From Xenococcus sp. MO_188.B8 (GTDB lineage: Bacteria; Cyanobacteriota; Cyanobacteriia; Cyanobacteriales; Xenococcaceae): a stretch of DNA of 64,000 nucleotides. Positions within the stretch are counted from its first letter, which is position 1; each line of letters opens with the position of its first letter. Positions 1-64,000 of this stretch are shown piece after piece. The position numbers and the translations under genes are program-made. Below the pieces are notes generated by a model. That model was given only the letters and a program-made list of their open reading frames with translations, had not been told where the DNA came from and ran no database searches. Where the stretch lies: NCBI GenBank assembly GCA_030065615.1, contig JASJDR010000011.1, forward strand, positions 1 to 64,000. The letters are read 5' to 3'.

Positions 1-286
1 CTTCTTTGGCTTTGCTGATTGCCATCGTCATCCCCCGGTCTTTAAAGCTTCCTGTCGGGTTTAAACCGTCATATTTAACATGAACTTTAACCTGACGACC
101 AATACGATCCGCGATCGCAGGAACAGGAATCAGAGGGGTATTTCCTTCCAGTAGAGTAACAACAGGCGTCTTATCGGTTACTGGTAGATATTGCCGATAG
201 GTTTCAATCAAACCTTGCCAGTTATTAGCACGGTTTGCAGCTTCAGGAGCTTGAGGTAAATTGGCGGAAGAAATACTCAGAGTCAC
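1..286 (-). CDS. thrC: Threonine synthase, N-terminal part (cut by window start)
   Basis: Converts O-phosphohomoserine to threonine in the cytoplasm with PLP. The visible N-terminal 95 residues read in from the minus strand and contain GSFKDRGM, the segment carrying the PLP-binding lysine, preceded by [12 protein letters not shown], both typical of the family. The best start is the GTG at 286. An in-frame TAA lies a few codons upstream and no ATG falls between. No clear ribosome binding site is visible. The remaining two thirds or more of the protein lie outside the window. Identity is strong from the PLP motif; only the exact start is uncertain. Confidence 0.88.
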
Positions 287-470
287 AATATATTCAGTTA
301 TCAGTTAAAAGTAATCGGTGCTCGGTTATTAGCCATGAATAAGATAGTTAATTTATTATCTTTTATTCATTCATAGTTGAGTTTCAAGTTATCTAGGTAC
401 TCAAAACTCAACAGATAGTAAACATCGGCGTACTTAAGCTGGTAATCAGCAATAAATTTTACAAAAAATA

Positions 471-500
471 CTTATTACTCATTACTCATTACTTATTACT
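471..500. repeat. Heptad short tandem repeat (STRR-like)
   Basis: Units of the form TTACTCA/TTACTTA follow one another between thrC and the helicase gene. The same heptad, read on the other strand as AATGAGT, recurs at 13596-13656. Heptad STRRs are known from cyanobacterial intergenic DNA. Confidence 0.7.
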
Positions 501-508
501 TTCCTAAG

Positions 509-1969
509 CTATTCGCTAATAATCACACCCGAACCTATTTTACCCTGTGATCTGTTTCTATTGATTGAAGGTTTGCTACTAAAGCGATCCTTTCCTGAGC
601 CACGGTGGAATTTTTTCTTTTTGATAACGGGTTTACTAATTCCAGATTCGGGTACTTCCCAATCAGTTTTCATCCACTCGGGACAATCGCGATCGTAAAC
701 CATTTGCAAGACAGCAGCAGCGATCGCTTGGGGATCGTATTCATCACTAAGCTCTCTCACTAGAGGCAAGAAAGAGGCCATTCTTTCTCCTGCTAAAGTT
801 TCTTTCACGGTCGCTTGTAATCTACCAATACGTTTCGCTTCTACCTGAGCACGGTTGGGGATCTTAGAAGTTTCTAGTCTGATGCGCAGACGACGTTCAA
901 TTTGTCTTAACATGCGGCGATCCATCGGTTGAATTAGCGCGATCGCTGTACCTGTTTTTCCTGCCCGTCCTGTCCGACCAATCCGGTGAATATAAGTTTC
1001 GGCGTTATCGGGTAAATCGTAGTTAATGACATGGGAGAGATTTTCCACATCTAAACCACGAGCTGCAATATCTGTCGCCACAATCATCTTAATTTTGCCA
1101 TCACGGAAGCGCTTAACTAGACGTTCGCGTTGAATTTGACTTAAGTTACCGTGATATTCATCTACACTATGTCCTGCTTCTTGTAGCTTAATCGTGAGCT
1201 CACTAGCAGTACGTTTAGTGCGCACAAAAATAATTGCGGTATCTGGCTCTTCAATCTCCAGTATAGGTTGTAATGCTTGATGTTTTTGCCAACCACGAGG
1301 CACCATATAAACCTGCTGATCGATTCTAGTCGGTGCCGCTTCTTTTTGTTGCACTTTGACCATTACCGGAGAAGTCAAAAATTGCTTAATCAGTTCCCTG
1401 ATTTCTCTGGGCATAGTGGCGGAAAAACAAGCCGTTTGTCTTGTAGGAGCCGACTGACGGAGAATTGTTTTCACATCATCAATAAAGCCCATACTGAGCA
1501 TCTCATCAGCTTCGTCCAGTACGGCTACTTTTAACCTATCAAGATTTAATTTTCTTCTTTCGAGCAAGTCAATAATTCTTCCTGGTGTCCCAACGACAAT
1601 CTGTACTCCACGCTCTAAACTGCGGATTTGTCTTTCGATCGACTGACCACCATATACGGTGAGAACAAATAATCTTCTATTACCAGTGAAATCTTTAATC
1701 GCTTCTCCTACCTGTTGAGCCAATTCTCTGGTAGGAGTCAGGATCAGAGCCTGTACTGATTTATCATTACTATCTATTAACTCTAAAGTAGGCAAAGCAA
1801 AAGCTGCTGTTTTACCTGTTCCTGTTTGAGATTGACCAAAAATATCTCTTCCCTCTAACAGAGCGGGAACCGCTTGTTGTTGAATTTCTGTAGGCTCAAC
1901 AAAACCAATATTTTCTAGTTGTTCTACACAAGCTTCAGATAGGCCTAAATCTCTAAAAGTGACTGTCAT
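509..1969 (-). CDS. crhR: DEAD-box ATP-dependent RNA helicase, CrhR-like
   Basis: Unwinds RNA duplexes using ATP; in cyanobacteria this type supports cold and redox acclimation. The 486-residue protein shows the motifs in order: GFVEPTEIQ (Q motif), SQTGTGKT near residue 50, PTRELAQQ, DEAD followed by EML, SATMP, and HRIGRTGRAG. After the two RecA lobes comes a basic tail rich in Lys, Arg and Ser, as expected for RNA contact. The start is the ATG at 1969. The longer reading begins with TTG and adds 28 residues unlike the family. It lies 125 bp downstream of rimO on the same strand. rimO-crhR is an operon in Synechocystis, where the transcript is processed between the cistrons, so co-transcription is likely here. 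Family certain; the CrhR name rests mainly on the rimO linkage. Confidence 0.9.
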   Translation of the reverse strand: MTVTFRDLGLSEACVEQLENIGFVEPTEIQQQAVPALLEGRDIFGQSQTGTGKTAAFALPTLELIDSNDKSVQALILTPTRELAQQVGEAIKDFTGNRRLFVLTVYGGQSIERQIRSLERGVQIVVGTPGRIIDLLERRKLNLDRLKVAVLDEADEMLSMGFIDDVKTILRQSAPTRQTACFSATMPREIRELIKQFLTSPVMVKVQQKEAAPTRIDQQVYMVPRGWQKHQALQPILEIEEPDTAIIFVRTKRTASELTIKLQEAGHSVDEYHGNLSQIQRERLVKRFRDGKIKMIVATDIAARGLDVENLSHVINYDLPDNAETYIHRIGRTGRAGKTGTAIALIQPMDRRMLRQIERRLRIRLETSKIPNRAQVEAKRIGRLQATVKETLAGERMASFLPLVRELSDEYDPQAIAAAVLQMVYDRDCPEWMKTDWEVPESGISKPVIKKKKFHRGSGKDRFSSKPSINRNRSQGKIGSGVIISE

Positions 1970-2039
1970 AAGTATCTTTTTTATGTTTTTACTAGTTTTA
2001 CTTAAAAAAACTTTACAGTTTTTAACGTTTTTAAGGTAT

Positions 2040-2067
2040 GTCCTCCTCACCAAAGCTGACGGAGGAC
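2040..2067 (-). promoter_or_regulatory. Intercistronic hairpin between rimO and the helicase gene
   Basis: GTCCTCC at 2040-2046 and GGAGGAC at 2061-2067 form a perfect 7-bp stem with a 14-nt loop. It sits just after the rimO stop and about 70 nt before the helicase ATG. The position is suitable for transcript processing or attenuation. Function is inferred from position only. Confidence 0.45.
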
Positions 2068-2094
2068 TTAAAAGGCGAGCTCAGCAATCAGTAA

Positions 2095-3435
2095 TTAGAC
2101 TGTTGAATAAGCTGCTACGGGAGCAACTTCGCCATAAAGATCGTAAATATCTGCTCCGGTGATGTGAACCGGGACAATAGAACCTAAACTCGCGTTATTG
2201 CCACGAACATAGATTATGCCGTCCACTTCTGGGGCAAATCTGGCAGAACGTCCAATAAACTCCCCAGTACGAGGGTTTTCCTGTTCAAGCAGAACATCTA
2301 CAGTTGTACCGATACAAGCTTGGTTTTTCGCCGCCGCAATTGGTTGTTGAATTTCCATCAAGGTATTGCGCCGATCAGCCATAACTTCTGGGTCAATGCG
2401 ATCGCTCATATGATAAGCAGCAGTTCCTTCTTCAGCAGAAAAGGTGAATACTCCTACATGATCAAACTGATGACGTTGGACAAATTCTGTTAAATGTTGG
2501 AAATGGGTCTCTGTCTCTCCGGGGAATCCCACAATAAAGGTAGTGCGAAATACGGCCGACGGCAATTCCTGTTTGATCCGCTCTATGATGGCATCATTTA
2601 CCCTTCCTTGCCAGGGTCGATTCATGGCTCTTAAAATTTCGGTATGAGAATGCTGCAAAGGTAAATCTAAGTATGGCAGAACATTAGGAGTATCTCTAAT
2701 TGCCGCGATCACTTCCGAGGTTAAGCCTGTGGGATAAGCGTAGTGAATTCTAATCCAAGGGATATCCACTTCCCCTAAAGCACTTATTAATTCTGCCAGT
2801 TTAGGCTGACCGTAAAGGTCTACTCCATAGTTAGTGGTAATTTGAGAAATTAAGACGATTTCTTGAACTCCTTGAGCGGCTAGCTGTTTAGCTTCAGCCA
2901 CAATAGATTCAAGAGAACGCGATCGCTGATTTCCCCGCAGATGAGGAATAATACAAAAGGCGCATCGGTAATCACAACCTTCTGCTACCCTAACGTAGGC
3001 TACCCCTTCGGTAGTTGTACGATAACGAGGAACGGTTTCATCAGCGATGTATTCGGGTTGAGGAGAAATTTCCCTGACCCTTTCCCCGGTTTCTACTCGT
3101 TGAATAACATCGACTATTTTGTGATAGTCAGCACTACCAACTACAGCTACAGCTTCGGGAATTTCTTCTAGTAACTCTTCTTGAAAATGCTGTGCCATAC
3201 AGCCTGTAATTACGATTTTTTTATCAGCTTCGGCTAATTCGACTAAGGTTCTTACAGATTCTTCTCTAGCAGCCTGGATAAAGCTACAGGTGTTAACCAC
3301 TACATAATCTGCTATTTCTTCATTGGAGTTTACTTGATAACCTGCTTGGGCCAGTAAGCCTAGCATATGTTCCGAATCTATACGATTTTTTTCGCAACCC
3401 AGATGGGATATGGCTATAGTTGGCTTTTCTGCCAT
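2095..3435 (-). CDS. rimO: Ribosomal protein S12 methylthiotransferase RimO
   Basis: Radical-SAM enzyme that adds a methylthio group to an aspartate of ribosomal protein S12. The 446-residue protein has the N-terminal methylthiotransferase domain ([12 protein letters not shown]), the radical-SAM cluster motif [14 protein letters not shown] in the barrel, and a C-terminal TRAM-type beta domain ([19 protein letters not shown]). Length is normal. I chose the ATG at 3435, giving [14 protein letters not shown] seven codons upstream is the only longer option. The helicase gene follows on the same strand, matching the rimO-crhR operon of other cyanobacteria. Confidence 0.95.
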
Positions 3436-3908
3436 ACTTTTGTTATTAAATGACAATTACTAATGTAGACAAGGAGTTTTTGTGGCGTCAGACTCAATAT
3501 CTTTAGATTCGGAAAGTTAGTTTAATTATCTTTCCTGTTGTCACTCGATAAAATATCAAAGCTATTTTGCGAGACTAGGCAAGATATCGCCCCTGACTGG
3601 TAATAAGTTTTTATGAATCGGCTACCTATATTAATCGGACAACACGATCATAAATCCATATTGTTAAGACATTGTAACAGAAGGTTGAACAATTGGGAAC
3701 AAATCTGCTAAAGATATTTTTCGAGGAACGAGGAAGCGGTACGAACCCAGTCGAGTCTCCTCTCACGTTTATGTTTTTACAATTCTCTTTTAATAGCTTT
3801 CAAGGTAGTTTAGCCTTTATTGATTCACATTAGACGCTTCATCTTAAAAAGCTAACAGCTAACAGCTAATAGCTTTTCTAAGATTTTATCTTCCATTGAA
3901 TTCACTTC
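3436..3908. other. Intergenic region with AGCTAAC heptad repeats
   Basis: No convincing gene. About three AGCTAAC-type heptads occur at 3850-3876, and a related run is found at 31195-31225. The stretch near 3721-3770 has a few tRNA-like words but does not fold as a tRNA. Confidence 0.5.
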
Positions 3909-5219
3909 TTATTTAGTAGCGTTTATATAATCAATCACGAAGGGCTGTTGCGTAAATCCCTTAATGTTTCTGGCAATCAAACTACGATGTTTAAGGGACT
4001 GTAAGACTGTTACTAGTTGGGAGCGAGAACTAACTGACAAGCAATTGTCTTCTAAATTCTTTAAAGAGATTGGTGCTCTTGCTACTGCAAGGCAGTACAT
4101 CACATCTTGTTCTGCATCAGAAAGACGTTGCCATTGTTGATCGAGTAAGTCTTGAATTTCTCCAAATAGTCTTACTTCTGAGTGCCAAAATTCTTCTAAA
4201 TCGCCGTTAAATAAATCAACAATGGTCGTGGCGACAATTTTTAGAGCTAAGGGATTACCTCCATAATAGTTAATTAACTTTTCAATTAATCTTTCTTTGC
4301 TAGTGTCGCTAGTTTTGATAATTCCTGCAAGCTGAATAATTTTTTGGCATTCACTAATATTTAAACCAGATAATGTCAATGAATATACCAGAGGGCTATT
4401 TCTACTTAGAGAGACAAAGTTACTGGGAATTTCTCTGCCCGTCAGCAAGATACAACTGTCATGATGATAATCGATAATAGTTTCTAAAAGTTGACCATAA
4501 CCTTGATATTCTTTCCTATAGTTATGCTCCCAACTACCATTATCAAATTTTTTAGCTCTTAGAATACTTTCAAAATTGTCTAATATGAGCAAACAGCGAA
4601 ACTGGCGCAGGTAATAGGTAAATTGTCGAATTATTTCATTTAAATCTTGGGGTAAGGTTATTTTTATAGCTTGTTGCTGAGCAATATAATTAACAGTCGC
4701 AGTCAGTGTAGTTTCAATAGCAGGTGTCTTATTTAAACTAAGCCAAATAACAAAATCAAATTCTGTTTGGCATTCTTTGGCGAACCGAGCCGCTAATAAA
4801 GTTTTACCAATTCCTCCCATCCCAAAAATACCAACAAGATTACACCTAGACCTGAGAATCCACTGTTTTAAATTATTTAATTCTAGATTGCGCCCATACA
4901 TATCATTTGTCTCAACTATTGTGCCCCAATCAATCGAGGATAAGGTCAGTGGCGATTCCAGCCTGTCTTCAGAAGTATATCTTTGCAGAACCGATAGTAA
5001 GTTTTTTTTGGTAACCTTCGTGCCGATTTGCTTCGACAGTTTTCGCCACAACCTATAACCAACATCTCTGATGTAATCATTGTCATAGCTACAACTCGTG
5101 GCAATCTGTTGATATGTTTTACCTTGCAAAGAAAAACGCAACACTAAATTGTCAGTATCATTAAGTTTTTCTGTTTTTAATAATTCCTGACAAAGTTGCT
5201 CTAAGTACGTTTTATCCAT
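3909..5219 (-). CDS. NB-ARC ATPase with N-terminal HTH (vMAP-type), no repeat domain
   Basis: A STAND-class signalling ATPase. Residues 1-85 resemble the helix-turn-helix found at the N terminus of cyanobacterial vWA-MoxR-associated proteins (GKTYQQIATSCSYDNDYI). The NB-ARC core has GIFGMGGIGKT near residue 135 (Walker A), LLILDNFES near 215 (Walker B) and ILLTGREIP as the sensor motif, followed by a winged-helix-like region to the end. Relatives usually continue into WD40 or TPR repeats that sense a ligand. This one stops at 436 residues with none. Start ATG at 5219. It stands alone, with long non-coding DNA on its 5' side. Partner and trigger are unknown. Confidence 0.8.
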   Translation of the reverse strand: MDKTYLEQLCQELLKTEKLNDTDNLVLRFSLQGKTYQQIATSCSYDNDYIRDVGYRLWRKLSKQIGTKVTKKNLLSVLQRYTSEDRLESPLTLSSIDWGTIVETNDMYGRNLELNNLKQWILRSRCNLVGIFGMGGIGKTLLAARFAKECQTEFDFVIWLSLNKTPAIETTLTATVNYIAQQQAIKITLPQDLNEIIRQFTYYLRQFRCLLILDNFESILRAKKFDNGSWEHNYRKEYQGYGQLLETIIDYHHDSCILLTGREIPSNFVSLSRNSPLVYSLTLSGLNISECQKIIQLAGIIKTSDTSKERLIEKLINYYGGNPLALKIVATTIVDLFNGDLEEFWHSEVRLFGEIQDLLDQQWQRLSDAEQDVMYCLAVARAPISLKNLEDNCLSVSSRSQLVTVLQSLKHRSLIARNIKGFTQQPFVIDYINATK

Positions 5220-5978
5220 GATTTACTCGATTACACAGCACTTCTCGTAATATTTTTTTTGTGTTTTTTATGGTGCTATTTGATGCTTTTTTGATCAAAA
5301 ACTACAAAGAACTAAAAATCATGACTGAATCAATTAGACCGAATAAAAAACTTCAGTTTTCAATCTGGACAGCGTGTAATTGATAAACAAAAGTTCTCTG
5401 TACGAACGAGATTTAGTATTAGATTGTTGAATTTCTCTACGTCTCTCTAAATTAGATTATTGGGGGCAACTTTATCAGTTTATGCAAAAGTGACGAATGG
5501 AAACTTGCTCTTTTCCTTGAGTTACTTGTAATAGAACGATATTTTTTGATTTATATCCTGATTTTTAATTCTCCATTAAACAATATTTTTCGTAGTATTA
5601 ATTGATGTTTTTGGTAGCATTATCTCGTAATTTTTTTATCTATAACCTGATTTTTAATGATGTTTTCCCACAGAATTTAGCGTAGAAATTTGCGTATTAT
5701 CACTGAGTAAAGATAAACAATACTTTTTTAGGCAGGAGGCAAAGCTGCCAATGGTTGAGAATTAGGAATTGGAAAAGCACTCATGTTATTGCAATCATGA
5801 GCTTCCCAGTCCCGAATCTCTCCTGTAGCTGAGGATGTTTCTGAAGAGCAGCCCACTGACAGCGCTTGCCATCGGCAACAAATAGAAAACAAGTCAAAGT
5901 GCCTTCTCTTCTGCCGTCTGCCTTCTGCCTTGTTTATTGAAAGTTGAACTCAAAATACTTATAAGGAGAGAAAAAGTC
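5220..5978. other. AT-rich intergenic region with an unrecognised coding remnant
   Basis: Mostly AT-rich DNA without a credible gene. At roughly 5780-5900 the minus strand can be read for about 38 codons (FLFVADGKRCQWAALQKHP and onward to a stop), which looks protein-like, but I do not recognise it. The 3' part carries the RBS of the next gene. Confidence 0.35.
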
Positions 5979-7331
5979 ATGACTGGATGGCCACCTGGAG
6001 CATGGAGATCTGGAAGTTCAAATTTGTTTGAGACTCGTTATAATTTCGAGCTCTTTACGAGAGATGAGAACCTTCAATTAAGAACACCTGTGAGTAATCC
6101 TGACGGCTCATTTACATTTGATGAGGCAATCGATAACTTTCAAGCCCGCTTTGTAGATTTTGATAACGATTTGGGTATTTCTGAGCCAATTAATATTACA
6201 AATGTATATGCTGATAGGGGCGAGACAATAAGCCCAGAAGGCTCTGATGTGCCATTCACTTTGGATTTAACAACAAGATTGGTGGATAATGCTTTTCAGC
6301 TTACCCTGCCAGAGGTAATTCTTCCCCAACCAGTGGAAGGTGAAATTCCTGCCGATCTAAGGGGTGAGGATGATTTTAGTGATATTAAATTCGCACGTCG
6401 ACTTGAATACATTATTAGTGGCGAGGAATTAAACGCTCTCCCTAGCAATATAAGAGAGTTGACTCTAATTATTGAAGATACAGATCCGAACCAACCTGGT
6501 TTTCAAGATGGTGACGGTGACACAATAATAGCGGAGAACGATATTCATCGTGCTCTAAATGATATCAATTTTATCAATGATAATAACTTACTAGGATTTA
6601 GCGAGAGCAATGAAGAAAATGCTCCAGACAAAGATCCAAACCAAGATGTCGGCATAGTTGATCGAGTTAGAGTGAGTAGATTTATTGGCGATGATGAAAC
6701 TATATCTTCGAAATCTGATGTAATTAAATCTTTAGCACCTTTAGCACCTTTAGCACCAATTGGAATTAAAGCTTTAGCACCTTTAGCACCAATTGGAATT
6801 AAAGCTTTAAAATTTAAAGATGCTCCTAAATCCCAAATTATATCTAATGAGCAAGAAATTAGCTTTCAAAATAGTATACCCAGAGAAGATGTAAGCATAG
6901 GTCAAAGGCGAATCTTAATAGAGGCAGAAGATTTACACCTCGATACTTATCATGTTGAACATATTGACATTGCCAGCGGAGGTAAAGTTATCAGTCTTCT
7001 GAATGCTTCGGATCATACTGGTACTGCTACTCTAGATGTTGATAAATTCGGAATCGATCCCGGCACATACGCTTTGACGCTCGGTGTCTTCGATGAAAAT
7101 GATGGCCAGGCACAGCTAGAAGTCTTTGTTAACGGTCATGCAGTAGGCGATCCCATAACACTCGATCAGAATCTAGGGAGTGGAGATCCTACTGAAGAAA
7201 CTCTTCGAAACATTACTATTGGAGAAGATATAAAGATAAATTCTTCAGACGTAATTACTATTCAAGGTACTGCCGATATGAGTGAGTTTGCAAGAGTTGA
7301 TTTCTTAAGTTTTATTGAAATTGATGTTTAA
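5979..7331 (+). CDS. Large protein with C-terminal carbohydrate-binding-like domain
   Basis: I do not recognise a full-length family. The start is the ATG at 5979, preceded by AAGGAGAG at a good distance; the longer in-frame reading starts 14 codons earlier without support. The 450-residue protein is acidic and has no cysteine-rich or catalytic motif. Around residues 180-195 is an Asp-rich DGDGD segment that could bind calcium. A low-complexity Leu-Ala-Pro stretch lies near residues 250-275. The last 130 residues (ILIEAEDL, ASGGKVISL, FDENDGQAQLEVFVNG, ARVDFLSF) match the style of CBM6-like beta-sandwich domains seen at the ends of surface or secreted proteins of cyanobacteria and marine bacteria. 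No signal peptide is visible, so export would need a C-terminal signal. Binding role inferred. Confidence 0.65.
   Translation: MTGWPPGAWRSGSSNLFETRYNFELFTRDENLQLRTPVSNPDGSFTFDEAIDNFQARFVDFDNDLGISEPINITNVYADRGETISPEGSDVPFTLDLTTRLVDNAFQLTLPEVILPQPVEGEIPADLRGEDDFSDIKFARRLEYIISGEELNALPSNIRELTLIIEDTDPNQPGFQDGDGDTIIAENDIHRALNDINFINDNNLLGFSESNEENAPDKDPNQDVGIVDRVRVSRFIGDDETISSKSDVIKSLAPLAPLAPIGIKALAPLAPIGIKALKFKDAPKSQIISNEQEISFQNSIPREDVSIGQRRILIEAEDLHLDTYHVEHIDIASGGKVISLLNASDHTGTATLDVDKFGIDPGTYALTLGVFDENDGQAQLEVFVNGHAVGDPITLDQNLGSGDPTEETLRNITIGEDIKINSSDVITIQGTADMSEFARVDFLSFIEIDV
6740..6805 (+). repeat. In-frame 33-bp tandem duplication
   Basis: Two identical 33-bp copies (6740-6772 and 6773-6805) encode LAPLAPIGIKA twice, preceded by one further partial unit. 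The unit is a multiple of three, so the frame is kept. It looks like a recent slippage expansion in a linker. Confidence 0.85.
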
Positions 7332-8036
7332 CCTGTGTCAGCTTTTTCTGCACGAACCCGATATTTCCAGTTTTCCAAACTTCCGCTCTTGCCCTAGCAT
7401 GAGCGTGGGCTATGCTGAGGCTTCCGTAATAAGGAAATGGGGCAATAAAACTAAATTGACTTAACAATACGCCCATTTAGTCTTTGAAGCCTGACTAATT
7501 ATTCTGGTTCAATCAACTGAAATGACTAACAAAAAGTCCCCAAAGGTTGACGAGCGACCCCAAGCCGCCGATAGGTATTGATCCCGCTTAGGTTGAGGCA
7601 AGGCAACAAGGGAGGCGACGAGATTTAGGGATCTAAATTCACTCTAATCAAGGATATTAAGTACCTGGACAAAATATACAATTAATTTTATCCAGTTACT
7701 TACCTCATTCGTGGGCATGCGTTTTTCAAGAAAAATTAATGTAAAACAACCCCAACCTTAGAGGTACAATAATTTTGGGTACAAATTATATTGACTTTTC
7801 ACGGGATCTTTTTTCTTCAACGCGATCGCGCTTACTTATAAATCCCCCAAGACTTATTCTGATCGTTAGGCATTATCAATAATTCCAATTTAATTGAGAA
7901 AGTACTAGAGGGTGAAACCCCTATTGAATAATGCTAGATAGTGCTTTCAGAGAAGCCGATAAAAGTCAGCCAAGTTATCAAGTTATTACGCCGTAAACAA
8001 TACGTAAACAATAGGGTTTCAGCCCCATTAAAAACG
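7332..8036. other. Intergenic region with partial palindromic repeat
   Basis: No gene seen. At about 7395-7415 the words GAGCGTGGGCTATGC and GAGG match, on the opposite strand, one arm of the cruciform repeat at 17798-17841, so this is a partial copy of that family. An HIP1-like GCGATCGC lies near 7822. The end forms the upstream region of the next gene. Confidence 0.45.
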
Positions 8037-11000
8037 ATGAACAAGAGATATTTTCGGCTTATACAAGGAATTATTATATTGGGATGTTTAGCGCCAGTTT
8101 CAATTCAGGCACAAATCACACCTGATAGTACTACCAACACTACAGTCGATGTTAGCGGTAATGATTTTACTATCCAACAGGGAGATCGCGCTGGCGGTAA
8201 TCTATTTCATAGCTTTGGTGAATTTTCTGTACCGACAGATGGTTCAGCGTTCTTTAATAATGCTGCGGATATAGTCAATATCTTCTCTAGAGTTACAGGG
8301 GGTAATATCTCGAGTATCGATGGTTTGCTTCGAGCTAATGGCAGTGCTAGTTTATTTTTGCTTAATCCTGCGGGAATTATGTTTGGTCCCAATGCCAGGT
8401 TAAATATTGGTGGTTCATTTATCGGGACTAGTGCTGATAGTATTGAATTTCTCGGTGGGGTCGAGTTTAGCGCTAGCGATACTCAAGCAAGTCCTACTTT
8501 AACTATTAATGCTCCCATTGGTTTGAATTTCAGGGATAATCCAGGAGAGATTACCAATAGTGCTTTTGATGCAGAGACATTCACTGGACTAGAAGTACCA
8601 GCAGATAAGACCCTAGCTTTAATCGGTGGAGATATCTCTATTGAATCCGGTTTTTTATCTACAAATGGAGGTCGTATAGAACTAGGAAGTGTTATAGGAA
8701 ACAATACCGTTAGCCTTACTGAAGTAGAAAAAGGATGGGATATTGGCTACAAAGGGGTAGAAAATTTTCAAGATATCAATTTATCTGGTTTAAGTGTCGC
8801 TTTATCTGGTAGCTCTTTTGGAGCGATAAACACTGGCGATATTGAACTACAAGGAAGAAATATTAGTTTGACTGAAGGTAGTAGTATTGTCAGTTTTACG
8901 ACTGGAGGCAAAGTAGGAAACATAAGCGTAGTAGCCTCAGAATCTCTAGAATTATCAGGACGTTCAGATTTTGGTCGTGCCACAACAATACTGAATAACA
9001 TTTTCGGTGATGCTACGGGAGAAGGAAGTAGCATAAATATTGATACCCCACAATTAACCGTTTCTGATGGTGCGCTTATCCAGTCATCTGCTGCCGGTAC
9101 TGGTCAAGGAGTAGATATCAATATTAATTCTTCTGAAATAATTGTGGAAGGCTCCTTTGACGATACTTTGGGCACTAATTCTCTTATTACTGCTCAAGTG
9201 GCTGGCACTCCTGATGCTATCGGTGATGCTGGAGATATAAAGATAACCACCGAAACACTAACAGTAAATGAAGGAGCGCAAATTACAGTTGAGACTTTTG
9301 GTGCTGGCAATGCTGGCGATTTAACCGTTACTGCAACCGAATCTATTGAATTAAGTGGAACAATTCCAGGTAGTACCGATCCCAGTGCTTTGACTGCAAG
9401 TGTGGGACAGAGCGTTAATGCGACAGGAAATGGCGGCAATTTAACTATCAATACTCCCAGGCTGGTAGTGAGAGATGGAGCGCAAATCTCCAATATAGCC
9501 CGAAATAAGGGAGATGCTGGAAATTTGACCATTAATGTTGATGAATCTATTTTGCTAACTGGTACTTCTCCCGAAGCAGAATTTAGAGGAGAAGGTCTAA
9601 GTGGTATTTTTGTTAATGTACAACAAGCATTTATAGATTCCGATACAGGAGTAATTCCTACTACTGGTAAGGGAGGGAATTTAAATATAAGTGCCGAAGA
9701 TTTGACTGTTGAAAAAGGAGCTGCCGTTAATGCGAGTACCTTTAGTCTTGGCGATGGCGGTAATGCAAACATTAACGTCGATAAATTAATCGTTCGCGAA
9801 GGTGGCGAAATCAGCGCAGGTTCGGTGTTCCTTCGCGAGGGTGGAGAAAGAGTCACCTTGGGGGGAAGCGACAGAGGTACGGGAGGAACACTTATTATTA
9901 CCGCTGAATCGATTGAAGTTACTGGTGTTGGAGATATCAACGGTCAACAAGTAAAGAGTAGTTTATTTACTTTAGCTGAAAGCAACGGCGATGCAGGAAA
10001 TTTAACTATTAATACGGAGGAATTAACTGTTAGCGACAGAGCAGAAATTGATACCAGTACTACAGGGCAAGGAAATGCAGGTAATTTAAATATTACTACG
10101 GATAATCTAACTGTTATTAGCGACGGTGGACAAATTGATGCCCGTACCGAAGGGCAAGGAAATGCGGGAAATTTAACTATTAAATCGGGGGAATTAATTA
10201 TTAGCGACGGTGGGCAAATTAATGCTAGCACCTCTGCCACTACTCGAGAGGGAGGAAGTGCAGGTAATATCTTTATTGCAGCCGACGAGCTCAACCTAGA
10301 TAACGGCAGTATCACTGCATCTACTAATGCTGGAGAGGAGGGAAATATCAGTTTAGTTATAGATGATGATATCTCTCTAAGAGATGACAGCCTAATATCT
10401 GCAAGAGCGGCTAACAATGCTGACGGCGGCAATATCACTATTAATACTCAATATATATTTGCTCGACCAAATACAAATAACGATATTGTTGCCAATGCTA
10501 TAGGAGGAAGAGGAGGAAACATTAATATTACTGCCAATCGCCTATTTGCTATAGAAGAAAGAAGCTCAACTCCTCCCAATAGAACTAATGATATCGATGC
10601 CAGTTCTGAGTTTGGGTTAGATGGCACTGTTATCATTGACACTTCAGATACTCAATTATTTCGTCAAGCCCTTGAATTACAAGGAACAGTTGCAGTCAAT
10701 GTTTTGGGTATAGACGCTTGTTCCAGGGCGCAAGCCAAAGAGGAAAGTACTTTCATAGTAACAGGTAGAGGTGGGATCCCTCGCCAACCTACCGAACCCT
10801 TAATGGCAGATGCACTAATTCCTGATGGCAAACCCATTTCAATAGACAAGGAAGCAGCTCTTAATTCTCTTTTTGTAGAACAACCTGAGAAGAAGCAAGA
10901 AAACCCCCATTACATTCCTGTCGATATCAAACCCATCAAAACTAGTAGGGGAGATATCTACCCAGCAAGAGGCTTCATCAAAACTGAAGATGGTCGAGTT

Positions 11001-11075
11001 ATTTTGACCACCTATCCCACTGATAATATCAATAACCGTACACCTGATAATTCAGCTAACTGTAATCCTTCTTAG
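8037..11075 (+). CDS. Filamentous haemagglutinin-type (TpsA) exoprotein
   Basis: Secreted adhesin-like protein of the two-partner secretion type. From the ATG at 8037 there is a signal peptide (IIILGCLAPVSIQAQ), then the TPS domain in residues about 25-170 with its hallmark LLNPAGIMFGPNA. Then come several hundred residues of repetitive beta-helix (GNAGNLTI, GDAGNLTI, GGNINIT units). The C-terminal segment has ACSRAQAKEES and TGRGGIPRQP, common at the ends of cyanobacterial members. The 1012 residues are normal in size. No TpsB/Omp85 partner gene lies in the window, so the exporter must be encoded elsewhere. The GTG at 7941 would bury the signal peptide and was not chosen. The repeats create long meaningless antisense ORFs. 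Confidence 0.88.
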   Translation: MNKRYFRLIQGIIILGCLAPVSIQAQITPDSTTNTTVDVSGNDFTIQQGDRAGGNLFHSFGEFSVPTDGSAFFNNAADIVNIFSRVTGGNISSIDGLLRANGSASLFLLNPAGIMFGPNARLNIGGSFIGTSADSIEFLGGVEFSASDTQASPTLTINAPIGLNFRDNPGEITNSAFDAETFTGLEVPADKTLALIGGDISIESGFLSTNGGRIELGSVIGNNTVSLTEVEKGWDIGYKGVENFQDINLSGLSVALSGSSFGAINTGDIELQGRNISLTEGSSIVSFTTGGKVGNISVVASESLELSGRSDFGRATTILNNIFGDATGEGSSINIDTPQLTVSDGALIQSSAAGTGQGVDININSSEIIVEGSFDDTLGTNSLITAQVAGTPDAIGDAGDIKITTETLTVNEGAQITVETFGAGNAGDLTVTATESIELSGTIPGSTDPSALTASVGQSVNATGNGGNLTINTPRLVVRDGAQISNIARNKGDAGNLTINVDESILLTGTSPEAEFRGEGLSGIFVNVQQAFIDSDTGVIPTTGKGGNLNISAEDLTVEKGAAVNASTFSLGDGGNANINVDKLIVREGGEISAGSVFLREGGERVTLGGSDRGTGGTLIITAESIEVTGVGDINGQQVKSSLFTLAESNGDAGNLTINTEELTVSDRAEIDTSTTGQGNAGNLNITTDNLTVISDGGQIDARTEGQGNAGNLTIKSGELIISDGGQINASTSATTREGGSAGNIFIAADELNLDNGSITASTNAGEEGNISLVIDDDISLRDDSLISARAANNADGGNITINTQYIFARPNTNNDIVANAIGGRGGNINITANRLFAIEERSSTPPNRTNDIDASSEFGLDGTVIIDTSDTQLFRQALELQGTVAVNVLGIDACSRAQAKEESTFIVTGRGGIPRQPTEPLMADALIPDGKPISIDKEAALNSLFVEQPEKKQENPHYIPVDIKPIKTSRGDIYPARGFIKTEDGRVILTTYPTDNINNRTPDNSANCNPS

Positions 11076-11129
11076 TTAGGAAACCTTTCAAAAATAATAC
11101 CAATTTGAAAAAACAATACGACAAATACT

Positions 11130-11157
11130 GTAGGGGCGAACGGCCATTCACCCCTAC
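11130..11157. terminator. Palindrome between convergent genes, likely bidirectional terminator
   Basis: GTAGGGG at 11130-11136 pairs with CCCCTAC at 11151-11157, with a further pairing core CGAACGGCCATTC inside. It sits between the convergent haemagglutinin and flavoprotein genes. This GTAGGGGCGAA-type palindrome is widespread in cyanobacterial intergenic DNA. Confidence 0.55.
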
Positions 11158-11164
11158 GTTGCTT

Positions 11165-12709
11165 TTAAGAAAATTTCGTTAATAAACCCAAGAACTTCTT
11201 AGTATTGGGAGTCAATAAAGTACGTCGGTATGTATCGGCAGCCTTTTTAATAGCTTCGGCTTGAGTTGGGTAGGGATGAATTACACTAGACATCTTACTC
11301 AACCCTATTTTATGGACAATCGCGGTAGTAAGTTCGCTAATCATTTCTCCTGCATGACGGGCGACAATAGTAGCTCCTATGATTTCATCAGAACCCTTTT
11401 TATGGAGAATTTTGACAAAGCCTTCGGTTTCTCCTTCTGCTAAAGCGCGATCTACATCATCAAAATCAATTTTGATAATATTACAATCAATACCTTGAGC
11501 ATGGGCATCCTGTTCATACATTCCTACATGAGCAATTTCGGGATCGGTATAGGTAGCCCAAGGCATAACTAAATTACTGAGTTTATATTTACCAAAACCG
11601 AACGGAGAAAAGAGGGTATTTTTCAAAACAATCCGAGCTGCAGCATCGGCGGCATGAGTAAACTTCCAATTCATGCAGATGTCCCCCGCTGCATAAATTT
11701 GGGGGTTAGTAGTTTGTAAATGGTCGTTGACTATAACTCCTTTCCTGGGATCATATTCTACACCAACAGCTTCTAGATTTAAGCTTTCGACATTAGGTTG
11801 TCTGCCAGCTCCTGCCAAAATCTCATCGACTACAATAGATTCACTTTGACCATCACATTTAAAGTGAATTACCTTTCCTTCGGGGCTTGGTTCTACTCCT
11901 TCCATTTGGCAGGACAAAACTAGTCTAATACCATCTTTAATCAATGCTTTTTGCACAATTTCTGCTGCATCACGATCTTCTTTATTTAAAACATGATGTC
12001 CCCGATGAAATAAAGTCACTTGAGCTCCCAAACGTTGAAAAGATTGGGCAAGTTCACAACCAATAGGACCTCCACCAATAACCGCCAATCTTTGAGGTGC
12101 TTCAGTTAAGGAAAAGACGGTTTCGTTAGTCAGATAACCCACATCTTCGATGCCAGGAATTCTTGGTTTAACTGCTCTAGCACCCGAGGCAATCACAGCT
12201 TTCTTAAATTTCAGCCTTTGTCCCCCAACAGTAATAGTTCCATCACTATTAAAATGACCTTCCCCAAAGAAAACATCAACTCCTGCTTTTTGAGCGCTAA
12301 GGGCAGAATCAACAGGACTAATTGTTGTTCTAACTTGCCGCATTCTTGCCATAACTGTGGAAAAGTCAATTTCTGTCTCACCAGTAGAAGATACACCAAA
12401 GGCTTTGGCATCTCGGATATCAGCAACTGCCCGAGCAGAACGAATTATACATTTAGAAGGTACACAACCGACATTAAGACAATCACCTCCCATCAGATGT
12501 TTTTCAATCAGAGCGACTTTTAAACCTAATCCTAAACCCCCTGCACCTTTTGCAGTAACTAATCCTGCTGTTCCTGCACCGATAACCACTAAGTCGTATA
12601 AATCTGCTGGTTTAGGATTTGCCCAATCGGGCGGATGAACATTACTAAGTAGTTGTTGATTATATTGATCCAGAGGAGAGATTGTTGTAGCGTGTTCTTG
12701 AGTATTCAT
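11165..12709 (-). CDS. FAD/NAD(P)-disulfide oxidoreductase, mercuric-reductase-like
   Basis: Flavoprotein of the dihydrolipoamide dehydrogenase/mercuric reductase family. The FAD motif VVIGAGTAGLVTAKG lies near residue 42 and the redox disulfide is GGDCLNVGCVPSK. The NAD(P) motif is VIGGGPIGCELAQ, the second FAD motif is AAGDI, and HPYPTQAEAIKKAA forms the dimerisation domain. Length 514. There is no N-terminal heavy-metal-binding domain and no C-terminal Cys pair, so true Hg(II) reduction is doubtful. It lies 53 bp downstream of a TVP38 gene on the same strand. In some bacteria the two are fused, which supports a shared membrane-linked redox role. Start ATG at 12709. Confidence 0.88.
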   Translation of the reverse strand: MNTQEHATTISPLDQYNQQLLSNVHPPDWANPKPADLYDLVVIGAGTAGLVTAKGAGGLGLGLKVALIEKHLMGGDCLNVGCVPSKCIIRSARAVADIRDAKAFGVSSTGETEIDFSTVMARMRQVRTTISPVDSALSAQKAGVDVFFGEGHFNSDGTITVGGQRLKFKKAVIASGARAVKPRIPGIEDVGYLTNETVFSLTEAPQRLAVIGGGPIGCELAQSFQRLGAQVTLFHRGHHVLNKEDRDAAEIVQKALIKDGIRLVLSCQMEGVEPSPEGKVIHFKCDGQSESIVVDEILAGAGRQPNVESLNLEAVGVEYDPRKGVIVNDHLQTTNPQIYAAGDICMNWKFTHAADAAARIVLKNTLFSPFGFGKYKLSNLVMPWATYTDPEIAHVGMYEQDAHAQGIDCNIIKIDFDDVDRALAEGETEGFVKILHKKGSDEIIGATIVARHAGEMISELTTAIVHKIGLSKMSSVIHPYPTQAEAIKKAADTYRRTLLTPNTKKFLGLLTKFS

Positions 12710-12762
12710 AATTAATTTAAAGATAGTTAATGGCTAATCTAGCTTTTCTCACTGATAACTGT

Positions 12763-13497
12763 TTACTGTTCACTGCTAACTGAAATAGATTCGTCTAAGG
12801 CTTTGCGGGCAACTTTGGTAACGTATAGGGTTACTGCAACTGTTGCAATAAAACCGATGATGCGAATTGCCCAAGTAATTGTAGGATTAGTTGGTTGTTC
12901 TGCAGCGCCAATAGTGGCAATATTGCCAGCAAGAGAACCTAAGTAAACATACATGATTGTTCCTGGAATCATACCTACTGAAGCAACAACATAATCTTTT
13001 AAGGCAACTCCTGTGACTCCTAAACCATAATTAAGCAAGTTAAAGGGAAATACAGGAGAAAGTCGAGTCAATAAAACAATTTTTAAGCCTTCTTCGCCTA
13101 CTGCTCTATCTATAGCTGCAAATTTATCATTACCGGCAATTTTCTTCGATATCCAACCTCTGGCGAAATAACGTCCTACCAGAAAAGCTAAGGTTGCGCC
13201 GATAGTAGCACTAATGAAGACGTATATAGAACCGAGAACTACTCCAAATACGACTCCTGCACCTAGAGTAAGAATCGAGCCTGGCAAAAAAGCTACTGTA
13301 GCTACAATATAGATTAACATAAACGCGATCGCGCCTACAGCACCGAGGCTATCTACCCATTCCAAGGCATTACGCAATAACTCTTGGGGATTAAAACCAC
13401 CAGTACCAGCTGCTTCTTGAGCATGAGCTGGTGCCACAGCGAGCAATAGTCCTAGTAGGAGAAATAATCCTAGATTGAAATATTTATGAATTTTCAT
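12763..13497 (-). CDS. TVP38/TMEM64 (DedA-like) membrane protein
   Basis: Integral membrane protein of the SNARE-associated/DedA superfamily. A signal-like N terminus (LFLLLGLLLAVAPAHAQ) is followed by several hydrophobic segments. The family core reads FLPGSILTLGAGVVFG, then GRYFARGWI, then RLSPVFPFNLLNYGLGV, the last being the re-entrant motif typical of the group. 244 residues, start ATG at 13497. It is the first gene of a probable pair with the flavoprotein downstream. Substrate unknown. Confidence 0.88.
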   Translation of the reverse strand: MKIHKYFNLGLFLLLGLLLAVAPAHAQEAAGTGGFNPQELLRNALEWVDSLGAVGAIAFMLIYIVATVAFLPGSILTLGAGVVFGVVLGSIYVFISATIGATLAFLVGRYFARGWISKKIAGNDKFAAIDRAVGEEGLKIVLLTRLSPVFPFNLLNYGLGVTGVALKDYVVASVGMIPGTIMYVYLGSLAGNIATIGAAEQPTNPTITWAIRIIGFIATVAVTLYVTKVARKALDESISVSSEQ

Positions 13498-13595
13498 AGA
13501 TTTTAGGAAAGTATATCAATCCAATTTTACTTACTAAACTAACTTCTCAGTAGTTAATGAAAATAAGCTTAAAATTGTACTAAATACCACTTAAA

Positions 13596-13656
13596 GAATG
13601 AGGAATGAGGAATGAGTAATAAGTAATGAATAACGAGTAATGAGTAATGAGTAACG
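13596..13656. repeat. Heptad short tandem repeat tract
   Basis: About eight degenerate copies of GAATGAG/TAATGAG in a row, the same heptad as at 471-500. It lies in the 357-bp gap before the acyl-ACP synthetase gene. The rest of that gap is a pyrimidine-rich run (13680-13740) with no gene, then the promoter region. Confidence 0.8.
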
Positions 13657-13854
13657 AAAAAGGTAATAGCTAAGGTAGCTCTCCCCCATCTCCCTCTGCT
13701 CCCCTTGCTCCCCCATCTCCCACATCTTCCCTGACCCCTCAGCCTTACCCAAAATCTTTAGACAAAACAATATCTGTCTGCAGTAACTCTTAATTGATCT
13801 AAAATCCAACTATTCTAAAGTAAGTTAGAGATTACGGAATATTGCGATCGCGTT

Positions 13855-15777
13855 ATGACTATTAGTTCTTATATCAACTACAGATCTGTTAATTCTTTAC
13901 CTGAAATTTGGCACATCGCAGCTAGGGAATTTGGCGATATCATTGCCCTAAATGCTCCCCACCTTAAGCCAGCAGTTTCTTTCAGCTACTCGGAACTCGA
14001 TCAAAAAATAAAACATTTCGCAGCAGGATTACAAACTCTAGGAGCGTCAGCTGGGGATAAAATTGCTTTATTTGCTGATAATAGTCCCCGTTGGTTTATT
14101 GCCGATCAGGGAATAATGATGGCGGGAGGAGTCGATGCCGTGCGTTCGTCTAAAGCCGAACAAAGGGAGCTCCTGTATATATATGACAATAGTGATAGCA
14201 ATAGTTTAGTAGTTGAAGATCTCAAAACTTTCCATCGTCTATCTCCTCAAATAAAAGAATTCCCCTTAAAGTTTATTATCTTGCTCTCGGATGAAGAGAT
14301 TCCCGAAAATGCAGGCATAAAAATGCTTAATTTCTCCCAATTATTAGCTCTCGGCAGCCATCATGACCTCAAAAAAGTCGCTCAAGATAAATCTACGTTA
14401 GCCACTCTAATTTATACCTCAGGAACCACAGGCAAACCTAAAGGAGTCATGCTATCTCACGGGAACTTATTACATCAGGTGAACAATCTCAGAAAGATTA
14501 TTCCCTGCGACAAAGGCGATCGCGTTTTAAGTATTCTTCCTAGCTGGCATGTTTATGAAAGAAGTACCGAATATTTCTTACTATCCCAAGGTTGTACCCA
14601 ATATTATACTAATCTGCGATCGCTAAAATCCGATCTCAAAAAATATCAACCTCACTATATGGTAGGAGTTCCCCGTCTATGGGAATCCCTTTACGAAGGA
14701 ATCCAAAAACAATTTCGGGAACAAGCTCCGACTAAACAAAAGTTGATTAACTGGTTGTTTAACCTTTCACACCAATATATAGTTGCACGTCGCCAATCTC
14801 GTGGTTTTGATTTAGATAATTTACAGCCTTCCCTCCTCGAAAAATTATCAGCAACGATGAAAACGATTTTTCTCTTACCCCTACATCTTCTAGGAGATAA
14901 AATCGTTTATCAAAAAGTTCGTGATGCTGTAGGCGGTACGGTGAAAAGCTTTGTTAGTGGGGGTGGTTCGTTAGCGAAACATTTAGATGATTTTTATGAA
15001 GTTGTGAATATACCTGTATTGGTAGGCTATGGTTTAACAGAAACAGCCCCAGTTACTAATGCTCGCACCCTAGAACGCAATATATCTAAAACCTCTGGAC
15101 AACCTATTGCAGAAACAGAAATAAAAATTGTTAATCCCGAAACCAGGGAAACTTTACCCACAGGAGCTCAAGGACTAGTGTTAATTCGGGGGGCTCAGGT
15201 AATGCAGGGTTATTATAAAAATGCAGAAGCTACAGCTAAAGCCATTGACTCAGAAGGTTGGTTTGATAGTGGAGATCTCGGTTGGGTAACGATCGATAAT
15301 GACTTAGTATTAACAGGTAGAGCTAAAGATACGATTGTACTGACTAATGGGGAAAATATCGAACCGCAACCCATAGAAGATGCCTGTATCCGCAGTAGTT
15401 ATATCGATCAGATTATGTTAGTTGGACAAGATCAAAAAGCTCTAGGAGCCTTGATTGTCCCGAATTTAGAAACTTTACAACAATGGATTACCGAACAAAA
15501 CCTAGAACTCCAATTACCCAATACCGACGCTGATTTATCATCCCTCGCCAATAGCGATCTCTACAGTACACCAATTCAAAATCTCTTCCGTCAAGAATTA
15601 ACCAGCCAAGTACAAAATCGTCCAGGATATCGTATCGATGATCGCATTACCGATTTTCGATTTATTTTAGAACCTTTTTCCCAGGATAATGGCTTAATGA
15701 CCCAAACTTTTAAAGTTAAACGTCCTCAAGTTAGGGAAAAATATCAGGATTTAATCAATCAAATTTATGCTGTTTAA
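13855..15777 (+). CDS. aas: Acyl-ACP synthetase / long-chain fatty acid CoA ligase
   Basis: Activates free fatty acids by adenylation. Cyanobacteria usually have a single such enzyme that loads acyl carrier protein and recycles membrane-derived fatty acids. The adenylate-forming motifs are present: LIYTSGTTGKPKGVMLSHG near residue 190 (P-loop), YGLTETAPV (A5), DSGDLGW and LTGRAKDTIVLTNGENIEP (A7-A8). The catalytic lysine sits near the C terminus (TFKVKR). 640 residues, typical. Start ATG at 13855, right after an HIP1 octamer, with no strong ribosome binding site. Substrate choice between ACP and CoA cannot be seen from sequence. Confidence 0.9.
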   Translation: MTISSYINYRSVNSLPEIWHIAAREFGDIIALNAPHLKPAVSFSYSELDQKIKHFAAGLQTLGASAGDKIALFADNSPRWFIADQGIMMAGGVDAVRSSKAEQRELLYIYDNSDSNSLVVEDLKTFHRLSPQIKEFPLKFIILLSDEEIPENAGIKMLNFSQLLALGSHHDLKKVAQDKSTLATLIYTSGTTGKPKGVMLSHGNLLHQVNNLRKIIPCDKGDRVLSILPSWHVYERSTEYFLLSQGCTQYYTNLRSLKSDLKKYQPHYMVGVPRLWESLYEGIQKQFREQAPTKQKLINWLFNLSHQYIVARRQSRGFDLDNLQPSLLEKLSATMKTIFLLPLHLLGDKIVYQKVRDAVGGTVKSFVSGGGSLAKHLDDFYEVVNIPVLVGYGLTETAPVTNARTLERNISKTSGQPIAETEIKIVNPETRETLPTGAQGLVLIRGAQVMQGYYKNAEATAKAIDSEGWFDSGDLGWVTIDNDLVLTGRAKDTIVLTNGENIEPQPIEDACIRSSYIDQIMLVGQDQKALGALIVPNLETLQQWITEQNLELQLPNTDADLSSLANSDLYSTPIQNLFRQELTSQVQNRPGYRIDDRITDFRFILEPFSQDNGLMTQTFKVKRPQVREKYQDLINQIYAV

Positions 15778-15845
15778 CTCAAATATTGGCAAGTAATCTG
15801 GATCTTTTCCACTAAATTTGTCTATCTTCAGCTGTACTTTGATTG

Positions 15846-17555
15846 CTACCGAATATATGAAGGTGCTGCAATTTTTACTTGCCTGAGCTTCCAGTCTTTA
15901 CTTCCCGATAATTCTAAGATTAGATGATGATATTTAACTAAAGTCGGACGATGACCGACGCTGATAAAAGTAGTCCCCAGATTCAAAAGATGCCGATAGA
16001 AATTTTCCTCGTTTTCGACATCTAAGGCACTGGTGGCTTCGTCTAAAATCACATATTGGGGTCGGGCAATGAGAATGCGAGCCAAAGCGATGCGCTGTTG
16101 TTCGCCCAGAGAAAAAACATCGGCCCAGTCCATTTCCGTATCAAAACCATCGAATCTTTGAGCTAAATCTGGGAGGTTGACCTGATGCAATATTTGATGG
16201 AGTTCTTGATCACTAATACGGTTATTGACCTGGGGATAGAGTAACTGATTACGAAGGGTTCCCAAAACCATATAGGGACGCTGAGGTACAAATAGTATTT
16301 CCTCTAGTGGAGGTCGGATAATTGTACCTTGACCAGAAGTCCACAACCCAGAGATCGCCCGAAGCAGAGAACTTTTACCACAACCACTCATTCCCCTGAT
16401 TAACATTCCTTGTGCTGATGGAAGTTTAACTGAAACATCCTGCAATAAACTTCTTTGAAAGTTTGGAGTATATAAAGTCAAGTCTTGAATTTCGAAATGC
16501 CCATTTTCCAAGGTATTAATCGTTGACGACTGAATGCTTTGGTGAGGCATTTTTCTTTTTAGTTTTTGCAAGAAATTATCAAATTCTACTAAGCGATCAA
16601 TACGGCTTGTAAAATCTACAAGTTTATCAAACCTCTTGACAATCACATACATAGCTCTAAAGAGCTTATTAAATGCTCCTTGTGCTTCAGCAAATTTACC
16701 GATTTCTATATTACCCGCTAAAATTTGGGGACCAATGATTACGGCGGGTAAAATCCAAGGAATATTTTGATATAGTTTTATGAAAGAGTTTAAATATAGT
16801 TCTTGATCAATTACTATTTTATTGAAATTGCTAAATACGTGATTAAATAATTGATTAACTTGATTTAATTCTTGGTCTTCTCCTCGGTAAAAAGCAACAG
16901 ATTCAGCATTTTCCCGAAGACGGACTAAACCGAAACGAAAGTCACCTTCTCTTTTCTTTTGCTCGTAATTGAGTTTAACTAATTTTTTCCCAAATAATCT
17001 AGTGGTGACCAGAGTTCCACTTCCCACATAAACAACTAGAATAATCGTCAAAGTAGGGGAAATCTTCCAGAGCACAGTACTAAAAGCTATTCCCTGTGTA
17101 CAGGTATATAAAAAATCAAAAAAGAAAGCCAGAGAACCATCAGCGAATTCATTGATATCTTCAGCTATCCTCTGATCTGGATTATCAATTTCTTGCTGAG
17201 ATTGACTAAGTTCGTAAAAAGCTCGATCATGCAAATATTTACTGAGAAAATCCCTGGTTAACCAACGTCGCCAATAGAGAATAAGCTTTTTTCGTAAGTA
17301 GTTATATACCCCCCAATTAACAGTCAAAATTAGATATAAGCTAAACAAGTATTTGGCAGTAATCCAAAATTTTTTTCCATCCTGAGCAGCAAGAGCAGAA
17401 AGTAAATTACCCTGTTGACTGTTGATGACGACATTAAGATTGGTATTAACTAGAAGAAATAATATTAGAATAGATAATATGGTAATTGCTCCCCATTTTT
17501 CGTCCCCCAACCAGTAAAGACGGGCAATCTTCCAAAATCTTTTGAATAATAACAA
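15846..17555 (-). CDS. ABC transporter, fused membrane and ATPase domains (SbmA/YddA type)
   Basis: Half-transporter with transmembrane segments in residues 20-300 (SILILFLLVNTNLNVVINSQ, LYLILTVNWGVYNYL, RRWLT) in the style of SbmA/BacA-YddA and ABCD proteins. A C-terminal nucleotide-binding domain has GMSGCGKSSLLRA (Walker A), SLGEQQRIALARILI (signature) and YVILDEATSALD (Walker B). 569 residues; expected to work as a homodimer. Substrate unknown; relatives handle peptides, cobalamin or acyl-CoA. The only in-frame initiation that keeps the first conserved segment is the TTG at 17555, because TAA lies three codons upstream and no ATG occurs early. It is convergent with the aas gene. Confidence 0.85.
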   Translation of the reverse strand: MLLFKRFWKIARLYWLGDEKWGAITILSILILFLLVNTNLNVVINSQQGNLLSALAAQDGKKFWITAKYLFSLYLILTVNWGVYNYLRKKLILYWRRWLTRDFLSKYLHDRAFYELSQSQQEIDNPDQRIAEDINEFADGSLAFFFDFLYTCTQGIAFSTVLWKISPTLTIILVVYVGSGTLVTTRLFGKKLVKLNYEQKKREGDFRFGLVRLRENAESVAFYRGEDQELNQVNQLFNHVFSNFNKIVIDQELYLNSFIKLYQNIPWILPAVIIGPQILAGNIEIGKFAEAQGAFNKLFRAMYVIVKRFDKLVDFTSRIDRLVEFDNFLQKLKRKMPHQSIQSSTINTLENGHFEIQDLTLYTPNFQRSLLQDVSVKLPSAQGMLIRGMSGCGKSSLLRAISGLWTSGQGTIIRPPLEEILFVPQRPYMVLGTLRNQLLYPQVNNRISDQELHQILHQVNLPDLAQRFDGFDTEMDWADVFSLGEQQRIALARILIARPQYVILDEATSALDVENEENFYRHLLNLGTTFISVGHRPTLVKYHHLILELSGSKDWKLRQVKIAAPSYIR

Positions 17556-17768
17556 TTTGATTTATTTTATTAATTAGATAAAAAACCAGGATCATTCTAT
17601 TTTTATTAGCAAATTTTTCCCATCAGTAGAATTACTGTTTTGAAGAAGATTCATGGAAATCTACTCGCCGAGAAATAAGTCATCTAAGGAAACAATTACA
17701 AGTTCTATAGCAATCAGGAATGATTCATGAAAATTTGGGAGGAGGAAAAGCAGAGGATAGGAGGAAGG

Positions 17769-17853
17769 GGCGTTCAAGCACTTGGGGAAAACCCAACAGC
17801 GTGGTTCTATATGCCGAGGAAACCTCGGCATAGCCCACGCTCAAGTGTCAGCC
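17769..17853. repeat. Nested cruciform repeat
   Basis: Nested palindrome. The core ATGCCGAGG-AAA-CCTCGGCAT spans 17811-17831. Around it AGCGTGG (17798-17804) pairs with CCACGCT (17835-17841), then CACTTG with CAAGTG, then GGGGC with GCCCC. A half copy lies near 7395. Likely a small mobile repeat. Confidence 0.7.
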
Positions 17854-18261
17854 CCTCCAGAAGGCAGAAGTTCTGTTCACGAATAATTTAGGATTGCTAT
17901 ATTATGACGAACCTATTCCGTAATTAACTACTAAATCAGTGAGTAACTATTATTATTTGTAGAGATAATACTTAAAGTTATTACAGATTAAAAAGAACGA
18001 CAAAACTTAATCTTCAGTGATGATTTAACCAATTAGCAAACCCCAATAATTTTCATCACTAGATCTGTTATGAAAATAGAAGCTGAAACAAGGTAAATTC
18101 GTTAATCATTCTATTTTCATCCTCGGTTGTGAACGGCAAGCTCATGGTCTTCTCTTGCATAAGTTCCATAAATTTTGGTGGGGAAAATAGTAGAGCGTCA
18201 ACTTTGTTTTGAGAAGTAAATTTTGGTACAAATCTTCCCCTCTCTTCGTAAGAAGCTATCT

Positions 18262-18435
18262 TTTACGGTGGCAGTTCCCTGCGCGTTCGCGATAGCGAGG
18301 GAACTGCCCGGATTCCGAAGCTTCTAATCCGCTATTTCTCATTTCAAAATTGACGCTTGCGTTTGCGCTTGCGGAGCTCTACCCGAAGGGTCTGCTCTCC
18401 CCGCAGGATCTCCGCTAAGGAACGCGCGAGTCGTG
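18262..18435. repeat. GC-rich palindromic small dispersed repeat cluster
   Basis: GGCAGTTCCCT (18270-18280) and AGGGAACTGCC (18298-18308) form a perfect 11-bp stem. The following 18358-18435 carries the modules CCCGAAGGGTCT and AAGGAACGCGCGAG, which recur at 27717-27731 and near 38150-38190. GC content is far above the surroundings. Confidence 0.7.
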
Positions 18436-18777
18436 ACAGACTAATAGAATAGAAGAAGGAAAACTTCTCTAAAACTTCTACATCTCTTGCGCCCCCTACT
18501 CTTTAGCCTTGAAGTATCAGTTATTATTGCCATTCGTCTATGTATCGAATTTTTCCCTGAATTAACGATACAGTTTGCTAACAATTATTAATATTTTTAG
18601 TAAATTTAGACATATTTTTACAAGCAAGTAACTGTCAACTTAATAACAACTAAAATTTCAACATGTGGCTTCTAGGGTTCTGAAATTTAAGATTTTAATC
18701 TTAAATAGCTAGCTTAAGAGAAGCATGCTAACTAGAAAAATTTTAGCAATAGACAATGTGTCTTAATTCAGTAGCTA

Positions 18778-18835
18778 CACGGCGGGATCAAAGCCCGGGA
18801 GATTTTGGCGTTTGTCATCCCAGCGTCCAACTCTC
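18778..18835 (+). ncRNA. Foldable element upstream of hypA (candidate structured RNA)
   Basis: CCCGGGAG near 18797 pairs over eight positions with CTCTCGGG near 18830 (one G-U). Inside, TTGGCG pairs with CGTCCAA around a T bulge. A competing short stem, GGG-ATCAAAG-CCC, uses the left arm, giving two alternative folds. It lies about 235 bp before hypA on the same strand. It may be a regulatory leader or the remnant of a mobile-element RNA; neither is shown. Confidence 0.35.
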
Positions 18836-19070
18836 GGGTTTGTTGCATCCAGAACATCACATAAATCAATTTACTTGCGAACATAATTGCATAATTATCC
18901 AAGTATCTATTTTTAAACACTGTTTAGATAAATGTTAAATTTATGTATAAACTTCAAGATCAACCCAGACATATCTCAATTCGCGATCGCTTTCCTTGAG
19001 TAGTATAATATAAATAAATATTATTACAATTTTCCTTAATACCTAACATCTATTACCTACAACCTGAATT

Positions 19071-19448
19071 ATGCACGAAACTGACATGACCAAATCTTTA
19101 ATTTTGACAGTTAAAGATTGGTACCAATCTCAACCAGAACCACCAAAGATCGAGAAAATCCATTTAATTGTAGGTCAATTTACCTGTGTTGAACCTGTTA
19201 GTTTACAGTTTGCTTTTGAAGTCCAAACTCGTAATAGTTTTCTTGCGGATGTTGAATTAGTAATCAAAGACATTCCTTTAGTTGCTTTTTGCCATAGTTG
19301 TCAACAAGAATACAAGCCAGAAATCGGACTACAATATAGTTGTCCTGGTTGTAATTCACCAATGGAAGATATTCGAGCTGGTCGAGAACTAAAAATTGAT
19401 CGCATCGAATATTCTTCTCTAAATTCTCATCATGAAGTTTTTCACTAA
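19071..19448 (+). CDS. hypA: Hydrogenase nickel metallochaperone HypA
   Basis: Delivers nickel to the hydrogenase large subunit together with HypB. The chain begins MHETDM, the conserved start in which Met1, His2 and Glu3 form the nickel site. The zinc loop is supplied by two CxxC motifs, CHSC and CPGC, near residues 80-110. 125 residues, slightly longer than usual at the C terminus. The N-terminal residues fix the start at the ATG 19071. hypB follows 210 bp downstream on the same strand. No hydrogenase structural gene or other hyp gene is in the window. Confidence 0.93.
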   Translation: MHETDMTKSLILTVKDWYQSQPEPPKIEKIHLIVGQFTCVEPVSLQFAFEVQTRNSFLADVELVIKDIPLVAFCHSCQQEYKPEIGLQYSCPGCNSPMEDIRAGRELKIDRIEYSSLNSHHEVFH

Positions 19449-19506
19449 TATTTAAGCAAGTTGCCTTTGAATCCTACTAATGATCAATCCCCACAATTGA
19501 TCCTCA

Positions 19507-19551
19507 CTTGGTTAGCATTCCTCAGCCAACCCTTTGGTGAATCATTGTGTT
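19507..19551. repeat. Degenerate copy of the dispersed repeat, between hypA and hypB
   Basis: This stretch aligns with the repeat at 20588-20632: both run CTTGGT...C.TTCC..AGCCA..CC.TTGGTGAA.CATTG.G, about three quarters identical by eye. It explains the long hypA-hypB gap. Confidence 0.55.
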
Positions 19552-19658
19552 CTTTACGAGAGTAAATTCTGTAGGCAACTGCCGAAATAATTTTCTAGCA
19601 TAAGCAAACCGTTAAACCCATAAGAGTCTGACTTCTTCATCCCTCATCCTTTAGAAAT

Positions 19659-20384
19659 ATGCATCAAACATTGAACGCTGCTTTAGAAATAAATCTCCTT
19701 CATGCCAATCAAGAAGGTGCAGAATATAACCGCGCACATTTTGATGATTGGGGAATTACTTGTCTCAATATTATGAGTAGTCCTGGGGCAGGAAAAACCG
19801 TTTTGTTAGACAAAACCCTTGCTGCTTTGCAATCTCAATTCAAGATGGCAGTGATTGAAGGGGATATGACTACCGAACTAGACGCAGAACGCTTACGGAA
19901 ATACGGAGTGCCGGTAATTCCTATTAATACAGGTCGTTCTTGTCACCTAGATTCCAAAATGGTTGCAGGTGGGATTCATATTCTAGAACATCAATATAAT
20001 CCCCAAACTATAGATCTAATTTTAGTGGAAAACGTCGGTAATTTAGTGTGTCCTGCCGAATTTGAAGTCGGAGAACATGCCAAAGTCGCTTTACTCAGTA
20101 TTACCGAAGGAGAAGACAAACCTCTTAAATATCCTGTGATGTTTCAAGAAGCTGATTGTCTTTTGATTACCAAAATCGATCTGGCGCCTTATTTAGATAT
20201 TGACATCGAACAGATTACTGATAATGTACGCCAAATGAACCCTCATGTTACTATTATTCCCTTATCTGCCAAGACAGGATTAGGATTGGACAAATGGTTT
20301 AATTGGCTAGAAGAGGTGGTGGTTAGAAATCGCGATCATCAAACATCTAACTTACTTGCTTACCCGAGCTGCAACTTTTTTTAA
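19659..20384 (+). CDS. hypB: Hydrogenase nickel incorporation GTPase HypB
   Basis: SIMIBI-class GTPase that powers nickel insertion into the hydrogenase. Motifs: [12 protein letters not shown] near residue 40 (P-loop), [13 protein letters not shown] (switch I), [12 protein letters not shown] with the nickel/zinc-site Cys and His, [13 protein letters not shown] (switch II), and TKIDLAPY (base recognition). 241 residues. The start [12 protein letters not shown] leaves out the Cys-rich or His-rich leader found on many HypB proteins, so high-affinity nickel storage is not expected. The last 15 residues overlap an antisense coding remnant and may have been altered. Paired with hypA upstream. Confidence 0.93.
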
Positions 20385-20543
20385 TTCCTCGACTCGTGGA
20401 GCTGGGTTTAAGTCTAGTCCACATTTGAAGTTCGTTAACTTATATTTTTTCATGGTTTTATAAATGGTAGCCGTATTTACGCTAATGTCCACTAGATAGT
20501 TAATGTTATTTGATAGTAACCCGCGTCCATATTCAAAATTCTA
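20352..20543 (-). pseudogene. Remnant of an unidentified HTH-like protein
   Basis: The minus strand reads for about 60 codons as GLLSNNINYLVDISVNTATI, then YKTMKKYKL and on to a TAA at 20352, in protein-like composition. The part DISVNTATIYKTMKKY resembles a recognition helix of a helix-turn-helix domain. There is no start, a stop lies immediately upstream, and the end overlaps the 3' end of hypB. I read it as the C-terminal debris of a lost gene; the family is not recognised. Confidence 0.4.
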
Positions 20544-20582
20544 GTTTTGAAATAAAAAGATGTATCCTGTAAAATCTTTTCC

Positions 20583-20860
20583 CTGTCTTGGTGCGCGTTC
20601 CCAAGCCAGTCCGTTGGTGAAGCATTGCGGTCTTGGGGGTTTCCCCCATGAGCAAATGCTGAAAGGATTCCCCGACTTGAAGGAACTGGCGTTTGTCCAG
20701 AACACGGAGCTGGATAAACCCAGAACACGGAGCTGGGCTTGTCCCCAGAACACGGAGCTGGGTAAACAGATCGGTGCTCTGGATAAACGGAGGAAACCTC
20801 CGCGGGGTCGCACCGCTTTAACCTTTCCCCTGTATTGGTGGGCTTTCCCCCGAACATTAA
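20583..20860. repeat. Composite dispersed repeat with triple CCAGAACACGGAGCTGG unit
   Basis: GC-rich block starting with TCTTGGTGCGCGTTCCC and ending near CGCGGGGTCGCACCGC, module words that recur at 29896-29996, 31631-31741, 36653-36812 and 60483-60665. The unit CCAGAACACGGAGCTGG occurs three times (20697-20713, 20719-20737, 20744-20762), and once each at about 38044 and 60531. Frames through this block are artefacts. 20861-21167 is the promoter region of the next gene. Confidence 0.8.
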
Positions 20861-21167
20861 CGACAACTACAGCTTGTAAACTAGACAGGTTTTAAAGCTG
20901 TTATTAGCAATGAAACTCTCTACTCAAATTGAGGTAAAAAAAATTTCAATTTTAATGTGAATTTCACTGGATAATTGGGAATTCTCAGACTGTAGGCACT
21001 TATATCTGTCAGTAAAATTACTTGGCTCTAAATTAGATTCTAAATGGTGATCACTTTCTAGGAAAGGTTTGACCCATTTAACGTTTGAGTATATTGCCCT
21101 CAGTAAGATTGAGATTTCTTAGAAGATCTTTGATTATTGAAATTTATAAATTGCTAAAGGAAAAAAT

Positions 21168-24100
21168 ATGGCTGACTATCAAGGCATGACCCCCACCGTA
21201 GTAATTGGAATCGGTGGAACGGGAAAAGAAATTTTAATAAAAATTCGTCGAATGATAGTGGAAACCTATGGCTCCTTAGAAGCACTACCCATTCTATCCT
21301 TTATCCACATAGACACAGAGCAGAACGCCAAGGTTTCTGAACCACAAGTTGTTCTTAAACAAGATATTTCCCTCAGTCCATCCGAGCAAATCTGGGCTAA
21401 GGTAGATAATGCCAAGGCAATGCTCAATCATCTATCATCTTACGATTATCTAGCAGAGTGGTTCCCCTCTCAACTCAAAGGAACTGATTCAATCTTGGCA
21501 GGGGCAGGACAAATTCGAGCTTTAGGAAAATTTGCCTTTTCCGTCAACTATCAAGCGATTAAAAGTAGCTTCAACAATGCCAAGGCGCGAATTACTGGAC
21601 ATGAGAAGTTTATGTTAGATCGCTGGGGAGTACAACTGGATCAAGGAACCAACATTTTTGTAGCCTGTTCTCTGTCTGGGGGAACGGGATCTGGGATGGT
21701 GCTCGATCTCGCTTACAATCTGCGGGATTGGGTTCCTCCTTCAGAACTACCTCAGTCATCAGCTTATCTGGTATTGCCTGGAGCTTTTTCTGGCTTGGGA
21801 GATCGCGTGATTGCTAATGCCTACTCTGCTTTAATGGAGCTCAATCATTATTCTCGCAAAGACACTCGCTTTGAGTATCAGTACAGTGGCAACTCATCTG
21901 ATCGTATCACCCCCCAAAGCAGCCGAGATACACCTTTCAGCTTCTGCTATCTCGTAGGGAACAGCAACGATAAAGTCACCCTCCCTAGATTGGAATTAGT
22001 GCTAGAAATGGTGGCGCAAAACATTTTTCTGGATTTCAGCTCAGGATTTAGTCAGTATAAAAAACTGGTGCGGGATAATATCTGTAAACATTGGTCAAGC
22101 CCCGACTCCCTAGGGTATCCGCAAAACTTTATCACCTTTGGTTTAGCAAGTATTCAATTTCCGCTGCAACGAGTCCTGCAAGCTTGTGCCTCTCGCCTAG
22201 CCCATCGTGTTGTCAACTGGTGGACTAATCCCACTCCAGTCCCTACTGCGATTCGGGATTTAATTCAAACGGAAATTCTGCCCAGTCTACAGTTAGCCGA
22301 ATCCGACAGTCAGCACCAGCTTCTCGATAGTATTAGCATGGGTAACAACATGAAGCCCTACACCAAAGAAGTGACTGACTGGGTGGCAAGTTTACGCAAG
22401 CGTCGCAACGACTTGAATATTCCCTTGGAAAATCTACAACGCTTTGTCTCAGTTTCCCAGGAGAAATATAGTCCCCACTTCCATGACAGTGATAGTAACC
22501 CTCGACGCTGGAGTGATTACTTCCAAAAAATGTGGGACAACCTGAATTATCTAAAAACTCAAAAGCGCTCCGAACTTAGAGAAACCGTCTACAAAATGAT
22601 GGAAGACCGCTTTCGAGGCTCCAAATTTGTCCGCCAATTTTTAGAAAACTTGTTGGAAGTCTTCAATGACTATCGGACTCAGTTTGACCAGAAGCGGCAG
22701 AAAACCTTGCTTCCTCAAGAGCAGTCTGCTCTCAATAACCTCCAAGTTCTACTTAAACAAATCGACCGGCATGCTAAACAGTTTAATCCGATCAATAAAA
22801 AAGCCCTGGTTGAGGATGACTTCAACCAAATTATGCGATCGCTCGAATCAATCTACACGTCTAAGGTAGAGATTAAAGCGCGTTCCTTGGGAGTTCTTTT
22901 GTTGGATGCCCTTAAAGAAGAAATCAACCAACTTCTCATCGATTTGACGGCTTTTGAGCAGAATTTAGAAACCTTGAGGTTCCGACTGCAAGAGCGGGAA
23001 CGTACCTATGTTCAGGAAACAGAAACTTTGTCGGTCAATGGCATCTTGTTATATGACCCTAAGGATATCGACCAAGTATACGAGCAAAGCCTGGAGGAAA
23101 AAGAAGATATTATCTGTCAAAAAGTTTCTCTAGATCTATTAGAAAAGCTAGGAGTCCGTCTATTCGACTTGTATGACTTTGATACGTTGCGAATAAAAGA
23201 CCTATTTGAGAGGATTTTGCATCGCTCAGCTGATGAATTTGTCGGCAAATCTCAATTGCAAATCTCGACAGCTCGGAAATTTCTGGAACAATATCCGACT
23301 CTAGAACAGCAAGAAGCTCAGATCAAAACCACCTTTGAAAAGAGCAAGCCTTTTTTACGCTTTAGTTTAGAGCAAGCCCAATTAGGATGGGAAAATAAAG
23401 CAGAGAAACGTCAAACCCTAATTGGGATTCAGGGCGGCAATAAGCCTGTGGATGCCGCCATCAAAGCTATCTTACCCATGATTCGCCGTTCTGGCACCAT
23501 CACAGATAAAGATATCCGTCCCTTAAACGATCCTCACCATATTTACTTCGTTAGAGAAGTCGGTGCTTTCCCCCTGCGAGTCATAGAAGGCATGGCAAAA
23601 ATGCGCAATGTCTACCGCAATGTTTCCCAAACTGACAAAAATCCCCTGCACACCCATCAAGATTGCCGGCAGTTTCAAGACTTCATGCCTTCAACCCATG
23701 AGGAGGTACAAGCCAAGCAAAATCTACTTTTAGCGAAAGCCTTTGGTTTAATTGCTCAGCAGGAAAACCGCGTTACCGGCTTTGAGGAAATTCGCTTTTA
23801 CTACCGAGATCAACAGACAGGAATCGACAAGATAGAAGCTCTGGGAGGCAATTGGGAGGAAGCCGAAGAAATGCTCTTGAGAGAACGAAATCGCAAGGTA
23901 AGAGACCTACTGGCGGATGCTCTTAAAGCGATTGGCGAGCAAACGACAACCAAACCACAGAAACAGGAACTCTATCAAAAACTAATGGCTTGTTTGCAGG
24001 AACTGGAAAATACCATACCAGGGGGCAAAGATCATTCAGATTATCAGAAGGCGGAATCAGCAATAGAAAACTACATCACGCAATATAGTCTGATGGTTGT

Positions 24101-24497
24101 CGAGTCACAATCTGCTAATACCTCAGCAACTCAAACCAAACCTATGTCCGCGACTAACCATAGTAATGAAGAGCTCGAAAAATTCCAAAAGCTAGTGGGA
24201 ACTTGCTACCGCAATGGCAATCTCACATCCAGGGAATTAGAACTTATAGAAAGATTCCGCCAGAAATACAACATTACACCAGAAATAGCCGAGCAGATTA
24301 TTGCTGAATTTGCGCCTCAACCCAAATCACAAGAAGCGATTGAGGAATATTCCCTAATGTATCGCGTTTTTTGGGAAAATGATGGCGCAATCGACCCAGA
24401 AGAGCAAGCCCAGTTACTGGAACTTCAAGAGGAACTCGGATTGACCAATGAACAAGTTACCAGGGTAGAAGATAGCATCCAAGCCGGAGTTAACTAA
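21168..24497 (+). CDS. Giant tubulin-like protein (Tubulin_2 type)
   Basis: 1109-residue protein. Residues 1-400 form a tubulin/FtsZ-like GTP-binding fold: VVIGIGGTGKEIL near residue 11 (first nucleotide loop) and SLSGGTGSGMVLD near 168, the counterpart of the tubulin signature loop. The middle (about 400-900) is helical, charged and probably coiled coil. The C-terminal 110 residues contain two similar short helical units ending ...NGNLTSRELELIERFR and NDGAIDPEEQAQLLELQ, resembling SHOCT/TerB-like oligomerisation motifs. Start ATG 21168 with AAAGGA upstream. The next gene begins 33 bp after the stop, so they are probably co-transcribed. Tubulin_2 proteins are known near vWA and kinase genes in bacterial conflict or signalling loci. 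Whether it polymerises is unknown. Confidence 0.85.
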   Translation: MADYQGMTPTVVIGIGGTGKEILIKIRRMIVETYGSLEALPILSFIHIDTEQNAKVSEPQVVLKQDISLSPSEQIWAKVDNAKAMLNHLSSYDYLAEWFPSQLKGTDSILAGAGQIRALGKFAFSVNYQAIKSSFNNAKARITGHEKFMLDRWGVQLDQGTNIFVACSLSGGTGSGMVLDLAYNLRDWVPPSELPQSSAYLVLPGAFSGLGDRVIANAYSALMELNHYSRKDTRFEYQYSGNSSDRITPQSSRDTPFSFCYLVGNSNDKVTLPRLELVLEMVAQNIFLDFSSGFSQYKKLVRDNICKHWSSPDSLGYPQNFITFGLASIQFPLQRVLQACASRLAHRVVNWWTNPTPVPTAIRDLIQTEILPSLQLAESDSQHQLLDSISMGNNMKPYTKEVTDWVASLRKRRNDLNIPLENLQRFVSVSQEKYSPHFHDSDSNPRRWSDYFQKMWDNLNYLKTQKRSELRETVYKMMEDRFRGSKFVRQFLENLLEVFNDYRTQFDQKRQKTLLPQEQSALNNLQVLLKQIDRHAKQFNPINKKALVEDDFNQIMRSLESIYTSKVEIKARSLGVLLLDALKEEINQLLIDLTAFEQNLETLRFRLQERERTYVQETETLSVNGILLYDPKDIDQVYEQSLEEKEDIICQKVSLDLLEKLGVRLFDLYDFDTLRIKDLFERILHRSADEFVGKSQLQISTARKFLEQYPTLEQQEAQIKTTFEKSKPFLRFSLEQAQLGWENKAEKRQTLIGIQGGNKPVDAAIKAILPMIRRSGTITDKDIRPLNDPHHIYFVREVGAFPLRVIEGMAKMRNVYRNVSQTDKNPLHTHQDCRQFQDFMPSTHEEVQAKQNLLLAKAFGLIAQQENRVTGFEEIRFYYRDQQTGIDKIEALGGNWEEAEEMLLRERNRKVRDLLADALKAIGEQTTTKPQKQELYQKLMACLQELENTIPGGKDHSDYQKAESAIENYITQYSLMVVESQSANTSATQTKPMSATNHSNEELEKFQKLVGTCYRNGNLTSRELELIERFRQKYNITPEIAEQIIAEFAPQPKSQEAIEEYSLMYRVFWENDGAIDPEEQAQLLELQEELGLTNEQVTRVEDSIQAGVN

Positions 24498-24530
24498 CGG
24501 CGAATAAAAACCGCAATTTATGAGGTAATT

Positions 24531-26204
24531 ATGAGTGATAATTTTCATGACGAATACGTTGAGTGTCCAAAGTGCGAGCACCAAAATCCTTTAAATCTTA
24601 GTAAATGTGAAATTTGCGGATATAAACTGAAAAAAGACTCAGTCTCTACCATCGCTTTTTTGGGTGTTAGTTTGGCGCTAATAGGGATTTTAGGAGGCGG
24701 ATATTTCTCTATTAAAGATCAATTCTTTACGGATAAAACTGTGGCAGACTCTACTGTTACAGAAGATGTCAATCGCCGTGCCAGTGGCAAAATCAAAGTC
24801 TTAGGGGATACCTTCAGCGGATACTCAACCCTGCGCAGCACAGCATTACAAGAGGCTCTTAAGAAAAGCGGTATCACGCTACAATATGCTGATGAGTTTG
24901 ACCAAGCGCAACGAGCTAAAGCTCTCAATCAAGGGCAAGCCGATTTGATGGTCACCACTCTCGATCAATTTCTCCAACATAAACCTCAAGGGAAAATTGT
25001 GGCGCTCATTGACCGGACGGTGGGAGCTGATGCGATTGTCCTCAACACCAGCGAGTATCCCCAACTCAAGTCCTTGATCGACTTGGAGAAGCTAGTTAAG
25101 CAAAAACAATCTCAGGGACAAAGACTCAAGATTGTCTTTGCCGGAGATACTCCCAGTGAGTTTCTGGCAACAGTACTCGATACCAAATTTGATAACTTTG
25201 ACCTTGCTGATTTCGAGGTCGTACGAGTCAACGATGCTAGTGAAGCTTGGCAGCAGATGCAAGCTCCTCAGTCTAATATTGCTCTTGCTGTCCTTTGGGA
25301 ACCTTTTGTAACAGCAGCGAGCAAACAAGGGAACACTATTTTATTGAGTAGTGCTGATGCTCCCAAAGTTATCGTTGACGTAGCTATTGCTTCTGAAAGT
25401 CTCTTGCAATCCAATCCTCAAATCGTACAAGAGTTCGTCGAAAACTACTATCGTCGGATTGATTCTTCAATCCAGAATCAAGCTATACTGACTCGTCAGA
25501 TCGCCGAAGATGGCAATCTAAATGACTCAGAAGCCACCGCTGTGGTTGAGGGTATTCAGTTTTTTACCTCCGTTGAAGCGCAAGACTGGATGACTTCTAC
25601 AAGCTTAGACAAAAGAATTGGCGCGATCGCGGGAATTTTGGCATTATCGGGTCGTATTGACGAAATACCTCCAGATTTCCAAGCTCTCTACACTGCTGAT
25701 TTCATCAAATCTGCTGCTACCAAAACTAATAAGCTCATCGAAATGGTCAGTCTAGATAACCCAGAATTAGCAAAGCGATTAAAAGGAACTTCCGTTGCAG
25801 CTAGTAACTCCAACGCTAAAGTTTCTGAGGCTCAGGTTAAAAAAGGAGCTGATATTGGCAATGTTGCCGTCAGAGGTGAGGTAAAATTTGCCACGGGTTC
25901 TGCCCAATTAACCGAAGAAGGTAAACGAACATTGGACAAGTTAGCAGCAGATATTGGGGAATTTAACCCCACAACGATCGCGATCAAAGTTCAAGGTCAT
26001 ACTTCAAAAACTGGCGCAGCCAACTTTAACCAAAAGCTTTCACAGAATAGAGCTAGCGTAGTTGTGAGCTATCTCAAACAAAAACAGCTCTCCCATAAAT
26101 TCCTAGCTGAAGGATTGGGTTTTTCTCAACCTTTGCCAGGAATAGACCCTAGTTCCACTCTTAACCAGCGGACTGTGATTCGCTTAGTTCGTCTTAGCTC
26201 TTGA
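24531..26204 (+). CDS. Zinc ribbon / TM / solute-binding / OmpA fusion protein
   Basis: A rare domain order in 557 residues. Cytoplasmic zinc ribbon with C12, C15, C26 and C29 (CPKC...CEIC). One membrane helix at about 40-62 (STIAFLGVSLALIGILGG). A periplasmic substrate-binding-type domain at about 88-400 (KIKVLGDTFSGYSTLRS, ALNQGQADLMVTTLDQFL) related to NMT1/SsuA or phosphate-binding proteins. Last, an OmpA-like peptidoglycan-binding domain at 450-555 (VKFATGSAQLTEEGKRTLDK, QGHTSKTGAANFNQKLSQNR). Predicted topology links the cytoplasm to the cell wall. GAGGT precedes the ATG. It is paired with the tubulin-like gene upstream. Domains are clear; ligand and role are unknown. Confidence 0.85.
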   Translation: MSDNFHDEYVECPKCEHQNPLNLSKCEICGYKLKKDSVSTIAFLGVSLALIGILGGGYFSIKDQFFTDKTVADSTVTEDVNRRASGKIKVLGDTFSGYSTLRSTALQEALKKSGITLQYADEFDQAQRAKALNQGQADLMVTTLDQFLQHKPQGKIVALIDRTVGADAIVLNTSEYPQLKSLIDLEKLVKQKQSQGQRLKIVFAGDTPSEFLATVLDTKFDNFDLADFEVVRVNDASEAWQQMQAPQSNIALAVLWEPFVTAASKQGNTILLSSADAPKVIVDVAIASESLLQSNPQIVQEFVENYYRRIDSSIQNQAILTRQIAEDGNLNDSEATAVVEGIQFFTSVEAQDWMTSTSLDKRIGAIAGILALSGRIDEIPPDFQALYTADFIKSAATKTNKLIEMVSLDNPELAKRLKGTSVAASNSNAKVSEAQVKKGADIGNVAVRGEVKFATGSAQLTEEGKRTLDKLAADIGEFNPTTIAIKVQGHTSKTGAANFNQKLSQNRASVVVSYLKQKQLSHKFLAEGLGFSQPLPGIDPSSTLNQRTVIRLVRLSS

Positions 26205-26257
26205 TTGGACTTGGGACAAAAAAAGCCAGGATCTTTATCGGCAATATTTTGTATTCA

Positions 26258-26827
26258 TTACTTGACGTTTAAAAACTGGTCAGTGGTCAGACAGTCTACA
26301 CCAATATTTGAGATGTCATAAATGTTTGCCTTTGCCACCTCTTCAGTTTGAGCTGCTGCGGCATCTGTTACGAGAGTTACCTGATAACCAAGGGAGACTC
26401 CATCATATATGGTCGCTCGAATACAGTTAGGATACTGTACACCACACACCACAATATTGCTAATATTCAGTCTTCTTAAAATAAAATCCAATTCAGTATT
26501 CATAAATCCACTGAAGCGATTTTTTACAATTCGATATTCTCCTTCAATTGGACTTAGTTCTTCGACAATATCACATCCTTTAGTTCCAGGCACACAGTAA
26601 CTCTGAACATTTAAAAAACTCTGCCGTCTGGTTATTTCAATATCACTGCCATCTGCTCTATATTCTCTGACAACATGAAAAATAGGCCAAGCAGCACTAC
26701 GAAAAAAGTTGAGGATTTTTTGGATATTGGGAACAATTGCCATTGCTCCAGCAACACACATTGGCGCACCAGGCAACACAAAATCATTCTGCATATCAAT
26801 AATTATTAAAGCTGTTTTCTGTTCCAT
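26258..26827 (-). CDS. Isochorismatase-family cysteine hydrolase
   Basis: Cysteine hydrolase of the isochorismatase/nicotinamidase fold. The triad is visible: Asp in IIDMQNDF, Lys in VKNRFSGF and Cys in GVQYPNCIRATIYDG. 189 residues from the ATG at 26827, which has GAGGGG upstream at good spacing; the longer reading begins with TTG. Substrate cannot be assigned. It is convergent with the OmpA-fusion gene. Confidence 0.85.
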   Translation of the reverse strand: MEQKTALIIIDMQNDFVLPGAPMCVAGAMAIVPNIQKILNFFRSAAWPIFHVVREYRADGSDIEITRRQSFLNVQSYCVPGTKGCDIVEELSPIEGEYRIVKNRFSGFMNTELDFILRRLNISNIVVCGVQYPNCIRATIYDGVSLGYQVTLVTDAAAAQTEEVAKANIYDISNIGVDCLTTDQFLNVK

Positions 26828-26902
26828 CTTTTTTCCCCTCAACCTTTTCTGCTTTCTCTACTATTCTCCAATTTAATCGAAAGCATTCAATCAGAATTGA
26901 TA

Positions 26903-27570
26903 TTAGGTCTTCGCCATTAAAAAAATACCAGTACCAATCATGACACTACCAGCAGTCATGTTCATTGCTTGCTTGGCTTTAGAGCTTTGAAAAAGAAATC
27001 TAGCCCGATCTGCCATATAGGCATAACCAAGCTTAACCCCACCTACGGCTAAAGCTGCGATCGCCATAATGATAGCTGTGTCAACAACAGACACACTAGA
27101 TAAATCAAGAAAAGCCGGGAAAAAACTCAGATAAAAGATAATTGCTTTTTGATCGGCCAAAGTGATAGATAACCCAGTCAGCGGTACTCCGCCGTAAAAC
27201 GACGGAGCCTGCGCTGACCGCATTCCGCGGTCAAAAAATTGGACAACCAAGATGATTCTTTAATTCCTTCAACCTTTACAGTCTTTGATTGCGATCGCGC
27301 TAATTCTATTCCTAACCATATCAGATAAGCACTACCAAAATATTTCACTAGGACAAACAGGCTATCCATCGTTTCAGCAAGAGCCGATAAACCGTAAATA
27401 GCTAATATTATGAATACAAAATCGCCAACTACTATCCCGATGACAGTCATCAGACCGTGAGAAAATCCAGAGGCAATTGATCTTGCTACCACTGCAAATA
27501 CGCTAGGACTGGGGAGTAGAGCTAGAATAATCATCGCTCCCAACAATGCAGCAATACTGCTAAAGGTCAT
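26903..27570 (-). pseudogene. LysE-family amino acid exporter, broken by a 53-bp repeat insertion
   Basis: Two adjacent frames encode the halves of one LysE/RhtB-type exporter. The N-terminal half runs from MTFSSIAALLGAM through LPSPSVFAVVARSIASG and KYFGSAYLIWLGIELA to SNFL. The C-terminal half resumes with TGLSITLADQKAIIFYLSFF, a family signature. Between them lies a GC-rich palindromic insert at 27181-27233. Removing those 53 bases joins the frames into one of 204 codons plus stop, the normal family size. An ATG at 27642 would add 24 residues. As it stands, translation of the first half ends within the insert, so the exporter is almost certainly inactive. Confidence 0.88.
27177..27233. mobile_element. 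53-bp small dispersed repeat inserted in lysE with 4-bp duplication
   Basis: GTCA at 27177-27180 is repeated at 27230-27233 and brackets 49 bp of GC-rich DNA. On the minus strand the insert folds as GACCGC-GGAAT-GCGGTC followed by a nested stem (TCAGCG...CGCTGA enclosing CTCCG...CGGAG). It shares the CGCCGTAAAA core with the repeat at 31631-31741. Confidence 0.85.
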
Positions 27571-27689
27571 ACTAATTTTGATCGATAATTTTCTACTATC
27601 AACAGCGACACTAGTGGACGTGGGCGTAAATAAGAATACCATTCAAAAAAGCTCAAAAGCTTGATAGTAAAAACTTTTGACTTTTGACG

Positions 27690-27792
27690 AGCGACCCTGC
27701 TGCTTCGTAAGCAGCTAAGGAACGCGCGAGTTTGACTTTTGACTTCCCCTCCTCGGAGGGGTTAGGGGTGGGTGACTTCCGCGTAGCGGCAC
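27690..27792. repeat. Repeat modules and hairpins upstream of the LOG gene
   Basis: GCTGCTT-CGT-AAGCAGC (about 27698-27714) is a clean 7-bp hairpin, followed by AAGGAACGCGCGAG shared with 18417-18430. CCCCTC-CTC-GGAGGGG near 27747 forms a second stem. The three words TTTTGACTT form short direct repeats around it. Confidence 0.55.
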
Positions 27793-27846
27793 TAGTTTTG
27801 CCCATCCTTTACTATACTATTGTCTACCTACTGATTTCTGAAACCA

Positions 27847-28398
27847 ATGAAATATATTTGTGTATTTTGCGGTTCTAAAATGGGCAACCGCGATGTCTAT
27901 AAGCTAGCTGCTCAAGCTATGGGAAAAGCGATCGCGTCACGAGGGTTAAACTTAGTCTATGGTGGATCAGATGTCGGATTAATGGGAGTCATCGCTGACA
28001 CAGTTTTAGAAAATGGTGGTGAAGTAATTGGGGTAATTCCAGAGTTTTTTATTAGTCAAGAAGTAGCCCATGAAAATTTGACCAAACTCCATATTGTTAA
28101 GTCGATGCACGAACGTAAGGCTTTAATGGCAAACTCAGCCGATGCTTTTATTGCCATGCCTGGTGGTTATGGAACTTTAGAAGAATTAGCTGAAATTATT
28201 ACTTGGGCGCAGTTAAATTTACATAATAAACCTATCGGAATTCTTAATATTGATAATTATTATAAATCTCTCTTAGAATTTTTTAATAAGTCAGTAAATG
28301 AAGGGTTTTTAAGCACAAAACTTCGTTCACTAATTTTAGAAGCTAGCGATCCTAATAGTCTTCTGGATTTAATACAAAACCACTCTTCAATGTTTTGA
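27847..28398 (+). CDS. LOG-family nucleoside 5'-monophosphate phosphoribohydrolase
   Basis: Rossmann-fold protein of the TIGR00730/LOG family, which releases the base from cytokinin or purine ribotides. The key motif MPGGYGTLEELAEIITW with the catalytic Arg-Lys segment MHERKALM upstream is intact, as is the nucleotide-binding start YICVFCGSKMGN. 183 residues, start ATG at 27847. Stands alone. Some relatives were once annotated as lysine decarboxylases, which is wrong for this motif set. Confidence 0.88.
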   Translation: MKYICVFCGSKMGNRDVYKLAAQAMGKAIASRGLNLVYGGSDVGLMGVIADTVLENGGEVIGVIPEFFISQEVAHENLTKLHIVKSMHERKALMANSADAFIAMPGGYGTLEELAEIITWAQLNLHNKPIGILNIDNYYKSLLEFFNKSVNEGFLSTKLRSLILEASDPNSLLDLIQNHSSMF

Positions 28399-28903
28399 AA
28401 CTAATAATTATGATTGATAAACTCGAAAACTTTCCAAAAGGCCTAATTGATATCGCTATTGAAGATAAGAGTAAAAGTTGTTCTAAACAAGCTTTAACAG
28501 TAAAAAAGATAAACAATAAGCAAGATATCTAAGGAAATATAGCACAAGTAAAAAATTATAATTAAAAAGCTCCAGAATGGATACTAGAGAATATTATCCA
28601 GAAAATAATCGAATAAAAGTTTTAAATAGTTTAGTAGAATTTCTAGAACCTCTAGATTTACTTTCAGATAAATTAAAGAAACTATCTTGGGACTATAGTT
28701 TTCGTAATCTTTCCAAGTCATTCCAGAAAAACTTAAGGTTCGATCTTGTTTTAAAAGATGATTGATATCTATTGGTAATTTGTCATCTATTAACATAACT
28801 ACATAAACTTTGTTTTAATTCCTATTTTAGAATAAAGCTAATAATGTACGGCTACCCTAGAAAAGCTAGCTTAGAGCTCATCGCGAAGCGATTTTAATCC
28901 TAA
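28399..28903. other. Decayed DNA between LOG and the tRNA methyltransferase gene
   Basis: Contains a 40-codon plus-strand frame at 28410-28532 (MIDKLENFPKGLIDIAIEDK...) without a family match, and the Uma2-like minus-strand remnant described separately. No intact gene. Confidence 0.4.
28584..28796 (-). pseudogene. Remnant of a Uma2-family endonuclease (N-terminal part)
   Basis: The 70-codon frame reads DDKLPIDINHLL, FSGMTWKDYENYS, SLIYLKVNLEVLEI, which follows the N-terminal pattern of Uma2 proteins (GVSWEDYE... RISYLNGVLEIMSP). The segment after that is out of register and the nuclease core is missing. Intact Uma2 genes occur at 48368. The match is by motif memory and is moderate. Confidence 0.45.
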
Positions 28904-29677
28904 ATGAATGAAATCCGAATTATTTTAGTTGAACCCGCAGGAGCATTAAATGTAGGATCGATCGCGCGGGTAATGAAGAATATGGGATTATCCAATCTGA
29001 TCTTAGTCAATCCCAAATGCGATCGCTTGTCAGAATCAGCTCGGCAAATGGCAGTTCATGCAATTGATATCCTAGAACAGGCCCAGATTGTCCCTGATTT
29101 ACCCCAAGCCTTACAAGGATGCCAAAGAGCTATGGCGACAACTGCTCGTTCTCGCGCCCTCGCTACTAAGCTAGAATCGCCGAAATCAGCTCTTGCTTGG
29201 CTCATAGCGGACAATATCACTTCTGCTCTAATTTTTGGGCCTGAAGATCGAGGATTAAGTAATCAAGAACTCAATTATGCCCAGAGATTCGTGGGTATTC
29301 CTGCTAATCCGGTTTATCCCTCCCTGAATTTAGCTCAGGCCGTAGCCGTCTGTGCCTACGAACTTTATCAACTTTCCTTGTCCAAGGATATTGACAATCC
29401 CTCAGGCTGTGTTACCTTACAGGCAAGAGAATCAGATAATCTGAACTCTGTTTTGGGGAATGATGCAACCATAGAAACCTTGGAAGGCTATTATGCTGAC
29501 CTAGAATCTTTACTATTAGATGTTGGTTATCTATATCCCCATACCGCAACAGCTCGAATGGCAAAATTTAGACGTTTATATAATCGTGCTAATTTGACCA
29601 AAGAAGAAGTCGCCATGCTTCGCGGAATTATACGACAAATTAAATGGGCAATAAATAATGCCAATGGTGGAGAGTGA
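28904..29677 (+). CDS. SPOUT-class RNA 2'-O-methyltransferase, TrmJ-like
   Basis: Methylates a ribose in tRNA (or rRNA). SPOUT motifs: ILVEPAGALNVGSIARVMKN (motif 1), ALIFGPEDRGLSNQEL (motif 2) and IPANPVYPSLNLAQAVAVCA (motif 3, the knot). The C-terminal extension ATARMAKFRRLYNRANLTKEE is that of TrmJ-type enzymes acting at tRNA position 32. 257 residues, start ATG 28904. The beta-lactamase-like gene follows on the same strand, with a 37-bp gap and its own RBS. Confidence 0.88.
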   Translation: MNEIRIILVEPAGALNVGSIARVMKNMGLSNLILVNPKCDRLSESARQMAVHAIDILEQAQIVPDLPQALQGCQRAMATTARSRALATKLESPKSALAWLIADNITSALIFGPEDRGLSNQELNYAQRFVGIPANPVYPSLNLAQAVAVCAYELYQLSLSKDIDNPSGCVTLQARESDNLNSVLGNDATIETLEGYYADLESLLLDVGYLYPHTATARMAKFRRLYNRANLTKEEVAMLRGIIRQIKWAINNANGGE

Positions 29678-29714
29678 GTAAATAAAATAAATCAATTAAG
29701 AGGAGAAGCCAGCC

Positions 29715-31151
29715 GTGAATCTAGAAGTCCCATCTATTCCTTTTTTTGCTTCGTCTAACAACAAGGGTTCAGTTGCTGAGATCAAATCTTCTCGTACTCC
29801 TCCAAATTCTAAACAGAATCGCCATCGGAAAAAAAATCGGCGTTCCCGACGAGGATTACTCGGTTTTTTGTTTCCCAAAAAATCTAAAGCTAAAAGCGGT
29901 GCGTCAGCGAAGCGTCTACCGCGTCGCCGACAGGGGAAAGGCTTGTCCTTATTATCCCGCGGAGAAGGGACGAATGGGGAGAACGCGCACCAAGAGTCAA
30001 CTCGTAGGAAAAAAATCGGCCCCACTTCTGCTTCTCAATTACCTCCGGTTGTCAAGAATGCTGGCTCTGCGTCCCAGTCTAATCAGCCGAGAGTTAACAA
30101 TTTGCCCGACCCTAAAGAACCAATATCCCTAAGTTTGCTGCCTCCTCCATTGGCGATCGCAACTCGCTTAATCGTTTTAACTATAGGAGTAAGCACGCTT
30201 CTTGGTTCATTAATTGCGATTTCCTATTCGCTGAAAACTGTGGAACCCGTCGAAAAAGCGATCGCGATTGAAACCGTAGCTCCTTCGGATCAACAAGAGC
30301 TTGAAGAGCTATTTTCGATGATCTCTTTAGGCAACGAAATTCCTGCATTACAGGATAAATTCTCAACTTTAACAGCTAATTATTCCCAACTTGAAGCAGG
30401 AATCTATGTAGTCGATCTTGATAACAAAAATTATGTTAACCTGCGCGGCTCTAATGTCTTTTCCGCAGCCAGCACCATCAAAGTACCTGTTTTAGTAGCA
30501 TTTTTTGAAGATGTTGATGCTGGTAAAATTCGCCTCGACGAACCATTAACTGTCGCCAAAGAAGTTGTTGGTGGGGGTTCGGGATATATGCAATATGACA
30601 AACTCGGCACTAAATATAGTGCCTTGCATACGGCTACCGATATGATTCGAGTTAGCGATAACACTGCAACCAATATGTTGATTGAGCGTATGGGCGGCGC
30701 GGATGTTTTAAATCAACGCTTTGCCGACTGGGGCTTGAATCATACGGTGATTCGCAATCCTTTACCTGATTTAACAGGGACTAATACCACTAGTCCTGAA
30801 GATTTGGGGAATTTATTGATTAAGGTTAATCGAGGAGATCTCATTTCTTTGCGTTCTCGCGATCGCTTATTAGAGATTATGAGAAAAACCAGAACTCGTA
30901 CCTTACTGCCTCAAGGTTTAGAAGAAGATGCCACCATCGCCCATAAAACCGGAGATATTCGTTCTTCATTAGGAGATGTGGGTATTATTGACATGCCTAA
31001 TGGCAAACGTTATGTTGCTTCAGTATTAGTTAAACGTCCTGCTAACGATCCCCAGGCCAAAATCTTAATCCAAAAAATTTCTCGGACTGCCTATCAGCAT
31101 TTGAAATTTTACAATGATCGCCCCTTTATCTCAAGTTCAGAGGAAGAATAA
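29715..31151 (+). CDS. Membrane-anchored class A beta-lactamase-like serine hydrolase
   Basis: 478 residues. The N terminus is cytoplasmic and very basic (KQNRHRKKNRRSRRGLLG). A membrane helix lies at about 155-178 (ATRLIVLTIGVSTLLGSLIA), then the exported catalytic domain with SxxK as STIKVP, SDN as VSDNTATN and KTG as HKTGDI. This is the cyanobacterial type that probably acts on peptidoglycan rather than on drugs. The start is GTG 29715 with AGGAGA at 29701-29706. Residues about 61-94 are encoded by a GC-rich dispersed repeat in frame (see separate entry), lengthening the cytoplasmic arm. Serine hydrolase fold sure; resistance function unlikely. Confidence 0.85.
   Translation: MNLEVPSIPFFASSNNKGSVAEIKSSRTPPNSKQNRHRKKNRRSRRGLLGFLFPKKSKAKSGASAKRLPRRRQGKGLSLLSRGEGTNGENAHQESTRRKKIGPTSASQLPPVVKNAGSASQSNQPRVNNLPDPKEPISLSLLPPPLAIATRLIVLTIGVSTLLGSLIAISYSLKTVEPVEKAIAIETVAPSDQQELEELFSMISLGNEIPALQDKFSTLTANYSQLEAGIYVVDLDNKNYVNLRGSNVFSAASTIKVPVLVAFFEDVDAGKIRLDEPLTVAKEVVGGGSGYMQYDKLGTKYSALHTATDMIRVSDNTATNMLIERMGGADVLNQRFADWGLNHTVIRNPLPDLTGTNTTSPEDLGNLLIKVNRGDLISLRSRDRLLEIMRKTRTRTLLPQGLEEDATIAHKTGDIRSSLGDVGIIDMPNGKRYVASVLVKRPANDPQAKILIQKISRTAYQHLKFYNDRPFISSSEEE
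29896..29996 (+). repeat. Dispersed repeat translated in frame inside the beta-lactamase-like gene
   Basis: GC-rich block from GCGGTGCGTCAGCGAAGC to GGGAGAACGCGCACCAAGAG. Its end word GAACGCGCACCAAGAG recurs at 31689-31702 and, inverted, at 20588, 36655 and 60485. It encodes an Arg/Gly-rich linker and keeps the reading frame. Confidence 0.78.
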
Positions 31152-31630
31152 GTACGTCTGGTGTGAATTAAATTGAGGTTAACATCTTAAAAAGGCTATT
31201 AGCTGTTAGCCCTTAGCCTTTTAAGATAAAGCGTCTATTATCATTGAAAAAAAGCTCAAATATATTGATAGCTATTTGCTGTTATCTATAAAATAATTAG
31301 GGAACAAAGGAATCGATTTGTTTGATTGATTCTTCTTGCTAAGAGTTTAGGTGATTTCCAGAAATATTTTTACCAGGTTTTGATCAGATTTATCATTTAC
31401 CTGTAAGAGTACATCGCGATGCGCCCCTACTCTTATTACCTATGAATTCAATATAATTTGTTAGTTTGTTTTGATTTTGTAATCTGTTGTGCTGTGTTGC
31501 TCTAACCTATCAACAATATCTGCGCCCATTATTAATAAACTATCGTTGTAAAACTAACACCAAAAGCTTGAAAGACTTGAATTATGGGGAAAGAATAACT
31601 AATTTTAAAGCAAGTTATTGCTGAGTTTGA

Positions 31631-31741
31631 GTCACCGTTACACCGCCGTAAAAGCGGTGCGACCCCGGTCGGGTTCCCCGACCTAGGGAACGCGCACCAA
31701 GAGGCGACGGTGCCTGCGGTGACCGGTGTTCCCCGGTCAGT
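31631..31741. repeat. Dispersed repeat with three hairpins
   Basis: CACCGC-CGTAAAA-GCGGTG, GGTCGGG-TTC-CCCGACC and GACCGG...CCGGTC form three stems in a row. It shares CGCCGTAAAA with the lysE insert and GGAACGCGCACCAAGAG with the in-frame repeat at 29896. It interrupts the reading frame of the transposase-like fragment. Confidence 0.75.
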
Positions 31742-32025
31742 CTCAGCAGATGAAAACAGCTCGTAATCATTCTGAGAGTAGACGAATCGATTTGTATCCG
31801 CAAACAAAAACCTGCCCCCAATGCCATCAACCATTCAAAGAGAAATACCACAAACAAAGATGGATCGTTAAGTTAAGCGGAGAATTAAAAGTAGTAAGTC
31901 TGACCTACCTTATATTCTCAATTAATGTGGGTCGAAAAATACCATTATTTCGGGTCGTTACAGCTAACGATAAATCTAGCACAGACAACAGCGGTCAGTT
32001 AACTTTAAAGAACCAAGTTCAGTAA
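31742..32025 (+). pseudogene. Possible transposase N-terminal fragment
   Basis: After the repeat a frame reads SRRIDLYPQTKTCPQCHQPF, then KEKYHKQRWIVKLSGELKVV, with a CxxC pair as in the zinc-binding N termini of some transposases. It then loses family-like character and stops. Upstream of the repeat the same frame holds LKQVIAEFE. I read it as the head of a lost gene split by the repeat. The family is a guess. Confidence 0.35.
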
Positions 32026-32228
32026 AAATACGGAAATAACCAAACCCTTGAGCAATATTAATTAACAACTCTTCTTCATATTTGGCTCAAACGATCTGTT
32101 GTTTTTGGGATTTTTCTTCTCAATAAAATTACTGATTTTTGTGAAAACTACTGTGGTTATCTTTAGTGATATTCAATTAATTTAATATTAACGACCTGAT
32201 TCATGAAATATTATATAGTATAACGATA

Positions 32229-32927
32229 ATGTTACAACGATTAATTACAGCAACATTACTTGCATTTACAGCGACTTCGGCACAAGCTTTTACTGTAACA
32301 ATAGAAGACCCAACCGTTCAAAGTTCTCCTATAACAAACGATGTATTTATAGTTGATTTTAACAATCAAACTTTAGGCAATAATGGATTTAGTCTAAGTA
32401 ATGGCGATATTAGTTATACCTATAGTGATGAATTGGCAATTACCGAATCAAGCGAATGGGGTGGGGCCAACTCTTCTCAATTTATTGCTAATTCAACTTT
32501 ACCAGGTGAGCCAGGAAATTACAAAATATCAATTAATCAAAAGCAAAAATACTTTGGCTTTTGGTGGTCGGGAGGAGACCCTTACAATAAAATAACTTTT
32601 AAAAATAATGGTAATGTAGTTGCAGTTCTGCAAACAGACGATATCGTAAATCATATTAATAAAATCGATGATGTTGCTCGGCAATCTGATTATAAGGGTA
32701 ATCCCAATGGTGGTAATACTCAATGGAGTTTGGAGGAAATTTATGCTTTTGTTAATGTATTTTTTAACAATAATGGTGAAGCATATGATGAAATTGTGGT
32801 TGAAATTATGCCCAATGATACAGAAGCAAGATTTGAATCAGATAACCATACCTTTTCTGTAGCAGAACAAGCAATATCAGGAACATTAGTTATCGATGTA
32901 CCTCCAGCCATTGTTTATAGTGACTAG
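32229..32927 (+). CDS. Secreted protein resembling Npun_F0296-type exosortase-dependent surface proteins
   Basis: 232 residues with a clear signal peptide (LITATLLAFTATSAQAF). The body has VDFNNQTLGNNGFS, WGGANSSQFI, YFGFWWSGGDPYNKITF, YAFVNVFFNNN and FESDNHTFS, the word pattern I associate with the Npun_F0296 family. Those proteins normally end in a PEP-CTERM sorting signal. This one ends in PPAIVYSD with no PEP motif, helix or basic tail, so it should be released rather than anchored, or it is truncated. Start ATG 32229. No exosortase is in the window. Family assignment is from memory of the motif pattern. Confidence 0.6.
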   Translation: MLQRLITATLLAFTATSAQAFTVTIEDPTVQSSPITNDVFIVDFNNQTLGNNGFSLSNGDISYTYSDELAITESSEWGGANSSQFIANSTLPGEPGNYKISINQKQKYFGFWWSGGDPYNKITFKNNGNVVAVLQTDDIVNHINKIDDVARQSDYKGNPNGGNTQWSLEEIYAFVNVFFNNNGEAYDEIVVEIMPNDTEARFESDNHTFSVAEQAISGTLVIDVPPAIVYSD

Positions 32928-33306
32928 AAAAATCAGCAAATTTAGCTTCAAGAAAGATGAATATTCATATTATCGATGCGGAATCGGGTCTGTGATTGCT
33001 GCGTCCTACATCGGTTTGACGATGTAACAGTTTTCTTTAAAAAGAGATGGTCATCTCTTAGCTGCTTCCTCATTGAGAGTTTTGGTTGTGACCTCGTGAT
33101 ACTAGAAAAAGACGAGCTGCGCTAACTTCCCAATTTTTCTGTAGCTTGCCGAGAGTACGTTGTCTGAGAATTTTTGTATTACGTGCATCGCGATACCTAG
33201 GTTACTCATCGCCTAATTAAGTTGTTTAGCTAGTATATAGTAGAAGTACAAGTGTTGGTGTATTTCTGCTATCGGGGCTATTAATCAAACGGAACTTTTT
33301 TCAACT
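32928..33306. other. Intergenic region with a perfect short hairpin and coding debris
   Basis: AAGAGATG-GT-CATCTCTT near 33043-33060 is an 8-bp stem. On the minus strand 33070-33186 reads as ILRQRTLGKLQKNWEVSAAR and on to a stop, protein-like but unrecognised and without a start. Otherwise nothing seen. Confidence 0.35.
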
Positions 33307-34257
33307 ATGGATATTGATTCAATATTAAAACAACTAGCGACACAACAAAGCGATTTTAATGCCAGTCAAAATAGCAGTTTCTTAAAAAATCGACAACTTA
33401 AAAAATTTAATTGGGTCTGCGCTGTCGGTCAACACAAAGATGTTTGGGATTATATGATAATTGACACTTTTGATAACTGTCTTAATTTTGCCTGGGGGGT
33501 TCTGCAACACGAACTTAATTGGCACAAAAATCAGTTCAAAAGTAAGTTAAAAAAGAATAAAGGGTATATCGGCCAATTTGCTGAAATCAAGAAATTACCT
33601 CAAAAAATCCAGTTAAGTCCCGGGTTAAGTATCGCTGAAGAGATAATTATTTTTGACCATCCCGAAGAAACTCATGTCGGACTGAGCAAGCCAGTTTATG
33701 CTGCTCTGAGTCCTGGTTCTCCTGCTCTAATCTTCGGCCATGACATCTTTAAAGGCTTGAGCGAGCAAAAAATCTTAAATCAATTGGCACAATGGAAAAA
33801 TCTCAATTTTGGGGGTCACCAATATCATCCAGAAACCGCTCTAGAAAGTATCAAATCCCTGCAGCTATCTAACTATCCTGTTATTGTGACTTCTAGTCCG
33901 TTTATTTTGGCAAAAATCTACTGGGAAGGTTTAATTGGTTTCTTTGTTCCTAGCCCGCTCGCCTTGGTTTCTAATCCACAGAGAGGAGAACCAGGAGGAA
34001 TTATCAGTGAACTATATAATTGGTTAGCACCTTGTCCCAAAAGATTATATTTAATCGAGGAGAAATTAAAAAGATTTTGTGAGAATGGTTACTATGAAGA
34101 AACTAGTGGCTCTACAGAATATTTGTTCAATGTTCTTCAAAAATTGTCAGCTCACTGTCAAACATTATCTACTAATTTGACTCACATCACTGTGGACAAA
34201 AAAGCAACCGGTCATCAAATAGTCAAGATAGTTAAGAAACATCACGAATCAAATTAA
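33307..34257 (+). CDS. Hypothetical protein
   Basis: 316 residues, not recognised. Soluble, with no signal peptide or membrane segment. Tryptophan- and lysine-rich N-terminal third (FNWVCAVGQHKDVWDYMIID, WGVLQHELNWHKNQF). The middle has GLSIAEEIIIFDHPEETHVG and FGHDIFKGLSEQKI. The end is helical with KKATGHQIVKIVKKHHESN. No Walker, nuclease or zinc motif stands out. Codon use and length support a real gene. Start ATG 33307. Neighbours do not suggest a role. Confidence 0.65.
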   Translation: MDIDSILKQLATQQSDFNASQNSSFLKNRQLKKFNWVCAVGQHKDVWDYMIIDTFDNCLNFAWGVLQHELNWHKNQFKSKLKKNKGYIGQFAEIKKLPQKIQLSPGLSIAEEIIIFDHPEETHVGLSKPVYAALSPGSPALIFGHDIFKGLSEQKILNQLAQWKNLNFGGHQYHPETALESIKSLQLSNYPVIVTSSPFILAKIYWEGLIGFFVPSPLALVSNPQRGEPGGIISELYNWLAPCPKRLYLIEEKLKRFCENGYYEETSGSTEYLFNVLQKLSAHCQTLSTNLTHITVDKKATGHQIVKIVKKHHESN

Positions 34258-34416
34258 GATTGAGAAGACAATTGCCCCTCTTTATACTTTATAAAGCACT
34301 AAAATCTTTAACTTGCATAATTCTGACGCTTAATCCCTATATATTATATAGCTTGAAAGCTTCTGGCAAACTCGATATTTGTCAGCTTATTTACAATTAA
34401 CTTAAGGAGCCAAGTC

Positions 34417-34602
34417 ATGAATAGTAATGATCAAAATTTAGGGAAACTTAGTATAGAGCAACAATTTAAGTTAGCAGTTTTGAAAAAAGAAATCGAGAGT
34501 ATGCCCTTAGAACAAACTAAAGAATATTTGGTGGAAGCCTTTCGTCAAATGATGGTTAAAGATAATTTGTGCCGAGATTTATTTAAAAAATGTTATCTCT
34601 AA
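34417..34602 (+). CDS. nblA: NblA-family small protein
   Basis: 61-residue protein matching the NblA/Ycf18 pattern: LSIEQQFKLAVLKKEIESMP, then EQTKEYLVEAFRQMMVKDNL. NblA proteins are adaptors that bring phycobilisomes to the Clp protease during nutrient or light stress. Length is typical. The start is supported by AAGGAG eight bases upstream. Monocistronic; no clear NtcA or NblR site was located by eye. The C-terminal basic tail that contacts ClpC is short (KKCYL). Confidence 0.75.
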   Translation: MNSNDQNLGKLSIEQQFKLAVLKKEIESMPLEQTKEYLVEAFRQMMVKDNLCRDLFKKCYL

Positions 34603-34970
34603 ATAATTAACGTCAAAAGTCAAAATTTTCTGACGGAAAGTCAAAATTCAAAAGTCAATTAATTCCCCCGAAAAAAGAAGATAAAAAACTAATCATAGCT
34701 ATACTTTTAGTCTATTCTGTTAATTTTTTAGTTTCTGAATAGTCTTTTGATAATTAATAAGATATCTCTTGTCGTAAATTAATAAAGCGAAAGGTTCACT
34801 GCTTGCGTTCTGCAAAGCAGATCTCTTCGAGATCGCGTTTTTGCTAATTCTGTTATGTTAAGAAAAAAGATCCCCTTGGCAATGTGGAATAATACATAAA
34901 ATACTATTAAGTAAGATCTAGTATTTCACCAAGTTAATAGGTCAAGAGCAAAAGACGAAGTAGAGGAACA
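34603..34970. other. Intergenic region with a terminator-like hairpin
   Basis: GATCTC-TTC-GAGATC at 34820-34834 followed by GCGTTTTT looks like a factor-independent terminator on the plus strand, though it is 220 bp beyond nblA. The rest is AT-rich with no gene. Confidence 0.4.
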
Positions 34971-36632
34971 ATGACAAGGATCTTCATTAGTCACAGTCAT
35001 TCAGATGAGGCGATCGCTTATAAGTTGGTTACTTTTCTCTTGGCTGCTCTGAGGCTAGAAGACGAAGACATTTTATGCACCTCAAATCCCGATCAAGGAT
35101 TGTCCTATGGTTCCTCCTCAATAACCGATCAGCTCAAAAATCAACTCAAAAACTCAGAAGCTCTGATTGTATTGATTACTGCTGATAGTCTTCACTCAGC
35201 TTGGATTCCCTTTGAAGCTGGCTCTTTCTGGACAACAGATAAAACAATTATTCCTATTTTAGGGCCTGGCTTAACTCAGAATGATTTGTCTGGGCCACTC
35301 AAAAGCTTTCTCAGTATTCCAATAGAAGTTGAAGATGCAGAAGACAAGCTAAATAATGCTATTAACCAACTAGTTAAAAATCTCAATCTCCAACAAAAGG
35401 TAAATAAAAGACGAAATAATACATTACGAGAATTTGCTAATTCTCTTAGAGCTTGGCAGTCTAAACGACCTGCGATTGATCTATCACAGCAAGAAGAAAT
35501 TGAAGAGTTAAAAGCTCAAATCCAAGAATTAGACCAATCTTACAATAAGCAACTTGAAGAAATAGAAGCAACTTCTCAAAAAGAGAAGAAAAAACGACGG
35601 CAGCTCAATAGAAGACAGTTTTTGAAATTGGCAGGTTGCGGAGGTGCAAGCTTGGTGACAGTAGTGGTAGCCAGTAAGATTTTTCCTTCCAGTCCTAAGC
35701 TTCAGAGTTCTACTTTTAAAGTAATCACAGTAGATTCAAAAGCAACAATTACCAACCTCAGCTCCCATGAAGCGGAGTTCTTTGAGGAGGACTTGGGGAA
35801 TGGTGTAACCCTGAAAATGGTTTCTATTCCTGGTGGTAAATTCTTAATGGGAACAGAAGACGAGGAAATAGAGAGACTTGTGAAAAAATTTGATAGGGAG
35901 GGATTTAAAAGAGAAAAACCACAACATGAGGTGACGGTTCAACATTTCTTTATGGGGAAATTTCAGATCACTCAAGCACAATGGCAAGCAATCGCCTCTC
36001 TACCTAAAGTTAAACAAGACCTCAAACCTGATCCTTCTCACTTCAAAGGGGAAAATAATCTACCAGTAGAGCAAGTTTCTTGGGATGAGGCAGTAGAATT
36101 TTGCGAAAGATTATCGAACCTGACAAAAAAGGACTATAGATTACCGACTGAAGCGGAATGGGAATATGCCTGTAGATCAGTGATAACTCATCAGTCATCA
36201 GTTAACAGTGAAGAGTTGACAGTAGAAAAATGGAATGAGAAATATCATCAGCCATTTTACTTTGGAGAAACGATTACTAGTCATTTAGCTAATTATGCAG
36301 GAAGTTCTATCTACGCTAGTGAACCAAAAGGAGAATATCGAAAAAAAACTACAGCAGTAGGTAGCTTTACGCCTAATGCTTTTGGTTTATATGATATGCA
36401 TGGAAATGTCTGGGAATGGTGTCAAGATGATTGGCATGAAAACTATGCGGGTGCGCCAGTTGATGGTACTGCATGGTTATCTAGCAATGGTAATATAAAA
36501 GTAATACGCGGTGGTTCATGGGTCTACAATCCTTATTACTCCCGCTCAGCGTGTCGCGACCTCAATTCGCGCGACGACCGCTTCAACAGTGTCGGTTTTC
36601 GTGTTGTCTGCGTCGCCCCCAGGACTACATAG
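34971..36632 (+). CDS. TIR / coiled-coil / Tat-anchor / formylglycine-enzyme-fold protein
   Basis: 553 residues in four parts. A TIR domain (1-130, TRIFISHSHSDEAIAYKLV; Glu82 in WIPFEAGSF sits where NADase TIRs have their catalytic Glu). A charged coiled coil (172-212). A twin-arginine-like segment at 214-236 (RRQFLKLAGCGG then a hydrophobic run). An FGE-sulfatase/C-type-lectin-like domain (about 275-550; RLPTEAEWEYACRS, GLYDMHGNVWEWCQDDW, GFRVVCV). The order predicts a cytoplasmic TIR and an exported sensor domain. The last 35 codons have the features of a DGR variable region (separate entry). The FGE active-site cysteine pair is not evident, so a binding role is more likely than catalysis. 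Start ATG 34971. Confidence 0.85.
   Translation: MTRIFISHSHSDEAIAYKLVTFLLAALRLEDEDILCTSNPDQGLSYGSSSITDQLKNQLKNSEALIVLITADSLHSAWIPFEAGSFWTTDKTIIPILGPGLTQNDLSGPLKSFLSIPIEVEDAEDKLNNAINQLVKNLNLQQKVNKRRNNTLREFANSLRAWQSKRPAIDLSQQEEIEELKAQIQELDQSYNKQLEEIEATSQKEKKKRRQLNRRQFLKLAGCGGASLVTVVVASKIFPSSPKLQSSTFKVITVDSKATITNLSSHEAEFFEEDLGNGVTLKMVSIPGGKFLMGTEDEEIERLVKKFDREGFKREKPQHEVTVQHFFMGKFQITQAQWQAIASLPKVKQDLKPDPSHFKGENNLPVEQVSWDEAVEFCERLSNLTKKDYRLPTEAEWEYACRSVITHQSSVNSEELTVEKWNEKYHQPFYFGETITSHLANYAGSSIYASEPKGEYRKKTTAVGSFTPNAFGLYDMHGNVWEWCQDDWHENYAGAPVDGTAWLSSNGNIKVIRGGSWVYNPYYSRSACRDLNSRDDRFNSVGFRVVCVAPRTT
36519..36614 (+). other. Candidate DGR variable region (VR)
   Basis: The codons after GGT GGT TCA TGG are almost all of the form NNC or NNT where DGR templates carry AAC/AAT: GTC TAC AAT CCT TAT TAC, TGT, GAC CTC AAT, GAC GAC, TTC AAC AGT. 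Interspersed are fixed TCC CGC TCA GCG, CGC and TCG CGC. They end in the conserved GTCGGTTTTCGTGTTGTC that encodes GFRVV. This segment is GC-rich with CGC arginines, unlike the AGA/CGA-using rest of the gene. No template copy or reverse transcriptase is in the window. Confidence 0.7.
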
Positions 36633-36652
36633 CACTTTTCCCCTTTTACCCT

Positions 36653-36812
36653 CTCTTGGTGCGCATTCCCAAGCCAGTCCGTTGCGGGGGTTCCCCCCGT
36701 TGTAGGAACTGGCGTTTGCGTCTTACGCCGCCCTAACCCTAAAGGGTACACCTTCGGATAAGGATACCGCTTCGCATAACGCGGGGTCGCACCGCTCTTG
36801 CCCTTTCGCGCG
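36653..36812. repeat. Dispersed repeat block after the TIR-FGE gene
   Basis: Starts CTCTTGGTGCGCATTCCCAA, then AAGCCAGTCCGTTGCGGGGG, and continues with GCCGCCCTAACCCTAAAGGG and GCGGGGTCGCACCGCT. The first part matches 20588-20620, the last part matches 60560-60655. Confidence 0.78.
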
Positions 36813-36922
36813 CAAAAAATAGCTTATATTACTTATTTAATACAATAATACTATGAATTAAAGAATTCCCAATTATTCAACCAGCTAGTATTTGATTAAG
36901 ATAGCTTAGGGAGGAAAAGTGA

Positions 36923-37159
36923 ATGTCAAAAGTCAGCGTTGAGGAAGCTGTTCGTAACCTCAAAGCTTTTTTAGAGCAGGTTGCAGCAGGAGAAGAAATA
37001 ATCATAGTCGAGCAAAACAAACCAGTTACCCGTTTGGTTCCACCATCAATTGAGGAGGAAATATTCGCCGATATGAAACAATTTCGTGAATCTTTATCTC
37101 TTAAAGGTGAGTCTTTGAGTCAAACAGTAATTAGCGCACGTCAAGAGAAGCGATATTGA
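36923..37159 (+). CDS. Phd/YefM-family antitoxin
   Basis: 78 residues with the Phd pattern: EEAVRNLKAFLEQVAAGEEI, IIVEQNKPVTRLVPP, then a flexible acidic tail. Such antitoxins bind their operator and neutralise a PIN-domain (VapC) toxin. GGGAGGAAAAG lies upstream of the ATG. The toxin frame starts inside its stop codon (TTG at 37156) but is broken after 30 codons, so this is an antitoxin without a working partner. Confidence 0.82.
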   Translation: MSKVSVEEAVRNLKAFLEQVAAGEEIIIVEQNKPVTRLVPPSIEEEIFADMKQFRESLSLKGESLSQTVISARQEKRY

Positions 37160-37248
37160 TTTATCTTGATACTAGCGTTATTGCTCCTTTTTACTGGTCA
37201 GAAGCTCTCAGTAATACAGTATCGCGTAGGTTGGGTTGCACGCAGTAA
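37156..37248 (+). pseudogene. PIN-domain toxin remnant (N-terminal 30 codons)
   Basis: Overlaps the antitoxin stop and reads IYLDTSVIAPFYWSEALSN, the PIN start with its first catalytic Asp, then runs into a palindromic repeat and stops. The rest of the toxin is missing on this strand. Confidence 0.7.
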
Positions 37249-37256
37249 AACCCAAC
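37230..37256. repeat. GTTGGGTT palindromic repeat that interrupts the PIN gene
   Basis: GTTGGGTT (37230-37237) pairs with AACCCAAC (37249-37256). The context GCGTAGGTTGGGTT is a well-known interspersed cyanobacterial repeat type. It supplies the premature stop of the PIN frame. Confidence 0.7.
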
Positions 37257-37374
37257 AACAATCAAATAAAGAATTTTGTCAATCTTCTTCGATAATTTTG
37301 ATGTTTATGCATTGATATTGTTACCTATTGCCTCCCCTGAAGATTTGAATTTAATATTCACTATGAATTATTTG

Positions 37375-37590
37375 TTATGGCAAGGTTTGAAATCCAGCTT
37401 GAACAAAGTGATTATCTAAGCTTAAAGCTGTAGAAATGTTACGATTTGCCATGACGATAAATGATAAACAATCAGTAAGAGAGTAAGATTTATCTTGATA
37501 TTTTTGAAAGTATTGCCAACCTTGATTAAATAAGTGGCGATTAATTTCAATTAGTTCTATATAGTGAACCTCTCGCTCTTATTGTGAATT
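37375..37590 (-). pseudogene. PIN-domain toxin remnant (C-terminal part, opposite strand)
   Basis: The minus strand reads VHYIELIEINRHLFNQGWQY, QKYQDKSYSLTDCLSFIVMA, ALSLDNHFVQAGFQTLP, stop. This is the C-terminal half of a VapC-type PIN protein with the TDC and DNHF acidic positions. The N-terminal half is absent: a TAA precedes it. It is on the strand opposite the Phd/PIN pair, so it comes from a second toxin gene. Confidence 0.65.
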
Positions 37591-37693
37591 AATACAGCAA
37601 TTAATTTAATTTATTTTTACTTTTTAAAAGACTATCTTTTTGTGATTATAATAGCTCATCACAATATAATCAAAGTAAATTTCCAATAAAATT

Positions 37694-37921
37694 TTGTCAA
37701 TAACGCCAGAACAAAGATTGACTCAGATGGAAAAGCTGTTAGAAACTACGATTAAGCTTACCCATAAAAATACTCAAAAAATTGATGCTAATACTGATGC
37801 GCTCTCAAATTTAACAGAGAAACTTAATAACTTGACAGATCGAGTTGATACACTAACACAACAAATGGGAAAATTAACGAATATTTTTATTGATTACATC
37901 GGTGTAATTCGAGAAATGTAA
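37694..37921 (+). CDS. Small coiled-coil protein
   Basis: 75 residues beginning at TTG 37694 (an ATG lies 11 codons in). Almost the whole chain is a heptad coiled coil (IDANTDALSNLTEKLNNLTD, RVDTLTQQMGKL) ending in a short hydrophobic segment (IFIDYIGVI). Small cyanobacterial proteins of this form are common and uncharacterised. No RBS of note. It may be solitary; repeats follow at once. Confidence 0.55.
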   Translation: MSITPEQRLTQMEKLLETTIKLTHKNTQKIDANTDALSNLTEKLNNLTDRVDTLTQQMGKLTNIFIDYIGVIREM

Positions 37922-38555
37922 ACGTCTGACGCCGTCCTAAAGGATAACGCCTACGGTGTACACAGAAGTCATGCCTTAACTTATCTGTTTGGTTTGACAA
38001 TGGATCTTGCCCCCTAAATCCCCTTCCTCGCGCGTTCCTTTGTCCAGAACACGGAGCTGGATAAACGGATTACAAATTCCGCAGGTTCGCTCGTCAATTC
38101 TGGGGGACTTTGAAATCTTATTCCCCCTACTCGCGCGTTCCCTTGCGCCTTTCGTCGGCGCGGGGTCGAGACCCTTCGGGTAGAGCTACGCAAGCGCCAA
38201 ACTTGGGGGGCTAGGGGGGCTAGATTCATTATTTTGAAATTGATCATAAGATCTGTGTACACCGTAGCCTAAAGGATAACGCAGGGTCGCTCGTCAGGTT
38301 AAAGGATTACAAATGAAAAATCGCCGAATTATTGAAAGAGAGTTTGAGAAGACGAATTGTAATCATTAAAAAAGAATTAGCTTTTTCTGCGTCATAGCCA
38401 TAATTTCGCTGAGTTTCAATTGGATATTATCAATAGCTCCTAGGCGGTATTTTGCTACTTAGTTAGCTAACAACCGATTTTCTGTTGCAGCAGTATAATG
38501 TAACTTCTTTTGGGATTGGAAGCAAAAGAAACAAAAAATTTAGGAAAATTCTCTA
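37922..38555. repeat. Repeat-filled region bounded by a 16-bp inverted repeat
   Basis: CTACGGTGTACACAGA (37951-37966) and its exact inverse (38252-38267) bracket 285 bp. That interval holds TCCAGAACACGGAGCTGGA (from 38042), CGCGCGTTCC twice, and CCCTTCGGGTAGAGCTACG. CCTAAAGGATAACGC flanks both arms. 38300-38555 is AT-rich promoter DNA with no gene. Confidence 0.65.
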
Positions 38556-40511
38556 ATGCCAGCTAGTAATAGAATAGCCACCTGTATTGACTTACTAATA
38601 CTAATATTAGCATTGGCGTTCATGATGTATGGCATTGGCAATTATGGCTTGTACGAGCCCCATGAAAGTCATTTTGCGATGGTAGCCCAGGAAATGTTGT
38701 TACGGGGTGACTGGATTACTCCCCATCTCAATGGCGCTCCCTATCTTAATAAACCACCTCTGTTATACTGGCTAATCGCGATCGCGACAACTATTTTTGG
38801 CAATACAGAATTTGCTGCTAGATTACCTTTAGCTTTAGCTGGTTGGTTGGGAATAGTTATTGTTTGGCAATGGAGTCGTCAGTTATGGGGAATTGAAGCC
38901 GGAAGAATCGCAATTGTCATGTTGTCGGTATCTTTGGGTTGGTTTATTTTTTCCCATCAACTTTTAATCGAGGTTTTACTGGCAACTCTGCTGATCGCCA
39001 GTAATTATTTTTTATGGAAATTAATTACTAAACCTCAATCTGTAGTGTATTTTTTGGGGTTTTATAGCTCTGTAGCACTTTGCTTTTTGGCTAAGGGATT
39101 GATTGGAATTATCTTTATTAGTTGTGGCTATTTTGGGTTAGCAATTATCCATCGTCGCAAGCGAATATTGAAGCGAACTAAATTGCTCTTTGGTATTTTA
39201 TTAATCTTGGCTTTAGTTCTCCCTTGGGCGATCGCAATTGAAAAAAATAACCCTGGTTTTTGGCATTATTTTATGGTAAATGAACATCTCAATCGTATTT
39301 TTGATTGTCGTTTACCTGATGACTATAAAGTTTCTAAAATTAGTGCTTTAGGATATTTAGGGATTACCGCAGTTTGGTGTTTACCTTGGAGTTTATTTTT
39401 ACCTACTACTCTTAAGTTTACTTGGCAACAATGGCAACAAACAATTACTACCCAGAAAATAATTACTGCTAAAACTAACAAGGATGCGATTATTATACTC
39501 GCGATCGCTTTTTTATTACCGATAGTATTTTTCCTGCCTCTTTCGTCCCGTCTGCTCTATTATGGCATCCCTGCTATTCCTCCCTACATAATCCTCTGTG
39601 CTGGATTTTATAGTCAATATTTGATGACTAATAATCGTCAAGGTAACTGTAAATATTTATCAGGAATCACAAAAAAATTACATGATTTAAAATATCCCCG
39701 AAGTAAAAGTTATCTAATTTATGGATTGTTATTTATTTTTATCGGACTAGTTTGTAGTTTAATGATTATTTTTCTAACTGATTTAAACAAAAATTTACTA
39801 GGTCTTAATTCTGATTCTCCCTTAATAAGTATTATCATAGTGATCGCAATTACTTTTGCTTTAGGCTGGCTAATTTCAGGGATTGCCATACTACAAAAAA
39901 ACTATCCCTTATCGCTAAATACTTTAGTTATTAGTTTCGTGATTATTTATATTGCTATTACTATTATTTGGGGATTTCATCAATATATTCGTTCTAGTAA
40001 AAATTTAGTAAAAATTGCTGAAAATAATCTGAGAATAGATACTCTTTGGATCTTCGAAGGTTCGCGAGAAATTGGAGCAGCAGCAGGAATCAGTTATTAT
40101 CTCAATCAAGGAAAAAATTATACTAAAACTAGAATATTTATTGATAACATAGCCAGACTTCCTAAGGGATGGTTATTAGGCAAAAATAATCAAGTTTATC
40201 GTAATGTTTTAGTCTTAGAAGATGGCGGTAACAACCGTCTTCCTCCTCAATTTCCAGGGAAAAAACCCCATTATCTAATTACCAAACAACAATTACAAAC
40301 TTATTGGAAAAGCGATCGCCCTATAGTTTTTGTGACAGACTTTTTACGTCAGCCCAAAAATCCCGAAGATTCTTTAAACACCAATTTACCTGTAGCTTCA
40401 GGAAAACCATTATTTGTTATTGGTCAACGGCGAGTATATGGTAATCGAGCAACAAAAAAAATCTTGCTTTTAAAGGAAAGGGCAAAGAGACAAGAGACAA
40501 GGAGTAATTAA
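38556..40511 (+). CDS. GT39/ArnT-like membrane glycosyltransferase
   Basis: 651-residue polytopic protein, 11-13 likely membrane helices. The N-terminal periplasmic loop has YEPHESHFAMVAQEMLLRG, GDWITPHLNGAPYLNKPPLL and YW, the PMT/ArnT pattern of acidic catalytic loop plus KPP motif. The C-terminal soluble part is about 150 residues. Uses a polyprenyl-phosphate sugar to modify lipids or proteins outside the membrane; acceptor unknown. Start ATG 38556. A small membrane gene follows 62 bp later on the same strand. Confidence 0.85.
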   Translation: MPASNRIATCIDLLILILALAFMMYGIGNYGLYEPHESHFAMVAQEMLLRGDWITPHLNGAPYLNKPPLLYWLIAIATTIFGNTEFAARLPLALAGWLGIVIVWQWSRQLWGIEAGRIAIVMLSVSLGWFIFSHQLLIEVLLATLLIASNYFLWKLITKPQSVVYFLGFYSSVALCFLAKGLIGIIFISCGYFGLAIIHRRKRILKRTKLLFGILLILALVLPWAIAIEKNNPGFWHYFMVNEHLNRIFDCRLPDDYKVSKISALGYLGITAVWCLPWSLFLPTTLKFTWQQWQQTITTQKIITAKTNKDAIIILAIAFLLPIVFFLPLSSRLLYYGIPAIPPYIILCAGFYSQYLMTNNRQGNCKYLSGITKKLHDLKYPRSKSYLIYGLLFIFIGLVCSLMIIFLTDLNKNLLGLNSDSPLISIIIVIAITFALGWLISGIAILQKNYPLSLNTLVISFVIIYIAITIIWGFHQYIRSSKNLVKIAENNLRIDTLWIFEGSREIGAAAGISYYLNQGKNYTKTRIFIDNIARLPKGWLLGKNNQVYRNVLVLEDGGNNRLPPQFPGKKPHYLITKQQLQTYWKSDRPIVFVTDFLRQPKNPEDSLNTNLPVASGKPLFVIGQRRVYGNRATKKILLLKERAKRQETRSN

Positions 40512-40573
40512 TTTTGTTGAGGTACATGTCTGGGTTTTAAGATGAATTTAATTCAAATTTATTTACAAAGTAA

Positions 40574-40789
40574 ATGTCAATTGAACTAATTACTGTGATT
40601 GCAGGTGTTATCATCACCTGGTTAATATTTACATGGTTTATTAAAGTATTTCAGGCTAGTTTTAAAACTGCTTTAACTATCGCTATAATTCTATTCTTTT
40701 TACAAATGTTTTTTGGGATTAGATATCAAGAAATTTGGCAAGAATTAAGTAAACTTGTTCAAGACTTGCTGATAAAATTCATTAATTAA
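40574..40789 (+). CDS. Small two-helix membrane protein
   Basis: 71 residues, two hydrophobic helices (LITVIAGVIITWLIFTWFI and ALTIAIILFFLQMFF) with a short amphipathic tail (YQEIWQELSKLVQDLLIKFI). Not recognised. Starts with ATG, 62 bp after the glycosyltransferase, possibly co-transcribed. Its stop codon touches the stop of the convergent decarboxylase gene with no base between. Confidence 0.6.
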   Translation: MSIELITVIAGVIITWLIFTWFIKVFQASFKTALTIAIILFFLQMFFGIRYQEIWQELSKLVQDLLIKFIN

Positions 40790-42466
40790 CTACAAGGAAA
40801 ATACTGGCTTAACTTGAATACGGGCTTCTAATATCTGTTGGACAACGGTATCTACTGCTTTGAGATCTGTCCAAGGACTCATAATAAAAGATTTCAAAGC
40901 TCCAATAGGCAAGCCATTAGCATAGCGTGCATAGCGGTAAGTAGACGTCCAAGATAAGAGTACTCCTTCACCCCGCATTGCTCGCTCATGGACGAGTTGA
41001 GAAATCTGCTGGTTATAAGCGTTGTGCTGCTGCAATTGGGCGTGATAATTAGGATCGTTAAGTTCTCGCTCAAAGGCTGATTCGGCATCTATACCATCAG
41101 GATAAACTCGAAATAATGTTACTGGGCCATAATTATAGTCGTTGAGAACTTGAATAAAGGGACAAGCCTCTAAACGCTCTCGCAACATCTCTGCCATTTC
41201 AACGATATGACCAATTAAAACTCGATAACCTTGCTTACCAAATAAGTGGATGTTGGCCACTGCTGCTAAGGGACTGGCACCAGAGCGAGAGCATTCCAAA
41301 GTGTAGTTTCCCGGATGATAATGACCAAAATGATATAAATAAGGCATTTGTTCTGATTCACGACCGATCAGCATCAAATCTTGACGTTGCTTAACCAGAA
41401 AAAGACTGGAAATATAAGGGACATAACCTGTCTTGTGGAAATCAATACCTAAACTATCGGCGAGATGGAGACTGTTAATATGTTGTAAAGAATCTTGCAG
41501 CGAGCGCAGAGTTCGTGAATGAAAACCCAGAGGATTATTGTCAAAATCATAATCCCGAAAGACAGTCCAAGCCCAACCGATAACTGAGTCGGCATGAATC
41601 CAAGGCGGCTGTTCTAAATTATATTCTTTGACCAAGCGATCGCGTAATTGTGCGATCGCAGCCAGATCGTCAATCCCAAAGGCATCTGTAGATCCTAAGG
41701 TAGCTAGAATAACTGCCACCTTTTCTCCTGTGTCAAATGCTTGTCTCAAATATTTTTCTAAGGCGATAAGAGACATTTCATTATCGCGGGTGGTGGGAAT
41801 TGTTACCAGATTTTTAGTACCTAAACCCAGCCAACCAGCCACGTTGAGACGAGTATAGTGAGAGGCGGCTGAAGCGACAATTTTTACATCTTCGCGAATC
41901 CCCTCTCTCATGGTTTGACCACCGAGGATTTTTTCAATTCCCAGTTTACAGCCATATAACAGTGTTCCTGTGCCGCCAAAAGTAAACACGCCACCAGATT
42001 GTTGGGAATCGTAACCAATCAGATCGGAAAGCATGGCTATAGCATCAATTTCTGCCTCAGCAAAGCGAGCTGAAGTTTCATCTTCGATAATATTGGGGTT
42101 ATAAATTGCAGCGGCGATAAAAGCGGTGATACTGGGAATTGTGGGAGAGGAAACTACATTAACTTGGGCATTGGGATGGGCCCAGACAATCATTCCCTGA
42201 CAGTAATCGACTAACAGTTGGGTAACTGTTTCCACTGACTTCATTTCTGTGGGAAAGCACTGGCTAAGTCTAGACTCATAGGATTTTTCCTGGCGAATTC
42301 CCAACAGAGGTTTAGCAGATTTCAAGCGATCAATGCGATCTAAAAAATTAGACATGGTATGGGCGAAGTAGCCATCCATAATTGGGTTAGATACGGGTGC
42401 AGGAAAATAAGTTTTCAGATGCTCCAGTATCTCCTGATAATATTGCCTGATCCTAAATTGTTTCAT
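40790..42466 (-). CDS. PLP-dependent group II decarboxylase
   Basis: Amino-acid decarboxylase of fold type I (Glu/Tyr/aromatic decarboxylase family). The PLP lysine is in GIDFHKTGYVPYISSLFLVK, preceded by WIHADSVIGWAWTVF with the PLP-pyridine Asp; GGVFTFGGTGTLLYG binds phosphate. About 558 residues, longer than bacterial GadB, as in cyanobacterial homologues. Substrate not assignable. AGGAGG lies just upstream. The spacing favours the second of two adjacent ATGs (42466); the first is at 42469. Convergent with the small membrane gene, stop codons abutting. Confidence 0.85.
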   Translation of the reverse strand: MKQFRIRQYYQEILEHLKTYFPAPVSNPIMDGYFAHTMSNFLDRIDRLKSAKPLLGIRQEKSYESRLSQCFPTEMKSVETVTQLLVDYCQGMIVWAHPNAQVNVVSSPTIPSITAFIAAAIYNPNIIEDETSARFAEAEIDAIAMLSDLIGYDSQQSGGVFTFGGTGTLLYGCKLGIEKILGGQTMREGIREDVKIVASAASHYTRLNVAGWLGLGTKNLVTIPTTRDNEMSLIALEKYLRQAFDTGEKVAVILATLGSTDAFGIDDLAAIAQLRDRLVKEYNLEQPPWIHADSVIGWAWTVFRDYDFDNNPLGFHSRTLRSLQDSLQHINSLHLADSLGIDFHKTGYVPYISSLFLVKQRQDLMLIGRESEQMPYLYHFGHYHPGNYTLECSRSGASPLAAVANIHLFGKQGYRVLIGHIVEMAEMLRERLEACPFIQVLNDYNYGPVTLFRVYPDGIDAESAFERELNDPNYHAQLQQHNAYNQQISQLVHERAMRGEGVLLSWTSTYRYARYANGLPIGALKSFIMSPWTDLKAVDTVVQQILEARIQVKPVFSL

Positions 42467-42734
42467 CATGCAATCCTCCTTTGGGAGTCATCAACCCCAA
42501 CCTCGGTGATTCTTAATTTCTTGATCTAACCTATTTCACATTTCATGAAGTCTAGTTACTTACTTTTATAGTAAGTGATTTACCTTGATCCCTAAAAATA
42601 AAAGTTATTTTTCTTGTCAAAAATAATACATTTGCTGGGAATTAATTCACAATATAGATAGGGAGGTTAATATCTTGCTGTGCTACTTAAGCAATGACCG
42701 TCTTCAATTTCAATAGATCCCAAAGGAGGCTTTT

Positions 42735-43256
42735 ATGTTTAAGAAAATTTTAGTAGCGCTGGACAGTTCTTCCATGAGTGAACTAGTCTTTGCCAAAGCA
42801 CTATTCTTAGCCAAACAAAACCAAGCACGTCTCATGCTGTTACATGTGTTATCAGCTGAGGAAGAAGACAGTCCTATGCCTCTACCTCCTGAAGTAGGCA
42901 ATCCTTATTGGACTACAGTGAGTGAAGTCACCTTAGAAAGTTGGCTCAAGCAATGGGAAACTTATGAAAGTGAATGCTTGAAAAAATTACAAAAATTTAC
43001 AGTTAAAGCACATCAGGCAAACGTAAATGCTGAATTCCGACAACTCCCTGGCAGTCCTGGTCGCACTATCTGTCACTTGGCTTGGAGTTGGCAAGCAGAC
43101 CTTATTATAGTTGGCAATCGTGGTCGTTCGGGACTCGGAGAGCTATTGTTAGGTAGCGTTAGTAATTATGTACTTCACCATGCTCCCTGCTCAGTTTTGA
43201 CCGTGAAAAATTATGTTCAAGACAAAACTAAATCCCTCGATACTCAAAAAACTTAA
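42735..43256 (+). CDS. Universal stress protein (UspA family)
   Basis: 173 residues. Starts FKKILVALDSSSMSELVFAK, and the ATP-binding motif G-2x-G-9x-G-S near the end is intact (GNRGRSGLGELLLGSVSNYV, then SVLTVK). A long insert of about 40 residues between strand 2 and helix 2 (PLPPEVGNPYWTTVSE...) is common in cyanobacterial members. AAAGGAGG precedes the ATG at ideal distance, predicting strong translation. Confidence 0.92.
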   Translation: MFKKILVALDSSSMSELVFAKALFLAKQNQARLMLLHVLSAEEEDSPMPLPPEVGNPYWTTVSEVTLESWLKQWETYESECLKKLQKFTVKAHQANVNAEFRQLPGSPGRTICHLAWSWQADLIIVGNRGRSGLGELLLGSVSNYVLHHAPCSVLTVKNYVQDKTKSLDTQKT

Positions 43257-43609
43257 ATTTTCTGGAAAATGTAATTCTGTATACAGACAAAAATTTATTT
43301 TTAATAATCAGATCGCTTAAGATCCAAGTAAGATTGACAATAAGAGAGTTTTCGTTGTGATTAAAATTTGTCCTAGGAATTGAAGTGTCTTGTCTGAATA
43401 ACCAACGATTAGCATCGCAAGTAAAGTCAAGGATGAGCAATTATGCGATCGCACTGAGACAAGTTAATTACGGATGGCACAACTAAAACCAATTTATGTT
43501 GATCTCTCGTAAGTAATAGTATTGGGTTTGTCTCGCCAAAAAATACTAGTGAATCTGGGCGTGAATAACCGTACTATTCAAATTAGGAATAAAAAGGGAG
43601 ATTCATAAC
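43257..43609. other. Intergenic, nothing identified
   Basis: AT-rich with one HIP1-related GCGATCGC near 43444. No gene, hairpin or repeat that I would call. Confidence 0.5.
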
Positions 43610-43825
43610 ATGATTGCGAAGCAAGAACACAAGAACTTTTTTATATTTGACTATTTTTTGGATGGAGAATTTCTCAAGTGGGAAGAAGTCGAAGTTGACT
43701 GTCCCGCTTGTGGAGAAGTTTGCTCAATTATTCTCGACGACGGAACTGAGATCCATCCCAAAGTTGTCGAAACAGAAAAAATCAGTGAAGACGAACTCAG
43801 AATCTATCTATCTTCCAAAGGATAA
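43610..43825 (+). CDS. Small protein with one CPxC motif
   Basis: 71 residues, acidic, soluble: FFIFDYFLDGEFLKWEEVEV, then DCPACGEVCSIILDDGTEIH. The CPAC plus a third Cys could hold a metal or disulfide. GGGAG upstream of the ATG supports expression. Not recognised. A frame one base off overlaps it entirely but reads as its shadow. Confidence 0.55.
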   Translation: MIAKQEHKNFFIFDYFLDGEFLKWEEVEVDCPACGEVCSIILDDGTEIHPKVVETEKISEDELRIYLSSKG

Positions 43826-44061
43826 GAAATAAGGGTGATTGCCGACAAAGACTCTATCAGAATTATTGTTGCTAGCGGTTCGTTAGAGCGGACTCGTAAA
43901 GTAATGCTTCTCAAATACTTGTCTAACAAACCCCTCTATCTTCTCTACTTCCTTTTACCTGAAACTTCCCTACTTCTTCCCGATTTAATCCCGACTTATT
44001 CTCGATCCCTACCTAAATTAGAAGAATAGTTAACAAGCCGGAACATCAGGAGATTTTAATC

Positions 44062-44235
44062 ATGCAACTTCGTTACCGCGGGACTACTTATCAAGCAGTA
44101 AATACAGTTGGATTAGTTGGATTAGGATTTACTGTTAGATTTTTGGGTCAAACTTATACTTTTCGCCCAAAAAATATTCAGACTCCCAAAAAGTCTGATT
44201 TATATAAATATCGGGGTGTTATTTATCAAAAATAA
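44062..44235 (+). CDS. DUF4278-family small protein
   Basis: 57 residues: MQLRYRGTTYQAVNTVG, a middle strand, and KYRGVIYQK at the end. The opening YRG...Y and the closing KYRGV-Y are the mark of the cyanobacterial DUF4278 family. AGGAG sits nine bases before the ATG. Function unknown. It lies alone after the CPxC protein, about 230 bp away. Confidence 0.75.
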   Translation: MQLRYRGTTYQAVNTVGLVGLGFTVRFLGQTYTFRPKNIQTPKKSDLYKYRGVIYQK

Positions 44236-44885
44236 AGGGTCATCAATAATCCCAATCAAGGAAGTTGCATATTTCAATATCTAAGAATTAAATCGTTACA
44301 AAGTCTCCAAGGTCTTGACATATCTAGCTTGTGAGATATTTATGGGTTTTGCGATCGCGAAGTACCTATCAGCGATCTCAAAGAGATCCGCAAAGCGGGG
44401 CGCAAATTGGAATAGACCACTATTTATTGGTCGTTAGTGAATTATACCGACAACAGCAATAGAGGTATTAAAATCAAACCAATCGCATTGATGCTCGCAT
44501 AGTTATATCAAATTAAATAATGTTGGCGAAACATACAATTTAGGTAGGGGTTTGGCAGTGCCAAACCCCTACTCATCTTCGTTGCGCGTTCGCGATTCGG
44601 ATTAAGGAAATCAATTTGCACCCTTCGGGAGCGCGATTCTGAGGTTTCATCATTGTGAAAAATAAGATATTGACTAATAATTATTCGGATTTTATTGTCT
44701 GTTTTAGCCCGCTAAACTATTATTTAAGCCATATAAATACTATTATCTTGCGATATTTAGCTGATTCCAATTAGCCGATTGACTGATAAATATTCAGTAA
44801 TGTTTCCCTTGTTTAAATCGATTTTAAAGCTCTAATATTTATTTATACAACAAGTTACTCATTTAAGAAATACTTTTTGAAGATT
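44236..44885. other. Intergenic region with dispersed-repeat words
   Basis: Contains HIP1 near 44352, GCGATCTCAAAGAGATCCGC (a short hairpin), the perfect palindrome at 44544-44572 followed by GTTGCGCGTTCGCGATTCGG, and AT-rich DNA. No gene seen. Confidence 0.5.
44544..44572. repeat. Perfect 13-bp palindrome GTAGGGGTTTGGC
   Basis: GTAGGGGTTTGGC, loop AGT, GCCAAACCCCTAC: all 13 positions pair. This is a known kind of interspersed cyanobacterial palindrome, related in its GTAGGGG end to the one at 11130-11157. Confidence 0.8.
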
Positions 44886-45035
44886 ATGAATAATGAAATT
44901 TTAGTTACTCTAGCTGCGGTTTTAGTTCCTGTGGTGGGATTTTTCACTCCTGGAACCATCAGATTAGATATCGCTTTGGGTGCAGATATGGCTCTAATCC
45001 TAATTGTTATAGCAATTTATAGCAATGCATATTAA
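44886..45035 (+). CDS. Possible 49-residue single-helix membrane protein
   Basis: ATG at 44886 opens a 49-codon frame: ILVTLAAVLVPVVGFFTPG, then IRLDIALGADMALILIVIAI and a short end. Two hydrophobic stretches and plausible composition suggest a genuine small membrane protein. The RBS is weak (GAAG) and I recognise no family; it is not a photosystem subunit I know. Confidence 0.45.
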   Translation: MNNEILVTLAAVLVPVVGFFTPGTIRLDIALGADMALILIVIAIYSNAY

Positions 45036-45418
45036 ACATAACGGTAGAATATCTACTATCTATTAGTTACTGGTTACTAAGTAGGTAAACACATTTATTT
45101 GTATATTTTTCAAATGTAATAATAAGTGGCTTTCTCCTCCTCCTTCCCCTGTCTAATAATGCACAATTAATTTTGCTCAGGTACTTAGTGTCGCTGCACG
45201 GAAGTAATAAGTAAGAAACTTGATCAAAAAAAACGCCAACCGAGACTTTCTTGATCAAAGCCCAAAGTCTTTCAGTTCCAACGTTTTTTTTCGTTCATTA
45301 AGTTTATCTAAATGCTTACAATATTGTAATTTTACAACTTAAGATGAACTCTACTGGCATACTTCTATTTTGCTTGTGACAAGTATTGTAATGCACTAGT
45401 AAACGGAATTATAGGATT
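45036..45418. other. Intergenic, nothing convincing
   Basis: AT-rich. A minus-strand 63-codon frame (45067-45258) has no family-like composition and no RBS, so I do not call it. Confidence 0.45.
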
Positions 45419-45540
45419 AGAACTCTTGCATAATTAATTGAGAGTATTTCTATTAAACTCTATAAAACACTAATCACAATACATATGGCATTTATTAAAA
45501 GTCAATTAAACGACTGAAATTCGTATTTGGCAAGAGGTCT
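45419..45540. mobile_element. MITE copy with AGACCTCTTGC-type terminal repeats
   Basis: Left end AGAACTCTTGCATAATT, right end inverse AGACCTCTTGCC. The interior (TTGAGAGTATTTCTAT, AATCACAATACATAT, TATTAAAA) aligns with the copy at 55354-55466. 122 bp, no coding capacity. The left end carries one mismatch. The ends resemble IS5-type transposon termini. Confidence 0.75.
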
Positions 45541-45617
45541 ATTGATAGACATAGCAATTCCTGATTTTTCAATAGCAATCCTACTTTAGTTATGAGAATT
45601 GTAAAAATGTTTAGGCA

Positions 45618-45645
45618 ATAGATAATAGGCAATAGGCAATAGCAT
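45618..45645. repeat. AGGCAAT heptad repeat
   Basis: TAGATAATAGGCAATAGGCAA and the next few bases give three to four heptads in the gap before the next gene. Confidence 0.55.
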
Positions 45646-45719
45646 AAAAGTACTTTGCTGAGTTTTTCTCTTATATCATTTAGGATTACTATATTCAGTA
45701 AAAATCAGATTTTTAGAAA

Positions 45720-45986
45720 ATGAACACTCTTGACTTACGACAGCAAATTGAGAAAAATTTATCAGACATATCTCCTGATAATCTCGAAATTATAGCTGAT
45801 TTTGTGGAATTTATTAAAGATAAACAAGAAACAATCCAACCCAATTCATTAGCAGCAATTGCTTATAAACCAGCTTCAGGACATTCTATTCTCCGTCGTA
45901 CTGGAGTATGGGTGGGCGATCACTTAGAAGACTCTGTTCAACTAGTTTATAAAACTAGAGATAAGGTTAAAATCTTTAGGGCGTGA
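45720..45986 (+). CDS. Small antitoxin-like protein
   Basis: 88 residues. The first half resembles short N-terminal helices of DUF2281-type antitoxins (LRQQIEKNLSDISPDNLEII, ADFVEFIKDK). The second half has SGHSILRRTGVWVGDHLEDS, a phrase common in cyanobacterial proteins located beside PIN toxins. No toxin follows within the next 250 bp, which hold no gene. Start ATG; RBS not evident. Confidence 0.6.
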   Translation: MNTLDLRQQIEKNLSDISPDNLEIIADFVEFIKDKQETIQPNSLAAIAYKPASGHSILRRTGVWVGDHLEDSVQLVYKTRDKVKIFRA

Positions 45987-46240
45987 TAACCTGCTTAAAA
46001 GTATCATGAATAGTCAGCAGAGTGAAAAAAAGCCTTAATAAAAGGGGCTGAGAAGTTATTGATAATGCCCCTAAATATAACTAAATATAAAATCTTGCCA
46101 AATTGCTATCACAAATGTTTTGCCAAATTTTTAACACCACGACAATATACTACATTACAGTCAATCAAAGCTTTTCTTGTTTTCGAAAAAGTCCAAATCT
46201 CAGCCTTCGGTAGTATGACTGATAACTGATTATTAACTGA

Positions 46241-47887
46241 TTATTGATCGCGACTAATCGTCCAAAAAGGAAAATTCTGACTGGGATTAATAATGACTCC
46301 GCTAATATTATTTTGCGCAAAAGCGTAATCTTTAGTCTGCCACAGTGGAATATAAGGGACATCTTCGGCTAAAGTTTTTTGTAATTGAGAAAAGATTTCT
46401 TTGCGAGTTTCGGATTCGTTTGTTTGGCGTTGTTGATTAATTAATTGATTAACACGATCGCTGTAGTAAAATGAACCTCTACTCTCTGATGCGCCCTCTT
46501 GACAACCGGTAGCCTCAGATCCTTTACTGCAACTCAGGAAAGGTTGAATATAGTTATCTGGATCGAGAAAGTCGGGATACCAGTCTACTAAAGCAGCAGG
46601 ATAAACTCCTTTGCTAAGATTACCGAAAAAAGAAGCTGACTCGACACTACTGGGCACAAATTGCAATAAACCATCTAATTCTCTTTCTACAAAAGCTTTT
46701 AAGGTTTCGGCGACAATGCCTCTAGTAATCGATCCAGAAGGGTGCCAAATTTCAACAACTGCGGGATTAGTCGCAGAATATCCAGCCTGAGTTAATAATT
46801 CTTTAGCTTTGGCAACATTGGCATCACCATAAACTGTTTGCAGCGCTGGTTGATAAACATCGAAAGCAGTTGGAACTAGACTATATAATGGTTCAGCTTG
46901 TCCTTGTAAGACTCTTTGGTTAATTAATCCTCGATCTATTATGGACGCGATCGCTTGTCTTACTTCTGGTTTATTTAATGGTTCTTGATTGAGATTTAAG
47001 ACCAAGTAATTAACTACGGTACCCGAACCTTCGACCACTTGCCATTTATTTTTCGCTGCCCCATCTAATAAATTAGCAATCTGCTCGGGATCTAAAGATT
47101 GATAGGCAACGTCAATCGCCTGAGTACGGAAGCTATTGAATAAGTTTGCCGAATTTCCCGCATAAATTTGGAGGTCAATTCCCTCGTTGAGAGGTTTTTC
47201 TCCCCAGTAATCTTCGTTGACATCTAAACTAATAGAATCGCTGCTAAATTCTGCTAATTTATATTTTCCTGTTCCTACTAAACTATTGGGATTAAATTCC
47301 CCCGCACCAATTTGATAAGCTTGGGGAGATACAGCACAAGCACCAGGAAAAGCTAGCAAAGCGGGAAAGGCAGCAAAAGGTTGTTTCAGGACAACCTTGA
47401 GTTCATATTCTCCCGTCGCTTCTATCTTATCTACCACATCCGCGAGCAAGAAAGCCGGTTTTCCCCCATTACTGATAAAACGTTTCAGAGAAAAAGCCAT
47501 TGCTTCAGCATTAAAGGGAGTGCCATCTTGAAAAGTAACATCTGGACGCAAAGGGATCATGTAAGTTTTGCCATCTCCACTAATCATCGGCATGGCGGTG
47601 GCCAGTAACGGTTCAATTTCTGTGGTACCTAATTTGTAAGTATAAAGACTTTCCCCAACGTTATAAATAATATTCAATCCTGCCAGTTCATAGCTATCTG
47701 CAGGATCGAGGGTACGAGGTTTGAGAGTTGTACCAATGGCAATGCGATTATTGTCTATGGCAGTAGGAGAGTTCGGTGACTGAGTTTGATTGCTATTACA
47801 ACCGATTGTCAAGGTAAAGCAAAGGAAAAATATGCTGAGATATTTGCTAATTTTTTGCAAGATTCGGGACAGTCTGTTATCTATCAT
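46241..47887 (-). CDS. Oligopeptide-type ABC transporter substrate-binding lipoprotein
   Basis: 548 residues, family 5 solute-binding protein (DppA/OppA/NikA-like). Lipobox FTLTIGC at about residues 24-30 follows a hydrophobic signal, so it should be an exported lipoprotein. The body has TLKPRTLDPADSYELAG, PDVTFQDGTPFNAEAMAFSL and WYPDFLDPDNYIQPFLSC. No permease or ATPase genes are beside it, so its transporter is elsewhere. Start ATG 47887. The ligand could be peptide, nickel or others. Confidence 0.88.
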   Translation of the reverse strand: MIDNRLSRILQKISKYLSIFFLCFTLTIGCNSNQTQSPNSPTAIDNNRIAIGTTLKPRTLDPADSYELAGLNIIYNVGESLYTYKLGTTEIEPLLATAMPMISGDGKTYMIPLRPDVTFQDGTPFNAEAMAFSLKRFISNGGKPAFLLADVVDKIEATGEYELKVVLKQPFAAFPALLAFPGACAVSPQAYQIGAGEFNPNSLVGTGKYKLAEFSSDSISLDVNEDYWGEKPLNEGIDLQIYAGNSANLFNSFRTQAIDVAYQSLDPEQIANLLDGAAKNKWQVVEGSGTVVNYLVLNLNQEPLNKPEVRQAIASIIDRGLINQRVLQGQAEPLYSLVPTAFDVYQPALQTVYGDANVAKAKELLTQAGYSATNPAVVEIWHPSGSITRGIVAETLKAFVERELDGLLQFVPSSVESASFFGNLSKGVYPAALVDWYPDFLDPDNYIQPFLSCSKGSEATGCQEGASESRGSFYYSDRVNQLINQQRQTNESETRKEIFSQLQKTLAEDVPYIPLWQTKDYAFAQNNISGVIINPSQNFPFWTISRDQ

Positions 47888-48027
47888 GTTTTGAGTTCTT
47901 CTATAGCATTTCTTATTTTGATCAATGATGAGGGAATTGACCAGGACTTTTCACAATAAGAAACGAGGAATAAGGAGCAAGGAACGAAAAGGTTATAAAG
48001 ATTAAAGTGATAAGTAAAAACCGATAA

Positions 48028-48285
48028 ATGTTAAATGTTTAAGGCGAATCTTAACAATTGCGATCGCGATTGTTATAATTAGTTTGGTTACTCTAACATC
48101 TCCTCATACCCCGCAACCAAGTAATCCGATCAAAGCTGTATGGATAACTCATCTGGGTACTTCTTTATTTAGTTATACAACCGCGATCGATAATAATCGA
48201 TAATATTTTTCATCAATTATCTAATTTGAATTTTAATCGGGTTCATATTGATGTTTATTTTGCTTTACTAGCAATCGCGATATAG
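48028..48285 (+). pseudogene. Remnant of a GHL10-type glycoside hydrolase N terminus
   Basis: The frame reads AIAIVIISLVTLTSP (signal-like), PIKAVWITHLGTSLFSYTTA, IDN, then breaks. After a shift it goes on with NIFHQLSNLNFNRVHIDVYF. This is the start of the DUF187/GHL10 hydrolase family (GVWLT...VDN...L..L..FN.VY). A duplicated AATCGATAAT (10 bp, about 48190-48205) explains the shift. The catalytic barrel is missing. Confidence 0.6.
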
Positions 48286-48367
48286 TAAAATTAGCTCCTA
48301 TTCAATTTCAGGCTAATAGATTCTTAAGACGGAACAAGTAGTATGTAGAAATTTTAATAATAGAAAG

Positions 48368-48949
48368 ATGAATACTTACACATTTAATCTCAAACTTTCA
48401 ACAGAACCGATTACAGACGAATATTTTCATCAATTATGCTGTCTAAATCCAGAATTAAAACTAGAGACTAATAGTCAAGGGGAATTAATTATTATGTCGC
48501 CCACAGGTGGCGAAACGGGAAGACGTAATCTAGATTTAGAAGGACAATTTTGGTACTGGAATAAGCAATATAAGTTAGGAGTTGTCTTTGATTCTTCTAC
48601 TGGGTTTACTCTTCCTAGCGGGGCAAAAAGATCTCCTGACGTGAGTTGGATTACTTTAGATAGATGGAATAGTCTTACTTCAGAAGAAAAAAAAGGTTTT
48701 GCACCCATAGCTCCTGATTTTGTTTTGGAATTAATGTCTCCTAATGATGATTTGCTAACTGTACAAAAGAAGATGAAAGAATATATGAGTAATGGAGTAC
48801 GTTTAGGTTGGTTAATTAATCCTGAAGACAAGCAAGTAGAGGTTTACTCTCTGGGAAAAGCCAAAGAACTTTTAGAACATCCTAATACTATTGCGAATAA
48901 TGATGTTTTACCTGGATTAGTTCTTGAGTTAGATACTATTTGGGAATGA
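48368..48949 (+). CDS. Uma2-family PD-(D/E)XK endonuclease-like protein
   Basis: 193 residues. The pattern ELIIMSPTGGETGRRNLDLE, GFTLPSGAKRSPDVSWI (active-site Asp), PDFVLELMSP (ExK-type strand) and MKEYMSNGVRLGWLINP is the standard Uma2 layout. These proteins are abundant in cyanobacteria and poorly understood. Start ATG 48368. A truncated relative lies 58 bp beyond in the opposite orientation. Confidence 0.9.
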   Translation: MNTYTFNLKLSTEPITDEYFHQLCCLNPELKLETNSQGELIIMSPTGGETGRRNLDLEGQFWYWNKQYKLGVVFDSSTGFTLPSGAKRSPDVSWITLDRWNSLTSEEKKGFAPIAPDFVLELMSPNDDLLTVQKKMKEYMSNGVRLGWLINPEDKQVEVYSLGKAKELLEHPNTIANNDVLPGLVLELDTIWE

Positions 48950-49007
48950 ATAATACCTATAAAGTAATAAACTTTTTTTGCTGTTGAAGGGTTAAACTTT
49001 CCCATGT

Positions 49008-49286
49008 TTATTTTTTTATCCAAGCTGCATCAGGCGATCGCGTTGCCCCATTAGGTAATTTAAAACCAGTGGAAGAATCAAAAACTTCTCCTAATTTATA
49101 TTGTTGATTCCACAACCATAATTGTGCATTGATACTGGAATTTCTCTTACCTGTTTCTCCTCCTGTAACTAATTCTCCCGTAGCAATGTGCTCTAATCTT
49201 AAATCGCGATTCGTACTGCAAATTAAAGCGAATTGTTCGTCAGTTAATTTAATCACTGATGGAAGATTTAAGGTAATGGCTGTCAT
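49008..49286 (-). pseudogene. Truncated Uma2-family protein
   Basis: Starts MTAITLNLPSVIKLTDEQF at ATG 49286 and follows the neighbour closely (DSSTGFKLPNGATRSPDAAW) but ends right after the first catalytic Asp. It also lacks the four-residue IMSP of the GELVIMSPTGGETG motif. The C-terminal half of the nuclease is gone. Confidence 0.75.
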
Positions 49287-49711
49287 GTTAAATCTCTTAG
49301 AAAGCTTTTGCTTGAGATGGGTTTTTACTTTTATCCTCATCTTTTTTGAGTTTAGAGTAAAGTGCGATCGCAGAAAAATAAATCACATAAAAAACCTTAT
49401 ACTAAAACCATTAAAAGAAAAGTCTACTTCGTTAGCACGTAATATAATGCTAGCAAGCAGGATTATCAGAATGAGGCTACAAGTAATCCAAATAAACGAG
49501 GTTCGATTGTCTTGAAGCATATGTACTCCTGTGTTAGACTAAGCTTTGGTATTCAATTGAATACGAAACTCCTAAAATGTAAAGCTCTACTCTAATAAAT
49601 TCTGTATACATAGATACATTACTGGATATATTTCTTGAGATTAAGCCGATATGAAGTAAAAACAAACACATTTTATATGCATATGTGTATCAAAGATAGT
49701 GGGATTTAATT
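49287..49711. other. Intergenic, promoter region of the AAA operon
   Basis: AT-rich, contains ATATGCATATGTGTATC just before the next gene, and nothing else that I can call. Confidence 0.4.
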
Positions 49712-51007
49712 ATGAACCAAGAAAAGTTTGATGCAATTTATGGAAAACTCAAGAAATCTGGACGGAGAGAAGAAGTTTTAAGGGCATTTTTAAATGGCTA
49801 TTCAGATGAAGAAATTGCTAATTCTTTGGGTATTCAACAAGGAACGGTAAGAAAACAGATCTCAAATCTCTGTGACGATTTTGAAATCAAAGAATCTTCA
49901 GGTTCTCCCAAACGAACGAATTTAATGGCTCTGTTTATTCAATATATGCCTGAATTAATACCAGGGTTGAGTAATATAAATCCCGCTTCTGATTTTTATA
50001 TAGAACGCCCTGAGCTTGAAAATAAATGTTGTGAAATAATTCGGGAACCTGGTTCTTTACTTCGAATCAAAGCCTCTAAACAAATGGGGAAAACTATTCT
50101 GCTCAATAAAGTTCTTGGGCAATTTGAAAAGGAAGGTTATCGAACTCTGAACTTAGACTTTGGGCTATTAACAGATAGTACTGTTCGTAGTGATTACAGT
50201 AAATTCCTAAAGTCTTTTTGTCTCGGTGTTGGTCGGGAGCTAGGATTAGAAAATAAGTTGACTTGGGAAGATCTATTATCTCCCCAGTGGAATAGCACCA
50301 ATTATTTCCAAGATCTGTTAACAGGAGTTACCAATCCTTTAGTATTAGCCTTAGACAAAGTTGATCTAATTTTTGAACAGGAAGAACCTAAAATTGCCCA
50401 TAACTTTTGTGAACTGCTTCGAGGTTGGCATGAGAATGCAAGACGCGGTGATCATGTTGGTCAAATTTGGCAAAAACTCCGATTAGTTGTAGTACATTCC
50501 ACAGATGTTTATAGTTATAGTTCTCTAGATATCAATTTTTCGCCTCTTGCTAATGTAGGCGCAAAAGTTGAGTTACCAGAACTCACTCCCAAGCAAGTAC
50601 AAAAATTAGCACAGCGTTATGGATTGATTTGGGAAGATACTCAAATTAAAGAACTAATGGATCTCTTAGGAGGGAATCCCTATCTAGTGCAAAATGCTCT
50701 TCGTTATATAAGTAATCATAATGTTAAACTCTCCAGGTTTTTAGAAACAGCCCACACAGAAGCTGGAATATACAGTGATCACCTACGGGAACATCTAGTA
50801 AATCTTAGACAAGATCAAGAACTAGAACAAGCTTTCTGTAAAGTTATTAAATCAACACAGCCAGTACTTCTAGAGCCAGAAAAGGCTTTTAAATTGTACA
50901 GTATGGGTTTAGTGCAACTCAAAGGGAATAAAGTGATACTTCGGTGTAATTTATACCGTAAGTATTTCAAGAGCGCTGAATTTAAGAATTTACAGAAATT
51001 TATTTGA
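49712..51007 (+). CDS. HTH + AAA-like (AAA_35) ATPase
   Basis: 431 residues. N-terminal LuxR-type/vMAP helix-turn-helix (EEVLRAFLNGYSDEEIANSL, GIQQGTVRKQI). From about residue 85 an AAA_35-type ATPase: FYIERPELENKC, Walker-A-like KASKQMGKTILLNK near 118, PLVLALDKVDLIF (Walker B), and GGNPYLVQNAL (sensor-2 region). A winged-helix-like end follows. Signal-transducing ATPase of the STAND type. Start ATG 49712. The next gene starts 10 bp after the stop, so they form an operon. Confidence 0.82.
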   Translation: MNQEKFDAIYGKLKKSGRREEVLRAFLNGYSDEEIANSLGIQQGTVRKQISNLCDDFEIKESSGSPKRTNLMALFIQYMPELIPGLSNINPASDFYIERPELENKCCEIIREPGSLLRIKASKQMGKTILLNKVLGQFEKEGYRTLNLDFGLLTDSTVRSDYSKFLKSFCLGVGRELGLENKLTWEDLLSPQWNSTNYFQDLLTGVTNPLVLALDKVDLIFEQEEPKIAHNFCELLRGWHENARRGDHVGQIWQKLRLVVVHSTDVYSYSSLDINFSPLANVGAKVELPELTPKQVQKLAQRYGLIWEDTQIKELMDLLGGNPYLVQNALRYISNHNVKLSRFLETAHTEAGIYSDHLREHLVNLRQDQELEQAFCKVIKSTQPVLLEPEKAFKLYSMGLVQLKGNKVILRCNLYRKYFKSAEFKNLQKFI

Positions 51008-51017
51008 GGAACAACTG

Positions 51018-53744
51018 ATGAATACAACAGAAAACTCAGATTTTAACTTTGTTGTGGGAGGTTCTCTTTCATCTGATGCTATGTGTTATGTAGAAAGACA
51101 GGCAGACCAAGATTTTTATCAAGGCTTAAAAGAAGGAGAGTTTTGTTATGTTTTCAACTCTCGACAAACAGGTAAGTCCAGTTTAAGAAATAGGACAGAG
51201 CGAAGACTAAAGGCGGAAGGCTATGCTTGTGCTGCTATTGATTTGACGACAATTGGAACTACACTTTCCCTAGAGCAATGGTATGCAACTATTATCATGA
51301 GTATTGCTACAAGCTTTGAGCTAGAGTTTCAATTCACCCCTTGGTGGCGTGAGCGAGAATTACTCTCACCAGTCAATAAGTTGAGTCAGTTTATCGAAAA
51401 GGTATTACTCGCACAAGTTGAACAAAACATTGTTATTTTTATTGATGAAATTGATGGTGTTCTGAGCTTGGATTTCCCAACAGATGATTTTTTTGCTTTC
51501 ATTCGCTCCTGCTATAATCGCCGTGCTGAGCAACCAGAGTTCAATCGTCTAACCTTTGCTTTGTTGGGTGTAGCAGTGCCATCTGATTTAATTCAAGATG
51601 TAAAACAGACTCCATTTAATATTGGTCGAGCAATTGAACTGAATGGATTTCAAATAGAGGAAGCTCAGATATTAACCCGAGGATTAGAAAACAATGCTGA
51701 AAATCCAGAGACTGTGCTTCAGCAAATTTTATATTGGACTGGTGGTCAACCTTTTCTGACGCAAAAGCTTTGTGACTTGGTACTTACCCATTTCTCTCCT
51801 TCCTCTCCTATTGCTTTTGGTACTGAGAAAAAGCAGATTGAGAATTTAGTGCGCTCACAGATAATTGAGAATTGGGAAGCCAAGGATAACCCTCAGCATC
51901 TCAAGACGGTTCATGATCGACTACTTCATAATCATAATGAACCACGTATTTTTCGTTTATTAGGACTATATCGAAAAATTTTACTACAGGGAGAAATTGA
52001 GGCAAATGATCGTGATGAGCAAACAGAATTACGATTGTCTGGATTGGTTGTTCTAAAAGATAGAAAAAAGTTAATTGTTTACAACCCTATATATCAGAAG
52101 ATTTTCAATCAAGAGTTTATTGATAGTGAGCTAAACAAACTAAGTCCTCAGAATTATGCTAAATCCTTAGCCGTTTGGTTGGAATCTAATCGCCAGAACA
52201 AATATTTATTGCAAGGAACAGGACTTCAAGAAGCCCAAGAATGGGCCAAAAGTAAAAGCTTAAGTTATGAGGATTATCATTTCCTAAATGCTAGTCAAGA
52301 ACGACGAGCTAATAAGTTTAGTAAGTTCGCTCGTTATGCTGCTGGAGGTTTAATTACTCTTGGAGTTTTAAGCTTAGCAGGAGGAATATTTTTTAGGAAT
52401 AGAGGAATATGTCCGCCAGATCAGATAACAGCAGAAGAGACTTTTTTACCTTCCTGTATAATTGCCTTTAGTAGTGGAGAAAATAGATTATTTCGTGAAG
52501 GACTCAGAAACCTTGACCTCGATTCAGGAATTGAGGCATTTAAATCGGAAGATTACGAAAAAGCAATTATTGACTTGAGTAGAGCTGTTAATAATTCTCC
52601 CATTGATCCTGAGCCACAGATCTACCTTAATAATTCAAAAGCTCGTCTTCAAGCTTTTCTTACTAAATCCACAACTTTCCAAATAGCAGTAGTTGTACCA
52701 GCAAACAATAGTACCGAGACTGCAAAAGATATATTAAGAGGGATAGCACAGGCACAAACTGAATTTAATAAAGACCAAAAAAAGAAATCTCAACCCTTAC
52801 TAGAGATTGTGATTGCCAATGATGAGGATGAACCTAAAAATGCCAAGAAAATTGCTAAGAAAATAGTTAAACACAAAAGAATAATTGCTGTTATTGGTCA
52901 TGATTCTTCTGAAACGACTCAAGCAGCTTTACAAGAGTATAAAAAAGCTGGCTTAGCTGTGATTACCCCCACTGCTTCAAGCACAGAATTAAGTGGTTAC
53001 AATTTCTTCCGTATTCCATCTTCAAACGAAATTTATGGAACTAAGTTAGCAAAATATGCCAAGGAAAAAATGAATTTAGAAAAAGTGGCGTTTTTCTATA
53101 AGAGTGAAAGTACTTACAGCGAGACTTTCAAAGACGCTTTTGAAGCAGAATTTGGTAGGGAAATAGTAGCTATTGATTTAACAGATTCTAAAGACTGGAA
53201 GAAAGAAATTGAACTTCTTGTCAGTGAGGAGAAGGTTCAAGCTGCGGTGTTGTTACCAAGTACAACTACAGCTTCTAGAGCGATAGCAATCGCTCTAGCA
53301 AACGCTGAACTTCCTGAAGAACAAAGGTTAAAACTTTTTAGCGCTGGTATTATTTATGGTGATGATATTTTAAGACAGGTTAGAGATGCTTTTGAAGGTT
53401 TAGTATTAGTTGTCCCTTGGCAGGATGAAACTGATTACACCGACAAAGCACAAGAAAGATGGAAAAAAAACGTAGGATGGCGAATGGCGATGAGCTTTGA
53501 TGCTATCCAAGTCGTTATACAATCTCTATCTGAGGGAGCTACACGTCAAACTGTGTTAAAAAAATTAAACGATTTTAAGACTCTTTCAGCAGATCAAACT
53601 TCAGGAGAGGAACTCTGTTTTGATAGCAAAGGTGATTCTAATCGTTTTGCTCGTATACGTGAGGTTATTAATGGCAATCTTCAAGAGATAAAAGGAGAAA
53701 AAGATCCAGAAGCCAAACCCTGTCCTCTAAACAAATCTCAATAA
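51018..53744 (+). CDS. AAA-like ATPase fused to an amino-acid-receptor-type sensor
   Basis: 908 residues in two halves split by a membrane helix. The cytoplasmic AAA_35 domain (1-400) has VVGGSLSSDAMCYVERQADQ, NSRQTGKSSLRNR near residue 47 (Walker A), IVIFIDEIDGVL (Walker B) and GGQPFLTQKLCDL. One TM lies at about 435-455 (FARYAAGGLITLGVLSLAGG). Then a short TPR-like helical pair (AFKSEDYEKAIIDLSRAVNN), and a LIVBP/Peripla_BP_6 domain (545-890: QIAVVVPANNSTETAKDILR, AVIGHDSSETTQAALQEYK, AVITPTASSTELS). Ligand binding outside the membrane would act on the ATPase within. Operon with the preceding ATPase. Confidence 0.88.
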   Translation: MNTTENSDFNFVVGGSLSSDAMCYVERQADQDFYQGLKEGEFCYVFNSRQTGKSSLRNRTERRLKAEGYACAAIDLTTIGTTLSLEQWYATIIMSIATSFELEFQFTPWWRERELLSPVNKLSQFIEKVLLAQVEQNIVIFIDEIDGVLSLDFPTDDFFAFIRSCYNRRAEQPEFNRLTFALLGVAVPSDLIQDVKQTPFNIGRAIELNGFQIEEAQILTRGLENNAENPETVLQQILYWTGGQPFLTQKLCDLVLTHFSPSSPIAFGTEKKQIENLVRSQIIENWEAKDNPQHLKTVHDRLLHNHNEPRIFRLLGLYRKILLQGEIEANDRDEQTELRLSGLVVLKDRKKLIVYNPIYQKIFNQEFIDSELNKLSPQNYAKSLAVWLESNRQNKYLLQGTGLQEAQEWAKSKSLSYEDYHFLNASQERRANKFSKFARYAAGGLITLGVLSLAGGIFFRNRGICPPDQITAEETFLPSCIIAFSSGENRLFREGLRNLDLDSGIEAFKSEDYEKAIIDLSRAVNNSPIDPEPQIYLNNSKARLQAFLTKSTTFQIAVVVPANNSTETAKDILRGIAQAQTEFNKDQKKKSQPLLEIVIANDEDEPKNAKKIAKKIVKHKRIIAVIGHDSSETTQAALQEYKKAGLAVITPTASSTELSGYNFFRIPSSNEIYGTKLAKYAKEKMNLEKVAFFYKSESTYSETFKDAFEAEFGREIVAIDLTDSKDWKKEIELLVSEEKVQAAVLLPSTTTASRAIAIALANAELPEEQRLKLFSAGIIYGDDILRQVRDAFEGLVLVVPWQDETDYTDKAQERWKKNVGWRMAMSFDAIQVVIQSLSEGATRQTVLKKLNDFKTLSADQTSGEELCFDSKGDSNRFARIREVINGNLQEIKGEKDPEAKPCPLNKSQ

Positions 53745-53761
53745 AAGAATTTTAGAGCATT

Positions 53762-54127
53762 CTAATTATCTAACTCCGCGAGAGCAGTTTTAACACAAGC
53801 ACAAACAGCTTTCCAATCTCTTTCAGAAAGATGTCCAATCAAAACTAAATTTGGTTTAGCTTTTTGTTCGTACAAACCATATAAATTAGCATCAATAGCC
53901 TCGACGAGACAGTTTAATCCTTCTAGAACATCTAGCGCATTTTGTACGGGCAGATTCCTTTTTTCAAACAAAGGTGGCAGATATTTTCTCGCGTCATGAT
54001 AGCAAATCTCAGGAGTTACAAATTGATTAGTCAAAGCGTATTTTTCGACAATTCCCCGTACTTTTTTCCCAAGAACAGCCCTAATTAAAATATTGGCGTC
54101 CAGAACAATAATTTTGTTGGTTTGCAT
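53762..54127 (-). CDS. PIN-domain toxin (VapC-like), shortened
   Basis: 121 residues. PIN start IIVLDANILIRAVLG with the first Asp, then the second acidic position in FVTPEICYHDARKYLPPLF. Relatives end around residue 135-145 with another acidic strand (TEDTDFFG-like). Here the end reads ERDWKAVCACVKTALAELDN, which replaces that strand. RNase activity may therefore be reduced or lost. It follows the antitoxin gene by 11 bp. Confidence 0.75.
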   Translation of the reverse strand: MQTNKIIVLDANILIRAVLGKKVRGIVEKYALTNQFVTPEICYHDARKYLPPLFEKRNLPVQNALDVLEGLNCLVEAIDANLYGLYEQKAKPNLVLIGHLSERDWKAVCACVKTALAELDN

Positions 54128-54138
54128 TAGATGCCTGA

Positions 54139-54390
54139 CTACTTCTGTTGGCGCAGTTGGCGAAACTCATGAACCAACTCATCTTCGCTAATTCCTTTTT
54201 CCTGTAGTAAGGCATCCAATTTGGCTGCTGCCGATTTCAATGCCTCAAGTTCAGCTTTCTCTGGTTCTTGATGTGTAGGCAAGAAATATCCTATGGTCTG
54301 TCCATGACGCATAACAGCAATAGGAGAAGTCGCATTAAGATATTTAGCCAAGTTGTTTCTAAATTCGCGCACACCGATTTTTTGTAGCAT
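54139..54390 (-). CDS. Phd/YefM-family antitoxin of the PIN toxin
   Basis: 83 residues from ATG 54390 (LQKIGVREFRNNLAKYLNAT, SPIAVMRHGQTIGYFLP), followed by an acidic helical tail that would wrap the toxin. An in-frame ATG at 54423 would add 11 residues, but the palindrome at 54407-54422 lies between the two starts, which favours the shorter form. Usual antitoxin-toxin gene order. Confidence 0.82.
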   Translation of the reverse strand: MLQKIGVREFRNNLAKYLNATSPIAVMRHGQTIGYFLPTHQEPEKAELEALKSAAAKLDALLQEKGISEDELVHEFRQLRQQK

Positions 54391-54406
54391 TATTTTGATG
54401 TAATTG

Positions 54407-54422
54407 TGTACCGTTGTGTACA
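54407..54422. promoter_or_regulatory. Candidate operator of the Phd/PIN operon
   Basis: TGTAC-CGTTGT-GTACA is a 5-bp inverted repeat with 11-bp centre-to-centre spacing of its arms, placed 17-32 bases before the antitoxin start. Phd antitoxins repress their own promoters through such palindromes. Confidence 0.45.
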
Positions 54423-54505
54423 TAATCTAGCATAAATTACCTAAATATTTCATTTGGTTTAGCTTTCAAGTTATAGATTATGATTAATTGAGTAAATTTT
54501 CCTTG

Positions 54506-55348
54506 ATGATCTCAATGAATGATAGTAATTCTTCCGTAATAACTTACAACTCCATCCTAAAATCTCTACAAAAACTAATTGAAGTTGTGGCTCAATTAAG
54601 AGATCCTGAAGTTGGTTGTCCTTGGGATCTTGAACAAACTCCTCAAACCTTGGTTCCCTATATTATTGAAGAAGCTTACGAAGTGGTAGATGCGATCGCA
54701 ACTGGCGAGCAAAACGCGATCGCAGAAGAGTTGGGAGATTTATTATTACAAGTAGTTTTACAAGCACAAATTGCGGGAGAATCTGGCGATTTCACCTTAG
54801 AAGAAATTGCCGTTTCGATTACTGAAAAATTAATTCGTCGTCACCCTCATGTCTTTGGCGATCTGGAAATAAATAGTAGTGAAGAAGTCAATCAAAATTG
54901 GGAAAAAATTAAAGCCGAGGAAAAAGGACAAAGTTTAGCAGAAGCTCAATTGCTTAGTAATAAATTACGACGTTATGCTCGTAGTTTACCTCCTTTGATG
55001 GCAGGGATGAAAATTTCTAAAAAAGCGGCTAAGGCTGGTTTTGAATGGGAAAATGCGGAAGGAGTTTGGGACAAGTTTCGAGAAGAGTTAACCGAGTTTC
55101 AAGAAGCATTAACGACAGAAGATAAAGAACATCAGCAAGCAGAATTAGGAGATTTATTATTTACTATTATTAATATTGCTCGATGGTATGATCTCGATCC
55201 TTTTGCTGGTTTGCAAGGAACTAATCGCCGTTTTATTCAAAGATTAGCAATTATGGAAAATTTTGCGGGAGAATCCTTAAATAATTACACTATTGATGAA
55301 TTAGAAACTCTCTGGCAAAAAGCCAAAAAAGTTATTAACGAGCAATAA
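54506..55348 (+). CDS. mazG: Nucleoside triphosphate pyrophosphohydrolase MazG
   Basis: House-cleaning enzyme that hydrolyses (d)NTPs to monophosphates. Two MazG domains. The N-terminal one has RDPEVGCPWDLEQTPQTLVP, IIEEAYEVVDAI and EELGDLLLQVVLQ, giving the EExxE and ExxD metal ligands. The C-terminal one has FQEALTTEDKEHQQAELGDL and LFTIINIARW. About 280 residues. Two ATGs (54506, 54515) are possible; the TTG at 54488 is less likely. Confidence 0.92.
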   Translation: MISMNDSNSSVITYNSILKSLQKLIEVVAQLRDPEVGCPWDLEQTPQTLVPYIIEEAYEVVDAIATGEQNAIAEELGDLLLQVVLQAQIAGESGDFTLEEIAVSITEKLIRRHPHVFGDLEINSSEEVNQNWEKIKAEEKGQSLAEAQLLSNKLRRYARSLPPLMAGMKISKKAAKAGFEWENAEGVWDKFREELTEFQEALTTEDKEHQQAELGDLLFTIINIARWYDLDPFAGLQGTNRRFIQRLAIMENFAGESLNNYTIDELETLWQKAKKVINEQ

Positions 55349-55353
55349 ACATT

Positions 55354-55466
55354 AGACCTCTTGCATAATTCATTGAAAGCATTTCTATAAATCTCTAATC
55401 ACAATGTATATAGTAATTATTAAAACTCGCTAAAACAACCAAAATTCCTATTTTGGTAAGAGGTCT
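55354..55466. mobile_element. MITE copy, 113 bp, AGACCTCTT terminal repeats
   Basis: AGACCTCTTGCATAATT at the left end mirrors TTTTGGTAAGAGGTCT at the right. The interior aligns with the copy at 45419-45540. It lies between mazG and pheA. No coding capacity; it would need a transposase in trans. Confidence 0.78.
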
Positions 55467-55562
55467 CTTGAACATTTACGCTTAGGAAGGGTAAAGCTTT
55501 GCAAGCGTAAGTAAGCGTAAATTTATGTTGAACAGCTACTTATCCAAGGATTAAATATTTGA

Positions 55563-56420
55563 TCAATTATTGATATTTGGATTAACCTTGATTAAATCAT
55601 AATTGCCAAAAATATTTAAAACTTCTGTACATTCTTCTAATTCCTTTAAAGCAGATTGAACTTTAGAATCGGCAACATTGCCTTCTAAATCCAGATAAAA
55701 GATATATTCCCCTAAAGAACGTTTCGTAGGACGAGATTCAATTTTACTCAGATTAATATTTCTTTCGGCAAAAATTTGTAATGGTTTTACTAAAGCCCCA
55801 GAAACATTTGCCGGCAAACTAAAAGCCAGAGAAAGATAATTACCTTGGTTAATATTCTCTAAACTAACAACCAGAAAACGAGTGCAATTATCAGGACGAT
55901 CATTAATTTTTGCTTTTAAGATCGGGACTTGATACAGTTGGGCTGCCCTAGCAGATGCGATCGCGGCAACCTGCAAATCTTGTTGCGGAAATTGTAAAGC
56001 TTCTGCAGTTGAATTAGTCGGCACTAATTTTACTTGAGGTAAAAAAGTTTCGAGCCATTTTTGACATTGACCTAATGCTTGAGGATGGGAATAAACTGTG
56101 GTGAGTTCTTCGAGAGAAGTATTCCGAGATAACAACATATGAGCAATTGGGATCGTAAAACTCCGTAGAATTTTCAGATTTGACCTTTGCCATAAAATAT
56201 CTAACGTCACAGCCACACTACCCTCAACAGAGTTTTCTACTGGCACCACAGCACAATCAGATTCTTGATTTGCTACTGCTTTTAAAGCTAAAGCAATACT
56301 CGGTTGGAGACCAAAAACCACTTCTTGATTGTGGTTTTTTCTTAACCATTCTGCATAGGCTAAGGCTGCGGTTTCCGAATAAGTACCAGTAGGACCAAGA
56401 TGGGCAATAGAAATTGTCAT
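55563..56420 (-). CDS. pheA: Prephenate dehydratase
   Basis: Converts prephenate to phenylpyruvate in phenylalanine synthesis. Catalytic domain: AHLGPTGTYSETAALAYAEW, VPVENSVEGSVAVTLD, and NCTRFLVV with the essential Thr-Arg-Phe. A C-terminal ACT domain for feedback control has SLAFSLPANVSGALVKPLQI and ESRPTKRSLGEYIFYLDLEG. 285 residues, monofunctional. Start ATG 56420. Confidence 0.95.
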   Translation of the reverse strand: MTISIAHLGPTGTYSETAALAYAEWLRKNHNQEVVFGLQPSIALALKAVANQESDCAVVPVENSVEGSVAVTLDILWQRSNLKILRSFTIPIAHMLLSRNTSLEELTTVYSHPQALGQCQKWLETFLPQVKLVPTNSTAEALQFPQQDLQVAAIASARAAQLYQVPILKAKINDRPDNCTRFLVVSLENINQGNYLSLAFSLPANVSGALVKPLQIFAERNINLSKIESRPTKRSLGEYIFYLDLEGNVADSKVQSALKELEECTEVLNIFGNYDLIKVNPNINN

Positions 56421-56535
56421 AGGGGTGATTTTTTACTTTAACGATAAAAACTATAAAGTTCTGTGTACATAATCTTTTTTGAAGAAATGTAACCTAAAAT
56501 TAATAGAGTTATCCAAAATTTAAGTTTTTTCACTT

Positions 56536-57120
56536 ATGTACGCTCGTTTTAACGCCACAGAATTAGTAAAAATACTAGCACCAGAAGCTAAAGTTCCGAT
56601 CCAACATTATCTCCGTCAACCTCACAGATTAGTTAAGGCGATCGCCAATCCTCAGTTAATGACCCAACAGTCTGATAATTTATATCAACTTAAAATGCGT
56701 CCGATTAACTTTATGGAGATTTACCATTTCCAACCAACGGTACAACTAAAAGTTAAATCTGACACGAATGGAACGGTATTTCTTAGTTCAGAAAATTGCC
56801 ATATTGAAGGCATAGATTATATTAATCGTCGTTTTTCTCTAAAACTAAAAGGAATACTTTATCCGAAAAGTATTGACAACAAAACCCTTCTTCATGGTCA
56901 AGCCGATTTAGAAGTAGGAGTAGACGTTCCTGCACCTTTGATGTTAACTCCCAAACCCCTAGTCGAAATGACAGGGAATAGCTTGCTGAAAAGTATTTTG
57001 GGTAGAATCAAGCAAAGACTAGTTACTCAATTACTTGAAGATTATCAGGAATGGGCAGCAACAGAAGTCAATCCTCAGGAGATTACGCAATCACGGCTAT
57101 CAACAGATTTTGGATTTTAG
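56536..57120 (+). CDS. DUF1997 family protein
   Basis: 194 residues: IQHYLRQPHRLVKAIANPQL, NLYQLKMRPINFMEIYHFQP, ADLEVGVDVPAPLMLTPKPL. These are the conserved blocks of the cyanobacterial and plastid DUF1997 family, a beta-rich soluble fold of unknown function. Start ATG 56536. Divergent from pheA across a 115-bp promoter region. Confidence 0.85.
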   Translation: MYARFNATELVKILAPEAKVPIQHYLRQPHRLVKAIANPQLMTQQSDNLYQLKMRPINFMEIYHFQPTVQLKVKSDTNGTVFLSSENCHIEGIDYINRRFSLKLKGILYPKSIDNKTLLHGQADLEVGVDVPAPLMLTPKPLVEMTGNSLLKSILGRIKQRLVTQLLEDYQEWAATEVNPQEITQSRLSTDFGF

Positions 57121-57370
57121 AATTGCTTCGCGATCAGCTATTAGCTTTTGTAAGGGGGATTAAACTAGGTTTATAGCTGATAACTTAAAGTTGGTTAAAA
57201 TAAGTTATCAAGCAAAATTTTTTCCCAGTTCCCAATCCCTATTTTTCACAGCTACTTATAATTTTGTTTTGAAACTTGCTGCTGTTAACATCGTCTAATA
57301 AATTAAGTTATCTAAACCAATAAGATATTTCTCAACCGCTGATTTCGCTTACTCCTGATTGCTAAACATT

Positions 57371-57829
57371 ATGTTCTCTATTTTTTCTTCTTTTAACTCG
57401 GTTTTGCGTCTCAAATTTATTCCTATTGTTTCTGCTACGGTCATCAGCGTCATTGCAATTATAGTTAGTCCTCAGTATCTAGAAGCACAAAATATTACAG
57501 ATGGTGGTTCAATTACAATTCGTTCTGATTCTCAAGAAGCTAATTCTGAAACAGGAGTAATCACGGCTCAAGGAAATGTCAGGATCAACTATCCCAGTAG
57601 ACAAATTCAAGCTACCGCCACTCAAGCGCAATACTATAGTCGAGAGCGTCGTTTAGTTCTCAATGGCAATGTCTATGTTATCCAAGAAGGGAATAGCATC
57701 CGTGCAGAAAGCATGACTTATTTAATAGATGAAGGTCGTTTTATTGCCACCCCTAGAGCGGATCGTCAGGTAGAATCTACCTATGTTGTGACAGAACCAA
57801 TCAATGAGCAGTCAACAGAAGATTTTTAG
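57371..57829 (+). CDS. lptA: LptA/OstA-like LPS transport protein
   Basis: 152 residues with an N-terminal signal/anchor (FIPIVSATVISVIAIIVS) and an OstA beta-jellyroll domain (SDSQEANSETGVITAQGNVR, QATATQAQYYSRERRLVLNG, IRAESMTYLIDEGRF). Part of the periplasmic bridge that carries lipopolysaccharide to the outer membrane. The start is the ATG at 57371; the longer frame begins with TTG. lptB follows 114 bp later, as in other cyanobacteria. Confidence 0.85.
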   Translation: MFSIFSSFNSVLRLKFIPIVSATVISVIAIIVSPQYLEAQNITDGGSITIRSDSQEANSETGVITAQGNVRINYPSRQIQATATQAQYYSRERRLVLNGNVYVIQEGNSIRAESMTYLIDEGRFIATPRADRQVESTYVVTEPINEQSTEDF

Positions 57830-57943
57830 GGATGAAGCATGAGCAGCGGTGCTTTACGCTTGTTCTGATAAGGTGAGGAATCTCGATCCTCATAATTTGT
57901 CCTTCACTTGCCCTTCCATGGGGATAATTCATCGTTTAAGTCT

Positions 57944-58672
57944 ATGGGTTTAATTTTAGACAATATTCATAAATCCTACGGCAAGAAAGATATTGTCAGT
58001 CGGGTTAATATCAGAGTTTTGCCAGGAGAAATCGTGGGTTTGCTTGGTCCTAATGGTGCAGGGAAAACTACTACTTTCTACATTGCTACTGGTTTAGTTA
58101 AGCCAAATCAGGGTAAAGTTTTGCTCAACGACAAAGACATAACATCTTTCCCTCTTCACCAAAGAGCGAGGATGGGCATCGGTTATCTAACTCAACAAGC
58201 GAGCATTTTCCGTAATCTTACAGTTAAAAAAAATATTCAATTGGTGTTAGAGCAAACAAAAATACCCCGTCCTTTAAGACCAATTCGTCTTAACCAACTA
58301 TTGCAGGAGTTTCGTTTGGAAAAGGCAGCCAATACTCTGGGTTTCCAGATATCTGGAGGAGAAAGACGACGTACCGAATTAGCTAGAGCCTTAGCTGTGG
58401 GTATAGATGGACCTAAATTTTTACTGTTAGATGAACCTTTTGCCGGAGTAGATCCGATCGCTGTAGCCGAAATTCAAGAAATGATTGCCCGTTTACGCGA
58501 TCGCCAAATTGGGATTTTAATTACAGATCATAATGTCCGAGAAACCCTAGCCATTACCAATCGTTCTTATATTATGCGGGATGGTCAGATTTTAGCTTCA
58601 GGAACTTCGGAAGAACTTTATAATAATGCCCTAGTCAGACAATATTATTTAGGCGATCGTTTTAGAATCTAA
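57944..58672 (+). CDS. lptB: LPS export ABC transporter ATPase LptB
   Basis: 242 residues. GLLGPNGAGKTTTFYIATGL (Walker A), LTQQASIFRNLTVKKNI (Q-loop with the LptB-type wording), QISGGERRRTELARAL (signature), FLLLDEPFAGVDPIAV (Walker B) and DHNVRETL (switch His). Works with LptF/LptG, which are not in the window. ATG 57944 matches the usual N terminus MGLILDNIHKSYG; the longer frame starts with TTG. Confidence 0.94.
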   Translation: MGLILDNIHKSYGKKDIVSRVNIRVLPGEIVGLLGPNGAGKTTTFYIATGLVKPNQGKVLLNDKDITSFPLHQRARMGIGYLTQQASIFRNLTVKKNIQLVLEQTKIPRPLRPIRLNQLLQEFRLEKAANTLGFQISGGERRRTELARALAVGIDGPKFLLLDEPFAGVDPIAVAEIQEMIARLRDRQIGILITDHNVRETLAITNRSYIMRDGQILASGTSEELYNNALVRQYYLGDRFRI

Positions 58673-58702
58673 GGAAAGAGGAACCAGAAAAAACTCCTTT
58701 TT

Positions 58703-58939
58703 TTATACAGTACCTAACTGGCTCTCAGCAAGCTCTCGGATCAGTAGGATTCGAGATTGGATATAGGTCTGAGCAAATTTGAGTTCTCCAGCAGTAAGTA
58801 CATTTTGCTGCTCAAGTTTATCTTGTATCTGTCTCGTTAGCTCAAGATCGCTTAATTCCAAAAGAGAATTGGTCTGTATTCCCACGATGGAAAGCCAGAT
58901 CTGGCGTAACGTTAGACTATCTACCATATTTAGTTTCAT
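58703..58939 (-). CDS. Small helical protein of unknown function
   Basis: 78 residues, ATG 58939. Leucine-rich and helical (SLTLRQIWLSIVGIQTNSLL, DLELTRQIQDKLEQQNVLTA, YIQSRILLIRELAESQL). No motif recognised. Convergent with lptB, 30 bp apart. Confidence 0.55.
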   Translation of the reverse strand: MKLNMVDSLTLRQIWLSIVGIQTNSLLELSDLELTRQIQDKLEQQNVLTAGELKFAQTYIQSRILLIRELAESQLGTV

Positions 58940-59164
58940 TGTTGGAGACAATTATTAAGTCGGATCGAATTCTGTACATTTGCTTATCTTTTAGATAATT
59001 TGACTTGACAATTCATCAGGAAAAATACTTAGATATTTATCACTCTGTCAAAGAATACAGTATTTATACTGTAAATCTTCTTAATGAAAAGTACATAAGC
59101 TATTGATATTTCTAAACTTTTAGCGTTTTTTCAAACTATTACCATAGGTTTAACCACTGTTTTC

Positions 59165-59359
59165 TTACAAAAAATAATTACGCAAGTACTGTATAGACTG
59201 TCTTCCTAACTTTAGAGCCTTTTTCGCCGTAGGATAAATCTCATCAGGTTGATAAATTGAACCATCCCCGAAAATTATGGCATACTGGTAGCATTTTTCA
59301 CTTTTATAGTAAACCATTAGGATGACATTGCTAATAGATATTAAATGTTCAATCTTCAA
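59165..59359 (-). CDS. Small conserved-looking cyanobacterial protein
   Basis: Up to 64 residues. From about the ATG at 59317 the chain reads VYYKSEKCYQYAIIFGDGSI, YQPDEIYPTAKKALKLGRQS, a phrase typical of small cyanobacterial proteins with a ...YPTAEAALKAGREWI ending. The longer frame starts with TTG. Function unknown; solitary in AT-rich DNA. Confidence 0.55.
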   Translation of the reverse strand: MKIEHLISISNVILMVYYKSEKCYQYAIIFGDGSIYQPDEIYPTAKKALKLGRQSIQYLRNYFL

Positions 59360-59642
59360 TCTATATTACTCTCATATTCAAATGTTTTGCTGATATTATT
59401 TAGTTTCTCATAGGTAGTGGCAGCAATTAAGTGATCTAGGACACTATCTCAAGTAGTTATTTTTTCTTGATTAATTTATTAATTGTTATTATCGGTATTA
59501 GCTCAATTAAAGAGAATGTTCTGAGCTGAGATAATACTCAAGCGATTGTGTTGGCTAGAGCACTAGTGCCACATCGCTTTTACGGCGGGGTCTTTTTGAG
59601 ATTTGACCATCTATCAAGAGATCAGAGGTCAACTAAGCCAGG

Positions 59643-60446
59643 TTAGGGATTCCCGAAACCTCCTAAAAATGATTGATTAAAATTATTAGCAGCCTGACTT
59701 GCCTGAATAACAGACTGAGAAAAGATTTGAAAAGCCTGACGAATTTCTGATTCGCTATTGCCAGGGGTTAGAATCCATTCATCTCTAATTCCCATAGTTT
59801 GAAACACTTGATTAAAATTAGTGTATTCGTTATCAATCCCCATGGCCGCAATAATATGATTTTCTGACTTCAGCATATCTTCGACCACCGCCGCAACGTC
59901 TTTCGCATTAGCTCTGCGAGAGCCTTCATCACTACCATCAGTAATAATCAGAGTGATAGTGCGGACAGGGACTCCATTATCGGCCAATTCTTGGGACTTT
60001 GCCAACACAGTCCCCAATAACACTAAAGTCTGATCGTACAAAGGCGTTCCCAAATTAGGATTATAGTTTTTAGTGTCCATCCTGACAGCTTGAGGTAGCG
60101 GCAAGTAAGGAAAAAGGACAAAGCCATTAAGATAGCGAGTATGGATTAAGATATTGTCTTGCTGAGGTGAATCTATCAAAGCATCCAATACCGAGTTATG
60201 TCCTCCTCTAACTGCTTGAGTATTTCCACTAAAGCGAATCGAACCAGAATCATCAGGCATAATTGTTATCAGCACTACTTCACTAGCCGTAACATCATCG
60301 ACGTTGATCCCTAAACCTGCTTGGATTTGGGCACCAATATCAATAATATTGAGAGCTTGCATCGAGGCTTGGGAAAGTAAGCCTTCATCTTGAGCATTTT
60401 GGAATAGATTATTTAGATTGGGAGCAGAATTGTTATTCATGGTCAT
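59643..60446 (-). CDS. von Willebrand factor A domain protein
   Basis: 267 residues with a complete MIDAS set: DDSGSI near residue 67, GTPLYD near 140 and TDGSDEGS near 180. Metal-dependent protein-protein interaction domain. The N terminus is Asn/Gln-rich. Two adjacent ATGs (60446 and 60440) are possible. It is the last of three same-strand genes (kinase-like, isochorismatase, vWA), although a dispersed repeat separates it from the isochorismatase. Confidence 0.85.
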   Translation of the reverse strand: MTMNNNSAPNLNNLFQNAQDEGLLSQASMQALNIIDIGAQIQAGLGINVDDVTASEVVLITIMPDDSGSIRFSGNTQAVRGGHNSVLDALIDSPQQDNILIHTRYLNGFVLFPYLPLPQAVRMDTKNYNPNLGTPLYDQTLVLLGTVLAKSQELADNGVPVRTITLIITDGSDEGSRRANAKDVAAVVEDMLKSENHIIAAMGIDNEYTNFNQVFQTMGIRDEWILTPGNSESEIRQAFQIFSQSVIQASQAANNFNQSFLGGFGNP

Positions 60447-60482
60447 TTTTCAGTAAATAAAATTTTTGATTATGTAGAGGCG

Positions 60483-60665
60483 ATCTCTTGGTGCGCGACG
60501 CGAAGCTAGTCCTTTAGGGCATTCCCTTGCCCAGAACACGGAGCTGGGTAAACGTCTTTGGCCGCCCTAAACCTAAAGGGTACCGCTCCGCATAAGGATA
60601 CCGCTCGCACGCCCCGAAGGTAGTCCTTTAGGATAACGCGGGGTCGCACCGCTTCGCGATTCGCC
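60483..60665. repeat. Dispersed repeat block upstream of the vWA gene
   Basis: Words shared with other blocks: CTCTTGGTGCGCG, CCCAGAACACGGAGCTGGG (60530-60548), GCCGCCCTAAACCTAAAGGG, CCTTTAGGATAACGCGGGG and GTCGCACCGCTTCGCG. It fills nearly the whole gap between two genes of one strand. Confidence 0.8.
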
Positions 60666-60673
60666 CCTACGGA

Positions 60674-61723
60674 TTAGAAAGAAATGCCCGACCAAGTATC
60701 GAGAGGTTCAGTAGATTTCACAATATGCATTCCTGCATCGGCAAAGCGTTGGAAAGCAGCATTAGCTTGAGCAGTAAAATCAACGACTCCAGGAACCACC
60801 ACAGGCGAAGTACAATCTTCTAGGAGATAAACTTTCTGCGCTAGTTTGGGATCTTGAACTTGGATTTCACTAAGTAAGTCTTCAATAGTCCAGGCAACAC
60901 AATGGCTTTTAGCTTGACCGGCAATTATTACCACATCAAACTCTAATAACTTTTGAATAAAGCGAGTGTTTTTCTGCGCAATAGGACGACCATCAGAGCC
61001 TTCGAGGACTTCGGGACGTAATACCGAGTAGTTTTCTGTTAAAGGATTACCGCCTTTAATTTCAAAGCGAGTTTGGCTATTACGAGCTAAATTATGGAAA
61101 AATAGGGCTTCTTCTACTCCAGAAACCAAAGCATGACCAATTCCCCCCAGTAACGCATGGTAAGGCCAAACTGTCAGGGGATATTTACCCTCATCGCTGA
61201 GTTTTTTCACATAATGTAAGGCGTGTTTCTGTAAAGCTAGATAATTGCCATTCGCTAGACTATAGGCGATCGCAGGATTAACTTGCCAAACTCCTTTCTG
61301 GACGTCATCTAGGGAAATAGTAGTTGCGGCTGGAATCGGATGTTCTCCGCGATCATTTATCCAAAAAACCGGATGAAAGATTTGACATGCGGTATGGGTA
61401 TCCATCGTCGGGGCGATTTCGGTAATCAAACCTAAATTGCGGTAGATGAATTCGCATAATCGGATATTATCTGCGATCGCGCCTTGACCAGAAGTTCCCG
61501 CAACAAATAATTCAAAGTCAGGTAGACAAAAAGTATTTTGTACATCAATCGCCATCAAACAAATACGAGTTTTGTCTTTAGCAGCCGGTTGCAGATGATG
61601 TTGTTTTGCCCAGTCTTTGGCTTTGATCGCTCTTTGTTGGTAAGGCACTCGCCAAACCGTTTCTAATTTTTTGGCGTCAAAGTGGGGTGGAATCGGTAAT
61701 TGGGTAGTGGTTTGTTTAATCAT
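60674..61723 (-). CDS. Isochorismatase-fold hydrolase, long form
   Basis: 349 residues. The core matches cysteine hydrolases: MAIDVQNTFCLP with the Asp, a Lys candidate in LQKHALHYVKK, and GQAKSHCVAWTIEDL with the Cys. It is much longer than the usual 180-220 residues because of an N-terminal extension (about 50 residues) and inserts around WPYHALLGGIGHALV. Substrate unknown; nicotinamidase-like chemistry is possible. Start ATG 61723. Lies between the kinase-like and vWA genes. Confidence 0.82.
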   Translation of the reverse strand: MIKQTTTQLPIPPHFDAKKLETVWRVPYQQRAIKAKDWAKQHHLQPAAKDKTRICLMAIDVQNTFCLPDFELFVAGTSGQGAIADNIRLCEFIYRNLGLITEIAPTMDTHTACQIFHPVFWINDRGEHPIPAATTISLDDVQKGVWQVNPAIAYSLANGNYLALQKHALHYVKKLSDEGKYPLTVWPYHALLGGIGHALVSGVEEALFFHNLARNSQTRFEIKGGNPLTENYSVLRPEVLEGSDGRPIAQKNTRFIQKLLEFDVVIIAGQAKSHCVAWTIEDLLSEIQVQDPKLAQKVYLLEDCTSPVVVPGVVDFTAQANAAFQRFADAGMHIVKSTEPLDTWSGISF

Positions 61724-61829
61724 ATTTAAATCTAATAAATTATTGAGTTAAACCGCGTCTCATTTGAAAACCTTAGTTTTCGTAATGTGTTAGGAAAAGA
61801 AAAAAGGTTTTACAGGATCTATTTTTATT

Positions 61830-62257
61830 TAGGACTTACGCAGATTGCTCAAGGATATTAATAAAGATATAAGAGCAATTGCTTTCAAAAAAGATTTTTG
61901 ATTTTAGGAAATTTTACAACTACCTAGTACTCCACCAATTTTGAATTGAGGGATAGGGGCAAGCAGGAGAAGCTTCGGGAGCAGCGGTCAGACCCCGGGT
62001 CGCCGTTAGGCGCAAGGGAATGCTGACCAAGAGAAGGGGAAGCAGGGGGAGATTCTTCCCCAGATTTATTCCTCAAAAAAAAGTTGGCGCTCTACTAGAA
62101 AATAATAATTTTCCAACTGACTAGTTAACACTTCGCCGGGGGCCTGGGGCGGGCGTAGCGCCCCAGTGGGGGGTTTGGGGGGCAAGTCCCCCAACAAGAC
62201 TTTTGGATTTGATCTGAATATTTGCAAAGTAATGACATTAATTTTGCGTAAGTCCTA
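61830..62257. mobile_element. 428-bp non-autonomous element with 13-bp inverted ends and 6-bp flanking repeat
   Basis: TAGGACTTACGCA at 61830-61842 is the exact inverse of TGCGTAAGTCCTA at 62245-62257. TTTATT flanks both ends directly. The interior is non-coding: a GC-rich dispersed repeat (GCAGCGGTCAGACCCCGGGT region), a purine-rich run and GGGGGTTTGGGGGGCAAG. The ends look like transposase-recognised termini. Confidence 0.75.
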
Positions 62258-62297
62258 TTTATTATTTAAAAACTCCAGTTTTGAATGTGGACGCGGT

Positions 62298-64000
62298 TTA
62301 ACTAATTTGCAAAAGATAAATTTCTTGTTGTTTGATGACATAGAGTCCATGAGGAGCTGCTATTAAGTCACAACTAGAATCAACAAAGGGTTCCGTATCA
62401 AGAAATTCATTAGTAATCACGATTTGACCGTTTTGAGGTGCGAGACGGACGACACCTTCATCGGTAGCAGCTAGCAGAAAATTACCCACAGCGCATTTAC
62501 CATCTAAATTGGCTAGCCAAGAAGATTTATTAAGTGGTTCTTGCATTGTAGCTGCGATCGCGCCATTAGGTTGAATCACCGCACAATGATGAACAATTTG
62601 ACCTTGTTCTTGAATCGCCCAGAAGAACCAACACAGCTCGGAAGTAAAGACACAATTAGCATCCAGCAGTTGACCTGACCAACGGGGTAGTTGCACTCGG
62701 TCATTAATACCGCGATGTTGAGCATCAAAAACAAAAGCAATATGCAGATTACTGGCGCTATAAAAACCAAAACCAAAATCAGAGCCAACCCAGAATTGAG
62801 TTTGTCCTGCTAAGACGTCACCGATATATTCTGCTCCTAAGTAACCATCTCGTAATAATTGACCATTATGTAACCAGTAACGACAAGATTGGTTAGTGGC
62901 AAATTGAGTAATTCCGTGATAACTATCGACAGGAAGGCTATTAGGTGAATTACCAGGCTTTAAGGTGATTACGCGATCTTGTTTGCCAATTAAGGTAGTC
63001 TGACTCTGAAGCTCAAAACGCAGGTAAGGATCGAGATCGCCACTCAAAACAATAGAATCGTCTTCTCGTTTGTAATGGTCCTGTTCATAGTACAGCCAGC
63101 GTAAAGATGAGTCCGCATACTGGGCGGTAAGAATTAAACCCGATGTCGTAAATATGTGTTGGGCTGTGACTTTACCCTGAACTACAGTTACAGGAACAAT
63201 GGTAACGCAGTCAGGACAACTAGAACGAGCATATTCTCTGCCACAGTGGTTACAGGTTTGCCAGTGTAAATTATTTAAGAGATTAAGGGGAAATTCCTGT
63301 CTCAGATCCTGCTCAAATACCTGGGTAAAATGATGCAAGAGCTCATCAGGTAACACCTGGTAAGGAATTGCTGGTTTGGGATATTTCACTTCGGGATGAA
63401 ACACTGTAATCCGTTTTAAAGGTCGGGCATCTTGGGGAATTCGCCGCGATGGATCTTGAGGTCGATAAACACCACCATAGGGAGAAACCAAGAGCAGACA
63501 TTGCATCAGCATGACATTGAAGGCATACCAATCAGAGTCTCTTGAATAGGGTTTGTATAAACTTAATTGATTCCCTTGAAGGTCACATAGGAGAGGATCT
63601 AGAAACCTGGCGGTGAATACGGGACAAGGAAAAGAACCGTATTGAAAGGAATCAGCATCAATAATATAAGCTTGGTTATCTTTGACCAGCACATTCAAAT
63701 CATTGAAGTCGCCAATAACTACTTGGGCTAAATGCAGTTGAGCAACTGTTTGATGTAAGTCGTGGAAGATTTGTACGACTGTTTGACCAGAAATTCCTGC
63801 CTGACGAAAGCTGCGCTGACTATATTTCATTAAAACCTCTGCACCTGTTAGAAGTTGCATGGTATAACCGAGAATATTGTTCCCCGAGCTATCTGTAACT
63901 AAATTTTGGGGTTGAATTACCTTACTAGGAACCTGGGTAGGAAATTGAGGTAATTTATGCTGATGTTGTGCCAAGCGTATTTGGGCGGCTTGTTGTTGCT
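62298..64000 (-). CDS. Protein-kinase-like protein with zinc ribbon (5' end outside window)
   Basis: The frame runs off the window. The visible 566 residues start in a Gln-rich stretch. The kinase C-lobe has VIGDFNDLNVLV (catalytic-loop equivalent, Asp and Asn kept) and AYIIDADSFQYG (DFG equivalent as DAD). A zinc ribbon follows near residue 250 (CNHCGREYARSSCPDC). The rest is a beta-rich domain with repeated short strands, perhaps a propeller. This kinase subtype is often found beside vWA proteins in bacteria, and one lies two genes downstream. Activity plausible, substrates unknown. Confidence 0.78.
   Translation of the reverse strand, partial: QQQAAQIRLAQHQHKLPQFPTQVPSKVIQPQNLVTDSSGNNILGYTMQLLTGAEVLMKYSQRSFRQAGISGQTVVQIFHDLHQTVAQLHLAQVVIGDFNDLNVLVKDNQAYIIDADSFQYGSFPCPVFTARFLDPLLCDLQGNQLSLYKPYSRDSDWYAFNVMLMQCLLLVSPYGGVYRPQDPSRRIPQDARPLKRITVFHPEVKYPKPAIPYQVLPDELLHHFTQVFEQDLRQEFPLNLLNNLHWQTCNHCGREYARSSCPDCVTIVPVTVVQGKVTAQHIFTTSGLILTAQYADSSLRWLYYEQDHYKREDDSIVLSGDLDPYLRFELQSQTTLIGKQDRVITLKPGNSPNSLPVDSYHGITQFATNQSCRYWLHNGQLLRDGYLGAEYIGDVLAGQTQFWVGSDFGFGFYSASNLHIAFVFDAQHRGINDRVQLPRWSGQLLDANCVFTSELCWFFWAIQEQGQIVHHCAVIQPNGAIAATMQEPLNKSSWLANLDGKCAVGNFLLAATDEGVVRLAPQNGQIVITNEFLDTEPFVDSSCDLIAAPHGLYVIKQQEIYLLQIS

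Follow-up and report, generated by a model that had tools for sequence, protein, structure and literature searches.

The genome of Xenococcus sp. MO_188.B8 is assembled into 354 contigs totalling 8.26 Mb, and the window considered here, a stretch of 64,000 nucleotides, comprises positions 1-64000 of contig C83. This window contains a gene for a multidomain protein with a variable repeat (VR) at its 3' end, and its features are as follows.

34971-36632 (+): variable-protein gene of 553 amino acids, with a TIR domain, long helices, a Tat-like hydrophobic segment and an FGE-fold domain
34980-35321 (+): TIR domain, amino acids 4-117 (Pfam TIR_2, 1.1e-8; best PADLOC model SpbK, spbK 2.3e-15)
35328-35600 (+): predicted long helices, a coiled-coil-like linker, amino acids 120-210 (AF2 helices 120-164 and 172-210; pLDDT of the block 55-84)
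35604-35666 (+): Tat-signal-like RRQFLK and the start of a hydrophobic stretch, amino acids 212-232, between TIR and FGE (NCBIfam TIGR01409, 21.3 bits, cut-off 16.7)
35814-36608 (+): FGE-sulfatase/C-type-lectin-fold domain, amino acids 282-546 (PF03781, 1.2e-56; Foldseek PvdO 2.8e-18, TvpA 4.0e-15)
36508-36620 (+): VR, with 13 of 28 template adenines changed (by comparison with the template repeats)
36594-36620 (+): constant 3' end of the VR, with no template adenines and in the IMH position, followed by AGG in the VR and by AGC in the template repeats TR1 and TR2

By analogy, the last of these segments has a putative IMH role. The TIR domain exceeds the cut-off of PF13676 in addition to its SpbK match, and the AF2 model has a pLDDT below 50 across most of it. 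With regard to a putative NADase activity, Glu82 sits, by eye, in a WxxFE-like motif. The 19-residue hydropathy maximum of the whole protein overlaps the Tat-like segment. A motif of the RRxFL type occurs in 11 of the 42 related loci parsed, which suggests that such proteins share an arrangement in which an effector precedes the Tat-like segment and the variable domain follows it, with putative export.

The gene that carries the VR at its 3' end encodes a C-type-lectin fold, as judged by Pfam, sequence and fold matches. The original prediction had put a target of a diversity-generating retroelement (DGR) at 36519-36614; its position at the gene end was borne out, and template matching gives slightly longer bounds. 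The change in composition that it described is also present, with 58% GC in the VR versus 38.6% in the AT-rich gene body. Behind the gene, at 36655-36815, lies GC-rich repeat-like sequence, and similar stretches are seen by eye behind VR genes on C200 and C156. Just downstream, a small ORF (36923-37159) matches the Phd/YefM antitoxin family (PF02604, 5.8e-8).

As had been stated for the window, no reverse transcriptase (RT) accompanies this gene: none of the 11 RVT_1 matches of the genome is on C83. An RT and a template of about 100 bp were instead expected elsewhere, and a search of the organism's own genome with positions 36400-36640, which gave 36 matches at E <=10, led to an RT and an Avd gene with a template repeat, about 113 bp long, whose mismatches to the VR are mainly at adenines. 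The window segment as query retrieved two template repeats, TR1 (C120:16667-16791, minus strand) and TR2 (C181:18809-18933, minus strand); both match the VR part only and are rich in AAC/AAT codons. TR1 belongs to a full cassette in the order VR gene, Avd (113 amino acids), 83-residue ORF, RT (356 amino acids), TR1 and second VR gene. The RT frame is open (PF00078, 6.9e-19) and contains, by eye, YVDD and LPIGNLTSQ, and the Avd protein matches NF033474 at 5.4e-39, above the NCBIfam cut-off. A further cassette on C180 has its own RT (353 amino acids, the two RTs being 77% identical), Avd, template (TR3) and two VRs. On C274 (L032:1963-3751) the RT frame ends at 204 amino acids, with RVT_1 covering only 8-109 of 205, and overlaps with an ORF for an OrfB_IS605 transposase; the locus retains its Avd gene and two FGE genes. 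The Avd model NF033474 scored above its cut-off on all three of these contigs. PF05635 had been considered as an Avd proxy and was dropped in favor of the NCBIfam model, its seven matches including none on C120, C180 or C274.

Nine matches were obtained in an RT protein search of the genome, with at least 75% identity on C120, C180 and C274 only, so that a fourth RT of this type was not found in the assembly, nor was an RT beside TR2. TR2 (C181, locus L072) has a conserved leader and 3' flank and lies near a contig end, adjoining an ORF with an HTH_OrfB_IS605 domain; because the contig ends there, an RT may have fallen into an assembly gap. The 3' flanks of TR1, TR2 and TR3 are all conserved, which fits the recruitment of the RT-Avd complex by a spacer 3' of the TR in the system described in the available part of PMC12875486. 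A decayed template repeat on C124 (L034:6133-6330), with a 3' flank 81% identical to that of TR1, lies beside a TIR-FGE paralog broken by a TGA within its FGE match. On C140 (L079:6050-6400) the end of a caspase-FGE gene is, by eye, directly followed by a TR-type 3' flank. Predicted RNA folds of the TR 3' flanks were not significant (z -1.36, -1.85 and -1.20; +0.73 for the C124 remnant). An Rfam RT-14 match was seen directly 3' of TR1 (L029:8525-8671, minus strand), and scores at the TR1 flank (38.3 bits) and the C124 remnant flank (38.4 bits) were both below the gathering score of 48.1. The locus scan gave no RT-14 match at the loci of TR2, TR3 or C140; the whole-genome scan gave C140 only (28.2 bits, E 0.26, under the cut-off), and the same scan produced below-cut-off matches in 4 of 14 control genomes. 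It is suggestive only that RT-14 may correspond to the spacer RNA of such DGRs.

The window VR is identical to TR1 at 94 of 113 positions and to TR2 at 93 of 113. Its 19 mismatches to TR1 comprise 13 at the 28 template adenines and 6 at the other 85 bases (A 13/28, C 3/36, G 1/25 and T 2/24 by template base), an adenine bias with p 1.1e-5 against TR1 and 2.6e-5 against TR2. Restricted to codon positions 1 and 2, the comparison with TR1 gives 13/26 for adenines and 2/49 for other bases (Fisher p 5.6e-6), and counting only bases that fit neither TR1 nor TR2 it is 13/28 and 2/85 (p 7.6e-8); a chance origin of the pattern is unlikely on these counts. Four of the six non-adenine mismatches to TR1 carry the TR2 base, and seven such mismatches separate the VR from TR2; the T at 36523 and the C at 36541 fit neither. 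Adenines thus make up 13 of 19 mismatches to TR1 (68%) and 13 of 15 among the bases fitting neither template (87%), and the window VR passes the rule of more than 80% adenine mismatches, applied in PMC7517822, only on the latter count.

At the codon level, AAC or AAT template codons at amino acids 519, 522, 523, 530, 531, 536, 538 and 540 correspond to TAC, TAT, TAC, GAC, CTC, GAC, TTC and AGT in the VR; further changes are TAC to TGT, ACG to TCG and ATT to GTC. The C- or T-ending codons on which the original prediction was built are present where it had placed them. As derivatives of adenine-directed change, nine of the 15 held up; GTC 518 and CCT 521 are not adenine-derived, and four (AAT 520, AAT 532, GAC 535 and AAC 539) are adenine-bearing template codons left unchanged. 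As a control, the part of the gene body that immediately precedes the VR was compared with five paralogs and showed no adenine excess (mismatch rates A 0.18-0.32, C 0.38-0.47, G 0.20-0.32 and T 0.14-0.23); this control compares gene with gene, and the VR test compares template with gene.

The 28 PF03781 matches of the genome comprise 21 tails that were compared with the three TRs, six further genes and TR1 itself. An adenine signature against the best of the three TRs was evident in 12 of the 21 tails (p <1e-4, among 63 uncorrected comparisons). The other nine, on C177 (a TIR-FGE paralog), C274 (two), C140, C39 (three), C156 and C296, lack a clear signature against these TRs (best-TR p 1.8e-3 to 0.35), and templates for them were not found. 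Five control FGE genes with true FGE tails (C63, C5, C200:6034, C114 and C352) have no comparable bias, the lowest p being 0.016 (C114) and that of C63 0.42 or more; C194 was left out of the controls, its PF03781 match being partial and without an FGE tail. The cleanest template-target pairs are C120:18772 with TR2 (17 of 17 mismatches at adenines), C181:17755 with TR2 (16 of 17), C180:568 with TR3 (14 of 14) and C180:3545 with TR3 (17 of 18). Between the VRs at C120:18772 and C181:17755 there are 17 differences, 16 of them at TR2 adenines, so the two were written separately. TR2 is thus a better fit than TR1 to VRs on two contigs, C120:18772 having 27 mismatches, 10 of them non-adenine, to the template of its own cassette. 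The simple reading is that TR2 would be used in trans with the C120 RT; an older TR on C120 may instead have been replaced. The other C120 VR (15684) has no clean fit, with 10 and 8 non-adenine mismatches to TR1 and TR2.

We are highly confident that 36508-36620 is a remote VR of a DGR, with RT, Avd and template on C120, TR2 on C181 and adenine differences that point to rewriting of the gene tail in trans, as had been proposed. These components and mismatches are read directly from the DNA, and the copying and replacement steps are taken over from established DGR biology, according to which the RT-Avd complex would copy the TR RNA while misreading adenines, and the mutated cDNA would replace the tail of the window gene. 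Such replacement would alter binding-face residues of a domain that has the FGE/C-type-lectin fold but not the catalytic cysteines of FGE. Less surely, and at roughly even odds, ligand binding by the variable domain would in turn switch the N-terminal TIR, and the protein would belong to a group of sensor-effector fusions made by this cyanobacterium.

A separate consideration is the age of this diversification. A single perfect template was rejected, as TR1, TR2 and TR3 over 113 bases and the decayed C124 repeat over its last 30 all mismatch the VR, the C124 remnant agreeing at 22 of 30, which by eye is poorer than the TRs. As no TR matches exactly, the template behind the window VR would be ancestral, since lost or used only in part, and the window copy may be dormant. 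It combines TR1 and TR2 bases at the 10 sites that separate these two templates and has, at one of them, a base found in neither; loss of the template, an ancestral state of the TR and replacement of part of the VR would all account for this. The cleanest VRs of the genome have 0 or 1 non-adenine mismatch, compared with 6 (TR1) or 7 (TR2) here. The window VR is real, yet, in view of the mixture and the bases of neither TR, probably not among the most recently rewritten.

The reading that survives best beside ongoing rewriting, and that we consider somewhat less probable than an even chance, is that past diversification from an ancestral or decayed template has ceased; it retains the DGR origin and differs from the preferred explanation on present activity only. 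It draws on the mixed sites, which the C200 VR shares save for the base of neither TR, and on the two unexplained bases (36523 and 36541), which occur together in only one of 20 other tails, that of the broken TIR-FGE paralog on C124, the contig that also holds the decayed TR; the T at 36523 alone is also found in tails of C19, C102 and C156. Against it, the frame is open, 13 adenine sites have been altered without a stop, only two bases fit neither TR, and partial VR replacement would likewise leave a mixture. It is very improbable that the tail came from another VR gene through duplication or gene conversion without ever having been a target in its own right: similar tails do occur among these paralogous FGE genes, but no donor is present in the assembly, where the nearest of 20 other tails agrees at 91 of 113 bases and no tail at more than 15 of 28 adenine sites, and the gene body differs by ~23-30% from five paralogs. 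That this is an ordinary fast-evolving paralogous tail under positive selection, with no DGR, is scarcely credible: FGE tails do vary in many relatives, but here it is template adenines in the first two codon positions that carry the mismatches, the genome holds RT, Avd and TR together with an adenine-only pair (TR2 and C120:18772), and the five true FGE tails lack the pattern.

We retain the remote VR of a DGR as the preferred reading, with present-day rewriting of the window copy as a putative further step. A search of 60 genomes with the N-terminal half of the protein matched three, namely the organism's own, one at 47% over the TIR and one over amino acids 181-280 only, so that these 60 genomes offered no ortholog usable for allele comparison. 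The contig scan gave 51 relatives, which matched over the part beginning at residue 168 with 28-55% identity and were all too distant for such a comparison.

With respect to function, the top Foldseek match was PvdO, and the DGR variable protein TvpA came third, ahead of FGE enzymes. The two FGE catalytic cysteines were not found in the window protein on alignment to FGE: Cys336 corresponds to Tyr519, and Cys341 to Ser524 in one alignment and to a gap in the others (numbering from mutant titles among the structure matches). Paralogs on C63, C5 and C200:6034 keep both as a CxxxxC pair. Because the catalytic cysteines are absent and the fold resembles TvpA, enzyme activity of this domain is unlikely and a binding role likely. 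A more elaborate model, which we hold only as a doubtful conjecture, would be a predicted membrane-spanning sensor in the style of Toll-like receptors, in which the TIR would be cytosolic, a Tat-type signal would act as internal anchor and the hypervariable lectin-like domain would lie outside the cytoplasm; its diversity would come from a shared trans-acting template pool, in which the RT-less TR2 would recently have rewritten genes on two contigs by means of another cassette's RT.

Remote variable proteins of cyanobacteria, some of them TIR-like, are already published, with 76 remote targets in 21 genomes (Vallota-Eastman et al. 2020, PMC7517822, here and below as far as its available part goes). 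The window gene is a further example of this known system, since remote targets, TIR-like N-termini and loci lacking RT or TR have been reported there and in the available parts of PMC10907252 and PMC7159879. The cyanobacterial DGRs of PMC7517822 have C-terminal CLec/FGE VRs, N-terminal signalling domains (TIR-like, caspase-like and kinase among them), IS200/IS605 elements near variable proteins, some predicted membrane or secreted forms, and a paralog with remnant TR-VR homology and no RT nearby; that part does not, however, describe the TIR, Tat-like, FGE order or an RT-less template serving the genes of another cassette. The Thiohalocapsa PB-PSB1 genome (Dore et al. 2024, PMC10907252, available part) likewise has several DGR loci, including degenerate ones without RT or TR, and TIR-, NACHT- or CHAT-bearing targets proposed as antigen sensors, but it belongs to another phylum, and there population diversification was shown. 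Hypervariable FGE-type domains with a TR nearby or elsewhere in the genome are also described for cyanobacterial VMAP/ternary conflict systems with FGS domains (Kaur et al. 2020, PMC7159879, available part). Treponema denticola TvpA (PDB 2y3c), matched by sequence and fold, is a DGR variable protein of the same FGE/C-type-lectin fold; the Foldseek alignment has 24% identity, and the likeness covers the FGE part only, with no TIR match.

The least explored aspects are the Tat-like segment between TIR and variable domain and the apparent trans use of TR2. The locus presents a TIR protein with a binding surface that programmed mutation can reach, and adenine rewriting would let the bacterium alter binding by an immune-like protein. 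Should the TIR end prove responsive to the variable one, bacteria would have in DGRs a counterpart of varied immune receptors, and the clean template-target pairs in this genome suit tests of that response. Many immune-like effector fusions in this Xenococcus genome appear to share a small number of DGR cassettes. The N-terminal partners of FGE-tail genes include Gamma_PGA_hydro (C120), NACHT and GUN4 (C19) and caspase (C140 and C180), and C177 and C124 have TIR N-termini by similarity to the window TIR. The DGR target at L029:10749-14015 (minus strand) carries a poly-gamma-glutamate hydrolase domain ahead of its hypervariable FGE domain.
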